Assembly: GCF_002224125.1 (NCBI RefSeq)
Contig: NZ_NCSM01000013.1
Location: forward strand, 1 to 64,000
Direction of reading: 5' to 3'
Source of the DNA: Streptomyces sp. NBS 14/10
GTDB lineage: Bacteria; Actinomycetota; Actinomycetes; Streptomycetales; Streptomycetaceae
DNA length: 64,000 nucleotides
Part shown: piece after piece, positions 1 through 64,000 of the stretch
Position numbering within the stretch: the first letter of the stretch is position 1
Layout: each line of letters begins with the position of its first letter
Program-made: the position numbers and the translations under genes
Notes under the pieces: generated by a model
The model's database searches: none
What the model was told of the DNA's origin: nothing
What the model saw: only the letters and a program-made list of their open reading frames with translations

Positions 1-51
1 GACGAAAGCCGCACCCGCCCGAACCGAATGCCGCGAAACGACAGCGTAGGC

Positions 52-110
52 GCAGGCGAAGCGAAGCGCAGGCGAAGCGAAGCGCAGCCACCCGCGCAGC
101 GAAGCGCAGC
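52..110. repeat. short GC-rich tandem repeat
   Basis: A 16-bp unit (GCAGGCGAAGCGAAGC) occurs twice back to back at 52-67 and 68-83, followed by degenerate partial copies to about 110. It lies in the non-coding start of the window, downstream (minus strand) of a gene remnant. Confidence 0.5.
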
Positions 111-213
111 GGCATCCCCACCCGCACCCGCGAAGGCTCCTGTACGCGCTCCCGGAGGACCGCTACTTCGTCCGCCCCCGTGCCCCCGATCCCCCGTGCC
201 CCCAGTGCCCTTC

Positions 214-390
214 ACATGCAGTGTGAGGTCCGGCGCCTCCGGGGCGCACTCCGCCCAGGCCCGCTTGCCCCAGCGGAGCGGATCCGTGTACCAGCGGTCG
301 GAGACCGCCTCGACGAGAGCCAAGCCCCGCTGCATGGCCATGGTGCGGAAGCGGGCGAAGATGCCCTGATCCCCCTGAGGAGCCGCCGCG
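214..390 (-). pseudogene. remnant of an HATPase_c (anti-sigma-type) ATP-binding protein
   Basis: Read on the minus strand, this stretch encodes GLALVEAVSDRW followed by RWGKRAWAE. It resembles the C-terminal end of the small ATP-binding regulatory proteins (RsbW/SpoIIAB-like) that are abundant in streptomycetes. No N-terminal ATP-binding half (N and G1 boxes) precedes it: upstream in the same frame the sequence runs into the 3' end of the response-regulator gene. No start codon with a ribosome binding site is visible, and the frame continues into low-complexity sequence toward position 1. I infer a truncated relic. The family call rests on one short motif block, so it is tentative. Confidence 0.35.
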
Positions 391-406
391 AAGCGCTCGC
401 AAAGGG

Positions 407-1054
407 CTAGGGCTTGTTGAGGTAGGTCAGGACGGCCCGGACGCGGCGATTGTTGTTGTCGTCGTCGGTGATGCCGAGTTTGCCGAAGATCGAGGTGGTG
501 TATTTGCTGATGGCGCTCTCACTGAGAAAGAGCCGCTGGGCGATGGCCTGATTGGACAGCCCCTCGGCCATGAGGCTGAGCACGGAGTGTTCACGTTCCG
601 TGAGCCGTTCGAGCCGTCGGTTCGAGGATCCGCTGGAGAGCAGCTTGGTGATGACGGCCGGGTCCATGGCCGTACCGCCGGCCGCGACGCGCTCCAGGGC
701 GTCGATGAACTGATCGGCGTCGAAGACGCTCTCCTTGAGGAAATAGCCGATGCCGCCGGCGCCGTCGGCCAGGAGTTCGCGGGCGTACAACTGCTCGACG
801 TACTGGGAGAGGATCAGGACCGGCAGCCCGGGCAGCTCGCGGCGGGCGGCGAGCGCCGCCCGCAGGCCCTCGTCCGACTGGGTCGGCGGCATGCGGACGT
901 CGACGATGGCGACATCCGGCCGCCAGGTCAGCAGCGCGGCGAGCGTTTCGGGTCCGGTGGCCGCCGTCGCCACCACCTCGTGTCCACACGCCTCGATGAG
1001 GCGGACCATGCCGTCACGGAGGAGATAGAGGTCTTCGGCTACAACGATGCGCAC
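407..1054 (-). CDS. LuxR/NarL-family response regulator
   Basis: 215-residue two-component response regulator acting as a DNA-binding transcription factor. The N-terminal receiver domain (about 1-120) carries the acidic pair E7/D8 and the phospho-acceptor D52 in VAIVDVRMPP, with the conserved lysine region near YFLKES. A LuxR-type helix-turn-helix occupies about 150-195 (LTEREHSVLSLMAEGLSNQAIA). The start is GTG at 1054, and the gene overlaps the 3' end of the upstream sensor kinase by 16 nt, so the two are very likely translationally coupled and form one system. The signal and target genes cannot be told from sequence. Confidence 0.95.
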   Translation of the reverse strand: MRIVVAEDLYLLRDGMVRLIEACGHEVVATAATGPETLAALLTWRPDVAIVDVRMPPTQSDEGLRAALAARRELPGLPVLILSQYVEQLYARELLADGAGGIGYFLKESVFDADQFIDALERVAAGGTAMDPAVITKLLSSGSSNRRLERLTEREHSVLSLMAEGLSNQAIAQRLFLSESAISKYTTSIFGKLGITDDDNNNRRVRAVLTYLNKP

Positions 1055-2289
1055 GGCACCATCATCCTCACCTGGGTCGGACCGCCCGCCGGGCTGGTGA
1101 TCTCCAGGGTGCCGTCGAAGACCGCGATCCGGCGGCGCAGCCCCGCGAGCCCGCCGCCGGCCCGCTCATCGGCCCCACCCCGGCCGTTGTCCTCGACTTC
1201 GACGACGATGCCGGTGTCGTCCTGGGCGATGGCGATCCGGCCCCGGGTCGCATGGGCGTGCTTGACCGCGTTGGTCAGCAGTTCGGCGATTCCGAAGTAC
1301 AGGGCGGACTCGATCGGCGGTTCCAGGCGCGGCTGAACGTCGGCGCTGACGCTGGTTTCCAGCGGGCTGTCCATGGCCAGGGTGCGTACGGCGTCGACGA
1401 GCCCCCGGTCGTTCAGTACCGGCGGATTGATCCCGTGGACCAGCTCGCGGAGCTCGGTCAGCGAGGTGGCGGCCCCGACCCGCGCCTCTCGCATCAGCGC
1501 CTTGGCCTGATCGGGGTCGGTTTCCATCAGTTTCTCGGCGGTCGCGAGGGACAGCCCGAGCATGACCAGGCGTGCCTGCGCCCCGTCGTGCAGGTCCCGT
1601 TCGATCCGGCGGATCTCGGCGGCTTGCGCGATGGTGGTGTCGGCGCGCTGGGCCGTCAGCTCGTCCACCCGGTCGGCCAGCGCCATCGCCGACGACGGGC
1701 GCAGAAAGCGTACGGCCACCGGCGCGGCGGACCGCCAGGCGTACGGGGCGGTGGCGAGGGCCACGACCAGGCCGACCGCGCCGGCCTGAGCGGACTCCGG
1801 TCGGCTGAAGCCGAGGACGGCCGCCGCGGCTCCGGCCGGCGGGATGGCCGCGATCACACCGATGGTGATCGGCACGATCGCCGTGAACCGCAGATCACGC
1901 CAGGTGGCGGGGTCGCTCCAGCAGAGCCGCAACCGCTGCTCCCGACGGGCGTCCTTGCTGGTTCGCGAGTAGGAGAAACCGTTCCACCAGTACCCGGTCG
2001 ACATCTGGGTCACCGGGGTGGCCTCCCGGTATCCGGCGGGGATGACGGTGCCCGTCCACTTCGCGACGAGGGAGCGGACCATCCGGCAGACCGGGCGGGA
2101 CAGGGCGACGGTGCCGATACTCGCCCATACGAACGGGCCTATCCACGACCACGGGTTTCCGCCCCACCAGATCCACAGCGCCACGGCGGCCGCCCATACG
2201 GCCGGGACCAGCATGGCAACCGCCACCACGACGCACGCCCGCGCAAACCCCACGCATGCGCTCGTCACCCACGACACCAGCGGTTTCAT
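1039..2289 (-). CDS. sensor histidine kinase (HisKA_3 type)
   Basis: 416-residue membrane sensor kinase, partner of the LuxR-type regulator just downstream. Two hydrophobic hairpins (about 12-65 and 137-185) anchor it, with little extracellular sequence, as in intramembrane-sensing kinases. The HisKA_3 dimerisation/phosphoacceptor segment is RRIERDLHDGAQARL with H234, followed by an HATPase domain with ELLTNAVKHAHA (N box) and DNGRGG (G1). I place the start at ATG 2289 because AAGGAGA lies 4-10 nt upstream. A longer open frame to 2406 lacks such a site and would add a non-hydrophobic leader. Confidence 0.93.
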   Translation of the reverse strand: MKPLVSWVTSACVGFARACVVVAVAMLVPAVWAAAVALWIWWGGNPWSWIGPFVWASIGTVALSRPVCRMVRSLVAKWTGTVIPAGYREATPVTQMSTGYWWNGFSYSRTSKDARREQRLRLCWSDPATWRDLRFTAIVPITIGVIAAIPPAGAAAAVLGFSRPESAQAGAVGLVVALATAPYAWRSAAPVAVRFLRPSSAMALADRVDELTAQRADTTIAQAAEIRRIERDLHDGAQARLVMLGLSLATAEKLMETDPDQAKALMREARVGAATSLTELRELVHGINPPVLNDRGLVDAVRTLAMDSPLETSVSADVQPRLEPPIESALYFGIAELLTNAVKHAHATRGRIAIAQDDTGIVVEVEDNGRGGADERAGGGLAGLRRRIAVFDGTLEITSPAGGPTQVRMMVPCASL

Positions 2290-2368
2290 GGTTCTCCTTC
2301 GTACTTCATGACCCGGTGAGTCCACTGTGCGCCCCGGGAAGTCCGAATCCGGCCAGGTCAGCGCAGAA

Positions 2369-2389
2369 GTGGGGCTAGGCCCACCCCAC
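2369..2389. promoter_or_regulatory. inverted repeat in the divergent promoter region
   Basis: GTGGGG-N9-CCCCAC lies midway between the divergent sensor kinase (start 2289) and membrane-protein gene (start 2483). It is a plausible site for the LuxR-type regulator (autoregulation and/or control of the membrane protein). The role is inferred from position and symmetry only. Confidence 0.35.
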
Positions 2390-2482
2390 GGTGCGTCCAG
2401 GCGCATACCGGCCCGGCCGTGCGCTCCCTAGCTTCGAATCGACACCGGACAGCCCGGGGAAGAACCCGAGGAAGCAGGAGCC

Positions 2483-2923
2483 ATGGCAACTCCCAACCGC
2501 ACCACGGCCGCAGCCGACCACGCCGCCCGCCCGGACACCCGGCGGGCCTTCGACACGGTGAAGAGACTCGTCATGGTCTATGGCGCGTTCAGTGTCGCGG
2601 TCCTGGTCGTGGTCGTCGTCCGCTCGGTCATGGGCCGCGAGGTGACGTCGTTCATGTGGGGCCGCACCGGAGGAATGTTCGCGAGCGCCGTCGTGACGTA
2701 CTGGCTGACCGTCGTCGCCTCACGGGGCGCGCGCTGGGCCTATATACGGGTGCGCGTCATCGCCGTCGTCGTGCCGATCGCGATCGTCGCCATCGACTCC
2801 ATCCCCGGCGCGCTCCCGCTGTGGTTCGTCGTGCTGCAGATCGCGGGCGCGCTCGCCCTCGCCCCCACCGCGTTCATCGTCAGCCGGTCCGAACCGCGCG
2901 CCGCCTTCCGCAAGGCGCGCTGA
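2483..2923 (+). CDS. small integral membrane protein
   Basis: 146-residue protein with a hydrophilic N-terminus (about 1-27) and then three to four hydrophobic segments (about 30-46, 58-76, 87-102, 108-125). The start ATG at 2483 follows GAGGAAGCAGGAG. It is divergent from the histidine kinase/response regulator pair, a position often held by a gene controlled by that pair. No recognised domain; function unknown. Confidence 0.75.
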   Translation: MATPNRTTAAADHAARPDTRRAFDTVKRLVMVYGAFSVAVLVVVVVRSVMGREVTSFMWGRTGGMFASAVVTYWLTVVASRGARWAYIRVRVIAVVVPIAIVAIDSIPGALPLWFVVLQIAGALALAPTAFIVSRSEPRAAFRKAR

Positions 2924-2927
2924 CCCG

Positions 2928-3596
2928 TCAGCGGCCTGCGAGCAGGCCGTCCAGTTCGGCCGCGAAGAGCAGGGCGGGGTCGAAGCCCATCCCGCCGAAC
3001 TGGCCCGCGAGTTCCAGGGACAGGACGCCGTGCAGCCGGGTCCAGAAGATCAGTGCTTGATGGAGGACCGCCGACGGGGCGGGGTGGCCGCCCGCCCACT
3101 GCCGGTGGTCCTCGAGGTGCGCGTCGAATGGCGTCGCCGGGCCGTCCGGGGGCAGTGCGGTCCAGGCGTCGAGCATCGACGCCATGATCTCGACCGCGAT
3201 GGCGGTGGTGTCGTCGGGCGCGTGGTAGCCCGGGACGGGCGTGCCGTAGATGAGGAAGTACCGCTGGGGGTCCTCCAGGGCCCAGCCACGGATGGCGTGC
3301 GCCAGCGCGACCACGTGGGCGCCTGACTTCTCGGACGCCGCCTTCTCGGACGCCGCGCGGATGGCGTCGGCCAGGCTTCGGTACGCGTCCCTGATGAGCT
3401 CGGTGATCAGGTCGTCGCGGCTGGCGAAGTACCGGTAGAGCGCGGGTCCGCTCATGCCCATCTGCTTGGCGATCGCGTTGAGGGAGAGCGCGGACGCCCC
3501 CGCCGTGGCGATCTGCTCCCACGCGCGCTTCTTGACCTCCGCACGCACCTGGGCACGGTAGCGCTCGCGCGGGGTTGTGGTGCCCGTTTCCGCCAT
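2928..3596 (-). CDS. TetR/AcrR-family transcriptional regulator
   Basis: 222 residues from ATG 3596; an in-frame GTG at 3614 would add six. GGAAGGGCGG precedes the ATG and favours it. The N-terminal helix-turn-helix is visible as GASALSLNAIAKQMGMSGPALYRYF, followed by a helical ligand-binding domain of the WHG/TetR_C type rich in aromatic residues. It is divergent from the oxidoreductase gene, and a pair of 15-bp inverted half-sites (3643-3657, 3688-3702) lies between them. It probably represses both itself and the oxidoreductase operon; the ligand is unknown. Confidence 0.93.
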   Translation of the reverse strand: MAETGTTTPRERYRAQVRAEVKKRAWEQIATAGASALSLNAIAKQMGMSGPALYRYFASRDDLITELIRDAYRSLADAIRAASEKAASEKSGAHVVALAHAIRGWALEDPQRYFLIYGTPVPGYHAPDDTTAIAVEIMASMLDAWTALPPDGPATPFDAHLEDHRQWAGGHPAPSAVLHQALIFWTRLHGVLSLELAGQFGGMGFDPALLFAAELDGLLAGR

Positions 3597-3642
3597 GGCC
3601 TGCCGCCCTTCCACACCGTCGCGACTACAGCTTCAAGATTTA

Positions 3643-3702
3643 GTTAGAAGCTATCACGGATCCTGTTGACGTCCCCTTCGCCGCTCAGTTATAACTTCTA
3701 AC
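3643..3702. promoter_or_regulatory. probable TetR operator pair overlapping the oxidoreductase promoter
   Basis: GTTAGAAGCTATCAC (3643-3657) and its inverted counterpart GTTATAACTTCTAAC (3688-3702) match at 12 of 15 positions. The second overlaps a good -10: TTGACG (3666-3671), an 18-nt spacer, then TATAAC (3690-3695). A repressor bound here would block the plus-strand promoter and could control the divergent tetR gene. Confidence 0.6.
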
Positions 3703-3750
3703 GAACACAAGGTCTTATAACGAGGCGCTGAGCGCGCAGTGGAGGTCGTC

Positions 3751-4785
3751 ATGAACACCGAGGGACTCGTCGAGGTCGTTCTGCCGGGCACGGTCGAGCC
3801 GGAAGGGCTGCAGATCCGGCGCGGTGGAGCCGTTCCGACCCCCGGCCCTGGGCAGGTCGTGATCAGGATGGAGGCGACCGGGGTCTCGTTCGCCGAGCAG
3901 CAGATGCGCCGCGGCCGCTACTACGACCAGCCCCCGTTCCCCTTCGTACCGGGCTATGACCTGGTCGGCACGGTGGAGGCGATCGGCGAGGGCGTCGAGC
4001 CGAGGCTGGCCGGGACCCGGGTGGCCGCGCTGATCAAGGTCGGCGGCTGGGCCAACTACGTGGTCGTGGACGCGGCGGACGCGGTGGAGGTCCCCGAGGG
4101 GATCGCCGCGGCGGAGGCGGAGACCCTGGTCATCAACGGGATCACCGCCTGGCAGATGCTCCACCGCAAGGCACGGGTCCGCGCGGGGCAGACCGTCGTG
4201 GTGCACGGCGCCAACGGCGGCGTCGGCTCCGTCCTGGTCCAACTCGCCCACGCCGCGGGCGCGAAGGTGATCGGCACGGCGTCCACCCGCCACCACGCCG
4301 CCCTACGGGAGCAGGGGGTCACCCCCGTCGACTACCGCGCCGGGAATGTCGCCGCGCGGATCCGCGAACTCGCCCCCGGCGGAGTCGCCGCCGTCTTCGA
4401 CCACGTCGGCGGCCGGGGCATCAGCGACTCCTGGAGCCTTCTGGCACCCGGCGGCACCCTCGTCTCCTACGGCAGCGCCTCCACCCGGGACGACCAGGGC
4501 TCCAAGCAGTGGCCCGTACTCAAGCTCCTCGGCCGCGTCTGGCTGTGGAACGCCCTGCCCAACCGCCGCCACGCCTACTTCTACAACGCCTGGGCCGGGC
4601 GGGCCCTGGCCAAGAACCGGTTCCGGGCCCGGCTGCGCGCCGACCTCACCCAGGTCTTCGCCGCCCTCCAGCGCGGTGACATCACCCCCAAGATCGCCGC
4701 CGAACTGCCGCTCAGCCGCGTCGCCGACGCCCTGCGGCTGGCCGAATCCGGCACCGTCGCCGGGAAGGTCGTCCTGACCCCGTAG
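3751..4785 (+). CDS. medium-chain zinc-independent NAD(P)H-dependent oxidoreductase (quinone reductase-like)
   Basis: 344-residue MDR-superfamily reductase. The N-terminal GroES-like domain (about 20-110) is followed by a Rossmann fold with the nucleotide motif VHGANGGVGSVLVQLA near residue 150. There are no clustered zinc-ligand cysteines, which points to the quinone-oxidoreductase/enone-reductase branch rather than zinc alcohol dehydrogenases. ATG 3751 is preceded by GGAGG at a good distance; an in-frame GTG at 3739 is less likely. It is divergent from the TetR gene and 63 bp ahead of a secreted SRPBCC protein that may be co-transcribed. Substrate unknown. Confidence 0.92.
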   Translation: MNTEGLVEVVLPGTVEPEGLQIRRGGAVPTPGPGQVVIRMEATGVSFAEQQMRRGRYYDQPPFPFVPGYDLVGTVEAIGEGVEPRLAGTRVAALIKVGGWANYVVVDAADAVEVPEGIAAAEAETLVINGITAWQMLHRKARVRAGQTVVVHGANGGVGSVLVQLAHAAGAKVIGTASTRHHAALREQGVTPVDYRAGNVAARIRELAPGGVAAVFDHVGGRGISDSWSLLAPGGTLVSYGSASTRDDQGSKQWPVLKLLGRVWLWNALPNRRHAYFYNAWAGRALAKNRFRARLRADLTQVFAALQRGDITPKIAAELPLSRVADALRLAESGTVAGKVVLTP

Positions 4786-4848
4786 GCACGGCGCCGGTCC
4801 CGAGCACGTGAACGTTCGCTCCCACACACCCATCACGAGGAGAACGCC

Positions 4849-5559
4849 ATGTTCAGCAACCGCCCGTCGAACTCATCCGCTCCGCGGTCCCGGCCCCGGC
4901 CCCGGACCGGCGTACGTGCCGCCGCCCTCACCATCCCGCTCGCCATCGCCGGCGTCCTGGCGGCCGCCGTCCCGCCCGCCCAGGCCACCCCCGCCCAGGC
5001 CACCCCCGCTCAGGCCCGGGCTTCCGCCACCCACCACGACGGCCCCTCCCAGTGCCGCGGGGAAGGCGTCGACACCAGCGCCCGTATCCGCTACCAGTCC
5101 GACGTCGTGATCAAGGCCCCGCTGAGCACCGTCTTCGAGCTCCAGACCGATGTGGAGCGCTGGCCGGCCTGGCAGCCCCCCGTACTCACCATGAAGCGCC
5201 TCGACCCCGGCCCGCTGCGCAAGGGTTCGCAGTTCAGGTGGACCACCCCGGCGCCCGCCACCCCGACGACCCCCGCCACCACTCTGGAGATCACCTCCAC
5301 CGTCCGGCAACTCCAGCGCAACCACTGCGTCCTGTGGCGCGGGCCCGCGATCGGTGAAGGGCTGCGCATCGACGAGGGCGTCCATCTGTGGACCTTCACC
5401 AAGGTCAAGGGCGGCGTCCGCGTCCACACCGAGGAGACCTGGACCGGCGACCAGGTCGAAGCCGACATACCCACCGCGACCGCGGCCCTCGGCACGGGCC
5501 TCGAAGCCTGGCTGCACGACCTCAAGACCACCGCCGAAGCCCGCGCCCAAGCGCACTGA
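4849..5559 (+). CDS. secreted SRPBCC/START-like domain protein
   Basis: 236-residue protein with a Sec-type signal peptide: an arginine-rich N-region, the hydrophobic stretch AAALTIPLAIAGVLAAA and a cleavage region around residues 43-50 that contains the repeat ATPAQ three times. The mature part has the polyketide-cyclase/SRPBCC pattern, with VVIKAPLSTVFELQTDVERWPAWQ at its start, a hydrophobic ligand-binding fold. GAGGAGAACGCC precedes ATG 4849. Its position after the oxidoreductase suggests a common transcript and perhaps handling of the same hydrophobic compound outside the cell; that is inference. Confidence 0.85.
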   Translation: MFSNRPSNSSAPRSRPRPRTGVRAAALTIPLAIAGVLAAAVPPAQATPAQATPAQARASATHHDGPSQCRGEGVDTSARIRYQSDVVIKAPLSTVFELQTDVERWPAWQPPVLTMKRLDPGPLRKGSQFRWTTPAPATPTTPATTLEITSTVRQLQRNHCVLWRGPAIGEGLRIDEGVHLWTFTKVKGGVRVHTEETWTGDQVEADIPTATAALGTGLEAWLHDLKTTAEARAQAH

Positions 5560-5615
5560 CTGCTGCCCCAGCGCTCGACGAGCTTGCCGTCGCTGTCGAA
5601 GCGGCCGGCCGTCGA

Positions 5616-6020
5616 TCAGGCTTCCGCGACAGTCCGTCCCGGCATCGGTTCCGCGAGCGCGACCCGCCACGCCGGTGCGCCGAAAGGGCCACCGAAGTAC
5701 TGCGTCTCGTGCACTACATGATGATCGGCGAACTCCATGATGCTCACCGAGTATGAAGGCACGCCGTCGTAGGTGATGACGCATTCGCTCACCCATACAT
5801 TCGCATGGCCGGTGATCCGCTGGACGGTGAAGTGCCGGTCGGCCGGGTGCTCGCCACGCTGCGCCGCAATCGTCTCGCGGCCCCGGAAACGCTCACCCGA
5901 CTGCGGGTAGTCCAGGATCGCGTCCGCAGCGTAAACGGCATGCTCGGCTTCGATATCCCCGCGCTCCGACGCCCGCCAGTGCTCCTCGATCGCGGCCCTG
6001 ATCCGGGACTCAGCATCCAT
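5616..6020 (-). CDS. SnoaL-like / NTF2-fold protein
   Basis: 134-residue protein from ATG 6020 (GGAAGGGCGG upstream; an in-frame start at 6056 is possible). The pattern fits the NTF2-like cone fold: helical N-terminus AAIEEHWRASERGD, then DYPQSGERFRGRETIAAQR, with the C-terminal strand VVHETQYFGGPFGAPAWR. Such proteins are small isomerases, hydrolases or binding proteins. There is no partner gene close by. Function unassigned. Confidence 0.85.
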   Translation of the reverse strand: MDAESRIRAAIEEHWRASERGDIEAEHAVYAADAILDYPQSGERFRGRETIAAQRGEHPADRHFTVQRITGHANVWVSECVITYDGVPSYSVSIMEFADHHVVHETQYFGGPFGAPAWRVALAEPMPGRTVAEA

Positions 6021-6128
6021 GGCACCGCCCTTCCGTGGCAGCGACAGCCTAGGCACCCCCCGACCGCAGCCGGCGCAGGGCGGGCAGGCCGGGGCGGTGT
6101 CGTGGGTCCCGCGCCGCCGACTGGCCGA

Positions 6129-7016
6129 CTACGCGGGCAGCACCGAGGCGAGGAAGGGCTCCACGGCCCGGCGCCAGCCCTCCGGCTGGTCGTAGTGGAC
6201 GAGATGGCCCGCGTCCGTCACCTCCGCGTACTCACCGCGCGGCAGGACGCGCACCATCTCCTGCGCCTCCGCCCGGCCCAACTCACCGTCCAGGCCGCGC
6301 ACCACGAGGGTGGGGCACCGCACGAGCGCCAGCTCTTCCCAATGGGCGTCATGGACCCAGGTCGCCCGGGCCTTGAGCATCTGGCGGCGGGAGAAGACCG
6401 GGCGCCAGCCGTCCGAGCGCTCGGCCATGATCTCGGCGAAGAAGTCGCCCCGCGCCGGATTGGGCCGCTCCAGCCTCGGATCGTCCTCGCCGAACCACTT
6501 GCGCACATCGGCGAGGGTCGCGAACGGCAGCGGCCAGGACGAGAACCACTGGGCCCACTCCGCCTGCGAGGCGGAGCCCAGCGCGGAGGCCCGCATATCG
6601 CAGATCACCAGGCCCGCGACCAGATCGGGACGGCGGGCGGCGAGCTGCCAGGCGGTCAGCGCGCCCATGGAGTGGCCGATGAGGGTAACGGGGGCCAGGC
6701 CCAACTGCTCGACCGCGGCCTCCGCGTCGGCCACATAGGTGCCGCGGTCGAACGGGCCGTCAGCGGGCTTCTCGCTGCGGCCATGACCCCGCTGGTCGAG
6801 GGCGACGGCCCGATGGCGGGTGGACAGCCAGCGCGCGGTCCGCGCCCAGTGGGCCCCTCGGCCCATCAGGCCATGGAGCAGAAGAACACCGGGTCCATGC
6901 GAGACCCGCGCGCCGCCGCCCGCCTTGGGCGGATCGGCGAACTCCCAGGCGGCGAGCCGCACGCCGCCGGCTCCCGTCACGTCGATGCGCCGCACCATGT
7001 GTTCTGGCACCCCCAT
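6129..7016 (-). CDS. alpha/beta hydrolase
   Basis: 295-residue hydrolase of the alpha/beta-fold superfamily. The nucleophile elbow is GHSMG (serine near residue 114), the oxyanion region is LLLHGLMGRGAHW, the acid lies around RGLDGELG and the catalytic histidine is in DAGHLVHYDQPEGW near the C-terminus. GAGGAGGGA directly precedes ATG 7016; GTG two codons later has better spacing, so the exact start is uncertain. Substrate unknown. It stands alone between two non-coding stretches. Confidence 0.93.
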   Translation of the reverse strand: MGVPEHMVRRIDVTGAGGVRLAAWEFADPPKAGGGARVSHGPGVLLLHGLMGRGAHWARTARWLSTRHRAVALDQRGHGRSEKPADGPFDRGTYVADAEAAVEQLGLAPVTLIGHSMGALTAWQLAARRPDLVAGLVICDMRASALGSASQAEWAQWFSSWPLPFATLADVRKWFGEDDPRLERPNPARGDFFAEIMAERSDGWRPVFSRRQMLKARATWVHDAHWEELALVRCPTLVVRGLDGELGRAEAQEMVRVLPRGEYAEVTDAGHLVHYDQPEGWRRAVEPFLASVLPA

Positions 7017-7286
7017 TCCCTCCTCGACCAGCCCCAGGATATCGAACTCTTATTCGAACACGCCGTTACGACCGCACAACACCCCTCGTTCGAGTGACCG
7101 CACCAAGGGATTGATCGTCCGCACCGAGGGGAGACAGCTAGCGGGAGGCGGACTGCTCGGGGAAGGGAGTCCGCGGGGGCCGACCCTGAGAGCTCGGGGC
7201 TCCGGGTCGCCAGGGCCTCCGGCCGTACGGGCCGCGTCACAGCGGACCGTGGGGCCGGGGGCCCACAGGGGGGACATGGGGAGGCA

Positions 7287-7316
7287 GGGCCCCGGCGGTT
7301 CAAGGCGCCGGGGCCC
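7287..7316. terminator. strong GC hairpin, possible terminator
   Basis: A perfect 11-bp stem (7287-7297 with 7306-7316) closes an 8-nt loop. It sits in the roughly 700-bp gene-free stretch between the hydrolase start and the dmdR1 stop. There is no T-run, so it is a GC-type hairpin; it could end minus-strand read-through from dmdR1. Confidence 0.5.
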
Positions 7317-7588
7317 TCGCTCTTCTCGCTGTCGATCGCCCGCTGGGCGGGACCGCCCGTCAGGCCCATATGAGCCCCCCTCGCGCATATGCCTCAGCGA
7401 CAGCGTCGCACGCGGCGGGCCCGACCGCTCGAATTCCACAAACTCCGGTATCCGGAAAACGTCAGGAAAACCCTGAGGAAAGCTGTCGCCGCAGGTCACG
7501 ACGGTCGAATCGGCCGAACCGGTCGATTCGGTCAGCGTGTCGCGCGGGTTACGGGGGTACGGGGGCGGAAGCAGTGGTACGGGCGCGA
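7317..7588. other. gene-free stretch
   Basis: No reading frame here has coding character. The only structure seen is an imperfect palindrome at 7506-7530, with arms CGAATCG and CGATTCG at its ends and matching CCG/CGG inside. It could be a protein-binding site or weak hairpin. Confidence 0.4.
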
Positions 7589-7735
7589 AGCCCAGCGCTC
7601 GGCGAAGCCCGGCGCTCGGCACGGCTCAGCGCTCGGCGTTCAGCCCATGCTGTGGCTCAGCCTCGGCGAGACTCAGCCCTTGTCGTGGCTCAGCGCTCGG
7701 CGTGGCTCAGCGCTCGGCGAGGCTCAGCGCTTGGC
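7589..7735. repeat. degenerate 16-17 bp tandem repeat at the dmdR1 3' end
   Basis: About eight degenerate copies of GGCTCAGCGCTCGGCG run through this interval. The last copy contains the true stop codon of the dmdR1 gene (TCA at 7724-7726 on the plus strand), so the repeat is a serial duplication of the gene's 3' end. Confidence 0.75.
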
Positions 7736-8416
7736 GACGAAGACGTGGGAGGCGATGTCCGCGTCCAGCTCGGCGGCCTCGCCGCTGCTGCCCACCAGCA
7801 CCCCGCCCGGCGACTCGGTCACGCTCACCACCGAGCCCGGCTGCACACCCGCCCGGCGCAGCGTGTACATCAGCTGGGCGTCCATCTGGATCGGCTCGCC
7901 GATCCGGCGCACGACCACCGTCTTGCCCTCGCTGCCCGGCTCCAGCTCGCGCAGGCTCACCATGCTGTCGTCCAGGAACGGATCGACCTCCGCCTTCTCG
8001 CCCAGCTCCTCCAGGCCCGGGATCGGGTTCCCGTACGGCGACTCGGTGGGGTGGCGCAGCAGCTCCAGCACCCGCCGCTCCACCGCCTCGCTCATCACAT
8101 GCTCCCAGCGGCAGGCCTCGGCGTGCACCTGCTCCCACTCCAGCCCGATCACGTCGACCAGCAGGCACTCAGCGAGCCGGTGCTTGCGCATCACGCGGGT
8201 CGCCAGGCGGCGGCCCTCCTCCGTGAACTCCAGGTGACGGTCGCCGGCGACCCTCACCAGACCGTCCCGCTCCATGCGGGCCACGGTCTGGCTGACCGTC
8301 GGACCGCTCTGGTCGAGCCGCTCCGCGATACGGGCGCGCATCGGGACGACACCCTCCTCCTCCAGCTCGAGGATGGTGCGGAGATACATCTCCGTAGTGT
8401 CGATGAGTCCGGACAT
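7724..8416 (-). CDS. dmdR1: iron-dependent DtxR/IdeR-family repressor (DmdR1-like)
   Basis: 230-residue Fe(II)-activated repressor controlling siderophore and iron-uptake genes. The start at ATG 8416 follows GAGGGGC. Metal ligands known for DtxR fall at the same residue numbers: M10, H79, E83, H98, C102, E105 and H106. The N-terminal winged helix reads IAERLDQSGPTVSQTVARME, and the C-terminal third has the SH3/FeoA-like domain. Position next to a SIS protein and near pdxH and citrate synthase matches the dmdR1 neighbourhood I recall from S. coelicolor. No clear iron box lies in the upstream 220 bp. An antiparallel open frame covers the gene (see findings). Confidence 0.95.
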   Translation of the reverse strand: MSGLIDTTEMYLRTILELEEEGVVPMRARIAERLDQSGPTVSQTVARMERDGLVRVAGDRHLEFTEEGRRLATRVMRKHRLAECLLVDVIGLEWEQVHAEACRWEHVMSEAVERRVLELLRHPTESPYGNPIPGLEELGEKAEVDPFLDDSMVSLRELEPGSEGKTVVVRRIGEPIQMDAQLMYTLRRAGVQPGSVVSVTESPGGVLVGSSGEAAELDADIASHVFVAKR

Positions 8417-8521
8417 GCGTGCCCCTCGAATGTGTCGTGCGGTGGCCCTGACCCCAATTCTGACGCATCCCGCCGACAACGGGGCCGAGTCCGGCATCGC
8501 CGTACCCGGCCCGACCCAGTA

Positions 8522-8551
8522 TTGACAGCGGCCTGACCTACGGCCCAACGT
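8522..8551 (+). promoter_or_regulatory. putative promoter of the SIS-domain gene
   Basis: TTGACA at 8522-8527 with an 18-nt spacer to CAACGT (8546-8551). The -35 is consensus and the -10 is weak. A CACCACCAGAC-type direct repeat (about 8588-8620) follows in the leader. Confidence 0.4.
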
Positions 8552-8637
8552 GATCCGCGCCACGCGGCACAGACCACAGAGCACAGACCACCACCAGACC
8601 ACCACCAGACCACCACCGACAGAAGGGCCACTCGGGG

Positions 8638-9393
8638 ATGAGCGAGAGCAAGCTGGCCGGGCAGTACTTCGACGCCGCCATCGGCCTGCTGCAGCGAGTA
8701 CGCGACGAGGAGGCCGAGGCCATCGGCGCGGCGGGCGCCCTGGTCGCCGAGACCGCCGCCGCGGGCGGCCGGCTCTTCGCCTTCGGCGCCGGCCACTCCT
8801 CGCTGCCCGCCCAGGACGTCGTCTACCGCGCGGGCGGCCTGGCCCTGATGAATCTGCTCCCGATCCCGGGGATGGTCGGCGTGGACGTGATGCCCGCCAC
8901 GCTCGGCAGCGCCCTGGAGCGCGTCGACGGGCTGGCCGGTGTCGTCCTGGACAACAGCCCGGCGCGCGCGGGCGACCTGCTGTTCATCATCTCGCTGTCC
9001 GGGCGCAACCCGCTGCCCGTGGAGATGGCGACGCACGCGCGGTCGCTCGGCCTCAAGGTGATCGGCGTGACCTCCGTCGCGTACGCCACCGCCACCGCCT
9101 CGCGGCACCGCTCCGGGGACTTCCTCAAGGACCACTGCGATCTGGTCCTCGACAGCAAGATCGCGGTCGGCGACGCCGAGCTGACCGCCGACGGCGTCGG
9201 GGCCCCCTTCGCCCCCGCCTCCACGGTCGTCACCTCCGCCCTGATGCAGGCCGTGATCGCCACGGCGGCGGGCGAACTGGCCGCGCGCGGCATCGACCCG
9301 CCGATGCTGCGCTCGGGCAACGTGGACGGGGGCCACGACTGGAACAGGCAGGTCATGAGCGAGTACGGCGACCGGATCTTCTACCAACGCTGA
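8638..9393 (+). CDS. SIS-domain sugar-phosphate-binding protein
   Basis: 251-residue protein with one sugar isomerase (SIS) domain. The phosphosugar-binding features are FAFGAGHSS (near 47-56) and FIISLSGRNPLPVEMA (near 119-134), with a C-terminal HDWNRQVMSEYGDR tail. It resembles the UPF0309 family. It could be a phosphosugar isomerase or sensor; there is no attached DNA-binding domain. ATG 8638 follows GAAGGGCCACTCGGGG. It is divergent from dmdR1, so an iron link is possible but not shown. Confidence 0.9.
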   Translation: MSESKLAGQYFDAAIGLLQRVRDEEAEAIGAAGALVAETAAAGGRLFAFGAGHSSLPAQDVVYRAGGLALMNLLPIPGMVGVDVMPATLGSALERVDGLAGVVLDNSPARAGDLLFIISLSGRNPLPVEMATHARSLGLKVIGVTSVAYATATASRHRSGDFLKDHCDLVLDSKIAVGDAELTADGVGAPFAPASTVVTSALMQAVIATAAGELAARGIDPPMLRSGNVDGGHDWNRQVMSEYGDRIFYQR

Positions 9394-9402
9394 GACGCTC
9401 AG

Positions 9403-10938
9403 CTATCCCAGCTGCTGTGCGAGGTCCAGGGCGGCGGCGACGCGGGCGGCGACGTCCTCCGCGTACACGGCGTCCCCACGATCGAAGGGGCGGCGGCCCG
9501 AGGCGCGCAGGAACGTGACCACCCCGAGGGTGCGGCCGCGGCTGCGGAGCGCCGTGCACAGGCCGTGGACCGTGCCGTCGGGCCACTTGCGGGCCGCCGC
9601 CCACCCGGTGGCGGCCGCCTCCTCCGCGCGGCTCGCGCTGACGCGCACCGACCCGCAGCGCTCGGCCGCCTGGATCGCCGGATGGCTCTCCGTATAGGCC
9701 AGCGGAATGCCTCCCGCGACGATCGCCGGGCAGGGCCCCGGGGCACCGCTCGGCGTCGCCGCCGCCCGCACCAGCCGGACCCGGTCCGAGCCGCCCCGGT
9801 CAGGGCCGGGGCCGCCGGGCCGGCCGCCCGGCGGGGCCTCCAGGACCAGGTCGATCAGGGCGTGGTCGGCGAAGCCCGCGAGCGCGAAGTCCAGGTGGAC
9901 GGTGGCCGCCTCGGCCGGGTCCTCGCATTCGGCCGCCGCGCGCGCCGCCCGGTGCAGCTGATTGCCGCGGAAGCGCAGCCGCGAGCCGTCCATCTCGTGG
10001 CGCTTGAGCTCCGTCACGTCCTGGAAGATCCACGCCACGCCTAGCGGCACCGGCTCCTCCGCCAGCGGCGAGGCCAGCCGCAGAAAGCCGCTGCGCCAGC
10101 AGCGCCGCGCGGCGGCGCCGTCACCGGCCCCGCCGCCCGCTCCGTCCTTGGCCGCGCCGCCCGCGCCGCTCCGTAAACCTCTGAAGCCCTCACCGGCTTC
10201 CCGCAGGCTCACCCACAGCTCCGTGGGCGCCGGGGGCGCGCCCTCCGCCAGGACGTGCTGGAGCGCGCTCTCCAACTCCTCGAGGCCCTGGTCGAGCAGT
10301 TCTCCCAGCGGGCGCCCCAGCGCCGCCGTACGGCCCGTGCGCAGCGCGCGCGCCGCGTTCTTGTTGACGATCGCGGGGCGCAGATCGGCGTCGACCAGGA
10401 CCACGTTCCACGAGGCGTCGTCGAGCAGGGCCTCGCTGAGCGCTATCGAACGCTCCAGGTCGATCTGCGTATGCACCTCGCTGAACGCGCAGTACACCCC
10501 GCCCGGCCGCCCGTCGGCCCGCGGCACCGCCGAGGACTGGGTGCGCACCAGGACCCGGCCGCCGTCCTTGGTCAGCAGCGCGAACTCGTGCACCTGGCGT
10601 CCCTTGGCGTCCATCGCGGCCATCAGCCGCGCCTCCACCTCGCGCGCGTCCGCCGCCCGCACCGCCCACCCCGCGAGCCCCTTGCGCCCGACGGCCTCCC
10701 GCGCCGACCAGCCGAGGATGCGCTCGGCCTCGCGGTTCCAGTGGGTGACGGTGCCCTCGGCGTCGAAGGCGCACAGGGCCGCGTCCATGCCGTCGAGCAG
10801 CGCGGCGAGCAGCCCCGAATCGTCCTCCGAGTCGGCCGCGGGCCCCGGCGTCCCGGCCTCGCCGGCTCGCGGCTGTGTCGGAGCGGATGGCACGGCACGA
10901 GCCGGCTGTGCGGGCTCGGAACGTCGCGAAGCGCTCAC
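9403..10938 (-). CDS. PAS/GAF-domain sensory protein
   Basis: About 511 residues from GTG 10938 (AGGGGG upstream); a longer frame to 10998 exists. After a disordered proline/alanine-rich N-terminus there is a PAS domain (DGMDAALCAFDAEGTVTHWNREAERILGW), a second PAS-like segment (DDASWNVVLVDADLRPAIVNKNAARAL), a third ending in GVAWIFQDVTELK, and a GAF-like C-terminal part (LCTALRSRGRTLGVVTFLR). There is no kinase, cyclase or PP2C phosphatase module after the sensor domains, although streptomycete relatives often carry one. Probably a signal-binding adaptor; ligand unknown. Confidence 0.85.
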   Translation of the reverse strand: MSASRRSEPAQPARAVPSAPTQPRAGEAGTPGPAADSEDDSGLLAALLDGMDAALCAFDAEGTVTHWNREAERILGWSAREAVGRKGLAGWAVRAADAREVEARLMAAMDAKGRQVHEFALLTKDGGRVLVRTQSSAVPRADGRPGGVYCAFSEVHTQIDLERSIALSEALLDDASWNVVLVDADLRPAIVNKNAARALRTGRTAALGRPLGELLDQGLEELESALQHVLAEGAPPAPTELWVSLREAGEGFRGLRSGAGGAAKDGAGGGAGDGAAARRCWRSGFLRLASPLAEEPVPLGVAWIFQDVTELKRHEMDGSRLRFRGNQLHRAARAAAECEDPAEAATVHLDFALAGFADHALIDLVLEAPPGGRPGGPGPDRGGSDRVRLVRAAATPSGAPGPCPAIVAGGIPLAYTESHPAIQAAERCGSVRVSASRAEEAAATGWAAARKWPDGTVHGLCTALRSRGRTLGVVTFLRASGRRPFDRGDAVYAEDVAARVAAALDLAQQLG

Positions 10939-11061
10939 CGGACACCCCCTGGTTGACCTGGCAGCCACGGCCGCGTGCGGTGGTGCACGCCGTGACATTC
11001 AACTCGAACGTGACACGCGCCACACCGGATTCCGCTAAATCGTTGCGTCCCGGAAATTCAC

Positions 11062-11090
11062 TTGTGGTGTGGCGGACCGGTTCTTAGGGT
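11062..11090 (+). promoter_or_regulatory. promoter of the micro-ORF transcription unit
   Basis: TTGTGG (11062-11067), a 17-nt spacer, then TAGGGT (11085-11090): a good vegetative-type promoter. A small inverted repeat, GTGTG-GAG-CACAC (11089-11101), sits across the expected transcription start and might be an operator or a 5'-terminal hairpin. Confidence 0.6.
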
Positions 11091-11123
11091 GTGGAGCACA
11101 CGAGAAGGGAGGTGGTTCGGCAG

Positions 11124-11162
11124 ATGTATCAAATCCGGACGCGTGAGGTGACTGCGGGCTAG
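11124..11162 (+). CDS. 12-residue micro-ORF (possible leader peptide or dual-function RNA)
   Basis: ATG at 11124 follows the strong ribosome binding site GGGAGGTGG and encodes MYQIRTREVTAG, then TAG. It lies about 27 nt downstream of the predicted transcription start and about 80 nt upstream of a three-way-junction hairpin with a T4 tract. The composition has no runs of one amino acid, so ordinary amino-acid attenuation is unlikely. No plus-strand gene follows; the next gene is pdxH on the other strand, converging. I do not recognise a family. Confidence 0.5.
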   Translation: MYQIRTREVTAG

Positions 11163-11242
11163 CAGTCCGTCGTCGCGCTCAGCGCATTCGCCGGACAGGC
11201 GCACGAGAGATGTGCGCGGCCGGCCAATCCCAAGCAGTCACC

Positions 11243-11325
11243 CGACCCGTGGGTCGCCGGTACGTCCGACCGGCCCCCTCGCGCCTCAGGGCGCAGGGGA
11301 GAGACCCACGGGTCGTCTGCGTTTT
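11243..11325 (+). terminator. three-way-junction RNA structure with T-tract
   Basis: A 13-bp outer stem (11243-11255 with 11303-11315) encloses two hairpins: GCCGGT/ACCGGC (11256-11274) and CCCCT..GCGCC-TCAG-GGCGC-AGGGG (11275-11299). Only three bases (11300-11302) are unpaired at the junction. GTTTTCG follows at about 11321. It can terminate the micro-ORF transcript and may be a stable small-RNA fold. It lies 68 bp beyond the pdxH stop, but there is no T-tract in the pdxH direction. Confidence 0.65.
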
Positions 11326-11392
11326 CGCCCCCCGTTTCTCCGCCTGCTTCTGCCACGTTCTGTCGCGCGACGGGCCCCGCCCCCACCGCCCG

Positions 11393-12103
11393 CTACGGGC
11401 TCAGGCGCTCGATCCGCCAGCCCTCGCCGCCCGGGCCCGGGACGTACCGCAGCCGGTCGTGCAGCCGGTTCTCCCGGCCCTGCCAGAACTCCACCGCGTC
11501 CGGCACCACCCGGAAGCCGCCCCACTCCGGCGGCACCGGCACCTGCTCCCCTGGCGGATAGCGGTCCGCCAGCTCGCCGTACGCCCGGTCCAGCTCCTCC
11601 CGCGAGCCCACCACCGAGGACTGCGCGCTCGCCCACGCCCCCAGCTGCGATCCGTGCGGCCGGGTCCTGAAGTACGCCGCCGTCTCGTCCCGGCCGGTCC
11701 GCCGCGCCGCGCCGGTGATGATGACCTGGCGGGCGATCGGGTGCCAGGGGAAGAGCAGCGAGACATACGGGTTCTCGGTGAGCTCACGGCCCTTGCGCGA
11801 GTTGTAGTTGGTGTAGAAGACGAATCCGCGCGTGTCGAAGCTCTTCATCAGCACCGTGCGGGAGCTGGGCCGCCCGGCGGCGTCCGCCGTCGAGACCACC
11901 ATGGCGTTGGGCTCGAACAGACCGCTCGCCACGGCCTGCTCGAACCACCGCGTGAACTGCTCGTACGGATCGGCCGCGAGCTCGCGCTCGGCGATCCCCT
12001 CCGCGCGGTAGTGCTCGCGCATGGCGGCCGGGTCGTAGGTGCGCGCGGCCGGACGCGCCGAGAATTGCGGGTCAACGTGAGGCACGCGCATATCTTGCAA
12101 CAT
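11393..12103 (-). CDS. pdxH: pyridoxamine 5'-phosphate oxidase
   Basis: 236-residue FMN enzyme that oxidises pyridoxamine/pyridoxine 5'-phosphate to pyridoxal 5'-phosphate. Family blocks are plain: [65 protein letters not shown] and the C-terminal [15 protein letters not shown] with the substrate-binding RLHDR. Possible starts are TTG 12106, ATG 12103 and ATG 12091; none has a strong ribosome binding site. It is divergent from the citrate synthase gene, with about 260 bp between. Confidence 0.96.
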
Positions 12104-12366
12104 CAACGCCGCGCCTCAAGTACTGCCCCGTACGGGCGAATCCCCTCCCCCTTCCGCTCGCCCGGTAACCCTTTCCGCGGGTGACGGGACATGTGCCGCT
12201 TCTCACGCTTCCCCGTGGGTACCTCAGAGACCAGACTGTGGCAGACCATCGCCCATCGCGCAGGCCGTACGGTCGCGTGCCCGGCGCGGCCGGATGACAC
12301 TCGTCCGCACGGGGCATCACCAGGGTGACCGGTACGGACCGCGAGCCGCGCACGAGGAGCCGCCTG

Positions 12367-13467
12367 ATGTCCGACTTCGTACCCGGACTCGAAGGAGTCA
12401 TCGCGTTCGAGACGGAGATCGCCGAACCCGACAGGGCTGGCGGCGCGCTCCGCTATCGAGGCGTGGACATCGAGGACCTGGTGGGCCATGTCTCCTTCGG
12501 GAACGTGTGGGGGCTGCTGGTCGACGGCGCGTTCAACCCCGGTCTGCCCGCGGCCGAGCCGTTCCCCATCCCGGTCCACTCCGGCGACATCCGCGTCGAT
12601 GTGCAGTCCGCGCTGGCCATGCTCGCGCCCGTCTGGGGCCTCAAACCGCTGCTGGACATCGACGAGGCGGAGGCCCGCGAGGACCTGGCGCGCGCGGCCG
12701 TGATGGCGCTGTCGTACGTCGCCCAGTCGGCCCGCGGCCAGGGCCTGCCGATGGTCCCGCAGCGGGAGATCGACAAGGCGGAGACCGTCGTGGAGCGCTT
12801 TATGCGGCGCTGGCGCGGCGAGCCCGACCCCAAGCACATCGCCGCCGTCGACGCGTACTGGACCTCGGCCGCCGAGCACGGCATGAACGCCTCGACCTTC
12901 ACCGCCCGCGTCATCGCCTCCACCGGCGCCGATGTCGCCGCCGCGCTCTCCGGGGCGGTCGGCGCCATGTCGGGGCCGCTGCACGGCGGCGCGCCCTCCC
13001 GTGTGCTGCACATGATCGAGGAGATCGAGCGCACCGGCGACGCCACCGCGTACGTCAAGCAGGCCCTGGACCGCGGCGAGCGGCTGATGGGCTTCGGGCA
13101 CCGCGTCTACCGCGCCGAGGACCCGCGCGCCCGTGTGCTGCGGCGCACCGCCCGGGACCTGGGCGCGCCGCGCTTCGAGGTCGCCGAGGCACTGGAGCGG
13201 GCGGCCCTGGACGAGCTGCACAACCGGCGGCCGGACCGGGTGCTGGCCACCAACGTCGAGTTCTGGGCGGCCATCGTCCTGGACTTCGCGGAGGTCCCGG
13301 CGCACATGTTCACCTCCATGTTCACCTGTGCCCGCACCGCCGGGTGGAGCGCGCACATCCTGGAGCAGAAGCGCACCGGCCGCCTCGTACGCCCCTCCGC
13401 CCGCTACACCGGCCCCGGCCCGCGCAGCCCGCACGACATCGAGGGCTTCGGGGACACCACCCGCTAG
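12367..13467 (+). CDS. citrate synthase (short actinobacterial type, CitA2-like)
   Basis: 366-residue citrate synthase-fold enzyme condensing acetyl-CoA (or a close acyl-CoA) with oxaloacetate. GAGGAG precedes ATG 12367. Catalytic blocks are present: GPLHGGAPSRV near 202, FGHRVYRAEDPRA near 243 with the second histidine, and EFWAAIVLDFAEVP near 300-310 with the aspartate. The short form is often called citrate synthase 2; a methylcitrate synthase cannot be excluded. The stop codon shares CTAG with the stop of the convergent TetR gene. Confidence 0.93.
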   Translation: MSDFVPGLEGVIAFETEIAEPDRAGGALRYRGVDIEDLVGHVSFGNVWGLLVDGAFNPGLPAAEPFPIPVHSGDIRVDVQSALAMLAPVWGLKPLLDIDEAEAREDLARAAVMALSYVAQSARGQGLPMVPQREIDKAETVVERFMRRWRGEPDPKHIAAVDAYWTSAAEHGMNASTFTARVIASTGADVAAALSGAVGAMSGPLHGGAPSRVLHMIEEIERTGDATAYVKQALDRGERLMGFGHRVYRAEDPRARVLRRTARDLGAPRFEVAEALERAALDELHNRRPDRVLATNVEFWAAIVLDFAEVPAHMFTSMFTCARTAGWSAHILEQKRTGRLVRPSARYTGPGPRSPHDIEGFGDTTR

Positions 13468-14144
13468 CGCGGAGCGCGCAGCGCGTCGTCGAGGATCCGC
13501 GCCCACTGCGCCACCACCCGGCCGCGGCGGGCGCGGTCGTCGGTGAGGATGTTGGCGAGCCCGAGGCCGCGGGCCATGTCCAGGAAGCCCTGAACGGACT
13601 CCCGTACGCCCGGCACGCTCTCGTCGGCGCCCAGCAGCTCCACCGCCATCCGGTGGGTCTCCCGGCCGATCCGCACCTCCAGGGCGGCCACGCGCGCGCC
13701 GAGCTGTTCCTCGTACGAGGCCACCACCCACAGCTGGAGCGCGGCCCGGAACAGCGGGCCGGTGTACAGATCGACCAGGACCTCGACCACATCCGCGACC
13801 CGGGCCGCCTGGCCCCCGGCCGCCCCGCCGCGCTCCTCCGCCCGTTCGCGCTCCCGCTCGCGTGCGTGCAGGGCGCGCAGGGCGGCCGAGCGCTCGGTGG
13901 CGACGTGCTCCACCGCGGCCGTGAACAGGTCCTCGCGGGTCGGGAAGTGGTGCTGGGCCGCGCCCCGCGACACCCCGGCCCGCTCGGCCACCACCGCCAC
14001 CGTGGACCGGGCCCAGCCGTACTCGGCCAGGCAGGCCACGGCGGCCTCCAGCAGCCGCCGGCGGGTGGCGCGGCTGCGGTCCTGCTTGGGGTCGCGCAGC
14101 GCGGTACGCGGCGGGGTGCGCGGCGGAGTACGGGCCGGGGTCAC
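13464..14144 (-). CDS. TetR-family regulator of the acyl-CoA catabolic operon
   Basis: 226 residues from GTG 14144. The first DNA-binding domain helix region is RSRATRRRLLEAAVACLAEYG and the recognition helix is GVSRGAAQHHF. GTG overlaps the TGA of the enoyl-CoA hydratase gene, so this is the last, translationally coupled gene of the operon that begins near 24310. By analogy with AtuR, LiuR or KstR2-type repressors it probably senses an acyl-CoA and represses the operon. The palindrome at 24384-24395 is its best candidate site. Confidence 0.93.
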   Translation of the reverse strand: MTPARTPPRTPPRTALRDPKQDRSRATRRRLLEAAVACLAEYGWARSTVAVVAERAGVSRGAAQHHFPTREDLFTAAVEHVATERSAALRALHARERERERAEERGGAAGGQAARVADVVEVLVDLYTGPLFRAALQLWVVASYEEQLGARVAALEVRIGRETHRMAVELLGADESVPGVRESVQGFLDMARGLGLANILTDDRARRGRVVAQWARILDDALRAPR

Positions 14145-15106
14145 CGCGCCTCCCCGCCGCCCGGCGCGCCTTGCCCGAGCGCGCCTTGCCCGGGCGCGCC
14201 TTGCCCGGGCGCGCCTTGCCCGGGCGCGCCTTGCCCGGGCGCGCCTTGCCTCGCTTGCCTCGCCGGGTCACCCGCCGCCAGTTCTTTTCCTGCCGGGTCG
14301 CCCGCCGCTGGTTCTTTTCCCGCCGTCTCTTCCCCCGCCAGGTCCGACACCCACGCCGGATCCCGTCGCTCCAGGAAGGCCGTCATGCCCTCGCGGGCCT
14401 CGGCCGAGGCGAACAGCGCCGCGGACCGCTCCGCCAGCCGGTCCGTCTCCCGGGCGAAACCCGCCAGCACCTCCGCCGTGACCAGCCGCTTGGACTCGGC
14501 GAGCCCCTGCGGGGAGCCGCGCCGCAGCCCGTCGAGGACCGGCGCCAGCAGCTCGTCCACGTCCGCCGCCCCGTCCCCCAGCGTGAGCAGGCCGATCCGC
14601 GCCGCCTCGGCCGCGTCGAACCGCTCCCCCGTCAGGTAGTAGCGGGCCGCCGCGCGCGGGTCCAGCCGGGGCAGCAGCGGTATGGAGATCATCGCGGGCG
14701 CGAGCCCCAGCCGGGCCTCGGTGAAGGCGAAACTCGCGCCCCCGCCCGCCGCCGCGATGTCGCACGCGCCCAGCAGCCCCAGACCGCCCGCCCTGACATG
14801 CCCGGTCACCCGGGCCACCACCGGCTTCGGCAGCTCCACGATCGACCGCAACAGCGCGACCAGGTTCAGCGCCGCCGACCGCGTGGGCGGCTCGCTCAGA
14901 TCCGCGCCCGCGCAGAACGTGGTGCCGGTATGGGTCAGCAGCACCGCCCGCGTGCCGCCGTCACGCCCGGCTGCCGCCAGCGCCTCGCTCAGCTCGGCGA
15001 CCAGCCGCGTGGAGAGCGCGTTGCGGTTGCGCGGCGAGTCGAGGGTCAGCGTGGTGACGCCGCGCGCGTACGCGTGCCGTACGAGAGGTGGTGGCGCATC
15101 CGTCAT
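14141..15106 (-). CDS. enoyl-CoA hydratase/isomerase with repetitive C-terminal tail
   Basis: 321 residues, about 60 longer than the usual crotonase. The core (1-255) has LDSPRNRNALSTRL at the N-terminus, TTFCAGADLSEP and VTGHVRAGGLGLLGACDIAAAG for the oxyanion hole, and SFAFTEARLGLAP for the catalytic glutamate region. The tail has three GKE/GKEL-AAGDPA-type repeats, then six QGAPG or near copies encoded by a 15-bp tandem repeat. Start overlaps the AMP-ligase stop by 4 nt; the stop overlaps the TetR start. Likely hydrates the unsaturated acyl-CoA made in this pathway. Confidence 0.92.
   Translation of the reverse strand: MTDAPPPLVRHAYARGVTTLTLDSPRNRNALSTRLVAELSEALAAAGRDGGTRAVLLTHTGTTFCAGADLSEPPTRSAALNLVALLRSIVELPKPVVARVTGHVRAGGLGLLGACDIAAAGGGASFAFTEARLGLAPAMISIPLLPRLDPRAAARYYLTGERFDAAEAARIGLLTLGDGAADVDELLAPVLDGLRRGSPQGLAESKRLVTAEVLAGFARETDRLAERSAALFASAEAREGMTAFLERRDPAWVSDLAGEETAGKEPAAGDPAGKELAAGDPARQARQGAPGQGAPGQGAPGQGAPGQGALGQGAPGGGEAR
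14163..14250. repeat. 15-bp coding tandem repeat
   Basis: Six near-identical copies of GCGCCTTGCCCGGGC (plus-strand reading) encode a collagen-like GAPGQ series at the end of the enoyl-CoA hydratase, stopping about 20 bp before its stop codon. Confidence 0.9.
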
Positions 15107-16689
15107 GAGGCCGTCGTACTCCCTTCCCTGGCGCGCAGCTCACGCCTGAGGATCTTGCCGGTGGCCGAGCGCGGCACGGCGTCCGTGAACTCCACACGGC
15201 GCACCTTCTTGTACGGGGCCACCTGCCCGGCAACGTAATCGATCACTTCGTCCCCCGACAGCTCGGCCCCGGGCCCGAGCACCACATACGCCTTGGGGAT
15301 CTCGTTGCCGTCCGCGTCGTGGACCCCGACCACCGCCGCGTCCACGATCGCCTCATGGGCGAGCAGCACGGCCTCCAGCTCGGCGGGGGCGACCTGGTAC
15401 CCCTTGTACTTGATCAGTTCCTTGACCCGGTCCACCACATACAGCCAGCCGTCGGCGTCCACATGCCCGACGTCACCGGTGCGCAGCCAGCCGTCCGCGT
15501 CGACCATCGCCTCCGACTCCGCCGCCCGGCCCAGATAGCCCTTCATCACCTGCGGCCCCCGGATCAGGATCTCGCCGTCCTCCCCGACCCCCAGGTCCCG
15601 CCGCTCCCCCGCCGTCTCCACGATGCGCATCTCGGTGCTCGGCAGCAGCTTGCCGACCGTGCCCGGCGGCACGTCCCGCGCATGGCGCGGCACCATATGG
15701 CAGCCCGGCGACAGCTCCGTCATCCCGAACGCCTGCAGCAGCAGCGGGATCCCCAGCCGCCGTGCGCACGCCTGGGCCAGCTCGGCGTCGAGCGGCGCCG
15801 CCGCGCTCATCACATACCGCAGCGACGACAGGTCGTATTCGGCGACCGCCGGGTGTTTGGCGAGGGCCAGCACGATCGGCGGCGCCACGTACAGCGCGGT
15901 CGCCCGGTGCTCCTGGATCGCCGCGAGAAAGTTCTCCACATCGAAGCGCGGCAGTACGATCACCGTCGCGCCTTCCCGCAGCGGCGCGTTCACCAGCGCC
16001 GTCAAACCGTAGATATGGAAGAACGGCAGCACCGCCAGGATCCGATCCCCGGGCCCCGTCGGCACCACCGGATGCAGCTGGGCCAGATTCGTGGCCAGGT
16101 TGCGATGCGTCAGCATCACGCCCTTGGGGGTGCCCGTCGTCCCCGACGAGTACGGCAGCACCGCGACGTCCTCGCCCGGGTCGATCTCCACCACCGGCTC
16201 GGGCGCCGTGCACTCCAGCATGTCGCCGATCGACCGGTGCCCCGGCGCCGCGTCGCAGACGAACACCTCGCGCACCCCGCCCGCCCGCTCCCCGGCGCGC
16301 CGGGCCACGCCCAGCAGCGCCGAGGCGGTGACGATCCACTCCGCCTTGGCGTCACGCAGCTGCGCCGCGAACTCGTCGGCCGTCGCCAGCGGATGCACCG
16401 TGGTCACCGCCGCGCCCGCGCGCGTCACGGCGTAGAGCACCACCGGGTACAGCACCGAGTTGGGGCTGTGCAGCGCCACCACATCCCCCTGGCGCACCCC
16501 CGCCTCCGCGAACGCCGCCGCGAGCCGCCGCGTGGCGCGGTCCAGCTCCGCGTAGCTCAGCGCCGTGCCGCGCACCCCGTCGACCAGCGCGGGCAGCTCG
16601 CCGAACTCGGTGCTCGCCCGCGCCAGTACGGCCTCGTGGATGGGCAGGTCCAAGAGCGGGACATCCGGGTACTCACTGCGCCACGCCAT
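15103..16689 (-). CDS. AMP-dependent acyl-CoA ligase (4-coumarate--CoA ligase family)
   Basis: 528-residue ANL-superfamily enzyme that activates a carboxylic acid via an acyl-AMP to the CoA thioester. The P-loop-like A3 motif is YSSGTTGTPKGVMLTH (near 178-193); others are QAFGMTELSPG (A5), DADGWLRTGDVGHVDADG (A7), DRVKELIKYKGYQVAP (A8) and PRSATGKILRREL with the catalytic lysine (A10). It lies in the catabolic operon between acyl-CoA dehydrogenase and enoyl-CoA hydratase and probably supplies the first CoA ester. The substrate acid is not deducible. Confidence 0.95.
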   Translation of the reverse strand: MAWRSEYPDVPLLDLPIHEAVLARASTEFGELPALVDGVRGTALSYAELDRATRRLAAAFAEAGVRQGDVVALHSPNSVLYPVVLYAVTRAGAAVTTVHPLATADEFAAQLRDAKAEWIVTASALLGVARRAGERAGGVREVFVCDAAPGHRSIGDMLECTAPEPVVEIDPGEDVAVLPYSSGTTGTPKGVMLTHRNLATNLAQLHPVVPTGPGDRILAVLPFFHIYGLTALVNAPLREGATVIVLPRFDVENFLAAIQEHRATALYVAPPIVLALAKHPAVAEYDLSSLRYVMSAAAPLDAELAQACARRLGIPLLLQAFGMTELSPGCHMVPRHARDVPPGTVGKLLPSTEMRIVETAGERRDLGVGEDGEILIRGPQVMKGYLGRAAESEAMVDADGWLRTGDVGHVDADGWLYVVDRVKELIKYKGYQVAPAELEAVLLAHEAIVDAAVVGVHDADGNEIPKAYVVLGPGAELSGDEVIDYVAGQVAPYKKVRRVEFTDAVPRSATGKILRRELRAREGSTTAS

Positions 16690-16731
16690 CGCGGATCCCT
16701 CCGTAAATGCTGAAGTCCTGGTCCGTCAGCG

Positions 16732-17880
16732 TCAGTACGACTTGGGCAGCCCGAGCGTCTGGTGCGAGACGAAGTTGAGGATCATCTCCCGGCTGACCGG
16801 CGCGATCCGCGCCACCCGAGCGGCCGTGACCAGCTTCGCCAGCCCGTACTCCACCGTCAGACCGTTCCCGCCCAGCGTGTGCACCGCCTGGTCCACCGCC
16901 TTCACCGCCGCCTCCCCCGCCGCGTACTTCGCCATGTTCGCCGCCTCCCCCGCGCCCGCGTCGTCGCCCGCGTCGTAGAGGTGGGCCGCCTTGGCCATCA
17001 TCAACCGCGCGAGCTCCACTTCGATATGGGCCTGCGCGAGCGGATGCGCCACGGCCTGGTGCGCACCGATCGGCTCCTTCCACACCTGGCGTACGCGCGC
17101 GTACTCCACGGCCTTCGCCAGCGCGTACCGGCCCATGCCCAGCGCGAACGCCGCCGTCATGATCCGCTCCGGGTTGAGCCCCGCGAACAGCTGAAGCAGC
17201 CCCGCGTCCTCGTCCCCCACCAGCGCCTCGGCGGGCAGCGGCACATCGTCGAGCACCACCTCGAACTGCTTCTCCGCCGCCGCGAGCTCCATCGGGATGT
17301 GCCGGTACGAGAAGCCGGGCGCCCCGCGCTCCACGATGAACAGACACGGCTTGAGCTTGCCCGTCCGCGCGTCCTCCGTACGGCCCACGATCAGCGTCGC
17401 GTCCGAGATGTCCACCCCCGAGATGAACACCTTCCGGCCGGTCAGCAGCCAACCGCCGTCGGGGGCGCGGCGGGCGGTGGTCGTGATGCGGTGCGAGTTG
17501 GATCCGGCGTCGGGCTCCGTGATGCCGAACGCCATCGTCTTGCTGCCGTCCGCCAGACCCGGCAGCCAGGTGCGCTTCTGCTCCTCCGTACCGAAGCGGG
17601 CGATCACCGTGCCGCAGATCGCGGGCGAGACGATGAGCATCAGCAGCGGGCACCCGGCCGCGCCCAACTCCTCCAGGACGATGGACAGTTCGGCGATGCC
17701 GCCGCCTCCGCCGCCGTACTCCTCGGGCAGGTTCACGCCGAGATAGCCGAGCTTGCCGGCCTCGGCCCACAGCTCGGCTGTGTTTTCGTCGCTGCCGTAG
17801 CGCTTGGCGAAGGCCGCTACGGCGGCGCGGAGGGCGGTGCGTTCAGGGCCGTCGATGAGCGGGCTGGTGTCGGGTTTCAT
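16732..17880 (-). CDS. acyl-CoA dehydrogenase
   Basis: 382-residue FAD-dependent dehydrogenase forming an alpha,beta-double bond in an acyl-CoA. Features are AFGITEPDAGSNSHRITTTA (FAD/substrate loop), TGRKVFISGVDISDA and, near the C-terminus, TLGGNGLTVEYGLAKL with a glutamate near 345 in the usual catalytic-base region. ATG 17880 follows GGGAGGAG. It sits 58 bp after the biotin carboxylase subunit gene in the same operon. Co-occurrence with an acyl-CoA carboxylase points to a branched or isoprenoid acyl-CoA (isovaleryl, citronellyl type) rather than straight fatty acids. Confidence 0.94.
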   Translation of the reverse strand: MKPDTSPLIDGPERTALRAAVAAFAKRYGSDENTAELWAEAGKLGYLGVNLPEEYGGGGGGIAELSIVLEELGAAGCPLLMLIVSPAICGTVIARFGTEEQKRTWLPGLADGSKTMAFGITEPDAGSNSHRITTTARRAPDGGWLLTGRKVFISGVDISDATLIVGRTEDARTGKLKPCLFIVERGAPGFSYRHIPMELAAAEKQFEVVLDDVPLPAEALVGDEDAGLLQLFAGLNPERIMTAAFALGMGRYALAKAVEYARVRQVWKEPIGAHQAVAHPLAQAHIEVELARLMMAKAAHLYDAGDDAGAGEAANMAKYAAGEAAVKAVDQAVHTLGGNGLTVEYGLAKLVTAARVARIAPVSREMILNFVSHQTLGLPKSY

Positions 17881-17938
17881 GTGCGGCTCCTCCCGGGTGC
17901 GGGCCTGTGGTTGCGGTGCGCTGTACGGGGCGGGGGCC

Positions 17939-19897
17939 TCACGTCTCGTCCCCCTCCGCCACCACCACCGCCAATACCGCCCCGACCTCCACCTGCCGGC
18001 CCCGGGTGGCGTGCAGCGCGGAGAGCACACCGGCGGCGGGTGCCGTGACCCGGTGTTCCATCTTCATGGCCTCCAGCCACAGGATGGCTTGCCCGGCCTC
18101 GACCCGGTCGCCGACCGCCACATCGGCGACGCGGACGACCGTGCCCGGCATGGGGGCCAGCAGCGACCCCGGTTCCGTACGGGCGGTGGGGTCGGGGAAG
18201 CGGGGCAGGGCGGTGAAGGTGTGGGCGCCGAAGGGTGAGTCGACACATACCTGTGTGCCGTACGCGGCGATGTCGAACGGGCGGCGTACGCCGTCTACTT
18301 CCAGGACGACGTGGTGGGGACCGGCCTCGATGAGGCGGGTGTTCGGGTGGTCGTCGGCTTTGAGGCCGTCGCGGGTCAGGCGGTAGTGGATTTTGTGCTC
18401 GGTGCTGCCGGGCTCCGACCGGTAGGTCTTGAGCTGCGGCTGCGACGGTACGTTGCGCCACCCACCGAGCCGCCCGGTCACGGTCCCTGCCCCTGTCGTG
18501 GGGCGCTGCGCCGCGTCGGCCAGGGCGGCGGCCAGGGCGGCGAGCGGGACGGTCGACTCGTTGGCAGTGGTCGGGCTGAGTTCATCGAGATGCCGTTCGA
18601 GGAAGCCCGTGTCCATGCGGGCGTCCTGGAACTCGGGGTGGCGCAGGGCACGTACGAGCAGATCCCGGTTGGTGACCGGCCCGTGCAGCCGGGCCCGCTC
18701 CAGGGCGTGCGCGAGGCGGCGTACGGCCTCGGCCCGGGTGGGGGCCCAGGCGATGACCTTGGCGAGCATCGGGTCGTAGTGGATGGTCACGTCGTCGCCG
18801 TCGGCGAGCCCCGAGTCCACCCGTAGGCCCGGGCCCTCCGCCACGGCCAGCCGGTGCATCGTGCCCGTCCCCGGTCGCCAACCCGCCGCCGGGTCCTCCG
18901 CGTACAGGCGGGCCTCCACCGCGTGGCCGCGGGGCCGGGGCGGCTCCGCGGGCAGGGGTTCGCCTTCGGCGACGCGTAGTTGCAGCGCCACCAGGTCGAC
19001 CCCGTACACGCACTCCGTCACCGGGTGCTCCACCTGCAGCCGGGTGTTCATCTCCAGGAAGTGGGGTTGCCTGTTCTGCCCTATGAGGAACTCCACCGTC
19101 CCCGCCCCCCGGTACCCGATCGCGCGCGCCGCGCCGACCGCCGCCTCGTCGAGGGCGTGGCGCAGCTCGTCGGTCAGCCCGGGGGCCGGGGCCTCCTCGA
19201 TGACTTTTTGGTGGCGGCGCTGGAGGGAGCAGTCGCGGGTGCCCAGCGCCCACACCTCGCCGTGCGCGTCGGCGAGGATCTGCACCTCGACATGGCGGGC
19301 GCCCTCGACGTACGGCTCCAGGAACACCTCCGCGTCGCCGAAGGCGGACAGCGCCTCCGCGCGGGCGGAGGTCAGTTCGGCCGGGAGGGCCGCCAGGTCG
19401 TGGACCACGCGCATCCCGCGGCCGCCGCCGCCCGCCGCCGCCTTGACGAGGAGGGGCAGGTCGTCGGGTGTGGCCCGGTCGGGTTCGACGGGGGCGAGGA
19501 GGGGGACTCCGGCCGCGCGCATGAGGTCCTTGGCGCGGGTCTTGGAGGCCATGGCCTCGATCGCCTCGGGCGGCGGCCCGATCCACCGCAGGCCCGCGTC
19601 GATGACGGCGCGCGCGAAGTCGGCGTTCTCGGAGAGGAAGCCGTACCCGGGGTGGACGGCGTCGGCCCCGGCCGCGAGGGCGGCCTTCACGATGAGATCG
19701 GCGCGCAGATACGTGTCGGCGGGCGTGGCACCGGGGAGCCGTACGGCCGCGTCGGCCTCGCGTACATGGGGCGCGGCGGCGTCGGGGTCGGAGTGGACGG
19801 CGACGGTGGCGATGCCGAGTTCGCGGCAGGTGCGGAAGATACGGCGGGCGATCTCGGCCCGGTTGGCGACGAGGAGGGAGCGGATCACGGGTATCAC
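17939..19897 (-). CDS. acyl-CoA carboxylase alpha subunit (biotin carboxylase + BCCP)
   Basis: About 652 residues. The N-terminal biotin carboxylase domain starts SLLVANRAEIARRIFRT, has the ATP loop AAAGGGGRGMRVV and the MNTRLQVEHPVTE block. A linker with a BT-like region follows, and the C-terminal biotinyl domain carries the biotin-attachment lysine in LEAMKMEHRV (near 612). The start is taken as GTG 19897, with GAGG six nt upstream; GTG 19909 is an alternative. It pairs with the beta subunit immediately upstream. The arrangement is like MccA/LiuD or the geranyl-CoA carboxylase AtuF. Confidence 0.95.
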   Translation of the reverse strand: MIPVIRSLLVANRAEIARRIFRTCRELGIATVAVHSDPDAAAPHVREADAAVRLPGATPADTYLRADLIVKAALAAGADAVHPGYGFLSENADFARAVIDAGLRWIGPPPEAIEAMASKTRAKDLMRAAGVPLLAPVEPDRATPDDLPLLVKAAAGGGGRGMRVVHDLAALPAELTSARAEALSAFGDAEVFLEPYVEGARHVEVQILADAHGEVWALGTRDCSLQRRHQKVIEEAPAPGLTDELRHALDEAAVGAARAIGYRGAGTVEFLIGQNRQPHFLEMNTRLQVEHPVTECVYGVDLVALQLRVAEGEPLPAEPPRPRGHAVEARLYAEDPAAGWRPGTGTMHRLAVAEGPGLRVDSGLADGDDVTIHYDPMLAKVIAWAPTRAEAVRRLAHALERARLHGPVTNRDLLVRALRHPEFQDARMDTGFLERHLDELSPTTANESTVPLAALAAALADAAQRPTTGAGTVTGRLGGWRNVPSQPQLKTYRSEPGSTEHKIHYRLTRDGLKADDHPNTRLIEAGPHHVVLEVDGVRRPFDIAAYGTQVCVDSPFGAHTFTALPRFPDPTARTEPGSLLAPMPGTVVRVADVAVGDRVEAGQAILWLEAMKMEHRVTAPAAGVLSALHATRGRQVEVGAVLAVVVAEGDET

Positions 19898-19912
19898 GGG
19901 GTTCCTCACATC

Positions 19913-21507
19913 TCACATCCGGAAGACGCCGAAGCCGCCGCGCGCGCCCTCGACGGGGGCGGTGTGGATCGCGGAGAGGCACAGGCCGAGGACGGTGCGG
20001 GTGTCGCGGGGGTCGATGACGCCGTCGTCGTACAGCCGCCCGGAGAGGAACAGGGGCAGCGACTCGGACTCGATCTGCTGCTCCACCATGGCGCGGAGGG
20101 CGGCGTCGGCGTCCTCGTCGTACGGCTGGCCCTTGGCGGCCGCGGACTGGCGGGCGACGATCGACAGCACACCGGCCAGCTGCTGGGGTCCCATGACTGC
20201 CGACTTGGCGCTGGGCCAGGCGAAGAGGAAGCGGGGGTCGTACGCCCGGCCGCACATGCCGTAGTGGCCGGCGCCGTACGAGGCGCCGATGAGGACGGAG
20301 AGGTGGGGGACGCGGGAGTTGGAGACCGCGTTGATCATCATGGCGCCGTGTTTGATGATCCCGCCCTGCTCGTACTCGCGGCCCACCATGTAGCCGGTGG
20401 TGTTGTGGAGGAAGAGCAGCGGGATGTCCCGCTGGTTGGCGAGCTGGATGAACTGGGCGGCCTTCTGGGACTCGGCCGAGAACAGCACGCCCTGGTTGTT
20501 GGCGAGGATCCCGATCGGATAGCCGTGGAGGGTGGCCCAGCCGGTGGCGAGGCTGGGGCCGTAGCGCGGCTTGAACTCGTCGAAGTCGGAGGCGTCGACG
20601 ATACGGGCGATGACCTCACGGGGGTCGAAGGGGGTCTTGAGGTCGCCGGGGACGATGCCCAGGAGCTCGTCGGCGTCGTATTTCGGGGCCTCGGCGGGGC
20701 CCGGGTCGGGGTGCGCCTTGCGCCAGTTGAGGCGGGCGACGACGCGGCGGGCCTGGCGGATGGCGTCGGGCTCGTCGAGGGCGAAGTAGTCGGCGAGGCC
20801 GGAGGTGCGGGCGTGCATCTCGGCGCCGCCGAGGGATTCGTCGTCGCTCTCCTCGCCGGTGGCCATCTTGACCAGGGGCGGCCCGCCGAGGAAGACCTTG
20901 GACCGCTCCTTGACCATGATCACGTGGTCGGACATCCCGGGGATGTACGCGCCTCCGGCCGTGGAGTTGCCGAAGACGACGGCGATGGTGGGGATTCCGT
21001 CGGCGGACAGCCGGGTCAGATCGCGGAACATGGCGCCGCCCGGGATGAAGATCTCCTTCTGGCTGGGGAGATCGGCGCCCCCGGACTCGACGAGGCTGAT
21101 GACGGGGAGGCGGTTGGCGCGGGCTATCTCGTGGGCACGCAGGGACTTCTTGAGGGTCCAGGGGTTGCTGGCCCCGCCTCGTACGGTCGGGTCGTTGGCG
21201 CTGATCAGGCACTCGACGCCCTCGATGACGCCGATGCCGGTGACGACGGAGGCGCCGACGGGGTAGTCGCTGCCCCAGGCGGCGAGCGGGGAGAGTTCCA
21301 GGAAGGGCGTATCGGGGTCGAGCAGCAGCTCGATGCGCTCGCGGGCGAGGAGCTTGCCGCGCTTGCGGTGGCGGGTGACGTACTTCTCGCCGCCTCCGGC
21401 GAGGGCTTTGGCGTGCTCGGTCTCGAGCTCGGCGAGCTTGGTGAGCATCGCCTCGCGGTGGGCGGCGTAGTCGGAGCCGTGGGGGTCGAGGGCGGAGGCG
21501 AGGACAG

Positions 21508-21511
<4 letters not shown>
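19913..21511 (-). CDS. acyl-CoA carboxylase beta subunit (carboxyltransferase)
   Basis: 532-residue carboxyltransferase transferring CO2 from biotin to an acyl-CoA. Conserved parts include GKLLARERIELLLDPDTPFLEL, the oxyanion-hole-type GGAYIPGMSDHVIMV, FLGGPPLVKMATGEE and, in the second half, FLHNTTGYMVGREYEQGG and SYGAGHYGMCGRAYDPRF. These resemble the methylcrotonyl/geranyl-CoA carboxylase beta branch (LiuB/AtuC) more than propionyl-CoA carboxylase. GTG 21511 has GGAGGA upstream and overlaps the AtuA-like stop (GTGA), showing coupling. Confidence 0.95.
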
Positions 21512-23223
<1,712 letters not shown>

Positions 23224-23513
23224 GCGGGGCCCTCGGTGGTGGGGCCCGGGTGACGGCCCTCGGCGGAAGGCGTCTGGCCGGGGGCGCGGGCCCCGGCGGG
23301 GGGGCCCCGGCGGGGCCGGGGTAGCGGCCCTCGGCGGAAGGCGCTTGGCCGGGGGCCTCGGCGCGGCCCGAGTCGCGGTCCCCGGCAGGGCCCGGGCCGT
23401 GGCCCTCGGTGCGGCCCAGGTCGCGGCCCTCGACGGGCTCCGGGTCGCCGCCCTCGCTCGTACGGCCCTGGCCGCGGCCCTCGACGGAGGGCGCCTGCCC
23501 CAGAGCCCGGCCC
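23224..23513. repeat. degenerate GC-rich repeat between the TIGR03084 and atuA-like genes
   Basis: GGCCCTCGGCGGAAGGCG recurs at about 23258 and 23328, each followed by a TTGGCCGGGGGC-like segment, and related GCCCTCGRC-type units continue to about 23490. The stretch separates two operon genes that are usually close together, and the upstream gene has no stop codon before it (see findings). Confidence 0.6.
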
Positions 23514-24310
23514 TCACCAGGGCCGCCCCGCCCCGGGGCCCGGCCCTTGCCGGGCGGGCCGGCGAAGGCCTGGGCGATGTCCAGCCACCGGTCCGCGTCC
23601 GCCCCCTCCGCCCGCACCGCCACATCCGCACGATGCGCGCGCTGGGTGACCAGCAGGCAGAAGTCCAGCGCGGGCCCGGTCACCCGCTGGGGCGCGCCCT
23701 CGGGCCCGTACGTCCACAGCTCCCCGTCCGGGGCACGCAGTTCGACCCGGAACTCCTCGGCGGGCGGCTCAAGACCGCGCACCGCGTACGCGAAGCCCCG
23801 CGCCCGCACGCCGATCCGGGCCACATGCCGCAGCCGCGCGGTGGGCGCGCGGCGCACGCCGAGCGCGTCGGCGACGTCCTGCCCGTGCGCCCAGGTCTCC
23901 ATCAGCCGGGCGGTGGCCATGGAGGCGACACTCATCGACGGCCCGTACCACGGCACCCGCGCCCCGGCGGGCTGCCCGGCCAGTACGCGCCGCAGCCGCT
24001 CCCGCCCCTCCCGCCACCGCCGCAACAACTCCGCGGGCGGCTGCGCCGCGCCGACCTCGGCGCCCTCGTCGACGAACGTGTCCGGCGAGGCCGCGGCCTT
24101 CCGCACCTCGGCCGCGAACCCCGCCGGGTCCGTGGCCGCCTGCGCCGCCCGCTCGTCGGTCCAGGCGAGATGGGCGATCTGATGCGCGATCGTCCAGCCC
24201 GCGGCGGGCGTCGGCGCGGCCCACGCCCCCTCCGCGAGCCCGGCCACCAGGCCGTCCAACTCCTCGCCCTCGGCCAGCAGATCGCCGAGCACGACCTCCG
24301 TATCGGACAC
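23514..24310 (-). CDS. TIGR03084-type DinB/MDMPI-fold protein, 3' end unclear
   Basis: First gene of the catabolic operon. The N-terminal maleylpyruvate-isomerase/DinB-like metal-binding helix bundle includes WTIAHQIAHLAWTDERA (histidines near 45-49) and MATARLMETWAHGQDVADALG. The C-terminal domain reads EFRVELRAPDGELWTYGPEG and DRWLDIAQAFAGPPGKG. GTG 24310 follows GGGAG. The frame has no stop where relatives end: it runs through the repeat and on inside the atuA-like gene to 21797. A stop at 23514 exists in another frame, so I end the feature there and suspect an indel in a G/C run. Confidence 0.7.
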
Positions 24311-24383
24311 GCTGCGCTCCCGTCGTGAGGGGTCCCTGTCGTGCGTCCCGGGAAGGGAGCGTGGCAGCACGCCAAGAAACAAT

Positions 24384-24395
24384 CAAGCGCGCTTG
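24384..24395. promoter_or_regulatory. candidate TetR operator of the catabolic operon
   Basis: CAAGCGCGCTTG is a perfect 12-bp palindrome flanked by AT-rich sequence, 74 bp upstream of the first gene's GTG. Its form resembles operators of TetR repressors of acyl-CoA catabolism (KstR2-like CAAG..CTTG). It probably binds the TetR encoded at the operon's end. Confidence 0.5.
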
Positions 24396-24443
24396 CATGA
24401 TTTGGCCGCAACCGGCGCCGGGCGGGCCGATGCCCGCGATCCG

Positions 24444-25880
24444 TCAATCGGCGGAACCGCTACGGGTCAGGGACGGCTCACCGGTATGGGCAGCAGGGGC
24501 GGTCACCACCCTGCTGCCCGTACTGCGGGCACGCCCCGCCAGCAGGGCGATCGCCAGGGGCGGCAGGAGCAGCAGCCCGAAGGCGGCCCCGTAACCGGCC
24601 GTCGCGGAGGCGCCGGCCGCCACGCAGGTGTTGAGCGCGGCGAAGGCCAAGGCCATCACCGTGACCTGGCCGAGGTTCTGACTGGTCTGCATCGCGCTGC
24701 TGGTGTGGCCCAGGCGGCCGGAGGGGCTGTGCGAGAGCGACAACACCGTCAGGGACGGGGCCAGCAGCCCCATGCCGACGGCCGCCACGGGCATGGCGGA
24801 GGCGGCGATGAGCACCGGCCCGCTGGCGAACGTCCCCACGACGGCGAGCCCGACCGCCACCGCCATCACCAACGCCCCGGCGGCGACCAGCAGATGCCGG
24901 GGCCGGTTCTCCAGCAGCCGCCCCTGCACCCATGAGGCGCCCGCCCACATCAAGGCGGCGCCCGTGAAAGCCAGCCCGATCAACACCGCGGGCGCGCGCC
25001 GTTCATTGATCAGCATCAGGGGGACCAGCGCCTCGACCGTGAAGTACGTGCCCGACGACAGCCCGCGCAGCAACACCGTCGTCGGCAGCCCCCGCGCGGC
25101 GCTCCACGTACCCGAGGGCAAAAGCCGCGGCGCGAACACCACCAGCAACCCCAACCCCCCGCCGACGAACAGCAGATGGCGCACGTCCCAGCCCGACACC
25201 CCGTACTGTCCCAGCGCCGCGCCCAGGCTCACCGCCGCCGCGATCAGCAGCGGCGGGCGCGAGGCGTGGCCGTCCGACGGCGCCGCCCCCGGCAGGGCAG
25301 CGCCGCGCAACACGATCACCAGCGCCAGCGCCGGCAGCAGGGTCGCCGCCGCAAGACCGAAGAACACCACCCGCCAGGACCACCACTCCGACACCAGCCC
25401 GGCCAGCGGCGGGCCCGCCAGCGAGGGGATGATCCAGCACGAGCTCATCAGGGCCAGCGCGCGCGGCCGCAGCCGCTCCGGATACGCCTGCCCGATGGCG
25501 GCGTCGACCGATACCGCGACCATTCCGGCCGCCAGCCCGTCCAGGAACCGCCCGGCCGCGAGCTGCCAGACGGAGACGCTGGCCCCCGAGACCAACAAGG
25601 TGACCACCGTGAGCCCCACCCCCGCCGCCAACGGCCTGCGCGCCCCCGAACGGTCCGCCCAGTGACCGCCCAGCACCCCGCCCAGCAGACTCGCCGTCAC
25701 AAAGCACCCCGCGACCACGGGAAACAGCGACACCCCGTCCAGGTCCCGGGCCGCGGTCGGCAGGGTCGGCATCACGGCGAGCGCGGCGAACCCGGTCAGG
25801 AACATCACCGCCGCGAAACTGGCGGTGGCGGCCGCGTACGTACGGGAGAACAGCCCCGGCGCCTTCGAAGCTTCGGTCAC
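24444..25880 (-). CDS. MFS transporter, probable drug exporter
   Basis: 478-residue major facilitator with about 12 membrane segments. The motif-A loop between TM2 and TM3 reads GGHWADRSGARRPL, and TM4-5 include AAGRFLDGLAAGMVAVSVDA. The start is GTG 25880; a longer frame begins at GTG 25919. No ribosome binding site precedes 25880, but TAGCTT (25889-25894) lies 8 nt upstream, suggesting a leaderless message. A palindrome (25896-25909) overlaps the promoter. Substrate unknown. Confidence 0.9.
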   Translation of the reverse strand: MTEASKAPGLFSRTYAAATASFAAVMFLTGFAALAVMPTLPTAARDLDGVSLFPVVAGCFVTASLLGGVLGGHWADRSGARRPLAAGVGLTVVTLLVSGASVSVWQLAAGRFLDGLAAGMVAVSVDAAIGQAYPERLRPRALALMSSCWIIPSLAGPPLAGLVSEWWSWRVVFFGLAAATLLPALALVIVLRGAALPGAAPSDGHASRPPLLIAAAVSLGAALGQYGVSGWDVRHLLFVGGGLGLLVVFAPRLLPSGTWSAARGLPTTVLLRGLSSGTYFTVEALVPLMLINERRAPAVLIGLAFTGAALMWAGASWVQGRLLENRPRHLLVAAGALVMAVAVGLAVVGTFASGPVLIAASAMPVAAVGMGLLAPSLTVLSLSHSPSGRLGHTSSAMQTSQNLGQVTVMALAFAALNTCVAAGASATAGYGAAFGLLLLPPLAIALLAGRARSTGSRVVTAPAAHTGEPSLTRSGSAD

Positions 25881-25895
25881 GAGCGCGCAAGCTAA

Positions 25896-25909
25896 TTGGT
25901 ACGCACCAA
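25896..25909. promoter_or_regulatory. palindromic operator at the MFS promoter
   Basis: TTGGTGCGTACCAA (minus-strand reading) is a 14-bp near-perfect palindrome just upstream of the TAGCTT -10. A repressor site is likely; no dedicated regulator gene is adjacent except the Lrp-type gene at 26118. Confidence 0.5.
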
Positions 25910-26117
25910 GCCGTGCCACTGGTTTTCGTGGGAGGCTCGGCCACAGGCTGCGGCTCGGGCGAGGCCCCGCGCAACGTCGTCAACGGCGTCATCGTCAACC
26001 GCGCCCAGCCGGTCTCGGCGGCGCGGAAGGAGTGACGGTATGACGTGGCGCGCGGGCCCGCCCGGCAGCTCCGGCGCCGGGTACGGCTCCCGCCTGGCCG
26101 GAGCGCCCGGCCGGGCC

Positions 26118-26552
26118 CTATGGAGCAACAGGGCGCTCGAAAAAGGTCTCGAGCACCATGGTGGCCTGAGTGCCGCTGACTCCCTCGATCGCGTACAGGC
26201 GGCGCAGCACGTCCTGGAGTTGCTCCGTCGTCGAGGTCCTGACCTTGACCAGGACCGAAGCGCTGCCGGCGATGATGTGCGCTTCCTGGATCTCCGGAAT
26301 GGCGGAGAACTGGTCGGCGGAGTCACCCACCCACTTCGTCGAGTCCACCATGACAAAGGCGAGCACACCCCGTCCGATCGCCGCGGGATCGACTTCGACG
26401 GCTGTCCGGCGGATGACGCCTCGCTCGCGTAGCTTGCGCACGCGTTCATGTGTTGCCCCCGCGGACAGTCCTACGGCCTGCCCCAGCGCCGCGTACGGCC
26501 TTGAGGCGTCCTGCTGGAGGAGGGCAAGCAACTGCCGATCGACGTCGTCCAA
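26118..26552 (-). CDS. Lrp/AsnC-family regulator
   Basis: 144 residues, the normal size. The N-terminal helix-turn-helix (LLALLQQDASRPYAALGQAVGLSAGATHERVRKL) is followed by an AsnC/RAM ligand-binding domain with IIAGSASVLVKVRTST. The start is TTG 26552 with AAGGAG seven nt upstream. It is divergent from the SMP-30 gene and probably regulates it and itself, responding to an amino acid or small metabolite. Confidence 0.94.
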   Translation of the reverse strand: MDDVDRQLLALLQQDASRPYAALGQAVGLSAGATHERVRKLRERGVIRRTAVEVDPAAIGRGVLAFVMVDSTKWVGDSADQFSAIPEIQEAHIIAGSASVLVKVRTSTTEQLQDVLRRLYAIEGVSGTQATMVLETFFERPVAP

Positions 26553-26574
26553 CGGATCTCCTTCAGAGAAGAGC

Positions 26575-26621
26575 TTGATCTACCGAACCTCATTCTGCAT
26601 AGTTTACATTCGTCAGATCAA
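26575..26621. promoter_or_regulatory. long-spaced inverted repeat between lrp-like and SMP-30 genes
   Basis: TTGATCT (26575-26581) and AGATCAA (26615-26621) form exact inverted arms around an AT-rich 33-bp core holding CATAGTTTACAT. The arrangement is compatible with an Lrp-family binding region controlling both divergent genes. Confidence 0.4.
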
Positions 26622-26649
26622 CATTCGAGGCGATGGTGAGGGCGGCGAC

Positions 26650-27585
26650 ATGCCCGGCGATCAACCGCAGTTGTACGAGATCCGCGATGAGCGCTTCCGC
26701 ACGGGCAGGTGCCACGCGGGCGACTCGAAGCTGGAGACCCTCTTCGAAGGCTCTCGCTGGGCCGAAGGTCCCCTCTACGTCCCGGCCGGGCGGTATCTGG
26801 TGTGGAGCGACATCCCCAACGACCGCCTGCTCCGCTGGGACGAGACCACCGGGAAGGTCGGCGTCTTCCGCTCGCCCGCCGGTCACCCCAACGGCAACAC
26901 CCTGGACAACGAGGGTCGCCTCGTCACCTGCGAGCAGGGCAACCGCCGCGTCACCCGCACCGAACACGACGGCTCGATCACCGTGATCGCCGACCGCTTC
27001 CAGGGCAAAAGGTTCAACAGCCCGAACGACGCCGCCGTGAAGTCCGACGGCTCGATCTGGTTCTCCGACCCCGACTTCGGGATCACCAGCGACTACGAGG
27101 GCCATCGCGCCGAGAGCGAGATCGGCGCGTGCAACGTCTACCGCGCGGATCCGACCAGCGGCGAAGTACGGCTGGTCGCCGACGGCTTCCGTGGCCCCAA
27201 CGGCCTCGTCTTCTCCCTCGACGAGCGTCGGCTGTACGTCTCGGACAGCCGGGCCAACCACATCCGCGTCTTCGACGTCCACGAGAACGGCACCCTCACC
27301 GGCGGCGAGGTCTTCACCGAGTGCGGGACCGGCAACTTCGACAACATCCGCTTCGACGACGGCGGCCGGCTCTGGGCCGCCGCCATGAGCGGCGGCGTGC
27401 ACTGCTACCACCCGGACGGCACACTCCTCGGCCGCCTCCTGGTCCCCGACGTCGTCGCCAACATCCGCTTCGGCGGCGCCAAACGGAACCGCATGTTCAT
27501 CGCCGCCGACACCGCGCTCTACTCCGTCGTCATGTCTGTCACCGGCGCCCCGCCGCTGCCGACCGCACGTCGGCACCACGACTGA
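26650..27585 (+). CDS. SMP-30/gluconolactonase-family lactonase
   Basis: 311-residue six-bladed beta-propeller hydrolase. Metal and substrate positions expected for the family are seen: GSRWAEGPLYV (glutamate near 38), FNSPNDAAVKSDGSIWFSD (asparagine near 128) and LYVSDSRANHIRVFD (aspartate near 198). Such enzymes open sugar lactones; the specific lactone is unknown. ATG 26650 follows GAGGGCGGCG. It is divergent from the Lrp regulator and convergent with the FAD/Fe-S oxidase, a pairing that fits sugar-acid or hydroxy-acid catabolism. Confidence 0.92.
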   Translation: MPGDQPQLYEIRDERFRTGRCHAGDSKLETLFEGSRWAEGPLYVPAGRYLVWSDIPNDRLLRWDETTGKVGVFRSPAGHPNGNTLDNEGRLVTCEQGNRRVTRTEHDGSITVIADRFQGKRFNSPNDAAVKSDGSIWFSDPDFGITSDYEGHRAESEIGACNVYRADPTSGEVRLVADGFRGPNGLVFSLDERRLYVSDSRANHIRVFDVHENGTLTGGEVFTECGTGNFDNIRFDDGGRLWAAAMSGGVHCYHPDGTLLGRLLVPDVVANIRFGGAKRNRMFIAADTALYSVVMSVTGAPPLPTARRHHD

Positions 27586-27592
27586 CCGTGTC

Positions 27593-30526
27593 TCAGCGCA
27601 GCCGTTCGGCCAGGACCTCCGCGAGGTGGCGGGCGCGGCGGCCGGCCAGCTGCTCCAGTTGCGTACGGCAGGAGTAGCCGTCCGCGAGGACCTCGGCGGC
27701 GGGGTCGGCGGCCCGTACGGACGGCAGCAGCTGCTCTTCCGCGCAGGCGACGGATACGTCGTAATGCCCCTGCTCGAAGCCGAAGTTGCCCGCGAGCCCG
27801 CAGCAGCCGCCGCTCAGCTCGCCCGTCAGGCCCGCGCGGGCGCGCAGCCGGCGTTCCGCCGCGTCGCCGAGGACGGCGTGCTGGTGGCAGTGGGTCTGGC
27901 CGACGACGGGGCGGTCGGCCTTGGGGGGCTGCCAGTCGGGGGCGTGGTCCTCCAGGGCCTGGGCGAAGGTGGTGACGGCGTCGGCGAGGCGGGCGGCGCG
28001 GGCGGCCTGCGGGTCGGCGGGGCCGAGGAGTTCGGGCAGATCGGTGCGGAGGGCGGCGGTGCAGCTGGGTTCCAGGCCGACGACGGGGAGCCCGGCGTCC
28101 AGGGCCGGGGCCATGACGTCCAGGGTGCGCCGCATGACGGCCCGGGCGCGGTCGAGCTGTCCCGTCGACACCCATGTCAGCCCGCAGCACACCGGCTTGG
28201 GCGGTACGACCACCCGCAGCCCGGCCGCCTCCAGCACGGCGACGGCCGACCTGCCGACGGACGGGGAGAGGTAGTTGGTGAAGGTGTCGGGCCACAGCAC
28301 GACCGTGGCGGCCGAGCCCTCGCCACGCGAGCCCACGGCACGCTCAGCGGAACCCCCAGTGGCAGACGCGCCACCTCCGCACGGGGCAGCGCCCGGCCCG
28401 CCGGCCGCACCACCCCGCGCCGCACCCCGCACCCGCCTGCGCCACCACCGGGTGAACGGCTCCGGGGCCAGCTCCGGGATGTCGCGTTCCGGCGCGATGC
28501 CGCCGGCTCGCTTCGCGAGCGCGGCCAGCGGCGCCACCCCCGCCAGCGCGTTGACCACCGGAGCCGCCCGGAGGGCGGCGCCGGCCCGTAGCCACAGCGG
28601 CAGCCAGCCCATCGAGTAGTGCGCGGCGGGGCGCACCCGGCCCTCGTAGTGGTGGTGCAGGAACTCCGCCTTGTACGTGGCCACGTCCACCCCGACCGGG
28701 CAGTCGCTGCGGCACCCCTTGCACGAGAGGCACAGGTCGAGCGCCCCGCGTACCTCCTCCGAGCGCCAGCCGTCGCGTACGACCTCGCCCGCGAGCATTT
28801 CGTGCAGGAGGCGGGCCCGGCCGCGCGTGGAGTGCTGTTCTTCGCCGGTGGCGCGGTAGGAGGGGCACATCACGGACGCGCCGGAGACGGACTCGTTGCG
28901 GCACTTGGCGACGCCCACACAGCGCCGCACCGCCGCCGAGAAGTCGCCGTCGTCGTGCGGATAGCCGAACTCGACGTCCACCGGGCCCCGGGGCAGCACG
29001 GCGAAGCGCAGGTTCTCCTCCATGCGCTGCGGGCGGGCGAGGGCGCCGGGGTTGAGGCCGCCCGCCGGGTCCCACAGGTCCTTGAAGCGGGAGAAGAGCC
29101 GGACCATGTCGTCGCCGTACATCTTGGGCAGCAGTTCGGCGCGTGCCAGGCCGTCGCCGTGTTCGCCGGAGAGGGAGCCGCCGTGGGCGACGACGAGTTC
29201 GGCGAGGTCGGTGGAGAAGCCGCGGAAGACGCGGATCCCGGCAGCGGTCAGCAGGTCGAAGTCGATGCGTACATGGATGCAGCCGTCGCCGAAGTGCCCG
29301 TACGGCGTGCCGCGCAGCCCGTGCTGGGCCATCAGCGCGCGGAAGTCGCGCAGATACGCGCCGAGGCGGGCGGGCGGTACGGCGCAGTCCTCCCAGCCGG
29401 GCCAGGCCTCGCTGCCGTCCGGCATGCGCGTGGCGGTGCCGGAGGCGTCCTCGCGGATTCGCCACAGGGCGCGTTGGCCGGCCTGGTCGGCGACGACGGT
29501 GTGGTCGGTGGTGGCGTCGGCAGCCGCGCGGGCCAGGGCTTCGGCGCGGGCCCGGGCCTCGTCCGGGGTCTCGCCGCCGACCTCGACGAACAGCCAGGCA
29601 CCGCCCCGCGGCAGCCCGGTCGCCCCCGCGACCAGGTCGGCGGCCATGCCCTCGACGGTGAGCGGGCCGTGGGGCAGCAGGGTGTGGGCGGCCTCGGCGG
29701 CGGCGCTCTCGTCCGGGTAGCCGAGGACGGCGAGGGCGCGGGCGGCGGGCGCGTCGACGAGGCGTACGGTCGCCTCGGTCAGCACGCCGAGGGTGCCCTC
29801 GCTGCCGGTGAGCGCGCGGGCCACATCGGCGCCCTTCTCGGGCAGCAGCGCGTCGAGCGCGTAGCCGGAGATACGGCGCGGCAGGTCAGGGAAGCCGGTG
29901 CGCAGCGGGGCGAGGTTGGTGTCGACCAGGGCGCGCAAGGCCTCCCGGAGCCGCGGCGGCAGCCCGTCCAAGCCGCGCCCGGCGCGCAGCCGTTCGCCGC
30001 CGTACGTCACGACGTCCAGCTCCCGTACGTTGTCGGCCGTCGTGCCCCAGGCGACCGAGTGGGAGCCGCACGAATTGTTGCCGATCATGCCGCCGAGGGT
30101 GCAGCGGCTGTGGGTGGACGGGTCGGGGCCGAAGGTCAGCCCGTACGCGCCGGCCGCCGACCGCAGATCGTCGAGGATCACACCGGGCTGGACGACGGCG
30201 GTGTGCGCGTCCGGGTCGAGGGAGACGATGGAGCGCATATGGCGGGTGAAGTCGAGGACGACGCCGACCCCGGTGGCCTGTCCGGCGATCGACGTACCGC
30301 CCCCGCGCGCCACCACGGGCACCGCGCGCTCGCGGCATACGGCGAGCGCGGCCGCGACGTCGTCGGCGTCGTACGGGGCGACGACCCCGGCGGGCACCCG
30401 CCGGTAGTTCGACGCGTCCATCGTCATCAGCGCGCGGCTCGCCGTGTCGAAGGAGACTTCGCCGCGGACAGCTCGGCGCAGCGCCCGTTCCAGTTCGTCC
30501 GCTTCGTGATCAACCATGCTTCCCAT
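27593..30526 (-). CDS. FAD/Fe-S D-lactate/glycolate-type dehydrogenase (GlcD-GlcF fusion)
   Basis: About 977 residues. The N-terminal FAD_binding_4 domain has GGGTSIAGQATGVGVVLDFT and the GNNSCGSHS flavin region, then the FAD-oxidase C domain. The second half has Fe-S cysteines in LDLCLSCKGCRSDCPVGVD and two CCG heterodisulfide-type motifs, PVCCGLTWVSTGQ and GGCCGLAGNFGFE. This fused layout is that of membrane-associated D-lactate (or D-2-hydroxyacid) dehydrogenases feeding the quinone pool. The start is uncertain: ATG 30526 or 30517; neither has a strong ribosome binding site. Its 5' end overlaps a regulator remnant. Confidence 0.92.
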   Translation of the reverse strand: MGSMVDHEADELERALRRAVRGEVSFDTASRALMTMDASNYRRVPAGVVAPYDADDVAAALAVCRERAVPVVARGGGTSIAGQATGVGVVLDFTRHMRSIVSLDPDAHTAVVQPGVILDDLRSAAGAYGLTFGPDPSTHSRCTLGGMIGNNSCGSHSVAWGTTADNVRELDVVTYGGERLRAGRGLDGLPPRLREALRALVDTNLAPLRTGFPDLPRRISGYALDALLPEKGADVARALTGSEGTLGVLTEATVRLVDAPAARALAVLGYPDESAAAEAAHTLLPHGPLTVEGMAADLVAGATGLPRGGAWLFVEVGGETPDEARARAEALARAAADATTDHTVVADQAGQRALWRIREDASGTATRMPDGSEAWPGWEDCAVPPARLGAYLRDFRALMAQHGLRGTPYGHFGDGCIHVRIDFDLLTAAGIRVFRGFSTDLAELVVAHGGSLSGEHGDGLARAELLPKMYGDDMVRLFSRFKDLWDPAGGLNPGALARPQRMEENLRFAVLPRGPVDVEFGYPHDDGDFSAAVRRCVGVAKCRNESVSGASVMCPSYRATGEEQHSTRGRARLLHEMLAGEVVRDGWRSEEVRGALDLCLSCKGCRSDCPVGVDVATYKAEFLHHHYEGRVRPAAHYSMGWLPLWLRAGAALRAAPVVNALAGVAPLAALAKRAGGIAPERDIPELAPEPFTRWWRRRVRGAARGGAAGGPGAAPCGGGASATGGSAERAVGSRGEGSAATVVLWPDTFTNYLSPSVGRSAVAVLEAAGLRVVVPPKPVCCGLTWVSTGQLDRARAVMRRTLDVMAPALDAGLPVVGLEPSCTAALRTDLPELLGPADPQAARAARLADAVTTFAQALEDHAPDWQPPKADRPVVGQTHCHQHAVLGDAAERRLRARAGLTGELSGGCCGLAGNFGFEQGHYDVSVACAEEQLLPSVRAADPAAEVLADGYSCRTQLEQLAGRRARHLAEVLAERLR

Positions 30527-30635
30527 GGTCCATCTCAAGGGCCCGGATGAGAATGTCGAGTTCCGTTTCAAAGACCTCGTCGTGCGTCACGGCGCGCGGA
30601 TGCGGCGCCAGTGCGGCGAGCCGCGGGACCGGTTC
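30510..30635 (-). pseudogene. C-terminal remnant of a TetR-family regulator
   Basis: The minus strand encodes LAALAPHPRAVTHDEVF and ETELDILIRALE, a typical last-helix pattern of TetR/AcrR regulators, ending at TGA 30510. Nothing upstream encodes the DNA-binding domain. It abuts an MFS C-terminal fragment on the opposite strand. Confidence 0.5.
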
Positions 30636-32214
<1,579 letters not shown>

Positions 32215-32239
32215 CCGACTGACTGACCCGAAAAGCCCG

Positions 32240-32279
32240 GTAGGGGCCCGCGGCCGATTCGACGGCCGCGGGCCCCTAC
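32240..32279. terminator. bidirectional hairpin terminator after serC
   Basis: A perfect 17-bp inverted repeat (32240-32256 with 32263-32279) has the 6-nt loop ATTCGA. It lies between the convergent serC and ABC permease genes and serves both. Confidence 0.85.
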
Positions 32280-32300
32280 GCGTACGTACGGGGCAGCCCC

Positions 32301-33134
32301 TCAGCTGCTCAGCCGCTGGAAGCGGCGTACGGCCAGCGGCAGGAACACCGCCGTGAGGACCACCGGCCAGACCACCGCCATCAGCGTCGCGTGCTGCTCC
32401 ACCCAGCCGCCCCCGCCGGGGACCGGGTTGCCGAACAGGTCCCGGATCGCGTTCGCGGTCGACGAGACGGGGTTCCACAGCGCGATCGCGCCCAGCCAGT
32501 CGGGCATCATCGCGGGCGGGGTGAAGACGCTGGAGATCATCCCGAGGGGGAAGGCGACCGCGAAGAGGTTCCCCGCCGCCTGATGGTTGGACACCAGCAG
32601 CCCCAGAAACACCCCGACCCAGATCAGCGCGGACCGCAACAGGATCAGCAGCGCGAAGGCGCTCAGGGTCTCCGGCAGGCTGCCGTCGGGCCGCCAGCCG
32701 ACGGCCAGGGCGATCGCCGCCAGCACCGCCAGGTCCACCGCGGCGCTGATGACATCGGCGACGCCGCGCCCGCTGACCACCGCCGACGGGGACATGGGCA
32801 TGGAGCGATAGCGGTCCATGATGCCCTTCTCCTTCACAAAGGCGACCGCGACGGCGGTGCCCATGAACCCGTTCGCCATCGTCATCGCGAACATGCCGGG
32901 CAGCGCGTAGTCCTGATAGTCCGCCCCACCGCCCACCTGCATCGCGCTGCCGAAGACATAGACGAAGAGCAGCACGAACATCACCGGGGTGCCGAGCTGC
33001 CAGGCGATGGCGGCGGGATAGCGGAGGATGGTGATCAGCTCGGTCCTGACGATGGTCAGGCAGTCCGCCACCGCCCAGTACGCCCGCCGCTCCGGCCCGT
33101 CCAGGACCGTCGGTATCTCTGCCGCGCTCGTCAT
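32301..33134 (-). CDS. ABC-2 type transporter permease (DrrB-like)
   Basis: 277 residues with six membrane segments of the ABC-2/DrrB type, including [16 protein letters not shown] and the conserved [21 protein letters not shown] before the last helices; [20 protein letters not shown] marks the coupling region. It pairs with the ATP-binding gene upstream (33388-34461), though a duplicated 252-bp spacer separates them. A drug or lipid exporter is likely. Confidence 0.92.
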
Positions 33135-33135
33135 G

Positions 33136-33387
33136 CCCCTCCCTCCCGCTCAGTCTCGGCGCGCTCCAACGCGCGAGCTTCCCTCGTCACTGCTCGCTCC
33201 TTCGTCGCTGCGCGGCTCCTCAGTCCAGCCCGCACAGCGCGCCAAGACACGCGCCCCTCCCCCCGCTCAGTCCCGACGCGCTTCCACGCGCGGGCTTCCC
33301 TCGTCACTGCTCGCTCCTTCGTCACTGCTCGCTCCTTCGTCGCTGCGCGGCTCCTCAGTCCAGCCCGCACAGCGCGCCAAGACACGC
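33136..33387. repeat. direct duplication between ABC genes
   Basis: Two adjacent copies, 33136-33252 (117 bp) and 33253-33387 (135 bp), share near-identical sequence such as GCTGCGCGGCTCCTCAGTCC. The second is longer by one extra 18-bp unit, GTCACTGCTCGCTCCTTC. It fills the whole spacer between the ATPase stop and permease start. The matching 86-codon frame is just the repeat read through, not a gene. Confidence 0.85.
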
Positions 33388-34461
33388 TCATGTGGCGGAC
33401 ACCTCCGCCCGCTTGTCCGTCTTCTGGCCGCTGTTCTGTTCGTCCGTACGGTGTCCGGTCAGCCGTAGGAAGACCTCGTCCAGGGTCGGGCGGCGCAGCC
33501 CGATGTCCTCGACGGCCACGCCCCGCTCCTGGAGCGTTCGCGCGGCCTCGGTCAGCGCCGCGACCCGGTCGCGCACCGGGGCCGTCACCCGCCGGTCCTC
33601 CCGGTCAACCTCTGGCTCGGCCGCGCCCGCGCCCGCCCCCGCGCCCCGGTCCATCACCCGCGCCACCGCCTCGACGGCGGCGGGCAGACCGGCGGTCTCC
33701 CGAACCACCACCTCGATCCGGTCCCCGCCGATCGCCCGTTTGAGCTCGGCCGGCGTATCGTCGGCGATCTTCCGGCCCCGGTCGATCACGGCGACGCGGT
33801 CCGCCAGCTGATCGGCCTCGTCCAGGTACTGCGTGGTCAGCAGCACCGTCGTACCGCCCGCGACCAGCGAGCGGACCGCCTCCCACACCTCGTTGCGGCC
33901 GCGCGGGTCGAGCCCGGTCGTCGGCTCGTCGAGGAACAGCACCTGAGGGGCGAGGATCATGCTCGCGGCCAGGTCGAGCCGGCGCCGCATGCCGCCGCTG
34001 TACTCCTTGGCCACCGTGTCGGCGGCCTCGGTCAGCCCGAATGTGCTCAGCAGTTCGTCGGCCCGCCGCGCGGCCCGCGCCTTGTCCAGATGGAAGAGGC
34101 GGCCGAACATCACCAGGTTCTGCCGTCCGCTCAGCATCTCGGCCACCGCCGCGTACTGGCCGGTCAGCCCGATCAGGCGGCGCACCTGACGGGCCTGCCG
34201 CGTGACGTCGAACCCGCCGACGAAGGCCCGGCCGCCGCTCGGCCGGGCCAGGGTGGCCAGGATCCGTACGGCCGTCGTCTTGCCCGCGCCGTTGGGGCCG
34301 AGCAGCCCCTGGACGGTGCCGCGGCCGACGGCCAGATCGAAGCCGTCGAGCGCGTGCTTGTCTCCGTATCGCTTCCGCAGCCCTTCGGTGAAGACCGCCC
34401 ATTGCGCCGTGTCCGAAAAAGTCGCAGTCAAAGAAACCCCCACAGGAACCCGTGCCGCCAC
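33388..34461 (-). CDS. ABC transporter ATP-binding protein (DrrA-like)
   Basis: 357-residue ATPase. Walker A is LLGPNGAGKTTAVRIL, signature KEYSGGMRRRLDLA, Walker B VLFLDEPTTGLDP, and the H-loop histidine is replaced by glutamine (LLTTQYLDEAD), as usual in DrrA-type drug exporters. A C-terminal DUF4162-like region follows. The start is uncertain: GTG 34461, GTG 34443 or TTG 34431 (GGGGG upstream). Expression is probably repressed by the divergent TetR through the three operators at 34467-34523. Confidence 0.94.
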   Translation of the reverse strand: MAARVPVGVSLTATFSDTAQWAVFTEGLRKRYGDKHALDGFDLAVGRGTVQGLLGPNGAGKTTAVRILATLARPSGGRAFVGGFDVTRQARQVRRLIGLTGQYAAVAEMLSGRQNLVMFGRLFHLDKARAARRADELLSTFGLTEAADTVAKEYSGGMRRRLDLAASMILAPQVLFLDEPTTGLDPRGRNEVWEAVRSLVAGGTTVLLTTQYLDEADQLADRVAVIDRGRKIADDTPAELKRAIGGDRIEVVVRETAGLPAAVEAVARVMDRGAGAGAGAAEPEVDREDRRVTAPVRDRVAALTEAARTLQERGVAVEDIGLRRPTLDEVFLRLTGHRTDEQNSGQKTDKRAEVSAT

Positions 34462-34466
34462 TCACT

Positions 34467-34523
34467 GGGTACACCGTACCCAATTGCGAGTACACCGTAC
34501 CCAGTTTTAGGTACGGCGTACGC
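34467..34523. promoter_or_regulatory. three helically phased TetR operators
   Basis: GGGTACACCGTACCC (34467-34481), GAGTACACCGTACCC (34488-34502) and AGGTACGGCGTACGC (34509-34523) repeat at exactly 21-bp steps. Each has the GTAC-N3-GTAC core. They span the promoters of the ABC operon and the divergent tetR gene. Confidence 0.75.
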
Positions 34524-34557
34524 AGTTCCGTAGCCGCGACGTTAGGATGAGCGCGCG

Positions 34558-35325
34558 ATGACGACCACCGAACACAGCGGCAGCGGAGACATCTCCCGCA
34601 GCCTGGAACTGCTCTGGGGCACCGGTGAGCGGCCCAGCCGCGGCCCCAAGCCCGGGCTGACCCTGCAGCGGATCGTGACGGCCGCCATCGCCGTCGCCGA
34701 CGCGGAAGGGCTCGCCGCGGTCTCCATGCGGCGGCTGTCGGCCGAACTGGGCACCGGCACCATGTCGCTGTACCGCTACGTCCCCGGCAAGGCCGAGCTA
34801 CTGGATCTGATGCTGGATCAGGTGCAGTCCTTCGACCCCGACGCCCACACCCCGGGTCTGGGGTGGCGGGAGACGCTGGAGATGGTGGCGCGCGGCTCCT
34901 GGCAGCTGTACGAACGGCACCCCTGGCTACTCCAGGTGGACCAGTCGCGCCCCATCCTCGGGCCGAACGCCATGGCGGGGCTGGAGTTCGCGCTGCGCGG
35001 CCTCGACGGCCTCGGCCTCACCGACCGCGAGCGGGTCCACGTCATCGTGACCGTGGAGGGGTTCGCCACCGGCGTCGCCCGTACGCATCTGAACTCGGCC
35101 ACGGCCGAGAAGCGTACGGGCGTCAGCGACGAGGAGTTCTGGAAGGCGCACGCACCCGCGATGGAGCAGGCGCTCGCCAGCGGCAGGTTTCCGATGCAGG
35201 CTGCGCTCGACGAGGACACCTTCACGGGGCGGGGCGAGGACATCTTCGAGTTCGGCCTCAAGAGCCTTCTCGACGGCATCGGAGCGTTCATCGCGGCCCG
35301 CGCCCGCGACACCGCCGAGAAGTAG
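34558..35325 (+). CDS. TetR-family regulator of the ABC exporter
   Basis: 255 residues. The helix-turn-helix is GLAAVSMRRLSAELGTGTMSLYRYV, followed by a TetR_C_1-type domain common to tetracycline/antibiotic-responsive repressors. TAGGAT (34543-34548) stands 9 nt before ATG 34558 and there is no ribosome binding site, suggesting a leaderless or near-leaderless message. The third phased operator lies in its -35 region, so autorepression is likely. It faces the DrrA/DrrB-like exporter genes. Confidence 0.94.
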   Translation: MTTTEHSGSGDISRSLELLWGTGERPSRGPKPGLTLQRIVTAAIAVADAEGLAAVSMRRLSAELGTGTMSLYRYVPGKAELLDLMLDQVQSFDPDAHTPGLGWRETLEMVARGSWQLYERHPWLLQVDQSRPILGPNAMAGLEFALRGLDGLGLTDRERVHVIVTVEGFATGVARTHLNSATAEKRTGVSDEEFWKAHAPAMEQALASGRFPMQAALDEDTFTGRGEDIFEFGLKSLLDGIGAFIAARARDTAEK

Positions 35326-35348
35326 CCCCCCTGGAATTCAGCGGCGGA

Positions 35349-36356
35349 TCACCGGCGGCGGCGGAAGAGCGAGCGCACACCGAAGAACAGGACCGCGGCG
35401 ACGGCGAACACCAGCCCGCCCTTGAGGAGATTGCCGTTCTTCTCCTTCTCCGAGACCGCACCGGCCCCCGTGGAGTCCCCGCCCCCGTTCTTCTTCTGCT
35501 CCTTCGCCGTCGCGTCCGGCAGCAGTTCCCCGTCCAGCTTCACCGCGGTCACCTTGCTGCTCTTGCCCTCCGTGCCGTACATCAGCGTGCCGCCGTCGGT
35601 CGTGAAGGTGACCGACTCGCCCTGCCGCTGCAGCGGCAGATCCGGCTCCTCCTTCAGATCCTCGAGCTTGCCGCCGCGCCATCCGAACTCCGCGGCCTCG
35701 AAATAGCCGCGGAGCACGAGTCTGCTGGCGTCCGGGGAGAAGGCCCCGTCCGTCACCTCCATGCCGATGTCGTCGACCCGGCGGAAGATATTCGTCCCGG
35801 AAGGGGACAGCGTTTTCGGCCCGGCGTACAGTCCGCCGTCCTTCTGGCTCTTGCTGGCGATATAGGCTCGGCCGGTCTTGGGGTCGATCATCAACGCCTC
35901 GGCGTTGCGCGGGCCGTCCGCGTATTTCACGGTGTACTGCACCGCCTTGACCGTGGTGTTCTTCAGCGTCTTCGGCTCGGGGAAACGGTAGATCCACACA
36001 TGCGACCAGGTCCCGTCCAGGTTGTCGCCGATATCGCCGACGTAGATGTCGCCGTCCGGTCCGATCGAGATGGCCTCCACGTCGCGCGGGCTGCCGACGC
36101 CGCGCATGGTGACGGTCGCGACCGTACGCCCGGTCCTGCTGTCGACGGCGTAGATGTACGGCCCGTCGTCACTGTCGTTGTGCGTCCAGTAGACGCCCGG
36201 GTGGGCGCGGCTGGCCGCCAGGCCGCTGGACTCGGTGATCCTGGAGTCCTCGATCGTGAACGAGGACGGCGACGTGTGGTCGTCGGCGGCGGCCGGGGCG
36301 GCGGCGGGCAGAACCACCAGCGCGGCGGCGCCGAGGACGGACGGAAGCGAACGCAT
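35349..36356 (-). CDS. secreted, membrane-tethered beta-propeller-like protein
   Basis: 335 residues from ATG 36356. Signal peptide: MRSLPSVLGAAALVVLPAA with cleavage after APAAA. The mature domain has repeated strands typical of a propeller (GVYWTHNDSDDGPYIYAVD; GDIYVGDIGDN; NAEALMIDPKTGRAYIASKS). A charged KEQKKNGGGDS linker leads to one C-terminal membrane helix (GGLVFAVAAVLFFGV) and an RRRR tail, so it is anchored at the outer face. No LPXTG motif. Function unknown. Confidence 0.85.
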   Translation of the reverse strand: MRSLPSVLGAAALVVLPAAAPAAADDHTSPSSFTIEDSRITESSGLAASRAHPGVYWTHNDSDDGPYIYAVDSRTGRTVATVTMRGVGSPRDVEAISIGPDGDIYVGDIGDNLDGTWSHVWIYRFPEPKTLKNTTVKAVQYTVKYADGPRNAEALMIDPKTGRAYIASKSQKDGGLYAGPKTLSPSGTNIFRRVDDIGMEVTDGAFSPDASRLVLRGYFEAAEFGWRGGKLEDLKEEPDLPLQRQGESVTFTTDGGTLMYGTEGKSSKVTAVKLDGELLPDATAKEQKKNGGGDSTGAGAVSEKEKNGNLLKGGLVFAVAAVLFFGVRSLFRRRR

Positions 36357-36440
36357 GGGGCCAAGCCTGCCATCCTGGCCCGGAGCTGAGGGGGCGGCAG
36401 TCGGCCAGGGGGCGACTCCAGGGGCGCTACACCTGTCTGA

Positions 36441-36550
36441 TTGACTTCGTCGAGAACGGGCAGATAACGAATAAGCGAGCACTCGACACCGACTCGACAC
36501 ACAAATTCATAATCTCCGGATTAGTTGTGCTGATCTGGAGATTAATTTTT
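36441..36550 (+). ncRNA. AT-rich island with promoter-like and hairpin-terminator elements
   Basis: TTGACT, a 16-nt spacer and GATAAC (within about 36441-36470) look like a plus-strand promoter. A hairpin follows: AATCTCCGGAT (36511-36521) with ATCTGGAGATT (36533-36543), then AATTTTTGG. The pair could define a roughly 75-nt transcript or a terminated leader. The surrounding 180 bp is far more AT-rich than the rest of the window. Confidence 0.35.
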
Positions 36551-36591
36551 GGAAATTTATCGGTCCATTGGCGGCAAAGCGGACCACGGCG

Positions 36592-36621
36592 TTGCGTCGA
36601 AGAATAAACCCGCCCTACGGT
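36592..36621 (+). promoter_or_regulatory. leaderless promoter of the 36629 membrane-protein gene
   Basis: TTGCGT (36592-36597), 18 nt, TACGGT (36616-36621), then 7 nt to ATG 36629. No ribosome binding site is present. Confidence 0.6.
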
Positions 36622-36628
36622 CTGCCCC

Positions 36629-37165
36629 ATGAGCAATTACGGTGGTTCCTCTTACCCGCAAACCGCGCCGCCCGCGCACGGGGGCGCTCCGGCGGACGCC
36701 GGGCCGGACAAGAAGTTCGCGATCATCGGGATCGTCGGCGCGGTCATCGCCCTGGTCGGCTCCATGGTGAACTGGGTGGTCTCCGGCGTCGATGGCGCCG
36801 ACGGCGGTATCAAGGGCATGGACGGCGACGGCGTGATCACGCTGATCGTCTCCATCGTCGCCGCGCTGGCCCTGGTCGGCGCCCTGGTCACCAAGAAGGC
36901 TGCGCTCTACCTGGGCGGCGCGATCCTGTCGCTGGTCACCGCGGTCTTCGCCGTGATCAACATGGCGGACCCGGCTCGTCTGGTCGCCGCGAAGTTCGTG
37001 GACGAGGAGAAGGTTTCCGACAGCGTCGCCGAGAAGGCCGCGGAATCGGCCGTGAAGCAGCTCGACATCACCGCGGGTCCCGGCCTGTACATGGTGCTGA
37101 TCGGCGCCCTGCTGACCGTGGTCTTCGGTGTCCTCGGCTTCATGAAGTCCCGCAACAGCCGATAA
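36629..37165 (+). CDS. four-helix membrane protein
   Basis: 178 residues: a proline/glycine-rich cytoplasmic N-terminus (1-28), then hydrophobic segments at about 30-52, 69-86, 91-110 and 150-172, with a charged loop (VDEEKVSDSVAEKAAESAV) between the last two. Translation is predicted to be leaderless. No known family recognised; the composition suggests a Streptomyces-specific envelope protein. Confidence 0.8.
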   Translation: MSNYGGSSYPQTAPPAHGGAPADAGPDKKFAIIGIVGAVIALVGSMVNWVVSGVDGADGGIKGMDGDGVITLIVSIVAALALVGALVTKKAALYLGGAILSLVTAVFAVINMADPARLVAAKFVDEEKVSDSVAEKAAESAVKQLDITAGPGLYMVLIGALLTVVFGVLGFMKSRNSR

Positions 37166-37240
37166 GAAACAATTAATTCGGCAGGCAGTATCCGAGAGCC
37201 CGCTTTTCGGCCGCATCCCGGCCGAGAATGCGGGCATTCG

Positions 37241-37343
37241 GATTTTCCGGGGCCGTCCGGAGTTTTCCCCGGACCGCTCCGCATTCCTCCGGGCCACCTG
37301 CCGATTTCCCCGGACCAGCCGACGATTTCCCCCGGCCACCCGG
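37241..37343. repeat. five ~21-bp phased degenerate repeats
   Basis: Units beginning GATTTTCCGGGG (37241), AGTTTTCCCCGG (37261), GCATTCCTCCGG (37281), CGATTTCCCCGG (37302) and CGATTTCCCCCGG (37323) are spaced 20, 20, 21 and 21 bp. They end at the promoter of the 37359 gene and could be a multi-site regulator target. Confidence 0.55.
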
Positions 37344-37358
37344 CGCTATGATCACCGC

Positions 37359-37832
37359 GTGGCCGATATCTATGACCTGATCCTGTCGGTGAACCTGCCC
37401 GACACTCTCTCCGACGCCGAGATATCCGAGCTCCGCTGGCACCTTGGCCTCGCCCCCCAGCCCGCCACCCCCCTGTCCCTCGTGACCGACTACGCCGAGC
37501 CGCTGATCGGCGACGACGGCCGACCGGAAGAGGACGAGCAGGGCAACTGGCTGATGAGTTACGAGCCGTACCCCGTCCTCGCCGCCAAGGGCCCCGCCCA
37601 CCGCGCCGGCGGCGTACTCCTCTCGGCCCTGGAGCCCGGGAGCCGCGACGGCTGGGCCCTGACGTCCCGCCAGGAGTTCCACCCCGATGAGCTCGACCGG
37701 GTGGACGAACTCCTGCTCTGGCTGCACGAGCGGGCCGTCGACTCCCTCGCCTTCCAGTGCCATGTGCGCTTCTACGAAGAGGACACCTTCGCTCCGGTGT
37801 CCGTCACCGAAGGTGAAGTGAACTGGCCCTGA
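37359..37832 (+). CDS. conserved hypothetical protein
   Basis: 157-residue soluble acidic protein starting ADIYDLILSVNLPDTLSDAE and ending EGEVNWP. There is no signal peptide or membrane segment. GTG 37359 has TATGAT (37347-37352) six nt upstream and no ribosome binding site, so it is probably leaderless. No characterised domain recognised. Confidence 0.8.
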   Translation: MADIYDLILSVNLPDTLSDAEISELRWHLGLAPQPATPLSLVTDYAEPLIGDDGRPEEDEQGNWLMSYEPYPVLAAKGPAHRAGGVLLSALEPGSRDGWALTSRQEFHPDELDRVDELLLWLHERAVDSLAFQCHVRFYEEDTFAPVSVTEGEVNWP

Positions 37833-37853
37833 GCTGACCCGGCGGACCCTTGA

Positions 37854-37869
37854 TTAGAGCGCACTCCAA
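37854..37869. promoter_or_regulatory. MerR-type palindrome upstream of the aldo/keto reductase
   Basis: TTAGAGCGCACTCCAA fits the dyad TTRGAGYGCRCTCYAA and follows a TTGATT -35-like hexamer (37850-37855). This is the usual placing of MerR-family operators between -35 and -10. No merR gene lies in the window. Confidence 0.5.
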
Positions 37870-37887
37870 GGGCTTGGCTAGGTGTTC

Positions 37888-38883
37888 ATGGAGTACACGC
37901 AGCTCGGACGTACGGGACTCAAGGTCAGCCGAGTAGTCCTCGGCACCATGAACTTCGGCCCGCAGACCGACGAGGCCGACAGCCACGTGATCATGGACGC
38001 CGCGCTGGACGCGGGCATCAACTTCTTCGACACCGCCAACGTCTACGGCTGGGGCGAGAACAAGGGCCGCACCGAGGAGATCATCGGGAGCTGGTTCGCG
38101 CAGGGCGGCGGCCGGCGCGAGAAGACCGTGCTGGCGACCAAGGTCTACGGCAACATGGGCGTCGACGGCGAGCCCTGGCCCAATGAGGACAAGCTCTCCG
38201 CGCTCAACATCCGCCGCGCGGTCGACGCCAGCCTCAAGCGGCTGGGCACCGACCACATCGATCTGTACCAGTTCCACCACGTCGACCGCTCGACCCCGTG
38301 GGACGAGGTCTGGCAGGCCATCGACGTCCTGGTGCAGCAGGGCAAGATCCTCTACGCCGGCTCCTCCAACCACGCCGGCTGGCATATCGCCCAGGCCAAC
38401 GAGGCCGCGCGGCGCCGTGGCTCGCTGGGTCTGGTCAGCGAGCAGTGCCTGTACAACCTGTTCGAGCGGCGCGCCGAGATGGAGGTCATCCCGGCCGCGC
38501 AGGAGTACGGCCTCGGGGTGATCCCCTGGTCCCCGCTGCACGGCGGGCTGCTGGGCGGGGCGCTGCGCAAGGAGCGCGAGGGCGGCGGTGCGCGCAGCAC
38601 GTCCGGGCGCAGCGCCGACGTGCTGAAGAACAGCGCGGTCCGCGATCAGGTCCAGCGTTACGAGGACCTGCTGGACAAGCACGGCCTTGAGCCCGGCGAG
38701 GTGGCGCTGGCCTGGCTGCTGACCCGGCCCGGGGTGACCGGCCCGATCGTCGGCCCGCGCGTCGCCGAGCAGCTGAACTCCGCGATCCGCGCGAGCGAGC
38801 TGACCCTGAGCGAGGAGCTGCTGACCGCGCTGGACGAGATCTTCCCCGGCACGGGCCCCTCGCCCGAGGCGTTCGCCTGGTAG
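37888..38883 (+). CDS. aldo/keto reductase
   Basis: 331-residue NADPH-dependent (beta/alpha)8 reductase of the AKR superfamily. The catalytic tetrad is visible: D and Y in FFDTANVYGWGEN, K in VLATKVYG, and H in LYQFHHVDR. NADPH-binding is seen in PWSPLHGGLLGG and the C-terminal GPIVGPRVAEQLNSAI. The start is ATG 37888; GTG 37882 is possible. The MerR-type palindrome just upstream suggests induction by a reactive or xenobiotic compound. Substrate unknown. Confidence 0.95.
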   Translation: MEYTQLGRTGLKVSRVVLGTMNFGPQTDEADSHVIMDAALDAGINFFDTANVYGWGENKGRTEEIIGSWFAQGGGRREKTVLATKVYGNMGVDGEPWPNEDKLSALNIRRAVDASLKRLGTDHIDLYQFHHVDRSTPWDEVWQAIDVLVQQGKILYAGSSNHAGWHIAQANEAARRRGSLGLVSEQCLYNLFERRAEMEVIPAAQEYGLGVIPWSPLHGGLLGGALRKEREGGGARSTSGRSADVLKNSAVRDQVQRYEDLLDKHGLEPGEVALAWLLTRPGVTGPIVGPRVAEQLNSAIRASELTLSEELLTALDEIFPGTGPSPEAFAW

Positions 38884-38963
38884 GGCTCGCAGTCACATCA
38901 CGCGCAGCCACGTCACGCCGTGGCGGCGGCGTACGGCCGAGCCTCAGGCTCAGAGCCTCGGGT

Positions 38964-39050
38964 TCAGCCGAACGCTGCCGCCACGGCGACGACGACGAGT
39001 ATCAGCACGAGCGCACCGCTCATGATCAGGTTCCTGGTCTTGGGATCCAC
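38964..39050 (-). CDS. 28-residue single-helix membrane peptide
   Basis: GTG 39050 opens a frame for MDPKTRNLIMSGA followed by LVLILVVVAVAAAFG and a stop: a short charged head and one hydrophobic helix. TACCCT (39057-39062) is 6 nt upstream of the GTG, matching the leaderless pattern of other genes here. I believe similar tiny proteins are conserved in streptomycetes but cannot check. Function unknown; such peptides often modulate a membrane complex. Confidence 0.6.
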   Translation of the reverse strand: MDPKTRNLIMSGALVLILVVVAVAAAFG

Positions 39051-39083
39051 GCCTCGAGGGTAACGGGCCCGCTCAGTGGCCCA

Positions 39084-39647
39084 TCAGTGACCCAGCGGCC
39101 AGGCGGCCACCACCTCATAGCGTGGCTGCGCGCCCGCGACCCCGGGCGTCGGCGGATGGCTGCGCACCAGGCTGAGCTCGGGCACCGTCCAGGCGCCGCT
39201 CTCGAAGTCTTCGAGCCCCGCCACATACGGCCGCAGATCCGCGCCGCCGCGGCAGCGTGCGAGCGTGAGATGCGGGTGGTAGGGGCGGTGCCGGTCCATG
39301 TGGAGACCGGCCCGCCGGGCCCCGGCCTCGGCGGAGTCGGCCAGCTGCGCCAGGGTCGTCCGGTCGCCGTCGACGCCCACCCACAGCACCTTGTCGGAGA
39401 AGCGGCCGCCGCCCGCGAGCCGGACCTCGTGGGGCGGATGGCGGTGGGCCGCCCGCGCCAGCCGCTCGTGCAGCGCGGGCAGCACGCTCTCGTCGACCTG
39501 GCCGAAGAAGGCGAGCGTGAAGTGCCAGCCCGCGCGCTCGGTCCAGCGCAGCCCGTCCGCGCCCGGCAGCCCGCGCAGCGCCGCCACCCGGGAGGCGAGG
39601 TCGGCGACGACCTCCTCGGGGGGCAGCACGGCGGCGAAGAGTCTCAT
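39084..39647 (-). CDS. thpR: RNA 2',3'-cyclic phosphodiesterase (2'-5' RNA ligase family, ThpR/LigT)
   Basis: 187-residue LigT-like protein of the 2H phosphoesterase superfamily, with the two signature motifs HFTLAF (near 43-48) and HPHLTLAR (near 128-135). It hydrolyses 2',3'-cyclic phosphates and can ligate 2'-5' RNA in vitro in relatives. ATG 39647 is the start, since the conserved MRLFAAVLPP begins there. It follows an MFS gene in the same direction with 77 bp between. Confidence 0.93.
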   Translation of the reverse strand: MRLFAAVLPPEEVVADLASRVAALRGLPGADGLRWTERAGWHFTLAFFGQVDESVLPALHERLARAAHRHPPHEVRLAGGGRFSDKVLWVGVDGDRTTLAQLADSAEAGARRAGLHMDRHRPYHPHLTLARCRGGADLRPYVAGLEDFESGAWTVPELSLVRSHPPTPGVAGAQPRYEVVAAWPLGH

Positions 39648-39724
39648 CCGCCCAGTCTCCCGCAGCGACCGCCCGCCCCGCCTGCCACAGCCCGGCACCG
39701 CCCGCCCCGCCTGCCGCAACCGCG

Positions 39725-41119
39725 TCAGACCGCCGCGGGCACCGGCTCCTCCTGCGCGTTCTCCCCGTTCCCAGGGGTTCGCGGTACGAGGGTGAGGTGC
39801 GGGCGCCCCGGCCGCAGGTTCACCTTCATCCGCAGGCCACCCACCCGTACGAGGATCAGCCCCACCGCCACCGCGGCCGCCGCGGAGACCAGACCGCCCG
39901 CGGCGAAGCCGACCCGCGCGCCGTAGGTGTCGGTCAGCCAGCCCACCAGGGGGCCGCCGATCGGGGTGCCGCCCACGAAGACCATCATGAACAGGCTCAT
40001 CACCCGCCCGCGCATCGCGGGGTCGGTCGCCAGCTGGACGCTGGAGTTCGCCGTCACGTTGAAGGTCAGCGAGAAGATCCCGATCGGCACCATCAACGCG
40101 GCGAACATCCAGAAGGTCGGGGACAGCGCCGCCGCGACCTCCAGCAGGCCGAACATCAGCGCCGCGCCGACCAGCACCCGCTGTCTCGTCGTGGTCCGCC
40201 GGGCGGCCAGCAGCGCGCCGGTCACCGAGCCGACCGCTATCAGCGAGTTGAGCAGGCCGTAGGTGCCCGGTCCGGCGTCGAAGACGCCGTCGGCGAAGGC
40301 GCTGAGCCAGATCGGGAAGTTGAAGCCGAAGGTGCCGATGAAGCCGACCAGCACGATGGGCCAGATCAGATCCGGGCGCCCGGCGACATAGCGCAGCCCC
40401 TCGCGCAGCTGACCCTTGCCGCGGGGCGCGCGCTCGACCTTGTGCAGCTCGGCGGGGCGCATCATCAGCAGGCCGACGAGCGGGGCGGCGAACGACAGCC
40501 CATTGAGCAGGAAGGCCCAGCCGCTGCCGACGGCGGTGATCAGCACACCGGCGACCGCGGGGCCCACCAGCCGGGCGGACTGGAAGTTCGCGGAGTTCAG
40601 GCTGACGGCGTTGCGCAGGTCCTTGGGGCCGACCATCTCGACCACGAACGCCTGCCGTGTGGGGTTGTCGACGACGGTGACCATGCCGAGCAGGAAGGCG
40701 ATCAGATAGACATGCCAGACCTGCACCAGACCGCTGAGGGTGAGCGCGGCGAGGGCGAGCCCGCACAGCCCGAGCGCGGCCTGGGTGAGCACGAGCAGCC
40801 GCCGCTTGGGGTAGCGGTCGGCGATGACACCGCCGTACAGGCCGAAGAGCAGCATGGGGAGAAACTGCAGCGCGGTGGTGATACCGACCGCGGTGGAGGA
40901 GCCGGTGAGGCTGAGGACGAGCCAGTCCTGGGCGATACGCGACATCCAGGTGCCGGTGTTCGATATCACCGCACCCGTGGCGAACAGCCGGTAGTTGCGG
41001 ATCTTCAGGGAGCTGAAGGTCCCGCCCCTGGTGCGCCCGGCTGCGGCGTCACCAGTGGGGTCGGTCACGGGGTCGGTATGGGGTGCGGGTGCGGAATCTG
41101 CTCCGGGTCCCGTACTCAA
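39725..41119 (-). CDS. MFS transporter (MFS_3/EntS-like)
   Basis: 464 residues from TTG 41119, with GGAGG upstream. About 12 helices; FSSLKIRNYRLFATGAVISNTGTWM opens the core and GGVIADRYPKRRLLV is the TM2-3 motif A. C-terminal tail is hydrophilic. The MarR gene immediately upstream on the same strand suggests a regulated drug or siderophore exporter; EntS-like members export catecholates, but the substrate here is unknown. Confidence 0.92.
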   Translation of the reverse strand: MSTGPGADSAPAPHTDPVTDPTGDAAAGRTRGGTFSSLKIRNYRLFATGAVISNTGTWMSRIAQDWLVLSLTGSSTAVGITTALQFLPMLLFGLYGGVIADRYPKRRLLVLTQAALGLCGLALAALTLSGLVQVWHVYLIAFLLGMVTVVDNPTRQAFVVEMVGPKDLRNAVSLNSANFQSARLVGPAVAGVLITAVGSGWAFLLNGLSFAAPLVGLLMMRPAELHKVERAPRGKGQLREGLRYVAGRPDLIWPIVLVGFIGTFGFNFPIWLSAFADGVFDAGPGTYGLLNSLIAVGSVTGALLAARRTTTRQRVLVGAALMFGLLEVAAALSPTFWMFAALMVPIGIFSLTFNVTANSSVQLATDPAMRGRVMSLFMMVFVGGTPIGGPLVGWLTDTYGARVGFAAGGLVSAAAAVAVGLILVRVGGLRMKVNLRPGRPHLTLVPRTPGNGENAQEEPVPAAV

Positions 41120-41151
41120 AGTGCGTTCGCCTCCAAGCGGCTCGTTTCCTC

Positions 41152-41595
41152 TTACATCTGCGCGAGCTTCTCCAAGACCGGCGCGGCGGCGCGAAGCGCG
41201 GCCCACTCCTCCTCGGTCAGCCCGCCGACCAGCTCGGCCAGCCAGGCGTTCCGCCTGCGCCGGCTCTCTTCGAGCATGGCCTCTGCCCGCTCCGTCGGCG
41301 AGACGACTTTCTGCCGCCGGTCCTCCGGATGCGGCTCCAGCCTGACCAGTCCCTTGGCCTCGAGCAGCGCCACGATGCGGGTCATCGAGGGCGGCTGGAC
41401 ATGCTCCTTACGGGCGAGCTCGCCCGGGGTGGCCGAGCCGCACAGGGCCAGCGTGCCCAGTACGGACATCTCCGTGGGGCTGAGCGACTCGTCGACGCGC
41501 TGGTGCTTGAGCCGTCGCGACAGACGCATCACGGCGGATCGCAGTGCGTTCACGGCGGCTGTGTCTTCGGTGCCACCATGGGACAGATCCGACAT
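41152..41595 (-). CDS. MarR-family regulator
   Basis: 147 residues from ATG 41595. The winged helix is LSPTEMSVLGTLALCG..TPGELARKEHVQPPSMTRIVALLEAKGLV, with the wing EPHPEDRRQKVVSPT. TATGCT (41603-41608) lies 7 nt upstream, a leaderless arrangement; a start at 41607 is less likely. The operator TCATTA-N7-TAATGA is at the promoter. It probably represses itself and the MFS gene 32 bp downstream. Confidence 0.94.
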   Translation of the reverse strand: MSDLSHGGTEDTAAVNALRSAVMRLSRRLKHQRVDESLSPTEMSVLGTLALCGSATPGELARKEHVQPPSMTRIVALLEAKGLVRLEPHPEDRRQKVVSPTERAEAMLEESRRRRNAWLAELVGGLTEEEWAALRAAAPVLEKLAQM

Positions 41596-41610
41596 GGTCT
41601 TTAGCATAAC

Positions 41611-41629
41611 TCATTACCTCGTCTAATGA
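41611..41629. promoter_or_regulatory. MarR operator
   Basis: TCATTACCTCGTCTAATGA has perfect 6-bp arms around 7 bp. It lies directly upstream of the -10 (41603-41608) of the marR-MFS unit, as expected for autorepression. Confidence 0.65.
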
Positions 41630-41725
41630 AACCTGCGTGGCGACCCGGTAACATATTCACCCATACGAGTGAGCCCGTTCCGGAAAGTGACGCAGCGAGA
41701 CGCATGTCACGGGGACCCTGGCCGC

Positions 41726-41923
41726 ATGGGATCGCCCACGGGATCGAAAGTGCTCAGCCTACGGATCGATGGCGAGCTGCTGGACCGGGTCCGGGATCAT
41801 GCCGCAAAACGCGGAATGAGCGTCCAGGACTATGTCATCCGGACGCTCATTCGCGAGGACTTCGACGAACGCTTCAAAACGTCAGTCGACGAGACGGAGC
41901 GCTTCTACGGCCGGGCCCCCTAG
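41726..41923 (+). CDS. small ribbon-helix-helix (CopG-like) protein
   Basis: 65 residues: SKVLSLRIDGELLDRVRDHA gives the beta strand and first helix of an RHH fold, and RGMSVQDYVIRTLIRED the second helix, with an acidic-basic tail. Such proteins are antitoxins or small repressors; no toxin-like gene adjoins, so it may be a solitary regulator. ATG 41726 has GGGGA upstream at a long spacing. It is convergent with the purine permease. Confidence 0.75.
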   Translation: MGSPTGSKVLSLRIDGELLDRVRDHAAKRGMSVQDYVIRTLIREDFDERFKTSVDETERFYGRAP

Positions 41924-41965
41924 GCCCGGTCGGCGCACCCGTATGTCTGTGTCTGTGTGCCAGGG

Positions 41966-43432
41966 TCAGCCGGACCCGAGCGCCTGCTGGATCGGGTGCA
42001 GCAGGAAGTAGACGAGGAAACACAGCCCGACCGCGCTCAGCAGCCAGGGCACCTCCCGCGTCCGCCGGGTCGCGATCCGCAGCAGCAGATACGACAGCAC
42101 GCCGAGGCCGATCCCATTGGTGATGCTGTACGTGAACGGCATCGAGATCATGGCCAGAAAGGCCGGGACCGCGATCGTGAAGTCGCTCCAGTCGATCTCC
42201 TTGACGTTCGCGGCCATGATCAGGAAGCCCACGACCACCAGCGCGGGGGTCGCCGCCTGCGACGGGACGACCTCGGCCAGCGGGGTGAAGACCAGCGCGA
42301 GCAGGAAGAGCCCACCGGTCACCACGTTCGCGAAGCCCGTACGGGCGCCCTCTCCGACACCCGCCGTGGACTCCACGAAGCAGGTGTTGGCCGAGGCCGA
42401 GCCGAAGCCGCCGCCCGCGACCGCGACGCCGTCCACCATCAGGATCCGGCCCATCCCCGGCAGCTGACCCCGCTTGTCCGTGAGCCCCGCCTCCTCGCCG
42501 ACGCCGATGATCGTGCCCATGGCGTCGAAGAAGCCGGACAGCAGCACGGTGAAGACGAACAGACAGCCGGTGAGGATGCCGACCTCATGGAACCCGCCGA
42601 ACAGGCTGACCTGACCGATCAGGCCGAAGTCCGGGGTGGCGACCACCTTGTCCGGCAGCTCGGGGGCGGTCAGCCCCCAGCTCCCGGCCGGGATGTCGGC
42701 CACGGCGTTGACCACCACCGCGACCACCGTCATGGTCACCATGCCGAGGAGGATCGCACCGCGCGTCTTGCGGACGACCAGGACGAAGGTGAGCGCGAGC
42801 CCGGCCACGAAGATCAGCACCGGCCAGCCCTGCAGCTTGCCCTCGATGCCCAGGCCCATCGGCACGGTGGTGTGGGCCTTGTCCGGGTTACGGGTGACGA
42901 AGCCCGAGTCGACCAGGCCGATCAGGGCGATGAACAGCCCGATGCCGATCGCGATCGCACGGCGCAGCCCGCCCGGGATCGCGTCCATCACCCGCTGCCG
43001 CAGCCCGGACGCCACCAGGAGCATCAGCACCAGGCCCGCGAGGACCACCATGCCCATGGCGTCCGGCCAGCTCATCTTGGGCGCGAGTTGCAGCGAGACC
43101 ACGGCGTTGATGCCGAGCCCGGCGGCGAGCGCGATCGGGACGTTGCCGATGACCCCCATGAGCAGGGTGGTCAGACCGGCCATCAGGGCGGTGGCGGTGA
43201 CGAGCTGGGCGTTGTCGAGGTGATGGTGGAACTTGTCCTCGCCGCTCCCGAGGATGATCGGGTTGAGCACGATGATGTAGGCCATCGCGAAGAAGGTCGC
43301 CAGACCGCCGCGGACCTCCCGGGAGACGGAGGACCCCCGCTCGCTGATCCGGAAGAACCTGTCCAGGCCGTTTCTGGGGGGTGCCGGAGCCTGCTGCTTG
43401 GCGTCGGCCGGCGCGGTGGCCGAGGGGGACAT
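41966..43432 (-). CDS. NCS2-family purine permease (AzgA/PbuG-like)
   Basis: 488 residues with about 12-14 membrane segments. The AzgA-branch signature is EVRGGLATFFAMAYIIVLNPIIL; other conserved parts are GLGINAVVSLQL and GGGFGSASANTCFVESTAGVGEGARTGF near the substrate-binding helix. It imports hypoxanthine, guanine or adenine by proton symport in characterised relatives. TGAGGTACTTC precedes ATG 43432. About 200 bp of relatively AT-rich upstream sequence separates it from the divergent DUF2530 gene; I see no purine riboswitch there. Confidence 0.93.
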   Translation of the reverse strand: MSPSATAPADAKQQAPAPPRNGLDRFFRISERGSSVSREVRGGLATFFAMAYIIVLNPIILGSGEDKFHHHLDNAQLVTATALMAGLTTLLMGVIGNVPIALAAGLGINAVVSLQLAPKMSWPDAMGMVVLAGLVLMLLVASGLRQRVMDAIPGGLRRAIAIGIGLFIALIGLVDSGFVTRNPDKAHTTVPMGLGIEGKLQGWPVLIFVAGLALTFVLVVRKTRGAILLGMVTMTVVAVVVNAVADIPAGSWGLTAPELPDKVVATPDFGLIGQVSLFGGFHEVGILTGCLFVFTVLLSGFFDAMGTIIGVGEEAGLTDKRGQLPGMGRILMVDGVAVAGGGFGSASANTCFVESTAGVGEGARTGFANVVTGGLFLLALVFTPLAEVVPSQAATPALVVVGFLIMAANVKEIDWSDFTIAVPAFLAMISMPFTYSITNGIGLGVLSYLLLRIATRRTREVPWLLSAVGLCFLVYFLLHPIQQALGSG

Positions 43433-43636
43433 GAAGTACCTCAGAGGTGCGTGAACATAACCAACGGGCCATTTTGGATGATCAGACAAGACAATCCAGT
43501 CAGACCGGGACCGATTCAGTATGAATACATGAAGTGTAAAAACGCCAATCCCGGACGTTTGGCGACGGTCAGTGACACCAAGTGACAGGCCGGGCGGAGG
43601 GACAGCGCCCCCACACCCGGCCCGTAAGCTGTGCGC

Positions 43637-43885
43637 ATGACGAAGTGGACCCCCAAGCACGAGGCCCCGGCGCCCCTGGAGGGCAATGTCGTCGCGACGA
43701 TCACCGGTGGCACGATCGTGTGGTTCGTCCTCTTCCTCGTCCAGCTGCCCTTCTACGGCTGGTACGACGACCACGGCCATCTGTGGTGGCTGTGGACCTG
43801 CCTGGCCGGCGGCGGCCTGGGGCTGCTCGGCATCTGGTACGTCCGCGCCCGCGAGGCGGCCATCAGCCGCTCCGCCGAGTCCTGA
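43637..43885 (+). CDS. DUF2530 membrane protein
   Basis: 82 residues with two membrane segments (about 20-38 and 49-66); WTPKHEAPAPLEGNVVATI at the N-terminus is characteristic of DUF2530 as I know it from actinobacteria. TAAGCT (43625-43630) lies 6 nt before ATG 43637, the leaderless pattern; GTG 43631 is an alternative. Function unknown. Confidence 0.85.
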   Translation: MTKWTPKHEAPAPLEGNVVATITGGTIVWFVLFLVQLPFYGWYDDHGHLWWLWTCLAGGGLGLLGIWYVRAREAAISRSAES

Positions 43886-43918
43886 ACGCCCTCGGCCCAA
43901 GGCCGCTCACCGCACGCC

Positions 43919-44249
43919 TTACCGCACGCGCCTACGGGCACCTCGACCTTTCACCGTCTTGAGCGTGGCGTACGTGTCACTGTCCCGCTTGCGGAACTGG
44001 AGCTGCGCGGGCTGGTTGGTGTAGCCCGCGTAGGCGCCGGTCTCCCAGTTGGCGCGGGTCAGCGCGCCGGTCACGGTGAGGGGCTTGCCCTGCCCGCCGG
44101 GTGTTGTCGGGCCCAACCCGTCCGTCTTTGCCGCCTGGGCCTGGGCCGCCGGGGCGGCCAGACCGCCCAGCGCGGTGGCGGCGGCGAGAGGGCCCGGCCG
44201 CGGGCATGCGGCAGCGGAGCCCGACAGGGAACAGCCGTACGATCTTCAC
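43919..44249 (-). pseudogene. decayed small secreted-protein gene
   Basis: Minus strand from GTG 44249: KIVRLFPVGL in one frame, then a signal-peptide hydrophobic core (PLAAATALGGLAAPAAQAQA) and the domain LTVTGALTRANW, YAGYTNQPAQLQFRKRDS and TYATLKTVKG in another frame. The last part matches the repeat-like domain of streptomycete exported proteins, which normally continue beyond TVK. One frameshift near 44200 and loss of the 3' part explain it. Confidence 0.6.
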
Positions 44250-44342
44250 TGATCATTCACAAGCGTTTCAGTGACCCCACGAATCTTTCCGGGTACGAAA
44301 GTTGCTCACTTCTCACGCCAACTGACCAGTAATGTGGGCTTC

Positions 44343-45161
44343 ATGACCGGCCATGGTTTTCGCGCGGACCAAATCGACACCAGCAAGCCGCACTCGGCTC
44401 GCATGTACGACTACTTCCTCGGCGGGAAGACGCACTACTCCGTCGATACCCGGGCCGCGGAACAGGTCGAGGCCGTCTGGCCCGACGTCATCCCGTGGAC
44501 CCGCGCCAACCGGGCCTTCATGCACCGCGCCACCCGCTGGCTGGCCGCCGAGGCGGGCATCCGGCAGTTCCTCGACATCGGCACCGGCATCCCCACCGAG
44601 CCCAATCTGCACCAGGTGGCCCAGCAGGCGGCCCCCGCCTGCCGGGTCGTCTACGCCGACAACGACCCCATCGTCCTGGCCCACGCGCAGGCGCTGATGC
44701 TCTCCGCCCCCGAGGGACGCACCGCCTACCTGCACGCCGACGTCGAGAACCCCGAGGCCATCCTGGCCGCCGATGAGCTGCACGCCACGCTGGATCTGAG
44801 CGAGCCGGTCGCGCTGTCCCTCAACGCGCTGATGCACTTCATCGGCGACGACCGGAAGCCGTACGACATCGTCCAGCGGCTGCTGGCCCCGCTGGCGCCG
44901 GGCAGCTATCTCGTCCTCTCGCACGGCGCGATCGACCCCCGCCCCGGCCTCTCCGACGCGGTCACCAACCTCTACCGCGCAAGCGGCATCCATGTGCAGG
45001 GGCGCACCCACGAGGAGGTCACGGCCTTCTTCGACGGTCTTGAGCTCGTCGAACCGGGCGTGGTGATGCCGCACCGCTGGAAGCCGGAGACCGAGCGGGA
45101 GCGGGCGGAGGCGGACGCGCGGGATCTGTGGATCTACGCGGGGGTGGGCCGCAAGGGGTAG
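44343..45161 (+). CDS. SAM-dependent methyltransferase-like protein (DUF574)
   Basis: 272 residues. The family features are IDTSKPHSARMYDYFLGGK, RANRAFMHRATRWLAAEAGIRQFLDIGTGIPT (SAM-binding motif I) and RVVYADNDPIVLAHAQALM (motif II). DUF574 proteins are very numerous in streptomycetes, often near conservon-type regulators, and mostly uncharacterised. ATG 44343 has TAATGT (44330-44335) 7 nt upstream; translation is probably leaderless. A strong hairpin follows the stop. Confidence 0.92.
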   Translation: MTGHGFRADQIDTSKPHSARMYDYFLGGKTHYSVDTRAAEQVEAVWPDVIPWTRANRAFMHRATRWLAAEAGIRQFLDIGTGIPTEPNLHQVAQQAAPACRVVYADNDPIVLAHAQALMLSAPEGRTAYLHADVENPEAILAADELHATLDLSEPVALSLNALMHFIGDDRKPYDIVQRLLAPLAPGSYLVLSHGAIDPRPGLSDAVTNLYRASGIHVQGRTHEEVTAFFDGLELVEPGVVMPHRWKPETERERAEADARDLWIYAGVGRKG

Positions 45162-45169
45162 CGGCGTAC

Positions 45170-45209
45170 GTGCTCGCCGCTACCCGAGGCTTCGGGTAGC
45201 GGCGAGCAC
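45170..45209. terminator. bidirectional hairpin terminator
   Basis: A perfect 18-bp inverted repeat (45170-45187 with 45192-45209) has the tetraloop GGCT. It separates the convergent DUF574 gene and the large ATPase gene. Confidence 0.85.
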
Positions 45210-45210
45210 G

Positions 45211-45291
45211 GCCCGGTCAGTTGAACCGGCGAGCACGGCCCGGTCACTCGGACCAGCGGGCGCGGGCCGGTCAGTCGAACCAGCGGGCGCG
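45211..45291. repeat. 27-bp tandem repeat x3 covering the ATPase gene end
   Basis: Three exact-length 27-bp copies (45211-45237, 45238-45264, 45265-45291) have the consensus GCCCGGTCAGTCGAACCAGC plus GGGCGCG. The third contains the genuine stop codon (45271-45273) and last codons of the large ATPase gene. Confidence 0.85.
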
Positions 45292-48200
45292 GGCCAGTTC
45301 GTCGGTGCGGGTCAGGTCTTCCAGGAGGGCCGCCACCTCGAAGCGGCGCGCCCACTGGCCCGCCGCCCAGGCCAGGCCCGCCGCCACGCCCTCCAGCGTC
45401 GAGGCGTGCAGTGTGCCGTCCACGTACCGCCAGTCCAGCTCGGCCCGCCCGTCAGGCTCGGCGCCGCCCTCGACCAGCAGCTCCTCGTGCTCGACGTACG
45501 ACAGCGGGGCGCCCGGCAGCAGTTCGCGCACCGCCGCCGGGACCTCGTGCGGCTCGCCCTCGGAGACGACCGGGGCCGGGTACGCCTCGCTCAGCCGCCG
45601 CACCTGGAACAGCTCGGCCACCTCCGCCGCCCGCGTCGGCCGCACCGGAAGCAGCGCCCGGGCCTCCGCCTCGGCCAGCGGCATCAGGTCCGGCGCGTCC
45701 GCGACCAGCGCGTCCCCCGCGTCGACGACGCGCGGCTCGCCGTCCACCACGGCGCGCAGCTCGTCCGGCAGGGTCACCTGGTCGGGATCCAGATCGGCCA
45801 GCAGCCCGTAGATGGCGTGCAGCTGGGCGGGGGTCACCGGGCGGTCCTCGTCGGCCAGCCGCGCCAGCAGCTCCGCCGCCCCGCCCGGCTCGTCGAGCAG
45901 CGCGGCGACCGAGGTGCGTACGCCCAGCGCGCGCAGCACCTGCTCGTCCTCGAACCCGGCCGCGTCCACCGCCTCGTACAGACCGGCCAGCAGCGGGTCG
46001 CCCCCGGCCGCGCGCAGCCCGGCCGGCCGGCGCCCGTCGAGCACCGGGTGGCCGCGCAGCCACCAGGCGGTGTACGAGCGCACGACCTCCGTCGTACCGT
46101 CCGGCAGCAGCACCCGCACCGGCGCGGTGAGCGCGTCGCGCAGCGGCGGCTGGGCGAGCATCGCCAGCGCCCTGGGCCAGGCGTCGTCGTCGACCAGGTC
46201 CAGGTCCCGTACGGCGACGATCTCGGTGGCCACCGGCGGCACCGGGGTCTCGGGCAGCCGGTCCAGAACGTCCTCGCACCACACGTCGACCGCGTCCAGC
46301 AGCCCCACGTCGTCGGGCTCGGCGAAGTCCCCTTCGCGCGGTTCGAGCTCGTCCGGGTCCAGGACCACATCGGTGGCGCGCACCAGCGTGAAGCCCGCCA
46401 GCACACCGGCCGCGGCCAGCGTCTCCTCGCCCCACCGCTCGGCGAGCTCGGCGTCGCACGCGGCCAGCTCGCCCTCCCGCATCACCCGCTCGAAGGCGCT
46501 CCCGGGGAAGACCAGCTCCCCGGCGGGGGCGAGCTCCCCCTCCTCGTCGGTCAGCGCCAGCGCGCCCAGCCACGGCTCGTCGCCGGGCGCGAGCCGGGCC
46601 TGCTGGACGAGGCCGAGGACCGTCTCGGCGAGGGTGTCGGGGTCGAGCGCGGCGGCGGGCGCGCCCTCGTCGTCCGTGAACGGGTCGTACTCGTCCTCCG
46701 CCTCCAGCGAGTGCGCGACCGCGGCCCGCACCTGGGGCGTGGTCAGCACGGCCCGCGGGGTCGCGGGGGTCGCGCCCAGCTTCTCCAGCAGCGGGTGGGC
46801 CGCGTCCGGGTGCGCGACCTTCAGGCCGAGACGCGCCAGGGTGCGGTGCCGGTCGTCGCCCTGCGCCCCGCCCTCGGCCGCCTCGCCGCCCGTCTCGCCC
46901 GGCAGCGGCAGCAGCACCTGCCGGGGCCCGATCGTCGTACGCCCGTCCGCCAGCGGCACCGGCAGCCCGGTGAGCCGGTCCGGGTCGGTGCCGCCCAGCG
47001 AGTCGTACAGCCGCCGCCACCACGCCGGGGCGCGCTCGACGCCCGCGAGCCGGTCGATCACCTCGCCGAGCGGCACCCGCGCCACGCCGAGCACCCGCAG
47101 CTCCTGCCGCCGTTCGAGACCGGCGGGCAGCAGCGTCGGGAACAGCTCGGCCAGCACCTGGACGGTCTCGGCGCCCACGCCCTCCAGGATCTCGGCGTCC
47201 CGGGGCCGCAGCGCGTACGGCTCGCTGTCCGAGCCGCCGACGAGGACGTCGCCCAGGATCTCGTCGTCCCACCGCTCGGCCGGCGCACCGCCGCCCGGGT
47301 TCCGCGGACCGCCCCGCGCGGCGTCCGGGCCCAGCGCGTCCGGCGAGCCCAGCCAGCCCGTCTCGGTCCCACCGTCCGTCTCACCACCCACCGGGGCGGC
47401 GGCGCTGGGCAGGAACGGCACGCGCGGCAGCAGCTCCAGGATCCGCCGCCGCAGCTCGCCGTCCAGCTCCCCCTTGCCCAGCGGGCCGGGGACCAGGCCG
47501 ATCGTGCCGACCCCCACCGGGTGCCAGCCGCGCAGCAGCGCCGCGTACGCCTCGGCCGCCCGCTCCACCAGGAAGTCCGTCAGCGGCCCGGGGGCGGTGT
47601 GGCGGCGGGTCGGCTCCAGCGGGAAGGAGGCGATGAGCAGCGCGGGCACGCCCAGCGGCTCGTCCGTCGGCGTCGGCGCGTGCACCACCGGGGCCGTGTC
47701 CGGCCGCGCCGGGGCACCCTCCGCGTCCACCGGTACCGCCCAGGTCACCGACCACACCGGCCGCAGCCGCTCCTCCACCGGGCGGTCGGCGAGCAGCGCG
47801 GCGTCCAGCGGGCCGCCCGCGGTCTCGGTCCGCCACCGGCGGGCCCCGCCCGTGGCGCCGGTGTCCTCGACGCCGGTGTCCTCGACGACCGTGTACGGGC
47901 CCTCCTCGCGGCGACGCAGCGTCCGTACGCCCTCAGGGGTCTCGACCACGACCTCGGCCAGGCCCGGCAGCGTGATCAGCAGCGCGTCGTCGACACCGGT
48001 CAGCAGCCGCTCCACCACGTCCTGGGCGGCGCCGTCGCGCAGCGGCAGCACGACCACCGTGTCGTACCCCTCGGGCGCGGTGCCCTCGGCGGGCAGCGGC
48101 AGCCGCAGCAGCGGTACGTGCCCGTCGCGGCGGCGCAGCTCGTCCCCGAGGCCGGGGCTCGCCGCCGCCGCGCCGTACGCCAGCTCGCGCGCCTCCACCA

Positions 48201-48678
48201 GCGACCAGCGCACACCGCCCGAGCGGCCCACGACCGCGGGCTCGTCGCTGACCGCGAGCACCGCCGCGAAGCCCACGCCGAACCGGCCGACCGCCGCGCC
48301 GGGCTCGTCCCACGCGGCGGTGTCCCGCTTCGCGGACGCCCGCAGCGTGGACAGCGACTCCACACCGGCCGCGTCCAGCGGCGCCCCGGTGTTGGCCGCC
48401 GCCAGCACGGCGGGCTCGCCGTCCCGCGCCGGGTGCAGGGTCAGCCGCAGCCGGCCGGGCACCCCGGCCCGGGCGGCGGCGTCCGACGCGTTCTGCGCCA
48501 ACTCGACCACGAGGCGATCCCGGTGGCCGCCCAACGCCAGGTCCTCCTCGGCGTTGGCGTCCTCACGGAACCTCGCGGGCGAAGCGGCCCAGGCGTCCAG
48601 TACGCCGCGCCGCAGCCGCGCGGTCCCGAACGGATCCGCGTCCTCCGTCGCGCCTCGCACCATCGCCGTGCTGCTCAC
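45271..48678 (-). CDS. large sacsin N-terminal/Hsp90-like ATP-binding protein
   Basis: 1135 residues. The N-terminal 250 residues form a GHKL (Bergerat-fold) ATPase: N box VVELAQNASDAA (near 57-68), G1-like AAANTGAPLDAAGVESL (near 93-109) and GRFGVGFAAVLAV (near 131-143). The remaining 880 residues are acidic and contain no domain I can name. GTG 48678 follows GGAGG. It is followed upstream (same strand, 259 bp away) by a DUF3027 gene. A chaperone-like or nucleotide-gated role is inferred from the fold only. Confidence 0.88.
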   Translation of the reverse strand: MSSTAMVRGATEDADPFGTARLRRGVLDAWAASPARFREDANAEEDLALGGHRDRLVVELAQNASDAAARAGVPGRLRLTLHPARDGEPAVLAAANTGAPLDAAGVESLSTLRASAKRDTAAWDEPGAAVGRFGVGFAAVLAVSDEPAVVGRSGGVRWSLVEARELAYGAAAASPGLGDELRRRDGHVPLLRLPLPAEGTAPEGYDTVVVLPLRDGAAQDVVERLLTGVDDALLITLPGLAEVVVETPEGVRTLRRREEGPYTVVEDTGVEDTGATGGARRWRTETAGGPLDAALLADRPVEERLRPVWSVTWAVPVDAEGAPARPDTAPVVHAPTPTDEPLGVPALLIASFPLEPTRRHTAPGPLTDFLVERAAEAYAALLRGWHPVGVGTIGLVPGPLGKGELDGELRRRILELLPRVPFLPSAAAPVGGETDGGTETGWLGSPDALGPDAARGGPRNPGGGAPAERWDDEILGDVLVGGSDSEPYALRPRDAEILEGVGAETVQVLAELFPTLLPAGLERRQELRVLGVARVPLGEVIDRLAGVERAPAWWRRLYDSLGGTDPDRLTGLPVPLADGRTTIGPRQVLLPLPGETGGEAAEGGAQGDDRHRTLARLGLKVAHPDAAHPLLEKLGATPATPRAVLTTPQVRAAVAHSLEAEDEYDPFTDDEGAPAAALDPDTLAETVLGLVQQARLAPGDEPWLGALALTDEEGELAPAGELVFPGSAFERVMREGELAACDAELAERWGEETLAAAGVLAGFTLVRATDVVLDPDELEPREGDFAEPDDVGLLDAVDVWCEDVLDRLPETPVPPVATEIVAVRDLDLVDDDAWPRALAMLAQPPLRDALTAPVRVLLPDGTTEVVRSYTAWWLRGHPVLDGRRPAGLRAAGGDPLLAGLYEAVDAAGFEDEQVLRALGVRTSVAALLDEPGGAAELLARLADEDRPVTPAQLHAIYGLLADLDPDQVTLPDELRAVVDGEPRVVDAGDALVADAPDLMPLAEAEARALLPVRPTRAAEVAELFQVRRLSEAYPAPVVSEGEPHEVPAAVRELLPGAPLSYVEHEELLVEGGAEPDGRAELDWRYVDGTLHASTLEGVAAGLAWAAGQWARRFEVAALLEDLTRTDELARARWFD

Positions 48679-48902
48679 GTGTCGCCTCCGGGGTCCTGGT
48701 CGGGGACCGTTTGGGTCCGTCTGGGTCAGTCCCTGGGGATGCGTCCCGCGTCACCGGGTTCCCCCACGGCCCGCCTTCCCCACTGCTGTGGCCGAACGTA
48801 CCGCCACCTCGCCCCCGATCTCGCGGCGCCCTCCTTCCGCAGGAGACGGGAGAGCCCACAGGAGACGGGAGAGCGGGCGCCAAGAGGCGAGGCCCGGGAG
48901 CC

Positions 48903-48952
48903 GATCAAGAATGGCCGAACAGGAACGGCCTCACCGATCAGGAATGGCCGAG
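48903..48952. repeat. 3'-end repeat at the DUF3027 gene
   Basis: GATCAGGAATGGCCGAG (48936-48952, holding the DUF3027 stop) is repeated as GATCAAGAATGGCCGAA (48903-48919), with a diverged copy between. Confidence 0.65.
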
Positions 48953-49861
48953 TTCTTCCGCCGGCGCATCCGCCTCCACCGACCCCCCGGTCCGCTCCGC
49001 GGGCCCCCGCAGCGCCAGCGGCTCGACGATCGTCTCGTCGATCACGGGCGCCGCCGGGCGCGGCGGCTTCGGCATGACGGCGGCCTCGGAGTGCGCCCCG
49101 CAGCCGTACGACAGGGACACCACGCGCCCGTCCGCCGGGCTGAACTCATTCGCGCACACCCCGAACGCCTGCCGCAGCGACCCGGCGAGCGGCATCAGGA
49201 AGCCGCAGGTCGCGCAGGACGCGGGGGCGGCCTGCGCCATCGGCGTCTTGGCGCCGAACGCATCGTCCCAGCGGTCCGCCGCGTCATACAGCCCGTAACG
49301 GGAGAGCACGCGGGCGCGGCGCATGCCCAGCTCTTCGGCGACCGACGCGATGCTCCCGACCGCGGGCGGCGCCTCCTGTACGGCGGGCGCGCCCGCCGTC
49401 ACATCGGCGTCCTCGACCGCCGCGAGCTGCTGCATCTCCTCCGAGACGATCGAGTTCGGCGGCGGGACGTCCTCGCCCGAGTAGCCGGGCTCAAGCCGCA
49501 GGTCCTCGGCCTCGCTGGGGAGCAGATCGCCCGGGCCCAGGTCGCCGGGGCGCAGCCGCTCGCTCCAGGGCACCCACTCCGGCGCCAGCAGCGCGTCCGG
49601 TCCTGGCAGCAGCACCGTCTCGTCGACGGTGACGACCTTCGCGCGGGAGGCACGGGTGACGGTCACCGCCCAGCGCCAGCCCCGGTAGCCCAGTTCCTGG
49701 CACTCGAAGAGGTGGGTGACGACGCGGTCCGCGTCGGCGATCGCGCGCACATGCGCGCCGACCGTGCCTGGATGGGCGGCTTCCGCCGCCGCCTCACGCG
49801 CGAGCTCGACCGCCTCGGCGCACAGGCGGTCGGGGGTACGGCTTCGCATCGCAGCACTCAC
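48938..49861 (-). CDS. DUF3027 protein with putative zinc site
   Basis: 307 residues from GTG 49861 (ATG 49849 also possible; the frame is open to 50014). The N-terminal half includes HVRAIADADRVVTHLFECQELGYRGWRWAVTV and LLPGPDALLAPEWVPWSERL, characteristic of DUF3027. The C-terminal part has cysteines CATCGF, FGVCANEF and YGCGAHSE that could bind zinc. It sits beside the sacsin-like ATPase in the same direction and may be co-expressed. Function unknown. Confidence 0.87.
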   Translation of the reverse strand: MSAAMRSRTPDRLCAEAVELAREAAAEAAHPGTVGAHVRAIADADRVVTHLFECQELGYRGWRWAVTVTRASRAKVVTVDETVLLPGPDALLAPEWVPWSERLRPGDLGPGDLLPSEAEDLRLEPGYSGEDVPPPNSIVSEEMQQLAAVEDADVTAGAPAVQEAPPAVGSIASVAEELGMRRARVLSRYGLYDAADRWDDAFGAKTPMAQAAPASCATCGFLMPLAGSLRQAFGVCANEFSPADGRVVSLSYGCGAHSEAAVMPKPPRPAAPVIDETIVEPLALRGPAERTGGSVEADAPAEELGHS

Positions 49862-50253
49862 AGGATCGATTCTCTCTTCCACGCCGTCGCAGCCGTTTGA
49901 CGAGTGCGCCAGCCACACGGCCGGGACGCGGGAGCACGGACGGAGCGGACCATAGGACCGCGTCGACGTCCGCACCCGATCCGGCCTCGGGCGCACCTTG
50001 TATGTCTCATCCATTCTGCGGGATGACGACTCGGCGCGTGGCCAAGAACGACCGTCGGTGGCGCGTAACGCACGCTACCCTGTCCGGCCCTCCCCGCCCC
50101 ACCCCCGTCCGTCCGGAAGCCGTCCGGAAGCCATCCGGAAGCCGTCCGAACGCGGTGGAAGAAGTCGCCCATGAGTCACCAAAGGGGAACGCATAGTTCC
50201 GGATGGCGGTCAGGGGCCTCACATACCGGCCCTGTTGGCTGCACCATGGTCGG
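49862..50253. other. divergent intergenic stretch
   Basis: No convincing gene. It holds an 11-13 bp direct repeat, GTCCGGAAGCC in three to four copies (about 50102-50140), and a TACCCT element near 50072. A 13-codon frame (GTG 50154 to TAG 50195) has no ribosome binding site. Confidence 0.4.
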
Positions 50254-51750
50254 GTGGAAGTCACGAGGTTCATCGGCGACGGCCCGATGCGACGGCATGG
50301 CCGTCGCATCGGCCGAGCCTTGCACCTCCCGTTCACCGCGACCGGCAGAGGCATCCGCCGGGCCACCCACGCCCACGGCGCCGGCGAATCCGGCCTCGGC
50401 AAGCTGATCGAACTGCACGCCGTGAACTCCGCGGGCGACATGCTGATCACCGTCGCCCTCGCCTCCACCGTCTTCTTCTCCGTACCGACCGCCGAGGCGC
50501 GCGGGCGCGTCGCCCTCTACCTGGCCATCACCATGGCCCCCTTCACCCTGCTCGCCCCCGTCGTCGGCCCGCTGCTCGACCGCCTTCCGCACGGCCGGCG
50601 CGCCGCGATGGCCAGCGCCATGCTCTCGCGCGCCGTGCTCGCGCTCATGATCGCGGGCGCGGTGGCGGGCGGCGGGCTCGAGCTGTACCCGGAGGCGCTG
50701 GGCGTACTGGTGGCCTCCAAGTCGTACGGCGTCGTACGGTCCGCCGTCGTGCCACGCCTGCTCCCACCCCGCTTCTCGCTGGTCAAGGCGAACTCACGAG
50801 TCACGCTCGCCGGGCTGCTCGCGACCGGTCTGGCGGCGCCCATCGGGGCCGGGCTGCACCAGATAGGGCCGAGCTGGCCGCTGTACGGGGCGTGCGCGGT
50901 GTTCGTCGGGGGCGGCTTCCTCTCCTTCACGCTGCCGCACAAGGTCGACTCGGCGAAGGGCGAGGGCAAGGTGCAGCTCACCTCCGGTGAGCACCATCTG
51001 CATCTGCCGAAGCCGACACACTCGGCGAGCGACACAAGCGGCAAGGCAGGCGATACAAGTAATACAAGCGATTCAGGCGATACAGGCGATACAGGCGATA
51101 CAGGCGAGAAGTCCAACAAGACAGACAAGGTGAGCGACAAGGCTCCGCGCCGCGTCGGCCTGCGCAACGTCAGCCCCTCCGTGCTGCACGCCCTGGAGGC
51201 ATGCTCCTCCCTCAAGGCGCTGTCCGGCTTCCTGACCTTCTTCCTCGCCTTTCTGCTCCGCGAGCACCCACTGGGCGGGCTGTCCCCCGAGATCTCGCTC
51301 GGCGTGGCCGCGGTCGCGGCGGGCGGCGGCAACGCGCTGGGTACGGCGATCGGCGCCTGGCTGCGGGCGCGCGGGCCGGAGCGGATCATCGCGGTGGTGC
51401 TGACCTCGGCCCTGGGGGTGCTCATCGTGTCGGCCGCCCTCTACAGCGCGGTCATGGTCGCCGTCGTGGCCGCGACCGCCGGGTTCGCGCTGGCGCTGGC
51501 CAAGCAGTCGCTGGACGCGCTGATCCAGCGCGATGTGCCCGAGCGGGTCCGTACCTCCGCCTTCTCCCGCTCGGAGACCACGCTCCAGCTGGCGTGGGTC
51601 ATCGGCGGGGCCGTGGGCATCGTTCTCCCGCTCAGCGGCGCGCTCGGTATGGCGGTCGCCGGGGCGATGATCGCGCTGGGCGCGGCGGCGAGCGTACGGG
51701 GGCTGCTGGCGGCCGCCCGGCAGGGAGCGACACACCCCCGCGTGGCTTGA
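50254..51750 (+). CDS. MFS-type membrane transporter
   Basis: About 498 residues from GTG 50254; starts at 50203 and 50287 are alternatives and none has a clear ribosome binding site. The core begins GAGESGLGKLIELHAVNSAGD. About 12 helices are interrupted by a long hydrophilic central loop (about residues 240-305) rich in SDTG and lysine, with a 9-bp tandem repeat coding DTG units. RDVPERVRTSAFSRSETTLQLAWVIGG is typical of this family in streptomycetes. Substrate unknown. Confidence 0.87.
   Translation: MEVTRFIGDGPMRRHGRRIGRALHLPFTATGRGIRRATHAHGAGESGLGKLIELHAVNSAGDMLITVALASTVFFSVPTAEARGRVALYLAITMAPFTLLAPVVGPLLDRLPHGRRAAMASAMLSRAVLALMIAGAVAGGGLELYPEALGVLVASKSYGVVRSAVVPRLLPPRFSLVKANSRVTLAGLLATGLAAPIGAGLHQIGPSWPLYGACAVFVGGGFLSFTLPHKVDSAKGEGKVQLTSGEHHLHLPKPTHSASDTSGKAGDTSNTSDSGDTGDTGDTGEKSNKTDKVSDKAPRRVGLRNVSPSVLHALEACSSLKALSGFLTFFLAFLLREHPLGGLSPEISLGVAAVAAGGGNALGTAIGAWLRARGPERIIAVVLTSALGVLIVSAALYSAVMVAVVAATAGFALALAKQSLDALIQRDVPERVRTSAFSRSETTLQLAWVIGGAVGIVLPLSGALGMAVAGAMIALGAAASVRGLLAAARQGATHPRVA
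51050..51112. repeat. 9-bp coding tandem repeat
   Basis: GATACAGGC repeats four times or more (DTG units) within the cytoplasmic loop of the MFS gene, preceded by degenerate ATACAAGYR-type units. Confidence 0.8.
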
Positions 51751-51776
51751 TCAACCCAGCCCGGTAGCCTGCCCGC

Positions 51777-52289
51777 ATGACCGCTGCGCTGTTTACCAGG
51801 GGCAAGGGCCGCCGGGCCGCCACCGCCGCCTGTGCCCTGTCCCTTGGCATCGTCGCCCTCTCCGCCTGCGACAAGCCGACCCCGCTGGCGACGGTCACGG
51901 TCGGTTCGAAGACCGTGACGACCGAGGCCGCCAAGGGCTGCTACAAGGACGACAAGGTCGTCGCCAAGTCCGAGAAGAAGGTCACGGCGTGCCTGACCGC
52001 GAAGCCCGCGGAGTCGCTGTCGGTCAGCCCCGGTGAGAAGGTGCGGGTCGGCGTGGACCCGAAGATCGCCGAGTCGGGATGGCTCGTGATAAGCGAGGCC
52101 CACGGCGTCATCAACGGCCAGTCCAAGAAGACCTACCGCAGCCTCGACAGCGACAAGCTGTTCGAGCAGACGAACCCGCAGACCGGCCAGACCACCACGC
52201 TCGACAGCGTGACGATCGTGGTCGTGGAGACCGGCAAGAACAGCGGGATCAAGGGCGCCTGGCCGATCAAGCTCACGCGCGACGCCTGA
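51777..52289 (+). CDS. DUF2771-type lipoprotein
   Basis: 170 residues. The type II signal peptide has lipobox LSAC (cysteine near 31), so the protein is lipid-anchored outside the membrane. The mature part is small and beta-rich (SVSPGEKVRVGVDPKIAESGWLVI), as in DUF2771. TAGCCT (51765-51770) lies 6 nt before ATG 51777: leaderless. It precedes mqnB by 82 bp. Confidence 0.88.
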   Translation: MTAALFTRGKGRRAATAACALSLGIVALSACDKPTPLATVTVGSKTVTTEAAKGCYKDDKVVAKSEKKVTACLTAKPAESLSVSPGEKVRVGVDPKIAESGWLVISEAHGVINGQSKKTYRSLDSDKLFEQTNPQTGQTTTLDSVTIVVVETGKNSGIKGAWPIKLTRDA

Positions 52290-52334
52290 CAGCCGACGCC
52301 TGACACCCGGCGTCCGACCGCCGACGCCTGACCG
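52281..52334. repeat. 14-bp tandem repeat x4 at the lipoprotein gene end
   Basis: GACGCCTGACAGCC-type units start at 52281, 52295, 52309 and 52323; the first contains the lipoprotein stop codon. A second short repeat (GAGATCC, x3, about 52336-52360) follows up to the mqnB ribosome binding site. Confidence 0.8.
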
Positions 52335-52371
52335 GGAGATCCGCGAGATCCAGGAGATCCGGGAGCCGCTG

Positions 52372-53124
52372 ATGCGCGTACTCGTCGTCACCGCCGTGCC
52401 CGCCGAGCGGGACGCGGTGGTACGCGGCGTCATCGGCGCGACAGCCGCAGCTGAAGCCGCCGAAGCCGAGGTCTCCGAATCCGAGGTCTCCGTACCCGGC
52501 GGGCGGACGCTGCACCGGGTCGTACGCCCCCCGCTCACCGTGGACGCGCTGGACGCCGGGGTCGGCCCCGCCGCCGCGGCGGCGGCGACCGCCACGGCCC
52601 TCACCGCCGCCGAGCTCGGACACGCGCCGTACGGGCTGGTCGTCTCGGCCGGCATCGGTGGCGGCTTCGCCCCCGCGCCCCTCGGCTCCGTCGTCGTCGG
52701 CGAGCCGATCGTGGCCGCCGACCTGGGCGCCGAGACCCCCGACGGCTTCGCCGCCGTCACCGAACTCGGCTTCGGGACCGTCGAACACCTCCCGCCGCCC
52801 GCGCTCGTACGGGCCGTGGCCGAGGCGACTGGGGCGGTGCGCGGCGCGGTGCTCACCGTCTCGACCGTGACCGGCAGCGCCGAGCGCGCCGCGGAGCTGT
52901 GCCGACGGCACCCGGCCGCCGCCGCCGAGGCGATGGAGGGCTTCGGGGTGGCCGAGGCCGCCGCCGCGCACGGCGTGCCCGTTCTGGAGCTACGGGCGAT
53001 CTCCAACGCCGTCGGCCCGCGCGACCGGGCCGCCTGGCGGATCGGCGAGGCGCTCGACGCCCTGGCGGGCGCATTCCGTCACCTCCCGCCCGCCCTCGCC
53101 ACCTGGAAGGGACCCAGCAAATGA
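52372..53124 (+). CDS. mqnB: futalosine hydrolase
   Basis: 250-residue nucleosidase of the MTAN/PNP fold that removes hypoxanthine from futalosine in the alternative menaquinone pathway. Family elements are VLVVTAVPAERDAV, GVGPAAAAAAT, GLVVSAGIGGGF, EAMEGFGVAEAA (near 186) and LELRAISNAVGPRD. GGGAG lies 8 nt before ATG 52372. The gene overlaps mqnD by ATGA, and the pairing fixes the assignment. Confidence 0.95.
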   Translation: MRVLVVTAVPAERDAVVRGVIGATAAAEAAEAEVSESEVSVPGGRTLHRVVRPPLTVDALDAGVGPAAAAAATATALTAAELGHAPYGLVVSAGIGGGFAPAPLGSVVVGEPIVAADLGAETPDGFAAVTELGFGTVEHLPPPALVRAVAEATGAVRGAVLTVSTVTGSAERAAELCRRHPAAAAEAMEGFGVAEAAAAHGVPVLELRAISNAVGPRDRAAWRIGEALDALAGAFRHLPPALATWKGPSK

Positions 53125-54014
53125 CAGCCCAGACGCCCCCGCAGCCGCTGAGCATCGCGTACTCGCCCTGCCCGAACGACACGTTCGTCTTCCACGCCTG
53201 GGCACACGGCCGCGTCCCGGACGCGCCCGCGATCGACGTCACCTTCGCCGATATCGACATCACCAACGGCATGGCGGAGCGCGGCGAGCGCGATGTGCTG
53301 AAGGTGTCGTACGCCGTTCTGCCGTGGATCCTGCGCGACTACGCGCTGGTGCCGTGCGGCGGCGCGCTCGGGCGCGGCTGCGGTCCGCTGGTGCTCACCA
53401 AGGAGCCGGGGCGGGCCAAGGACCTGGCGGGCAAGACGGTCGCCGTGCCGAGCGAACGCTCGACGGCGTATCTGCTCTTCCGGCTGTGGGCGGCCGGTGA
53501 GGTGCCGGGCGGGGTGGGCCGGGTCATCGTGCTGCCGTTCGACCAGATCATGCCCGCCGTACGGGACGGCCGGGTCGACGCCGGGCTGGTCATCCACGAA
53601 GCCCGATTCACGTATCAGAACTACGGTCTGCACTGCCTGGCCGACATGGGCGAGCACTGGGAGCTCACCACGGGTCTGCCGATCCCCCTCGGCGCGATCG
53701 TCGCGAAGCGGTCGCTGGGCGCCGAGCGGCTGCGGGCCATCGCCGAGGCCACGCGTACGTCCGTGCGGGCGGCCTGGGACGACCCGACGGCTTCGCGCGG
53801 ATACGTCCTGGAGCACGCACAGGAGATGGACCCGGCGGTCGCCGATCAGCACATCGGGCTCTACGTGAACGAATTCACCGCCGACCTGGGCGAGGACGGC
53901 TACGCCGCGGTGCGCGGGCTGCTCACACGTGCGGCGGCCGAGGGGCTGGTGCCGCCCCTCGGCCACAACGCGCTGGAGTTCGTCCAGCCGGACCGCGCCC
54001 AACCGGACTTCTGA
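53121..54014 (+). CDS. mqnD: 1,4-dihydroxy-6-naphthoate synthase
   Basis: 297-residue periplasmic-binding-protein-like enzyme that converts cyclic dehypoxanthine futalosine to 1,4-dihydroxy-6-naphthoate. The signature SPCPNDTFVFHAW is at 15-27, followed by GRGCGPLVLT and DAGLVIHEARFTYQ. Its ATG overlaps the mqnB stop (ATGA), so the two are translationally coupled. The other mqn genes are not in the window. Confidence 0.95.
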   Translation: MTAQTPPQPLSIAYSPCPNDTFVFHAWAHGRVPDAPAIDVTFADIDITNGMAERGERDVLKVSYAVLPWILRDYALVPCGGALGRGCGPLVLTKEPGRAKDLAGKTVAVPSERSTAYLLFRLWAAGEVPGGVGRVIVLPFDQIMPAVRDGRVDAGLVIHEARFTYQNYGLHCLADMGEHWELTTGLPIPLGAIVAKRSLGAERLRAIAEATRTSVRAAWDDPTASRGYVLEHAQEMDPAVADQHIGLYVNEFTADLGEDGYAAVRGLLTRAAAEGLVPPLGHNALEFVQPDRAQPDF

Positions 54015-54026
54015 ACTTCTGGTCTG

Positions 54027-54410
54027 CTAGACGTCGAGCTGGTCGGCCACCGCCCGCAGCATGTCCGCGATCTTGTGGCCATGTGCCTTGTCGGGGTAGC
54101 GCCCGCGCTCCAACTGCTGCGTCACGTTCTCCAACAGGGTGGTCAGGTCCTGGACGATGGACGCCAGCTCATCGGGCTTGCGCCGCTGGGCTGCCGCGAC
54201 AGAGGGGGTCGGGTCCAGCACCGTCACCGAAAGCGCCTGGTCACCGCGGTTACCGGCGACGACGCCGAACTCGACCCGCTGTCCTGGCTTCAGCGAGTCA
54301 ATGCCTTCCGGGAGCACTGACGAGTGGACGAAGACGTCGCCGCCGTCGTCACGGGAGAGAAAGCCGAAGCCCTTCTCACTGTTGAACCACTTGACCTTGC
54401 CGGTAGGCAC
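54027..54410 (-). CDS. cold-shock domain protein with C-terminal extension
   Basis: 127 residues from GTG 54410 (GAGGAC upstream). The N-terminal cold-shock domain [18 protein letters not shown] has RNP1 (KGFGFLS) and RNP2 (VFVHSS). The C-terminal 60 residues ([25 protein letters not shown]) are helical and not found in the short 67-residue Csp proteins. It probably binds single-stranded RNA or DNA. A 7-bp perfect hairpin (54473-54490) lies in the promoter region. Confidence 0.93.
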
Positions 54411-54472
54411 GTCTGTCCTCGTCCTCGTCACTCGTCGGAAAACACGTAAAAACAGGTCTGGATAGCACTACA

Positions 54473-54490
54473 GCGGGTCGTAAGACCCGC
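54473..54490. promoter_or_regulatory. palindrome upstream of the cold-shock gene
   Basis: GCGGGTC-GTAA-GACCCGC, an 18-bp perfect dyad 62 bp upstream of the cold-shock gene start. It could be a protein-binding site or a hairpin; an AT-rich leader with TTTTTACGTGTTTTC follows it toward the start codon. Confidence 0.4.
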
Positions 54491-54591
54491 CAGCACCAAG
54501 GCTAATGGTCCGGAGCCTGGTGACAAGACGTACCCGGGTGGTTCCGGGTGGTGGTTCCTACGCGCGCTCTGCTCCGACCTACCCTGTTGCG

Positions 54592-54858
54592 GTGAGCAAT
54601 GAAACACCACACGACGGAACGGCCCCTGGCGACCGGATGGTGCGTTTGGGGGTGATCGTCTTCGGCGTGGGCGCCGTGGCCACTCTGATCACCGTAGCCC
54701 CGCTCTTCCTGGGCCTGCACCCACTGCCATCGGCCGCGTACTTCGTGTGCATGCTGATGGGCGTCGGCTTCGCGCTCTCCGCGGCGGGCCTGCTGCGCTC
54801 GATCGCGGCGCAGCGGCGCGCGGCCGACCCGGGGAGGGCCGGTCCGCACGACGCCTGA
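54592..54858 (+). CDS. small two-helix membrane protein
   Basis: 88 residues with two hydrophobic segments (LGVIVFGVGAVATLITVAPLF and YFVCMLMGVGFALSAAGLL). GTG 54592 has TACCCT (54580-54585) 6 nt upstream: leaderless. It is convergent with the HAD phosphatase gene. No domain recognised. Confidence 0.8.
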   Translation: MSNETPHDGTAPGDRMVRLGVIVFGVGAVATLITVAPLFLGLHPLPSAAYFVCMLMGVGFALSAAGLLRSIAAQRRAADPGRAGPHDA

Positions 54859-54863
54859 GCGGA

Positions 54864-55547
54864 TCATCCCTCCAGGTGGCGGGCCAGCCATGCCGGGAAG
54901 GCGGTCAGGTCGTCGAGCACCACATCGGCCCCCGCCGTACGCAGCTCCTCCGCATCGCACGGCCCGGTCGCGACCGCCACGGACAGCGCGCCCGCCGTGC
55001 GTGCGCCGCGCACGTCGCCCGTGTGATCCCCGACGTACACCGATGCGCCGTGCTCGCGCAGCGCCTCCGCCTTCGCCTCGGCCCACAGCCAGCCGACGAC
55101 CGCGTCCGCTTCGATGCCGAGATGGCTCAGGTGCAGCTTGGCGTTCGGCTCGTGCTTGGCCGTCACCACGACCGCGCGCCCACCGGCCGCCTGCACCGCG
55201 GCGACGGCCTCGCGGGCGCCGGACATGGCGGGCGTGGGGGCTATCGCGTACTCCGGGTACAGCTCGCGGTACAGGTCCCCCACCTCGTCGATCCGCTCCT
55301 TCGGGAACCAGTGCGCGAGCTCCTGCTCCAGCGGCGGGCCGAGGCGGGTGATGACGAGGTCGGTGTCGATGAAGGTGCTGGTGACGGCGGAGAGCTCTTC
55401 GTAGGCGGCCTTGATACCGGGGCGGGAGTCGATCAGGGTCATGTCGAGGTCGAAACCGACGGTCACGGGGTGCGCGGATGCGGCGGGCGCGGCAGATGTG
55501 GCGGAGGCGGCGGGCGCGGCAGCAGATGCGGGCGAAGACGAAGACAT
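54864..55547 (-). CDS. HAD-superfamily phosphatase
   Basis: 227 residues from ATG 55547 (ATG 55556 is possible; GGGGAG favours the second). After an Ala/Ser-rich leader the HAD motifs are: I, VGFDLDMTLID (D33, D35); II, VVVTAK; III lysine in EAKAEAL; IV, YVGDHTGDVRGA. The helical cap after motif I makes it a subfamily IA phosphatase similar to phosphoglycolate phosphatases. Substrate unknown. Confidence 0.92.
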   Translation of the reverse strand: MSSSSPASAAAPAASATSAAPAASAHPVTVGFDLDMTLIDSRPGIKAAYEELSAVTSTFIDTDLVITRLGPPLEQELAHWFPKERIDEVGDLYRELYPEYAIAPTPAMSGAREAVAAVQAAGGRAVVVTAKHEPNAKLHLSHLGIEADAVVGWLWAEAKAEALREHGASVYVGDHTGDVRGARTAGALSVAVATGPCDAEELRTAGADVVLDDLTAFPAWLARHLEG

Positions 55548-55629
55548 GCCCGACATTCTCCCCTGCGCGGAACCGCTGACTCCGTGCCGCCGACGTGGCG
55601 CTCACCACGGGCCCGGTCAGGTACCGGGG

Positions 55630-56934
55630 TCAGCGGCGGCGCCTCGTACGCCAGACGAGGAAGAGCGCCGACGCGATCGCCGCGGCGCGCACAACGACCG
55701 GCCAGGCCGCCCGCACCGCGTCCCCCATGCCGTTCTCGGGGATCGGCTCACCCCATCTGCCGGAGGCCCGGCCCCACAGCCAGGCCATGGTCGCGGCCAC
55801 GACCAGGCCGGGCATGCCCAGCGCGGCCCACCTCATCTCGGCACGCGACAGCTTGCGCGCGCCGTAGATGATCACCCAGCCGAAGGCCATCACGAGGAGT
55901 TCGCCCATCGCGGCACCGGCCACGAGCAGCACGACCGCCAACAGGGGCAACAGGCCGAGGGAGCCTGCCTTCCGGGCCCCGTCTCCGCCGCCGTCGCCCT
56001 TCGCGCCACGCCGCCGCAGCGCCCGGCGCAGCAGCCCCGGTTTACGGGCGGCCTTGCCGCCGCCGGTGTCGGCCTCCGCCTCCGCCGCGCCCGCGTCGGC
56101 GCCCTGTTCCGTGCCCGTACCCGCGCCCGCGGCTCCTTCGGCGGCACCCTCGTGGTCCTGGTCCGTCTCGGGCGGCCGGCCGAGCAGTTCGGGGATCTCC
56201 ACCCCGCCGACGAACCCCTCCACCTGGCCGAACGGCGAATCGCGCTGCTCGGGCTGGAGGAACGGGCCCGGCTCGGTATGCCACCAGTCGGGGTTGGACT
56301 CGCGGGGGCCGAGCTCGTCCTCGCCCGCGAGATGAGGCGGCGACGCGGCGGTGGCCGACCGCGGACGGGGCGACGGCCTGGGGTCTGTTGCCGGAGCTTC
56401 GCCGGACGGGGACTCGGGCCGGGCCGGGGAGTCGCCGTCGCGCGGGGAGGGCACCTTGCCGATCAGCCCGCTGCGCTCGGCGAACCCGGACAGCTTCTCG
56501 CGGGCCGCCCGCGCCATCCCGGTCGCGCCCGCTCCGCGCGACGGCTCCGCACCCCCGTACGCCCCGCTCGCGCGCCCCGCACTCCCCGCACCCGCGGCAC
56601 CGCCGCCCGCCGCACCGCCGCCCGCCGGGCCGCCACCAGCCGGGCCGTCATCCGCCGCTCCGCCATTCGTCGCGCCGCCATTCGTCGCGGCGCCCGCTCC
56701 CGGGCGGCCACCCGCGGCGGTCACCACCTCCGAGGGCGTGCCCAGCTTCGCGAGGATCCGCTTCACCCCCGCCGGGCTGTCCGAACCGGCGGACGACGCC
56801 CGCCGCTGGTCGATATCGGCGCGCAACTCGGAGACCAGCCGCATCCGGTCGCCGGATGACAACCCCCGCTGGTGTGCCAGATCGCCGACACGGCTCAGAT
56901 AGTCGTAGACGAGCTGTTCGCTCTCGATCCCCAC
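55630..56934 (-). CDS. membrane protein with HAAS-like N-terminus and disordered linker
   Basis: 434 residues from GTG 56934 (AGGGG upstream). The N-terminal 65 residues (VYDYLSRVGDLAHQRGLSSGDRMR..LRADIDQR) look like an HAAS/DUF1700 cytoplasmic helix pair. A long low-complexity linker rich in Gly, Ala and Pro follows (about 80-300), then three or four C-terminal membrane helices (LGLLPLLAVVLLVAGAAMGE onward) and a basic end. It is divergent from the XPB-associated gene. Function unknown. Confidence 0.82.
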   Translation of the reverse strand: MGIESEQLVYDYLSRVGDLAHQRGLSSGDRMRLVSELRADIDQRRASSAGSDSPAGVKRILAKLGTPSEVVTAAGGRPGAGAATNGGATNGGAADDGPAGGGPAGGGAAGGGAAGAGSAGRASGAYGGAEPSRGAGATGMARAAREKLSGFAERSGLIGKVPSPRDGDSPARPESPSGEAPATDPRPSPRPRSATAASPPHLAGEDELGPRESNPDWWHTEPGPFLQPEQRDSPFGQVEGFVGGVEIPELLGRPPETDQDHEGAAEGAAGAGTGTEQGADAGAAEAEADTGGGKAARKPGLLRRALRRRGAKGDGGGDGARKAGSLGLLPLLAVVLLVAGAAMGELLVMAFGWVIIYGARKLSRAEMRWAALGMPGLVVAATMAWLWGRASGRWGEPIPENGMGDAVRAAWPVVVRAAAIASALFLVWRTRRRR

Positions 56935-57036
56935 CAAGACCCCTGACAATGCGCACCGCTGGCGTATCAGATCGTTCCGACGGTACCGCGCCGGACCGGC
57001 CGCCCGCCGCACCCCCGGCTCGTCATCACCCCCCGG

Positions 57037-57049
57037 TATCGTGGATCGA
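57037..57049 (+). promoter_or_regulatory. leaderless promoter of the helicase-associated gene
   Basis: TATCGT (57037-57042) followed by 7 nt and ATG 57050; no ribosome binding site. Confidence 0.45.
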
Positions 57050-60000
57050 ATGACCAGCTCGCGGAATCGGGAGGCATACGTGCCTGCAGAGACCGGCCCA
57101 CGGGACAGCGGCCGCGGAGCGCCGCGCACGCTCGCCGAAGAGCTGCGCACCCGCCCCGACGACGCCCTCGCCACCCTTCTGCGCGCCCGCCCCGACCTGC
57201 TGTCCCCCGTGCCGAACGACCTCACCCAGCTCGCCACCCGGGCCGGCACCCGCGCCTCGGTCGTACGGGCGGTGGAGCGGCTGGACCGGTTCGCGCTGCA
57301 GACCGCGGAGGCGCTGGCGGTCGCGCCGGACCCGTGTTCGTACGAGACGCTGAGCTCGCTGATGGCCGGCGACGCCCCGGAGCCCGCCCCGGAGCCCGCC
57401 GCGGAGACGCCCGGCGCGACGCAGGAGCCGCCCGGCGCCGCGCTCCCGACCACACCCACGACCCACGAAGCACCCCCCGAAGCGCCCCACGAGGCCACCC
57501 GCGGCCAGATCCTCGCCGAACTCCCCCGCGCCGTGGCCACCCTGCGCGCCCAGGCCCTCGCCTGGGGTGGCGACGACCGGCTGCGCCTGGTCCGCACCGC
57601 CCATGAGCTGCTGGCCCCCTCGCCCACGGTCCCCTCCCCGACCGGTCTGGGCCCCACCGTCCAGGAGGCCACGGCCGGTATGTCCCCCGGCCGGCTGCAG
57701 GAGATCCTGGCGGCGGCAGGGCTGCCGCCCACCCACGACCCGGTCACCGCGGTGGCCGCCCTGACCGGGCTCTTCGGCGACCGCCCCCGTATGGCGGCGC
57801 TGCTGGTGGCGGCCCCCGCCGGCGCGACGGCGGTCCTGTCCAGGCTGACCTGGGGCCCGCCGTACGGGGAGGCGTCCGTCGCCTCGCCCAGCCCGCCCGT
57901 CGAATGGCTGCTGGCCCGCGGCCTGCTGCTGCCGTCCGGGCCGCGCAATGTGGTGCTGCCCCGCGAGGTGGCCCTGCATCTGCGCGGCGGCCGCGCGCAC
58001 CGCACGCCCGAACCGCTGCCGCCGCCCCTTCCGCCCGCGGCGCGGCACAATCCACAGGCTGTGGACGCCACAGCGGCGAGCGAGGCCTTCACCGCGCTGT
58101 CCACGGTCGAGGAGCTGCTGGGCCAGTGGGAGACCGCGGGACCACCCGTCCTGCGCGCGGGCGGCGTGAGCGTACGGGACCTCAAGCGGACCGCCGCGGC
58201 GCTCGATGTGTCCGAGCCGGTGGCCGCGTTCTGGGTGGAGCTGGCGTACGCGGCCGGGCTGCTCGCCTCCGACGGCGAGACGGACGAGCGCTACGCGCCC
58301 ACCCCCGCCTACGACGACTGGCTCAGGCTGCCCGCCGAGGAGCGCTGGGCGCGGCTCGCCGCCGCCTGGCTGACCGCGACCCGCACATCGGGGCTGGTCG
58401 GCGGCCGCGACGCGAAGGGCCGTACGCTCGCGGCCCTCGGCCCGGAGCTGGACCGCTCCCCCGCCCCCGAGGTGCGCCGCCGCGTCCTCGAACTCCTCGC
58501 CACCCTCCCACCCGGTGCCCCGCCCACCACCGAAGCGCTCCTGGCCCGCCTGCGCTGGGAGCGCCCGACCCACCGCGGCGCACCCGCCGACGACCTGCGT
58601 TCCCGGCTGGCCCAGTGGACGCTCACCGAGGCCGAACTGCTCGGCGTCACCGGCCGCGGCGCCCTCTCCACCCACGGCGCCGCCCTCCTCGGCCCCCGCC
58701 CACCCGCGGTCCCACCCCCGGCGGCCCCCGCGGCCGGCGAGTCAGGCGGCACCAAGAAGACCCGCGCCGCGGGGGGCGGCCGGGCCGCCGCGCCGCAGGC
58801 TGCGGAAGGCAAGGCCGCGGAAGGCCGGGCCGCCGGCCGGACAGCCGCCGAGGCCGGAGGCCCGACCGCGGGCCGGTCCGCCCCTGAGGCCGGAGGCCGG
58901 ACGGCCGCCGAAGCCGGAGGCCCGACCGCGGGTCGGCCCGCCCCTGAGGCCGCGAGCCGGACCGCCGCCCAGGCCGGAGACCAGGACCCGGAGGCCGCAG
59001 GCCGGACAACCGCCAACGCCGGAGGCCAAGCCGCCGCGACCGGACGCCAGACCGCTGCCCAGGCCGGAGGCCAAGCCGCGGACCAGGCCAACGCCCCCTC
59101 CCTGCCCGGCCGACCGCTGTCCGGGGCCGAGGCTGCCGTCGCCGCGGCGACGGCAGCGCGGCTGCTCGCGCCGCTGCTGCCCCAGCCGCTGGACCACGTC
59201 CTCCTCCAGGCCGACCTCACCGCCGTCGCGCCCGGTCCGCTGGAGCGGCCGCTCGCGGCGACGCTCGGCGTCCTGGCCGAGGTGGAGTCCAAGGGCGGCG
59301 CCACGGTCTACCGCTTCACCCCCGCCTCCGTACGCCGCGCGCTGGACGCCGGGCAGGCGGCGTCCGACCTGCACGCGTTCCTCGCGGAGCACTCCCGCAC
59401 CCCGGTGCCCCAGCCGCTCGCCTACCTCATCGACGACGTGGCCCGTAAGCACGGCCGGCTCCGCGTCGGCGCCGCCTCCGCCTACGTACGCTGCGACGAC
59501 GACACCCTGCTGACCGAGATCCTCGCCGACCGCCGCTCGGCCGGCCTGCGGCTGCGCCGCCTCGCACCGACCGTGCTGGCCGCGCAGGCGGCGCCGGACG
59601 CGCTGCTGGAGGGCCTGCGCGCGATGGGGTACGCACCGGCCGCCGAGTCCGCCGAGGGCGATGTGCTGATCACCCGCGCCGAGGCCCACCGCACCCCGCC
59701 CCGCTCGGCCCCCGCGCCCGTGCCCGAGGGCCCGCCGATGCCAGACGACACTCTTCTGGGCGCGGCGGTGCGCGCCATCCGCGCGGGTGACCGCGCCGCG
59801 ACGGCCCCCCACAAGCCGGTCCCGGCGTCCGCCACCGACAGCGGCCGGCTCCCCCGCACCACCTCCGCCGACACCCTCGCCACCATGCAGGCCGCGGCCC
59901 TCACCGGCTCGGCCGTCTGGATCGGCTACGTCAACGCGGACGGCGCGGCCAGCCAGCGCGTCATCGCCCCGGTGCGCGTCGAGGGCGGCTTCGTCACGGC

Positions 60001-60091
60001 GTACGACCACACGGCCGACGAGGTGCGCACGTACCCGCTGCACCGGATCACGGGGGTCGCGGAGCTGGCGGACGACCCGGCGGGAGCGTGA
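57050..60091 (+). CDS. helicase-associated (XPB partner) protein with WYL-like C-terminus
   Basis: 1013 residues, longer than relatives I know. The N-terminal region (RTLAEELRTRPDDALATLLRARPDL..PVPNDLTQLATRAGTRASV) is the helicase-associated domain found beside bacterial XPB. A repetitive Ala/Gly linker (about 570-690) follows, then a conserved C-terminal part ending in a WYL-like fold (VWIGYVNADGAASQRVI; YPLHRITGVAEL). The gene directly precedes the XPB helicase, so the two proteins probably act together in DNA repair; the exact role is inferred. Confidence 0.87.
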   Translation: MTSSRNREAYVPAETGPRDSGRGAPRTLAEELRTRPDDALATLLRARPDLLSPVPNDLTQLATRAGTRASVVRAVERLDRFALQTAEALAVAPDPCSYETLSSLMAGDAPEPAPEPAAETPGATQEPPGAALPTTPTTHEAPPEAPHEATRGQILAELPRAVATLRAQALAWGGDDRLRLVRTAHELLAPSPTVPSPTGLGPTVQEATAGMSPGRLQEILAAAGLPPTHDPVTAVAALTGLFGDRPRMAALLVAAPAGATAVLSRLTWGPPYGEASVASPSPPVEWLLARGLLLPSGPRNVVLPREVALHLRGGRAHRTPEPLPPPLPPAARHNPQAVDATAASEAFTALSTVEELLGQWETAGPPVLRAGGVSVRDLKRTAAALDVSEPVAAFWVELAYAAGLLASDGETDERYAPTPAYDDWLRLPAEERWARLAAAWLTATRTSGLVGGRDAKGRTLAALGPELDRSPAPEVRRRVLELLATLPPGAPPTTEALLARLRWERPTHRGAPADDLRSRLAQWTLTEAELLGVTGRGALSTHGAALLGPRPPAVPPPAAPAAGESGGTKKTRAAGGGRAAAPQAAEGKAAEGRAAGRTAAEAGGPTAGRSAPEAGGRTAAEAGGPTAGRPAPEAASRTAAQAGDQDPEAAGRTTANAGGQAAATGRQTAAQAGGQAADQANAPSLPGRPLSGAEAAVAAATAARLLAPLLPQPLDHVLLQADLTAVAPGPLERPLAATLGVLAEVESKGGATVYRFTPASVRRALDAGQAASDLHAFLAEHSRTPVPQPLAYLIDDVARKHGRLRVGAASAYVRCDDDTLLTEILADRRSAGLRLRRLAPTVLAAQAAPDALLEGLRAMGYAPAAESAEGDVLITRAEAHRTPPRSAPAPVPEGPPMPDDTLLGAAVRAIRAGDRAATAPHKPVPASATDSGRLPRTTSADTLATMQAAALTGSAVWIGYVNADGAASQRVIAPVRVEGGFVTAYDHTADEVRTYPLHRITGVAELADDPAGA
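58790..59100. repeat. degenerate coding repeat in the helicase-associated protein
   Basis: Units such as GRTAAEAGG and PTAGRSAPEA recur about eight times with variation (GCCGGAGGCC-rich DNA), making a flexible linker of roughly 100 residues. Confidence 0.75.
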
Positions 60092-60166
60092 CCATTCCCG
60101 TTCACCCTCCCGAGTGCGTAACACTGGATGCTTGCCCCCCAACCCCGTCATGAAGGGCCCAGGCGC

Positions 60167-61825
60167 GTGAACGGACCGCTGATCGTCCAAAGCGACAAGA
60201 CGCTCCTGCTCGAGGTGGACCACGAGCAGGCTGACGCCTGCCGCCGCGCCATCGCCCCCTTCGCCGAGCTGGAGCGGGCTCCCGAGCACATCCACACCTA
60301 CCGGGTGACGCCGCTCGGCCTGTGGAACGCCCGCGCGGCCGGGCACGACGCCGAGCAGGTCGTGGACGCGCTCGTCCAGTACTCCCGCTATCCCGTCCCG
60401 CACGCCCTCCTTGTCGACGTCGCCGAGACCATGGCGCGCTACGGGCGGCTGCGGCTGCTCAAGCACCCCACCCATGGCCTGGTCCTGGAGACCTCCGACC
60501 GCCCGGTCCTCCAGGAGGTGCTGCACTCGAAGAAGATCCAGCCGCTGGTCGGCCAGCGCATCGACCCGGACACGGTGGCGGTCCACCCGTCCGAGCGCGG
60601 GCAGATCAAGCAGGCGCTGCTCAAGCTGGGCTGGCCCGCCGAGGACCTGGCCGGGTATGTGGACGGCGAGGCACATCCGATCGAGCTGGACGAGGACGGC
60701 TGGGCGCTGCGGCCGTACCAGAAGCAGGCCGTCGAGGGGTTCTGGCACGGCGGGTCCGGGGTCGTCGTCCTGCCCTGTGGCGCCGGGAAGACGCTGGTGG
60801 GCGCGGGGGCGATGGCCACCGCCAAGTCCACCACCCTGATCCTGGTGACCAACACCGTCTCGGCCCGCCAGTGGAAGCACGAGCTGGTGAAGCGCACCTC
60901 GCTCACCGAGGAGGAGATCGGCGAGTACAGCGGCACGCGCAAGGAGATCCGCCCGGTCACCATCGCCACGTACCAGGTCCTCACGACCAGGCGGAAGGGC
61001 ATCTACCCGCACCTGGAGCTCTTCGACTCCCGCGACTGGGGCCTGATCGTCTACGACGAGGTGCATCTGCTGCCCGCGCCGGTCTTCAAGTTCACGGCCG
61101 ATCTGCAGGCGCGCCGCCGGCTCGGCCTGACCGCGACGCTGGTGCGGGAGGACGGCCGGGAGTCCGATGTCTTCTCCCTCATCGGCCCCAAGCGCTTCGA
61201 CGCGCCGTGGAAGGAGATCGAGGCGCAGGGCTATATCGCGCCCGCGGACTGCGTCGAGGTCCGGGTCAATCTGACGGAGCACGAGCGCCTGGCGTACGCG
61301 ACGGCCGAGGCCGACGAGAAGTACCGCTACTGCGCGACGACCGACTCCAAGCGCAAGGTCACCGAGGCGCTGGTGGCGCGGCACAAGGGGCAGCAGACCC
61401 TGGTCATCGGCCAGTACATCGACCAGCTCGACGAGCTGGGCGAGCATCTGGACGCGCCCGTCATCAAGGGCGAGACGACGAACGCGCAGCGCGAGAAGCT
61501 GTTCGACGCCTTCCGGCGGGGCGAGATCTCCGTCCTCGTCGTCTCCAAGGTCGCCAACTTCTCGATCGACCTCCCGGAGGCCACGGTCGCCATCCAGGTG
61601 TCGGGGACGTTCGGATCCCGCCAGGAGGAGGCCCAGCGCCTCGGCCGCGTCCTGCGGCCGAAGGCGGACGGCCACCAGGCGGTCTTCTACTCGGTCGTCG
61701 CACGCGACACGATCGACCAGGACTTCGCCGCCCACCGCCAGCGGTTCCTCGCCGAGCAGGGGTACGCCTACCGGATCGTGGACGCGAACGCGCTGCTGGC
61801 GGGCGAGGACGTCGAGGACGCCTGA
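60167..61825 (+). CDS. XPB/ERCC3-like DNA repair helicase
   Basis: 552-residue superfamily 2 helicase. The N-terminal domain (PLIVQSDKTLLLEVDHEQADACR; DRPVLQEVL) precedes Walker A PCGAGKTLVGA (near 204-214), DEVH box (IVYDEVHLLPAP), motif III LTATLVREDGR and motif VI QRLGRVLRPKADG. RecA2-end features include FSIDLPEATVAIQVSG. GTG 60167 has AGG-CGC immediately upstream. It unwinds DNA in relatives and lies 75 bp behind its associated gene. Confidence 0.95.
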   Translation: MNGPLIVQSDKTLLLEVDHEQADACRRAIAPFAELERAPEHIHTYRVTPLGLWNARAAGHDAEQVVDALVQYSRYPVPHALLVDVAETMARYGRLRLLKHPTHGLVLETSDRPVLQEVLHSKKIQPLVGQRIDPDTVAVHPSERGQIKQALLKLGWPAEDLAGYVDGEAHPIELDEDGWALRPYQKQAVEGFWHGGSGVVVLPCGAGKTLVGAGAMATAKSTTLILVTNTVSARQWKHELVKRTSLTEEEIGEYSGTRKEIRPVTIATYQVLTTRRKGIYPHLELFDSRDWGLIVYDEVHLLPAPVFKFTADLQARRRLGLTATLVREDGRESDVFSLIGPKRFDAPWKEIEAQGYIAPADCVEVRVNLTEHERLAYATAEADEKYRYCATTDSKRKVTEALVARHKGQQTLVIGQYIDQLDELGEHLDAPVIKGETTNAQREKLFDAFRRGEISVLVVSKVANFSIDLPEATVAIQVSGTFGSRQEEAQRLGRVLRPKADGHQAVFYSVVARDTIDQDFAAHRQRFLAEQGYAYRIVDANALLAGEDVEDA

Positions 61826-61894
61826 TTTGCGGTGAGTATGGGACAGCGACACGCCGTCGTGTCGGCGTGTCGCTGTCCCATACTCACCGCAAAT
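61825..61894. terminator. 32-bp perfect inverted-repeat terminator between convergent genes
   Basis: Arms 61825-61856 and 61863-61894 pair perfectly around the loop TCGTGT. The repeat begins at the last base of the XPB stop codon and ends next to the stop codon of the convergent TetR gene, filling the whole intergenic space. The stem ends in ATTTGC/GCAAAT, giving a short A/T tract at both outer ends. Confidence 0.9.
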
Positions 61895-62467
61895 TCACTG
61901 GTCCGACGGCCAGTTCTCCAGGAGCGTGGCCAGGGCGTTGACCCCGCGCTCCCATGACGCCTGGACGTCACGCGGGTCCCGGAAGGCGCCGATCGCCTCG
62001 AGGCTGGCGTAGCCGTGGAAGGTGCTGCGCACCAGCCGAATGGCGTCGGTCAGATCCGGGCCGGATAGTTCGTACGCGCGGAACACGGCGGTCGTGGCCT
62101 CGATGATGCGGGCGCCGCCCGTGGACCGGGCGGCCTCTTCGGGGTCGATCTCGATGTTCGTCGCCGCGTACCGGCCGGGGTGCTCAAGCGCGAAGGCCCG
62201 GTAGGCGTTGGCGAAGGCGATCAGGGCGTCGCGCCCGGCGCGCCCGGCCACGGCCGCGGTGAGGCGGTCGGCGAAGTCGCTCGCGGCGCGGAAGGCGACC
62301 CGTACGCGCAGGTCCCGGAGGTTCTTGACGTGGGAGTACAGGCTCGCGTCGGCCACTCCGAAGCTGCGCGCCAGCGCGGAGATCGTGACGTTCTCCAGGC
62401 CGACGGAGTCCGCCATATCCGCCGCCGCCTCCGCCACCCGTTCAGGCGTCAGCCCCGCACGGGCCAT
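61895..62467 (-). CDS. TetR-family regulator
   Basis: 190 residues. The N-terminal DNA-binding domain reads LTPERVAEAAADMADSVGLENVTISALARSFGV with ADASLYSHV as recognition region, and a TetR_C_33-type ligand domain (FALEHPGRYAATNIEIDPEEAARSTGG) follows. GAGGGAGGTGGC precedes ATG 62467. No obvious target gene adjoins: the upstream neighbour is the HelD-type gene, divergent across a 300-bp repeat-containing spacer. Confidence 0.93.
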   Translation of the reverse strand: MARAGLTPERVAEAAADMADSVGLENVTISALARSFGVADASLYSHVKNLRDLRVRVAFRAASDFADRLTAAVAGRAGRDALIAFANAYRAFALEHPGRYAATNIEIDPEEAARSTGGARIIEATTAVFRAYELSGPDLTDAIRLVRSTFHGYASLEAIGAFRDPRDVQASWERGVNALATLLENWPSDQ

Positions 62468-62528
62468 GCGCCACCTCCCTCTCCCTCGTCTCCCTCACTG
62501 CCTGGCCCATCCAACCAGGCCGGTCCGC

Positions 62529-62612
62529 GAGGAAGGCTGTGGGGAAGGCATCGGGGAAGGCCTCGGGGAAGGCTGCGAGGAAAACCGTGGGGAAAGCCGC
62601 GGGGAAAATCAT
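62529..62612. repeat. 12-bp tandem repeat x7
   Basis: Seven 12-bp units with consensus GGGGAAGGCNTC start at 62529 and repeat in strict register. They fill part of the non-coding spacer between the TetR and HelD-type genes. The rest of that spacer (62613-62771) holds no gene I can support. Confidence 0.85.
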
Positions 62613-62771
62613 TCGCGGCCCCGCCGAGCACTGGCTACAATCGCCCGTCTGCCGCCTCCCGGCCACCCCGGGAGAGCCGCCGCCCGGACGGAAACCGGCC
62701 GGCTTCTGACGTGAGCCATTCACGCCCCGCACTTTGTCTGTCTGCTTTGCGTACACGCCGGAGGCTACGCC

Positions 62772-64000
62772 GTGCCCTCGCACGCCCCTGACCACCCCGA
62801 CCCGCTCGAGCGGGAGCGCACCCATCTCACCGCGTCCCGTGCCGCCCTGCGCGCCATGCGCGCCGATGTCGAAGCCCTCGACATCAAGAACGTCACCGCC
62901 AACTGGGTCAACGCCGAAGTCCTCCAGCGCCAGATCGACGAGCGCATCAAGGCCCTCGCCGACCTGGCCGACACCCCGCTGTTCTTCGGCCGCCTGAACT
63001 ATCTGCACGCGCCGGGCGCGGAGTCGGCGGAAGGCGCGGAGGGGGAGCAGCCCGCCGCCGGAGGCGGCTCAGCAGAAACTTTTTATATCGGGCGGCGCCA
63101 TGTCCACGACGCCGACGGCGACCCGATGGTCATCGACTGGCGCGCCCCGGTCTCCCAGCCCTTCTACCAGGCGTCGAAGAAGGCGCCGATGGACATCGGG
63201 CTGCGCCGCCGCTTCGGCTACACCGGCGGCGAGCTGACCGCGTACGAGGACGAGCACCTGACCGACCCGAGCGAGGCGGAGCACGCCAGCAAGCTGCTCC
63301 AGGCCGAGATCGAGCGGCCGCGCGTGGGCCCGATGCGGGACATCGTCGCCACGATCCAGCCCGAGCAGGACGAGATCGTACGCGCCGGGATCGGCGGCAC
63401 GGTCTGCGTCCAGGGGGCGCCGGGCACCGGGAAGACGGCGGTCGGCCTGCACCGGGTGGCGTATCTGCTGTACGCGCACCGGGAGCGGCTCGCCCGCTCC
63501 GGCACCCTCGTCATCGGCCCGAACCGGTCCTTCCTCCACTACATCGAGCAAGTCCTGCCCGCGCTCGGCGAGTTGCAGGTCGGGCAGGCCACGGTGGACG
63601 ACCTCGTCGCACATGTGGAGGTGCGGGGCACGGACGGCGCCGACGCGGCGGGCCTCAAGGGCGACGCGCGGATGGCCGAGGTGCTGCGCCGCGCCGTACG
63701 TTCGCATGTCACGCTGCCGACCGAGCCGTGCGTGGTGGTGCGCGGCTCGCGGCGCTGGCGGGTCCCGGCGTACGAACTGGAGGAGATGGTCCGCGAGTTG
63801 CTGGACCGCGACATCCGGTACGACGCGGCCCGCGAGGCGCTGCCGCAGCGGATCGCGCACGCCGTGCTCGTACGGATGGAACAGGCCGGCGAGGCGCCCG
63901 ACGACCGGGTGCAGGACACGGTGGCCCGCAACCCCGCCGTGAAGGCGGCCGTCAAGGAGATCTGGCCGCCCGTCGACCCGGCCAAGCTCGTGCTGCGGCT
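62772..64000 (+). CDS. HelD-type RNA polymerase-associated helicase, 5' part
   Basis: Runs off the window; 409 codons are visible from GTG 62772 (GGAGG 8 nt upstream). The N-terminal coiled-coil arm (DPLERERTHLTASRAALRAM..LQRQIDERIKAL) is followed by FYIGRRHVHDADGDPMVIDWRAPVS and then the UvrD/SF1 ATPase with Walker A QGAPGTGKTAVGLHRVAYLL (near 214-233). This order is that of actinobacterial HelD/HelR, which release stalled RNA polymerase and in some species protect against rifampicin. No rifamycin-associated promoter element is visible upstream. Confidence 0.92.
   Translation, partial: MPSHAPDHPDPLERERTHLTASRAALRAMRADVEALDIKNVTANWVNAEVLQRQIDERIKALADLADTPLFFGRLNYLHAPGAESAEGAEGEQPAAGGGSAETFYIGRRHVHDADGDPMVIDWRAPVSQPFYQASKKAPMDIGLRRRFGYTGGELTAYEDEHLTDPSEAEHASKLLQAEIERPRVGPMRDIVATIQPEQDEIVRAGIGGTVCVQGAPGTGKTAVGLHRVAYLLYAHRERLARSGTLVIGPNRSFLHYIEQVLPALGELQVGQATVDDLVAHVEVRGTDGADAAGLKGDARMAEVLRRAVRSHVTLPTEPCVVVRGSRRWRVPAYELEEMVRELLDRDIRYDAAREALPQRIAHAVLVRMEQAGEAPDDRVQDTVARNPAVKAAVKEIWPPVDPAKLVLR

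Follow-up and report, generated by a model that had tools for sequence, protein, structure and literature searches.

The Ms_IGR-5 locus and its transcription unit

A cmscan search revealed, within the window (the whole 64,000-nt stretch of Streptomyces sp. NBS 14/10 DNA analyzed here), a match to Rfam family RF02471, Ms_IGR-5, at positions 11098 to 11321 of the plus strand, with a score of 90.7 bits (cut-off, 45; E value, 7.2e-21) and all 184 model positions covered. This RNA, which we suspect is the one named scr4389 in S. coelicolor, has a single copy in the NBS 14/10 genome, and RF02471 was the sole match when positions 10500 to 12000 were searched against Rfam at E values up to 1, with no hit to a 6C or 6S-type RNA model. 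The RNA is predicted to start at 11098 (A) and, judging from a T tract at 11322 to 11325, to end at 11325 on the plus strand. Upstream, on the same strand, lie a -35 element, TTGTGG (11062 to 11067), and, after a 17-nt spacer, a -10 element of the TANNNT type, TAGGGT (11085 to 11090). No plus-strand gene lies directly downstream, as pdxH is on the minus strand; this was correctly noted in the original prediction, which also named the promoter, a near-consensus ribosome binding site, a 12-codon ORF, and a three-way junction with a T4 tract, all of which are present. The evidence supports its reading of the unit as a self-standing small RNA, of some 225 nt, that carries a translated micro-ORF, and the condition set for dismissing that reading, a lack of conserved ORF or stems among relatives, does not hold, as both are conserved in several classes of the phylum. 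The RNA is not undescribed, as had been claimed, since it is RF02471 and its transcription has been published. As a whole, the original interpretation is thus partly supported.

An E. coli-type promoter and terminator scan of positions 10000 to 12500 called no promoter and a single terminator-like site elsewhere (10346 to 10358); we attribute the lack of a call at Ms_IGR-5 to the E. coli type of the scan's consensus, and position-specific counting of TANNNT was used in its place. TANNNT occurs at -18 to -5 in 208 of 241 homologues, mostly at -13/-12, against a background at -110 to -31 that averages 0.21 sequences per offset. Among the 197 homologues with a -10 element starting at -14 to -12, TTG is found 16 to 18 nt 5' of TANNNT in 152, compared with 4 and 5 at two control distances.

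In the parts of the published record available to us, Ms_IGR-5 is transcribed in S. lividans TK24 (PMC8079986, Table 2), an S. avermitilis sRNA unit is matched to it (PMC8780764), and the M. smegmatis transcript ncMSMEG15794c, described as a small non-coding RNA, overlaps IGR-5 (PMC10454040), which we equate with the Rfam RNA by name. Ribosome profiling reads on Ms_IGR-5 have been reported in M. abscessus and M. smegmatis and were left ambiguous by the authors, as copurified RNPs can yield reads on non-coding RNAs (PMC4974804). In S. coelicolor, ribosomes were reported on 31 of 230 sRNAs by ribosome profiling (GSE69350; PMC4895711). Within the sections of the literature that our search reached, we found no description of an ORF in this RNA and no function for it. 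Rfam and the cmscan output label RF02471 only as an sRNA.

At an E value of 0.001, RF02471 matches were obtained in 60 of 61 genus genomes, in 192 of 296 genomes drawn from the class, and in 57 of 296 drawn from the phylum; 26 of the 57 phylum matches exceed the curated cut-off. Our own 5'-domain model found a match in 177 of 396 phylum genomes, in a different and more complete draw. These draws, and the class survey of 197 genomes described below, share some genomes. On these counts, the Rfam model looks too narrow and probably misses lineages. Carriers among the matches listed include Mycobacterium, Nocardiopsis, Amycolatopsis, Cellulomonas, Acidimicrobiia, and Solirubrobacterales. Four families of the class (f8, f72, f91, and f92), some with small genomes, had no match in their listed members, which suggests lineage-specific loss; stricter filters may also miss weak copies. 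Two contigs labelled as Acidobacteria (L149 and L204) carry a genuine-looking Ms_IGR-5 5' domain and are probably misbinned actinobacterial DNA.

The homologue set was built from 142 loci and at least 120 named loci, from which two chance hits (Myxococcota L170 and Variovorax L175) were dropped before counting, leaving 241 unique sequences; five pattern hits on viral contigs were also judged by eye to be chance. The named loci were fetched with a pattern requiring AGGAGGTGGTCC, GGAC, and GAGGTG; of the 142 others, 136 were anchored with a closely related expression and six by hand or with a looser one. Conservation of these three motifs is therefore partly by construction; the start, stop, frame, and P1a pairing examined below were not part of the retrieval patterns. 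Forty held-out loci were hand-picked among the listed matches of the 5'-domain model, mostly from families that, to our knowledge, had not contributed to the model (L336, whose family had been sampled, is an exception), and all 40 are reported. For structural comparison, alignment A1 holds 59 class sequences of less than 0.82 similarity chosen out of the 142, and alignment A2 holds 51 outgroup sequences. L102 and L105 were excluded from A2, as were 7 of the 31 candidates with names, namely, L149, L252, and five class members resembling Nonomuraea.

A conserved, probably translated micro-ORF behind a complete anti-16S segment

The micro-ORF MYQIRTREVTAG runs for 12 codons from ATG to TAG at 11124 to 11162 (plus strand), and homologue comparison indicates that its boundaries are conserved. 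A stop codon lies exactly 5 codons past the GAG of GAGGTG in 239 of 241 sequences (TAG, 193; TGA, 32; TAA, 14), and TGG was never observed at this position, against 25.8 expected if the two columns were independent. In the two exceptions, L102 and L105, an ORF of ten codons is retained in a different frame. The ORF frame is open in all 239, and the other two frames contain a stop in 169 and 221 of them. A short ORF beginning with ATG, GTG, or TTG at Shine-Dalgarno distance is present in 214 of 241 homologues versus 9.4% under a shuffle of the variable loop, and when CTG, ATT, and ATC are also allowed it is present in 239 versus 17.8%. Among the held-out loci, the corresponding figures are 37 of 40 (11.2% under the null) and 40 of 40 (17.9%), and in 10 of the 40 the ORF ends in another frame relative to GAGGTG; the loop shuffle is the fair test for these loci because model R1 contains the usual stop columns. 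Start codons are TTG in 97 of the 241, ATG in 89, GTG in 26, CTG in 17, ATC in 6, and ATT and ACG in 2 each, with another frame used in the remaining two, and all but one of the ORFs read are 10 to 15 codons long. It is thus very improbable that Ms_IGR-5 is an ordinary, untranslated trans-acting sRNA in which the ORF is incidental: this would agree with its listing in Rfam and, in the portion of that paper available, with its description in M. smegmatis as a small non-coding RNA (PMC10454040), but it leaves the excess of ORFs over both nulls and the missing TGG unaccounted for.

In front of the ORF, an extended Shine-Dalgarno segment (11103 to 11118, plus strand) is complementary, with G-U pairs allowed, to the entire 16-nt 3' tail of 16S rRNA. 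The tail, GGAUCACCUCCUUUCU, was found in 10 of the 12 genomes searched and was absent from the NBS 14/10 draft assembly when sought there. Its full complement, again with G-U allowed, has one match in the 12.1-Mb genome, and this match is at Ms_IGR-5. All 16 positions can pair in 216 of the 241 homologues, fifteen in 22, and twelve in 3, and all 16 can pair in 34 of the 40 held-out loci. In a survey of 197 genomes of the class, many of the matches listed were rRNA genes in reverse orientation; inspection by eye placed the majority of the other listed matches on Ms_IGR-5, although unrelated sites also occur.

Conservation of the reading frame does not extend to the peptide. Across the 171 twelve-codon members, pN/pS is 1.02 for codons 2 to 4, 0.36 for codons 5 to 7, and 0.95 for codons 8 to 12; codons 8 and 9 are invariant, where the anchor expression itself demands GAGGTG. 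We read the low value in codons 5 to 7 as a product of RNA pairing because the bases there change together with their partners in helices P6 and P1a (see below), although a peptide constraint could give the same value. Tallies of amino acids across the 171 ORFs showed no run of codons for a regulating amino acid. Because the peptide drifts neutrally and ten held-out members use another frame, we conclude that translation itself seems to be selected and the peptide not.

This bears on the earlier suggestion of a dual-function RNA whose peptide is active in its own right. SgrS/SgrT and RNAIII/hld are dual-function sRNAs with a functional peptide, and they share with Ms_IGR-5 a short ORF within a regulatory RNA; in Ms_IGR-5, the peptide sequence drifts instead. 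The conserved start, stop, and length, the low pN/pS in codons 5 to 7, and, from the part of the source available, the ribosome reads in two mycobacteria (PMC4974804) are all consistent with an active peptide. With pN/pS near 1 in codons 2 to 4 and 8 to 12, codons 5 to 7 following their RNA pairing partners, and another frame in use in some lineages, however, we consider an active peptide improbable, and the suggestion is not supported.

Base pairing within the ORF

The RNA of the window folds at a z score of -5.24. In RNA numbering, in which window position equals 11097 + n, four features of the plus strand involve the ORF. Helix P1a pairs the 5' end (11099 to 11102; RNA 2 to 5) with 11142 to 11145 (RNA 45 to 48) inside the ORF. 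P6 is a pseudoknot between GGACG in the ORF (11137 to 11141; RNA 40 to 44) and CGTCC in the apical loop of hairpin P5 (11263 to 11267; RNA 166 to 170). P2 pairs ORF codons 8 to 11 (11147 to 11155; RNA 50 to 58) with GCAGTCACC (11234 to 11242; RNA 137 to 145), as indicated by RNAalifold and by pairing counts. P3, taken from a column-pair scan, joins 11156 to 11163, which includes the stop codon, to 11219 to 11225; its register is inferred except for the pair 11156-11225. The stretch that had been taken for an 80-nt spacer is structured: it contains a long hairpin, closed by a strand that is paired with the last part of the ORF. Farther downstream, also on the plus strand, P4 (11243 to 11255 with 11303 to 11315) is the 13-bp stem that closes the three-way junction, and 12 of its 13 pairs have changed in both strands; within it lie hairpin P5 (11256 to 11274; 74.8% of cells paired), which carries the P6 loop, and, from the fold, a variable second hairpin (11275 to 11299) and an unpaired AGA (11300 to 11302).

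The comparative evidence differs among helices, and the shuffles and permutations used throughout ignore the relatedness of the sequences. P1a, scored in 86 sequences, is paired in 97.3% of cells versus 69.7% when shuffled and at most 56.8% when slid, and 78 of its cells are changed on both sides versus 19.7; at the fixed offset it is imperfect in 47 of 241. RNAalifold proposed P2 unprompted and did not propose P1a. Jointly, P1a, P1b, P2, P4, and P5 are 94.1% paired, compared with 85.6% after shuffling and no more than 39.0% after sliding. When all columns of A1 were scanned against one another, P3 pair 59-128 ranks second of all column pairs and P6 pair 44-166 third (z score of 4.3), behind one P4 pair and this first P3 pair, with unrelated pairs reaching at most 3.8. 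In the outgroup scan, the two P1a pairs come top (6.8 and 6.7); the highest-scoring P6 pair has a z score of 2.6, compared with up to 4.8 for unrelated pairs.

P6, counted as GGACn with nGUCC, is 94.6% paired, compared with 88.4% after shuffling and no more than 48.5% after sliding; two of its five pairs show double changes, and the other three vary little. Pair 44-166 in A1 is GC in 25 sequences, TA in 10, AT in 5, TG in 2, and GT in 1 (43 of 59, versus 26.7 expected). The mean Watson-Crick run across P6 is 5.02 versus 4.57 in the class alignment and 5.45 versus 4.90 in 49 of the 51 outgroup sequences, each above all 2000 permutations. By eye, P6 looks absent in L102 and L105.

Single-sequence folding gave the test pair of each helix a probability above 0.5 in 58 of 59 sequences for P4, in 40 for P2, and in 6 for P1a, and forcing P1a and P2 together in the window costs 5.8 kcal/mol relative to the minimum free energy fold, with P6 not counted. 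Two other helices were considered. P1b (18-21/40-43), a first guess that was set aside, shows no covariation, and its GGUCC is better explained by pairing with 16S rRNA. The 5' helix drawn by Rfam (RNA 14-19/54-59) is 90.1% pairable, the same in all shuffles, and shows no both-side change or covariation (pairing of 0.887 observed versus 0.888 expected). In the Rfam structure, neither the 5' end nor the strand GCAGUCACC is paired, and P1a, P2, and P6 are absent. Comparison of the aligned lineages thus shows a predicted structure in which codons 5 to the stop are base-paired (P6, P1a, and P2/P3) and the Shine-Dalgarno segment and start codon are left in a loop closed by P1a, and in many lineages P6 joins the ORF to the loop of the terminator hairpin.

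The main rival to the reading developed below is a decoy or storage RNA, whose 16-nt pairing with 16S rRNA titrates or parks 30S subunits; weak starts and a pseudoknot just past the start would slow initiation, and a short, stopped ORF would make accidental initiation harmless. The full-length anti-Shine-Dalgarno complementarity, with its one match in the genome, would fit such an RNA, as would start codons that are mostly not ATG and the placement of the start 21 nt before GAG in 171 of 241 homologues, so that P6 begins 13 nt downstream of the first nucleotide of the start codon. This explains part of the data equally well; a pure decoy needs no start codon, however, and in-frame starts are strongly kept, so we regard it as unlikely, if still a serious contender.

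Genomic context and a possible translation-gated switch

The flanks of the 241 loci, which in many cases extend for only 1.5 kb per side, were searched for five proteins of the window (pdxH, citrate synthase, PAS, SIS, and DtxR), with at least one hit in 57. The position between the PAS/GAF gene and pdxH given in the original prediction is true of this genome and is not general among relatives: pdxH and citrate synthase flank Ms_IGR-5 in part of its own genus and in some other lineages, and, among the 20 loci and 20 proteins inspected, neighbours elsewhere include aminotransferases, gyrase A, DNA ligase, acyl-CoA dehydrogenase, and a subtilase, encoded on one strand or the other. Because the neighbouring genes are not conserved, Ms_IGR-5 is, on this comparison, a free-standing gene and no leader. 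Three observations were made in passing: a tRNA gene closely follows the homologue in L105 on the same strand (2887 to 2959, minus strand), a sub-threshold Scr5676 match (30.9 bits; cut-off, 56) lies directly beside the homologue in L101 (2912 to 3024, minus strand), and an enoyl-CoA hydratase-like ORF (by eye) at window positions 14141 to 15106 (minus strand) has a repeat tail, GQGAPGQGA...

In leader-peptide attenuators of the trp type, translation of a short ORF competes with the formation of RNA helices, and a terminator-like stem lies at the end. Ms_IGR-5 has a similar anatomy, in that the ribosome of its short ORF would compete with helices formed with downstream strands ahead of a terminator-like stem; unlike attenuators, it is without a downstream gene in cis and without a regulatory codon run. 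That it is nevertheless a cis-acting leader or attenuator of a neighbouring gene is extremely improbable, as the next gene here is on the opposite strand and, among the 20 inspected loci and 20 proteins, neighbours and their strands vary, with some on the same strand. Attenuator-type leaders of ilv, leu, trp, and aro are described in C. glutamicum in the part of the source available (PMC4046766).

Our preferred reading, to which we give about an even chance of being right, is that Ms_IGR-5 is a translation-gated RNA switch, in which the act of translation sets the state of the RNA. A 30S subunit would dock on the long Shine-Dalgarno segment in the loop, and the initiating and then elongating ribosome would have to unzip P6, P1a, and P2; without initiation or elongation, the RNA would close around its own ORF. 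Passage of the ribosome would decide whether the 5' end and the strand AATNCCNNGCAGYCACC are sequestered or accessible, and this state may in turn set RNA stability or pairing with a target. As no neighbouring gene is conserved, we propose that the RNA would act in trans. More tentatively, and with somewhat more doubt than confidence, we suggest that translation of the micro-ORF may serve no purpose beyond the act itself and that the RNA may sense, in trans, the state of ribosomes or of initiation, through competition between a 30S subunit bound by its complete 16S tail and the pseudoknot that links the ORF to the terminator loop.

We know of no regulatory RNA of such design. Like tmRNA, Ms_IGR-5 is free-standing and has a very short ORF that would engage ribosomes, but it differs in having no tRNA-like part (ARAGORN found no genes in 10900 to 11500) and in initiation led by a Shine-Dalgarno segment. 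Rare starts of the infC type are regulatory start codons of a protein gene; AUU, AUC, and CUG are shared with Ms_IGR-5, where they are in the minority and belong to a very short ORF in an sRNA.

The RNA family itself was already known; new here are the conservation of the ORF, the neutral peptide, the full match to the 16S tail, the base pairing of the ORF, and the free-standing status. A family listed as "non-coding" thereby gains testable parts, namely, start and stop codons, a segment able to pair with 16S rRNA, and helices to be opened by a ribosome, and the ribosome reads reported earlier on Ms_IGR-5 gain a possible reason. A conserved short ORF need not imply a conserved peptide. The family is kept in nearly all sampled genomes of the genus and, with both ORF and stems, in several classes of a phylum that produces many antibiotics.
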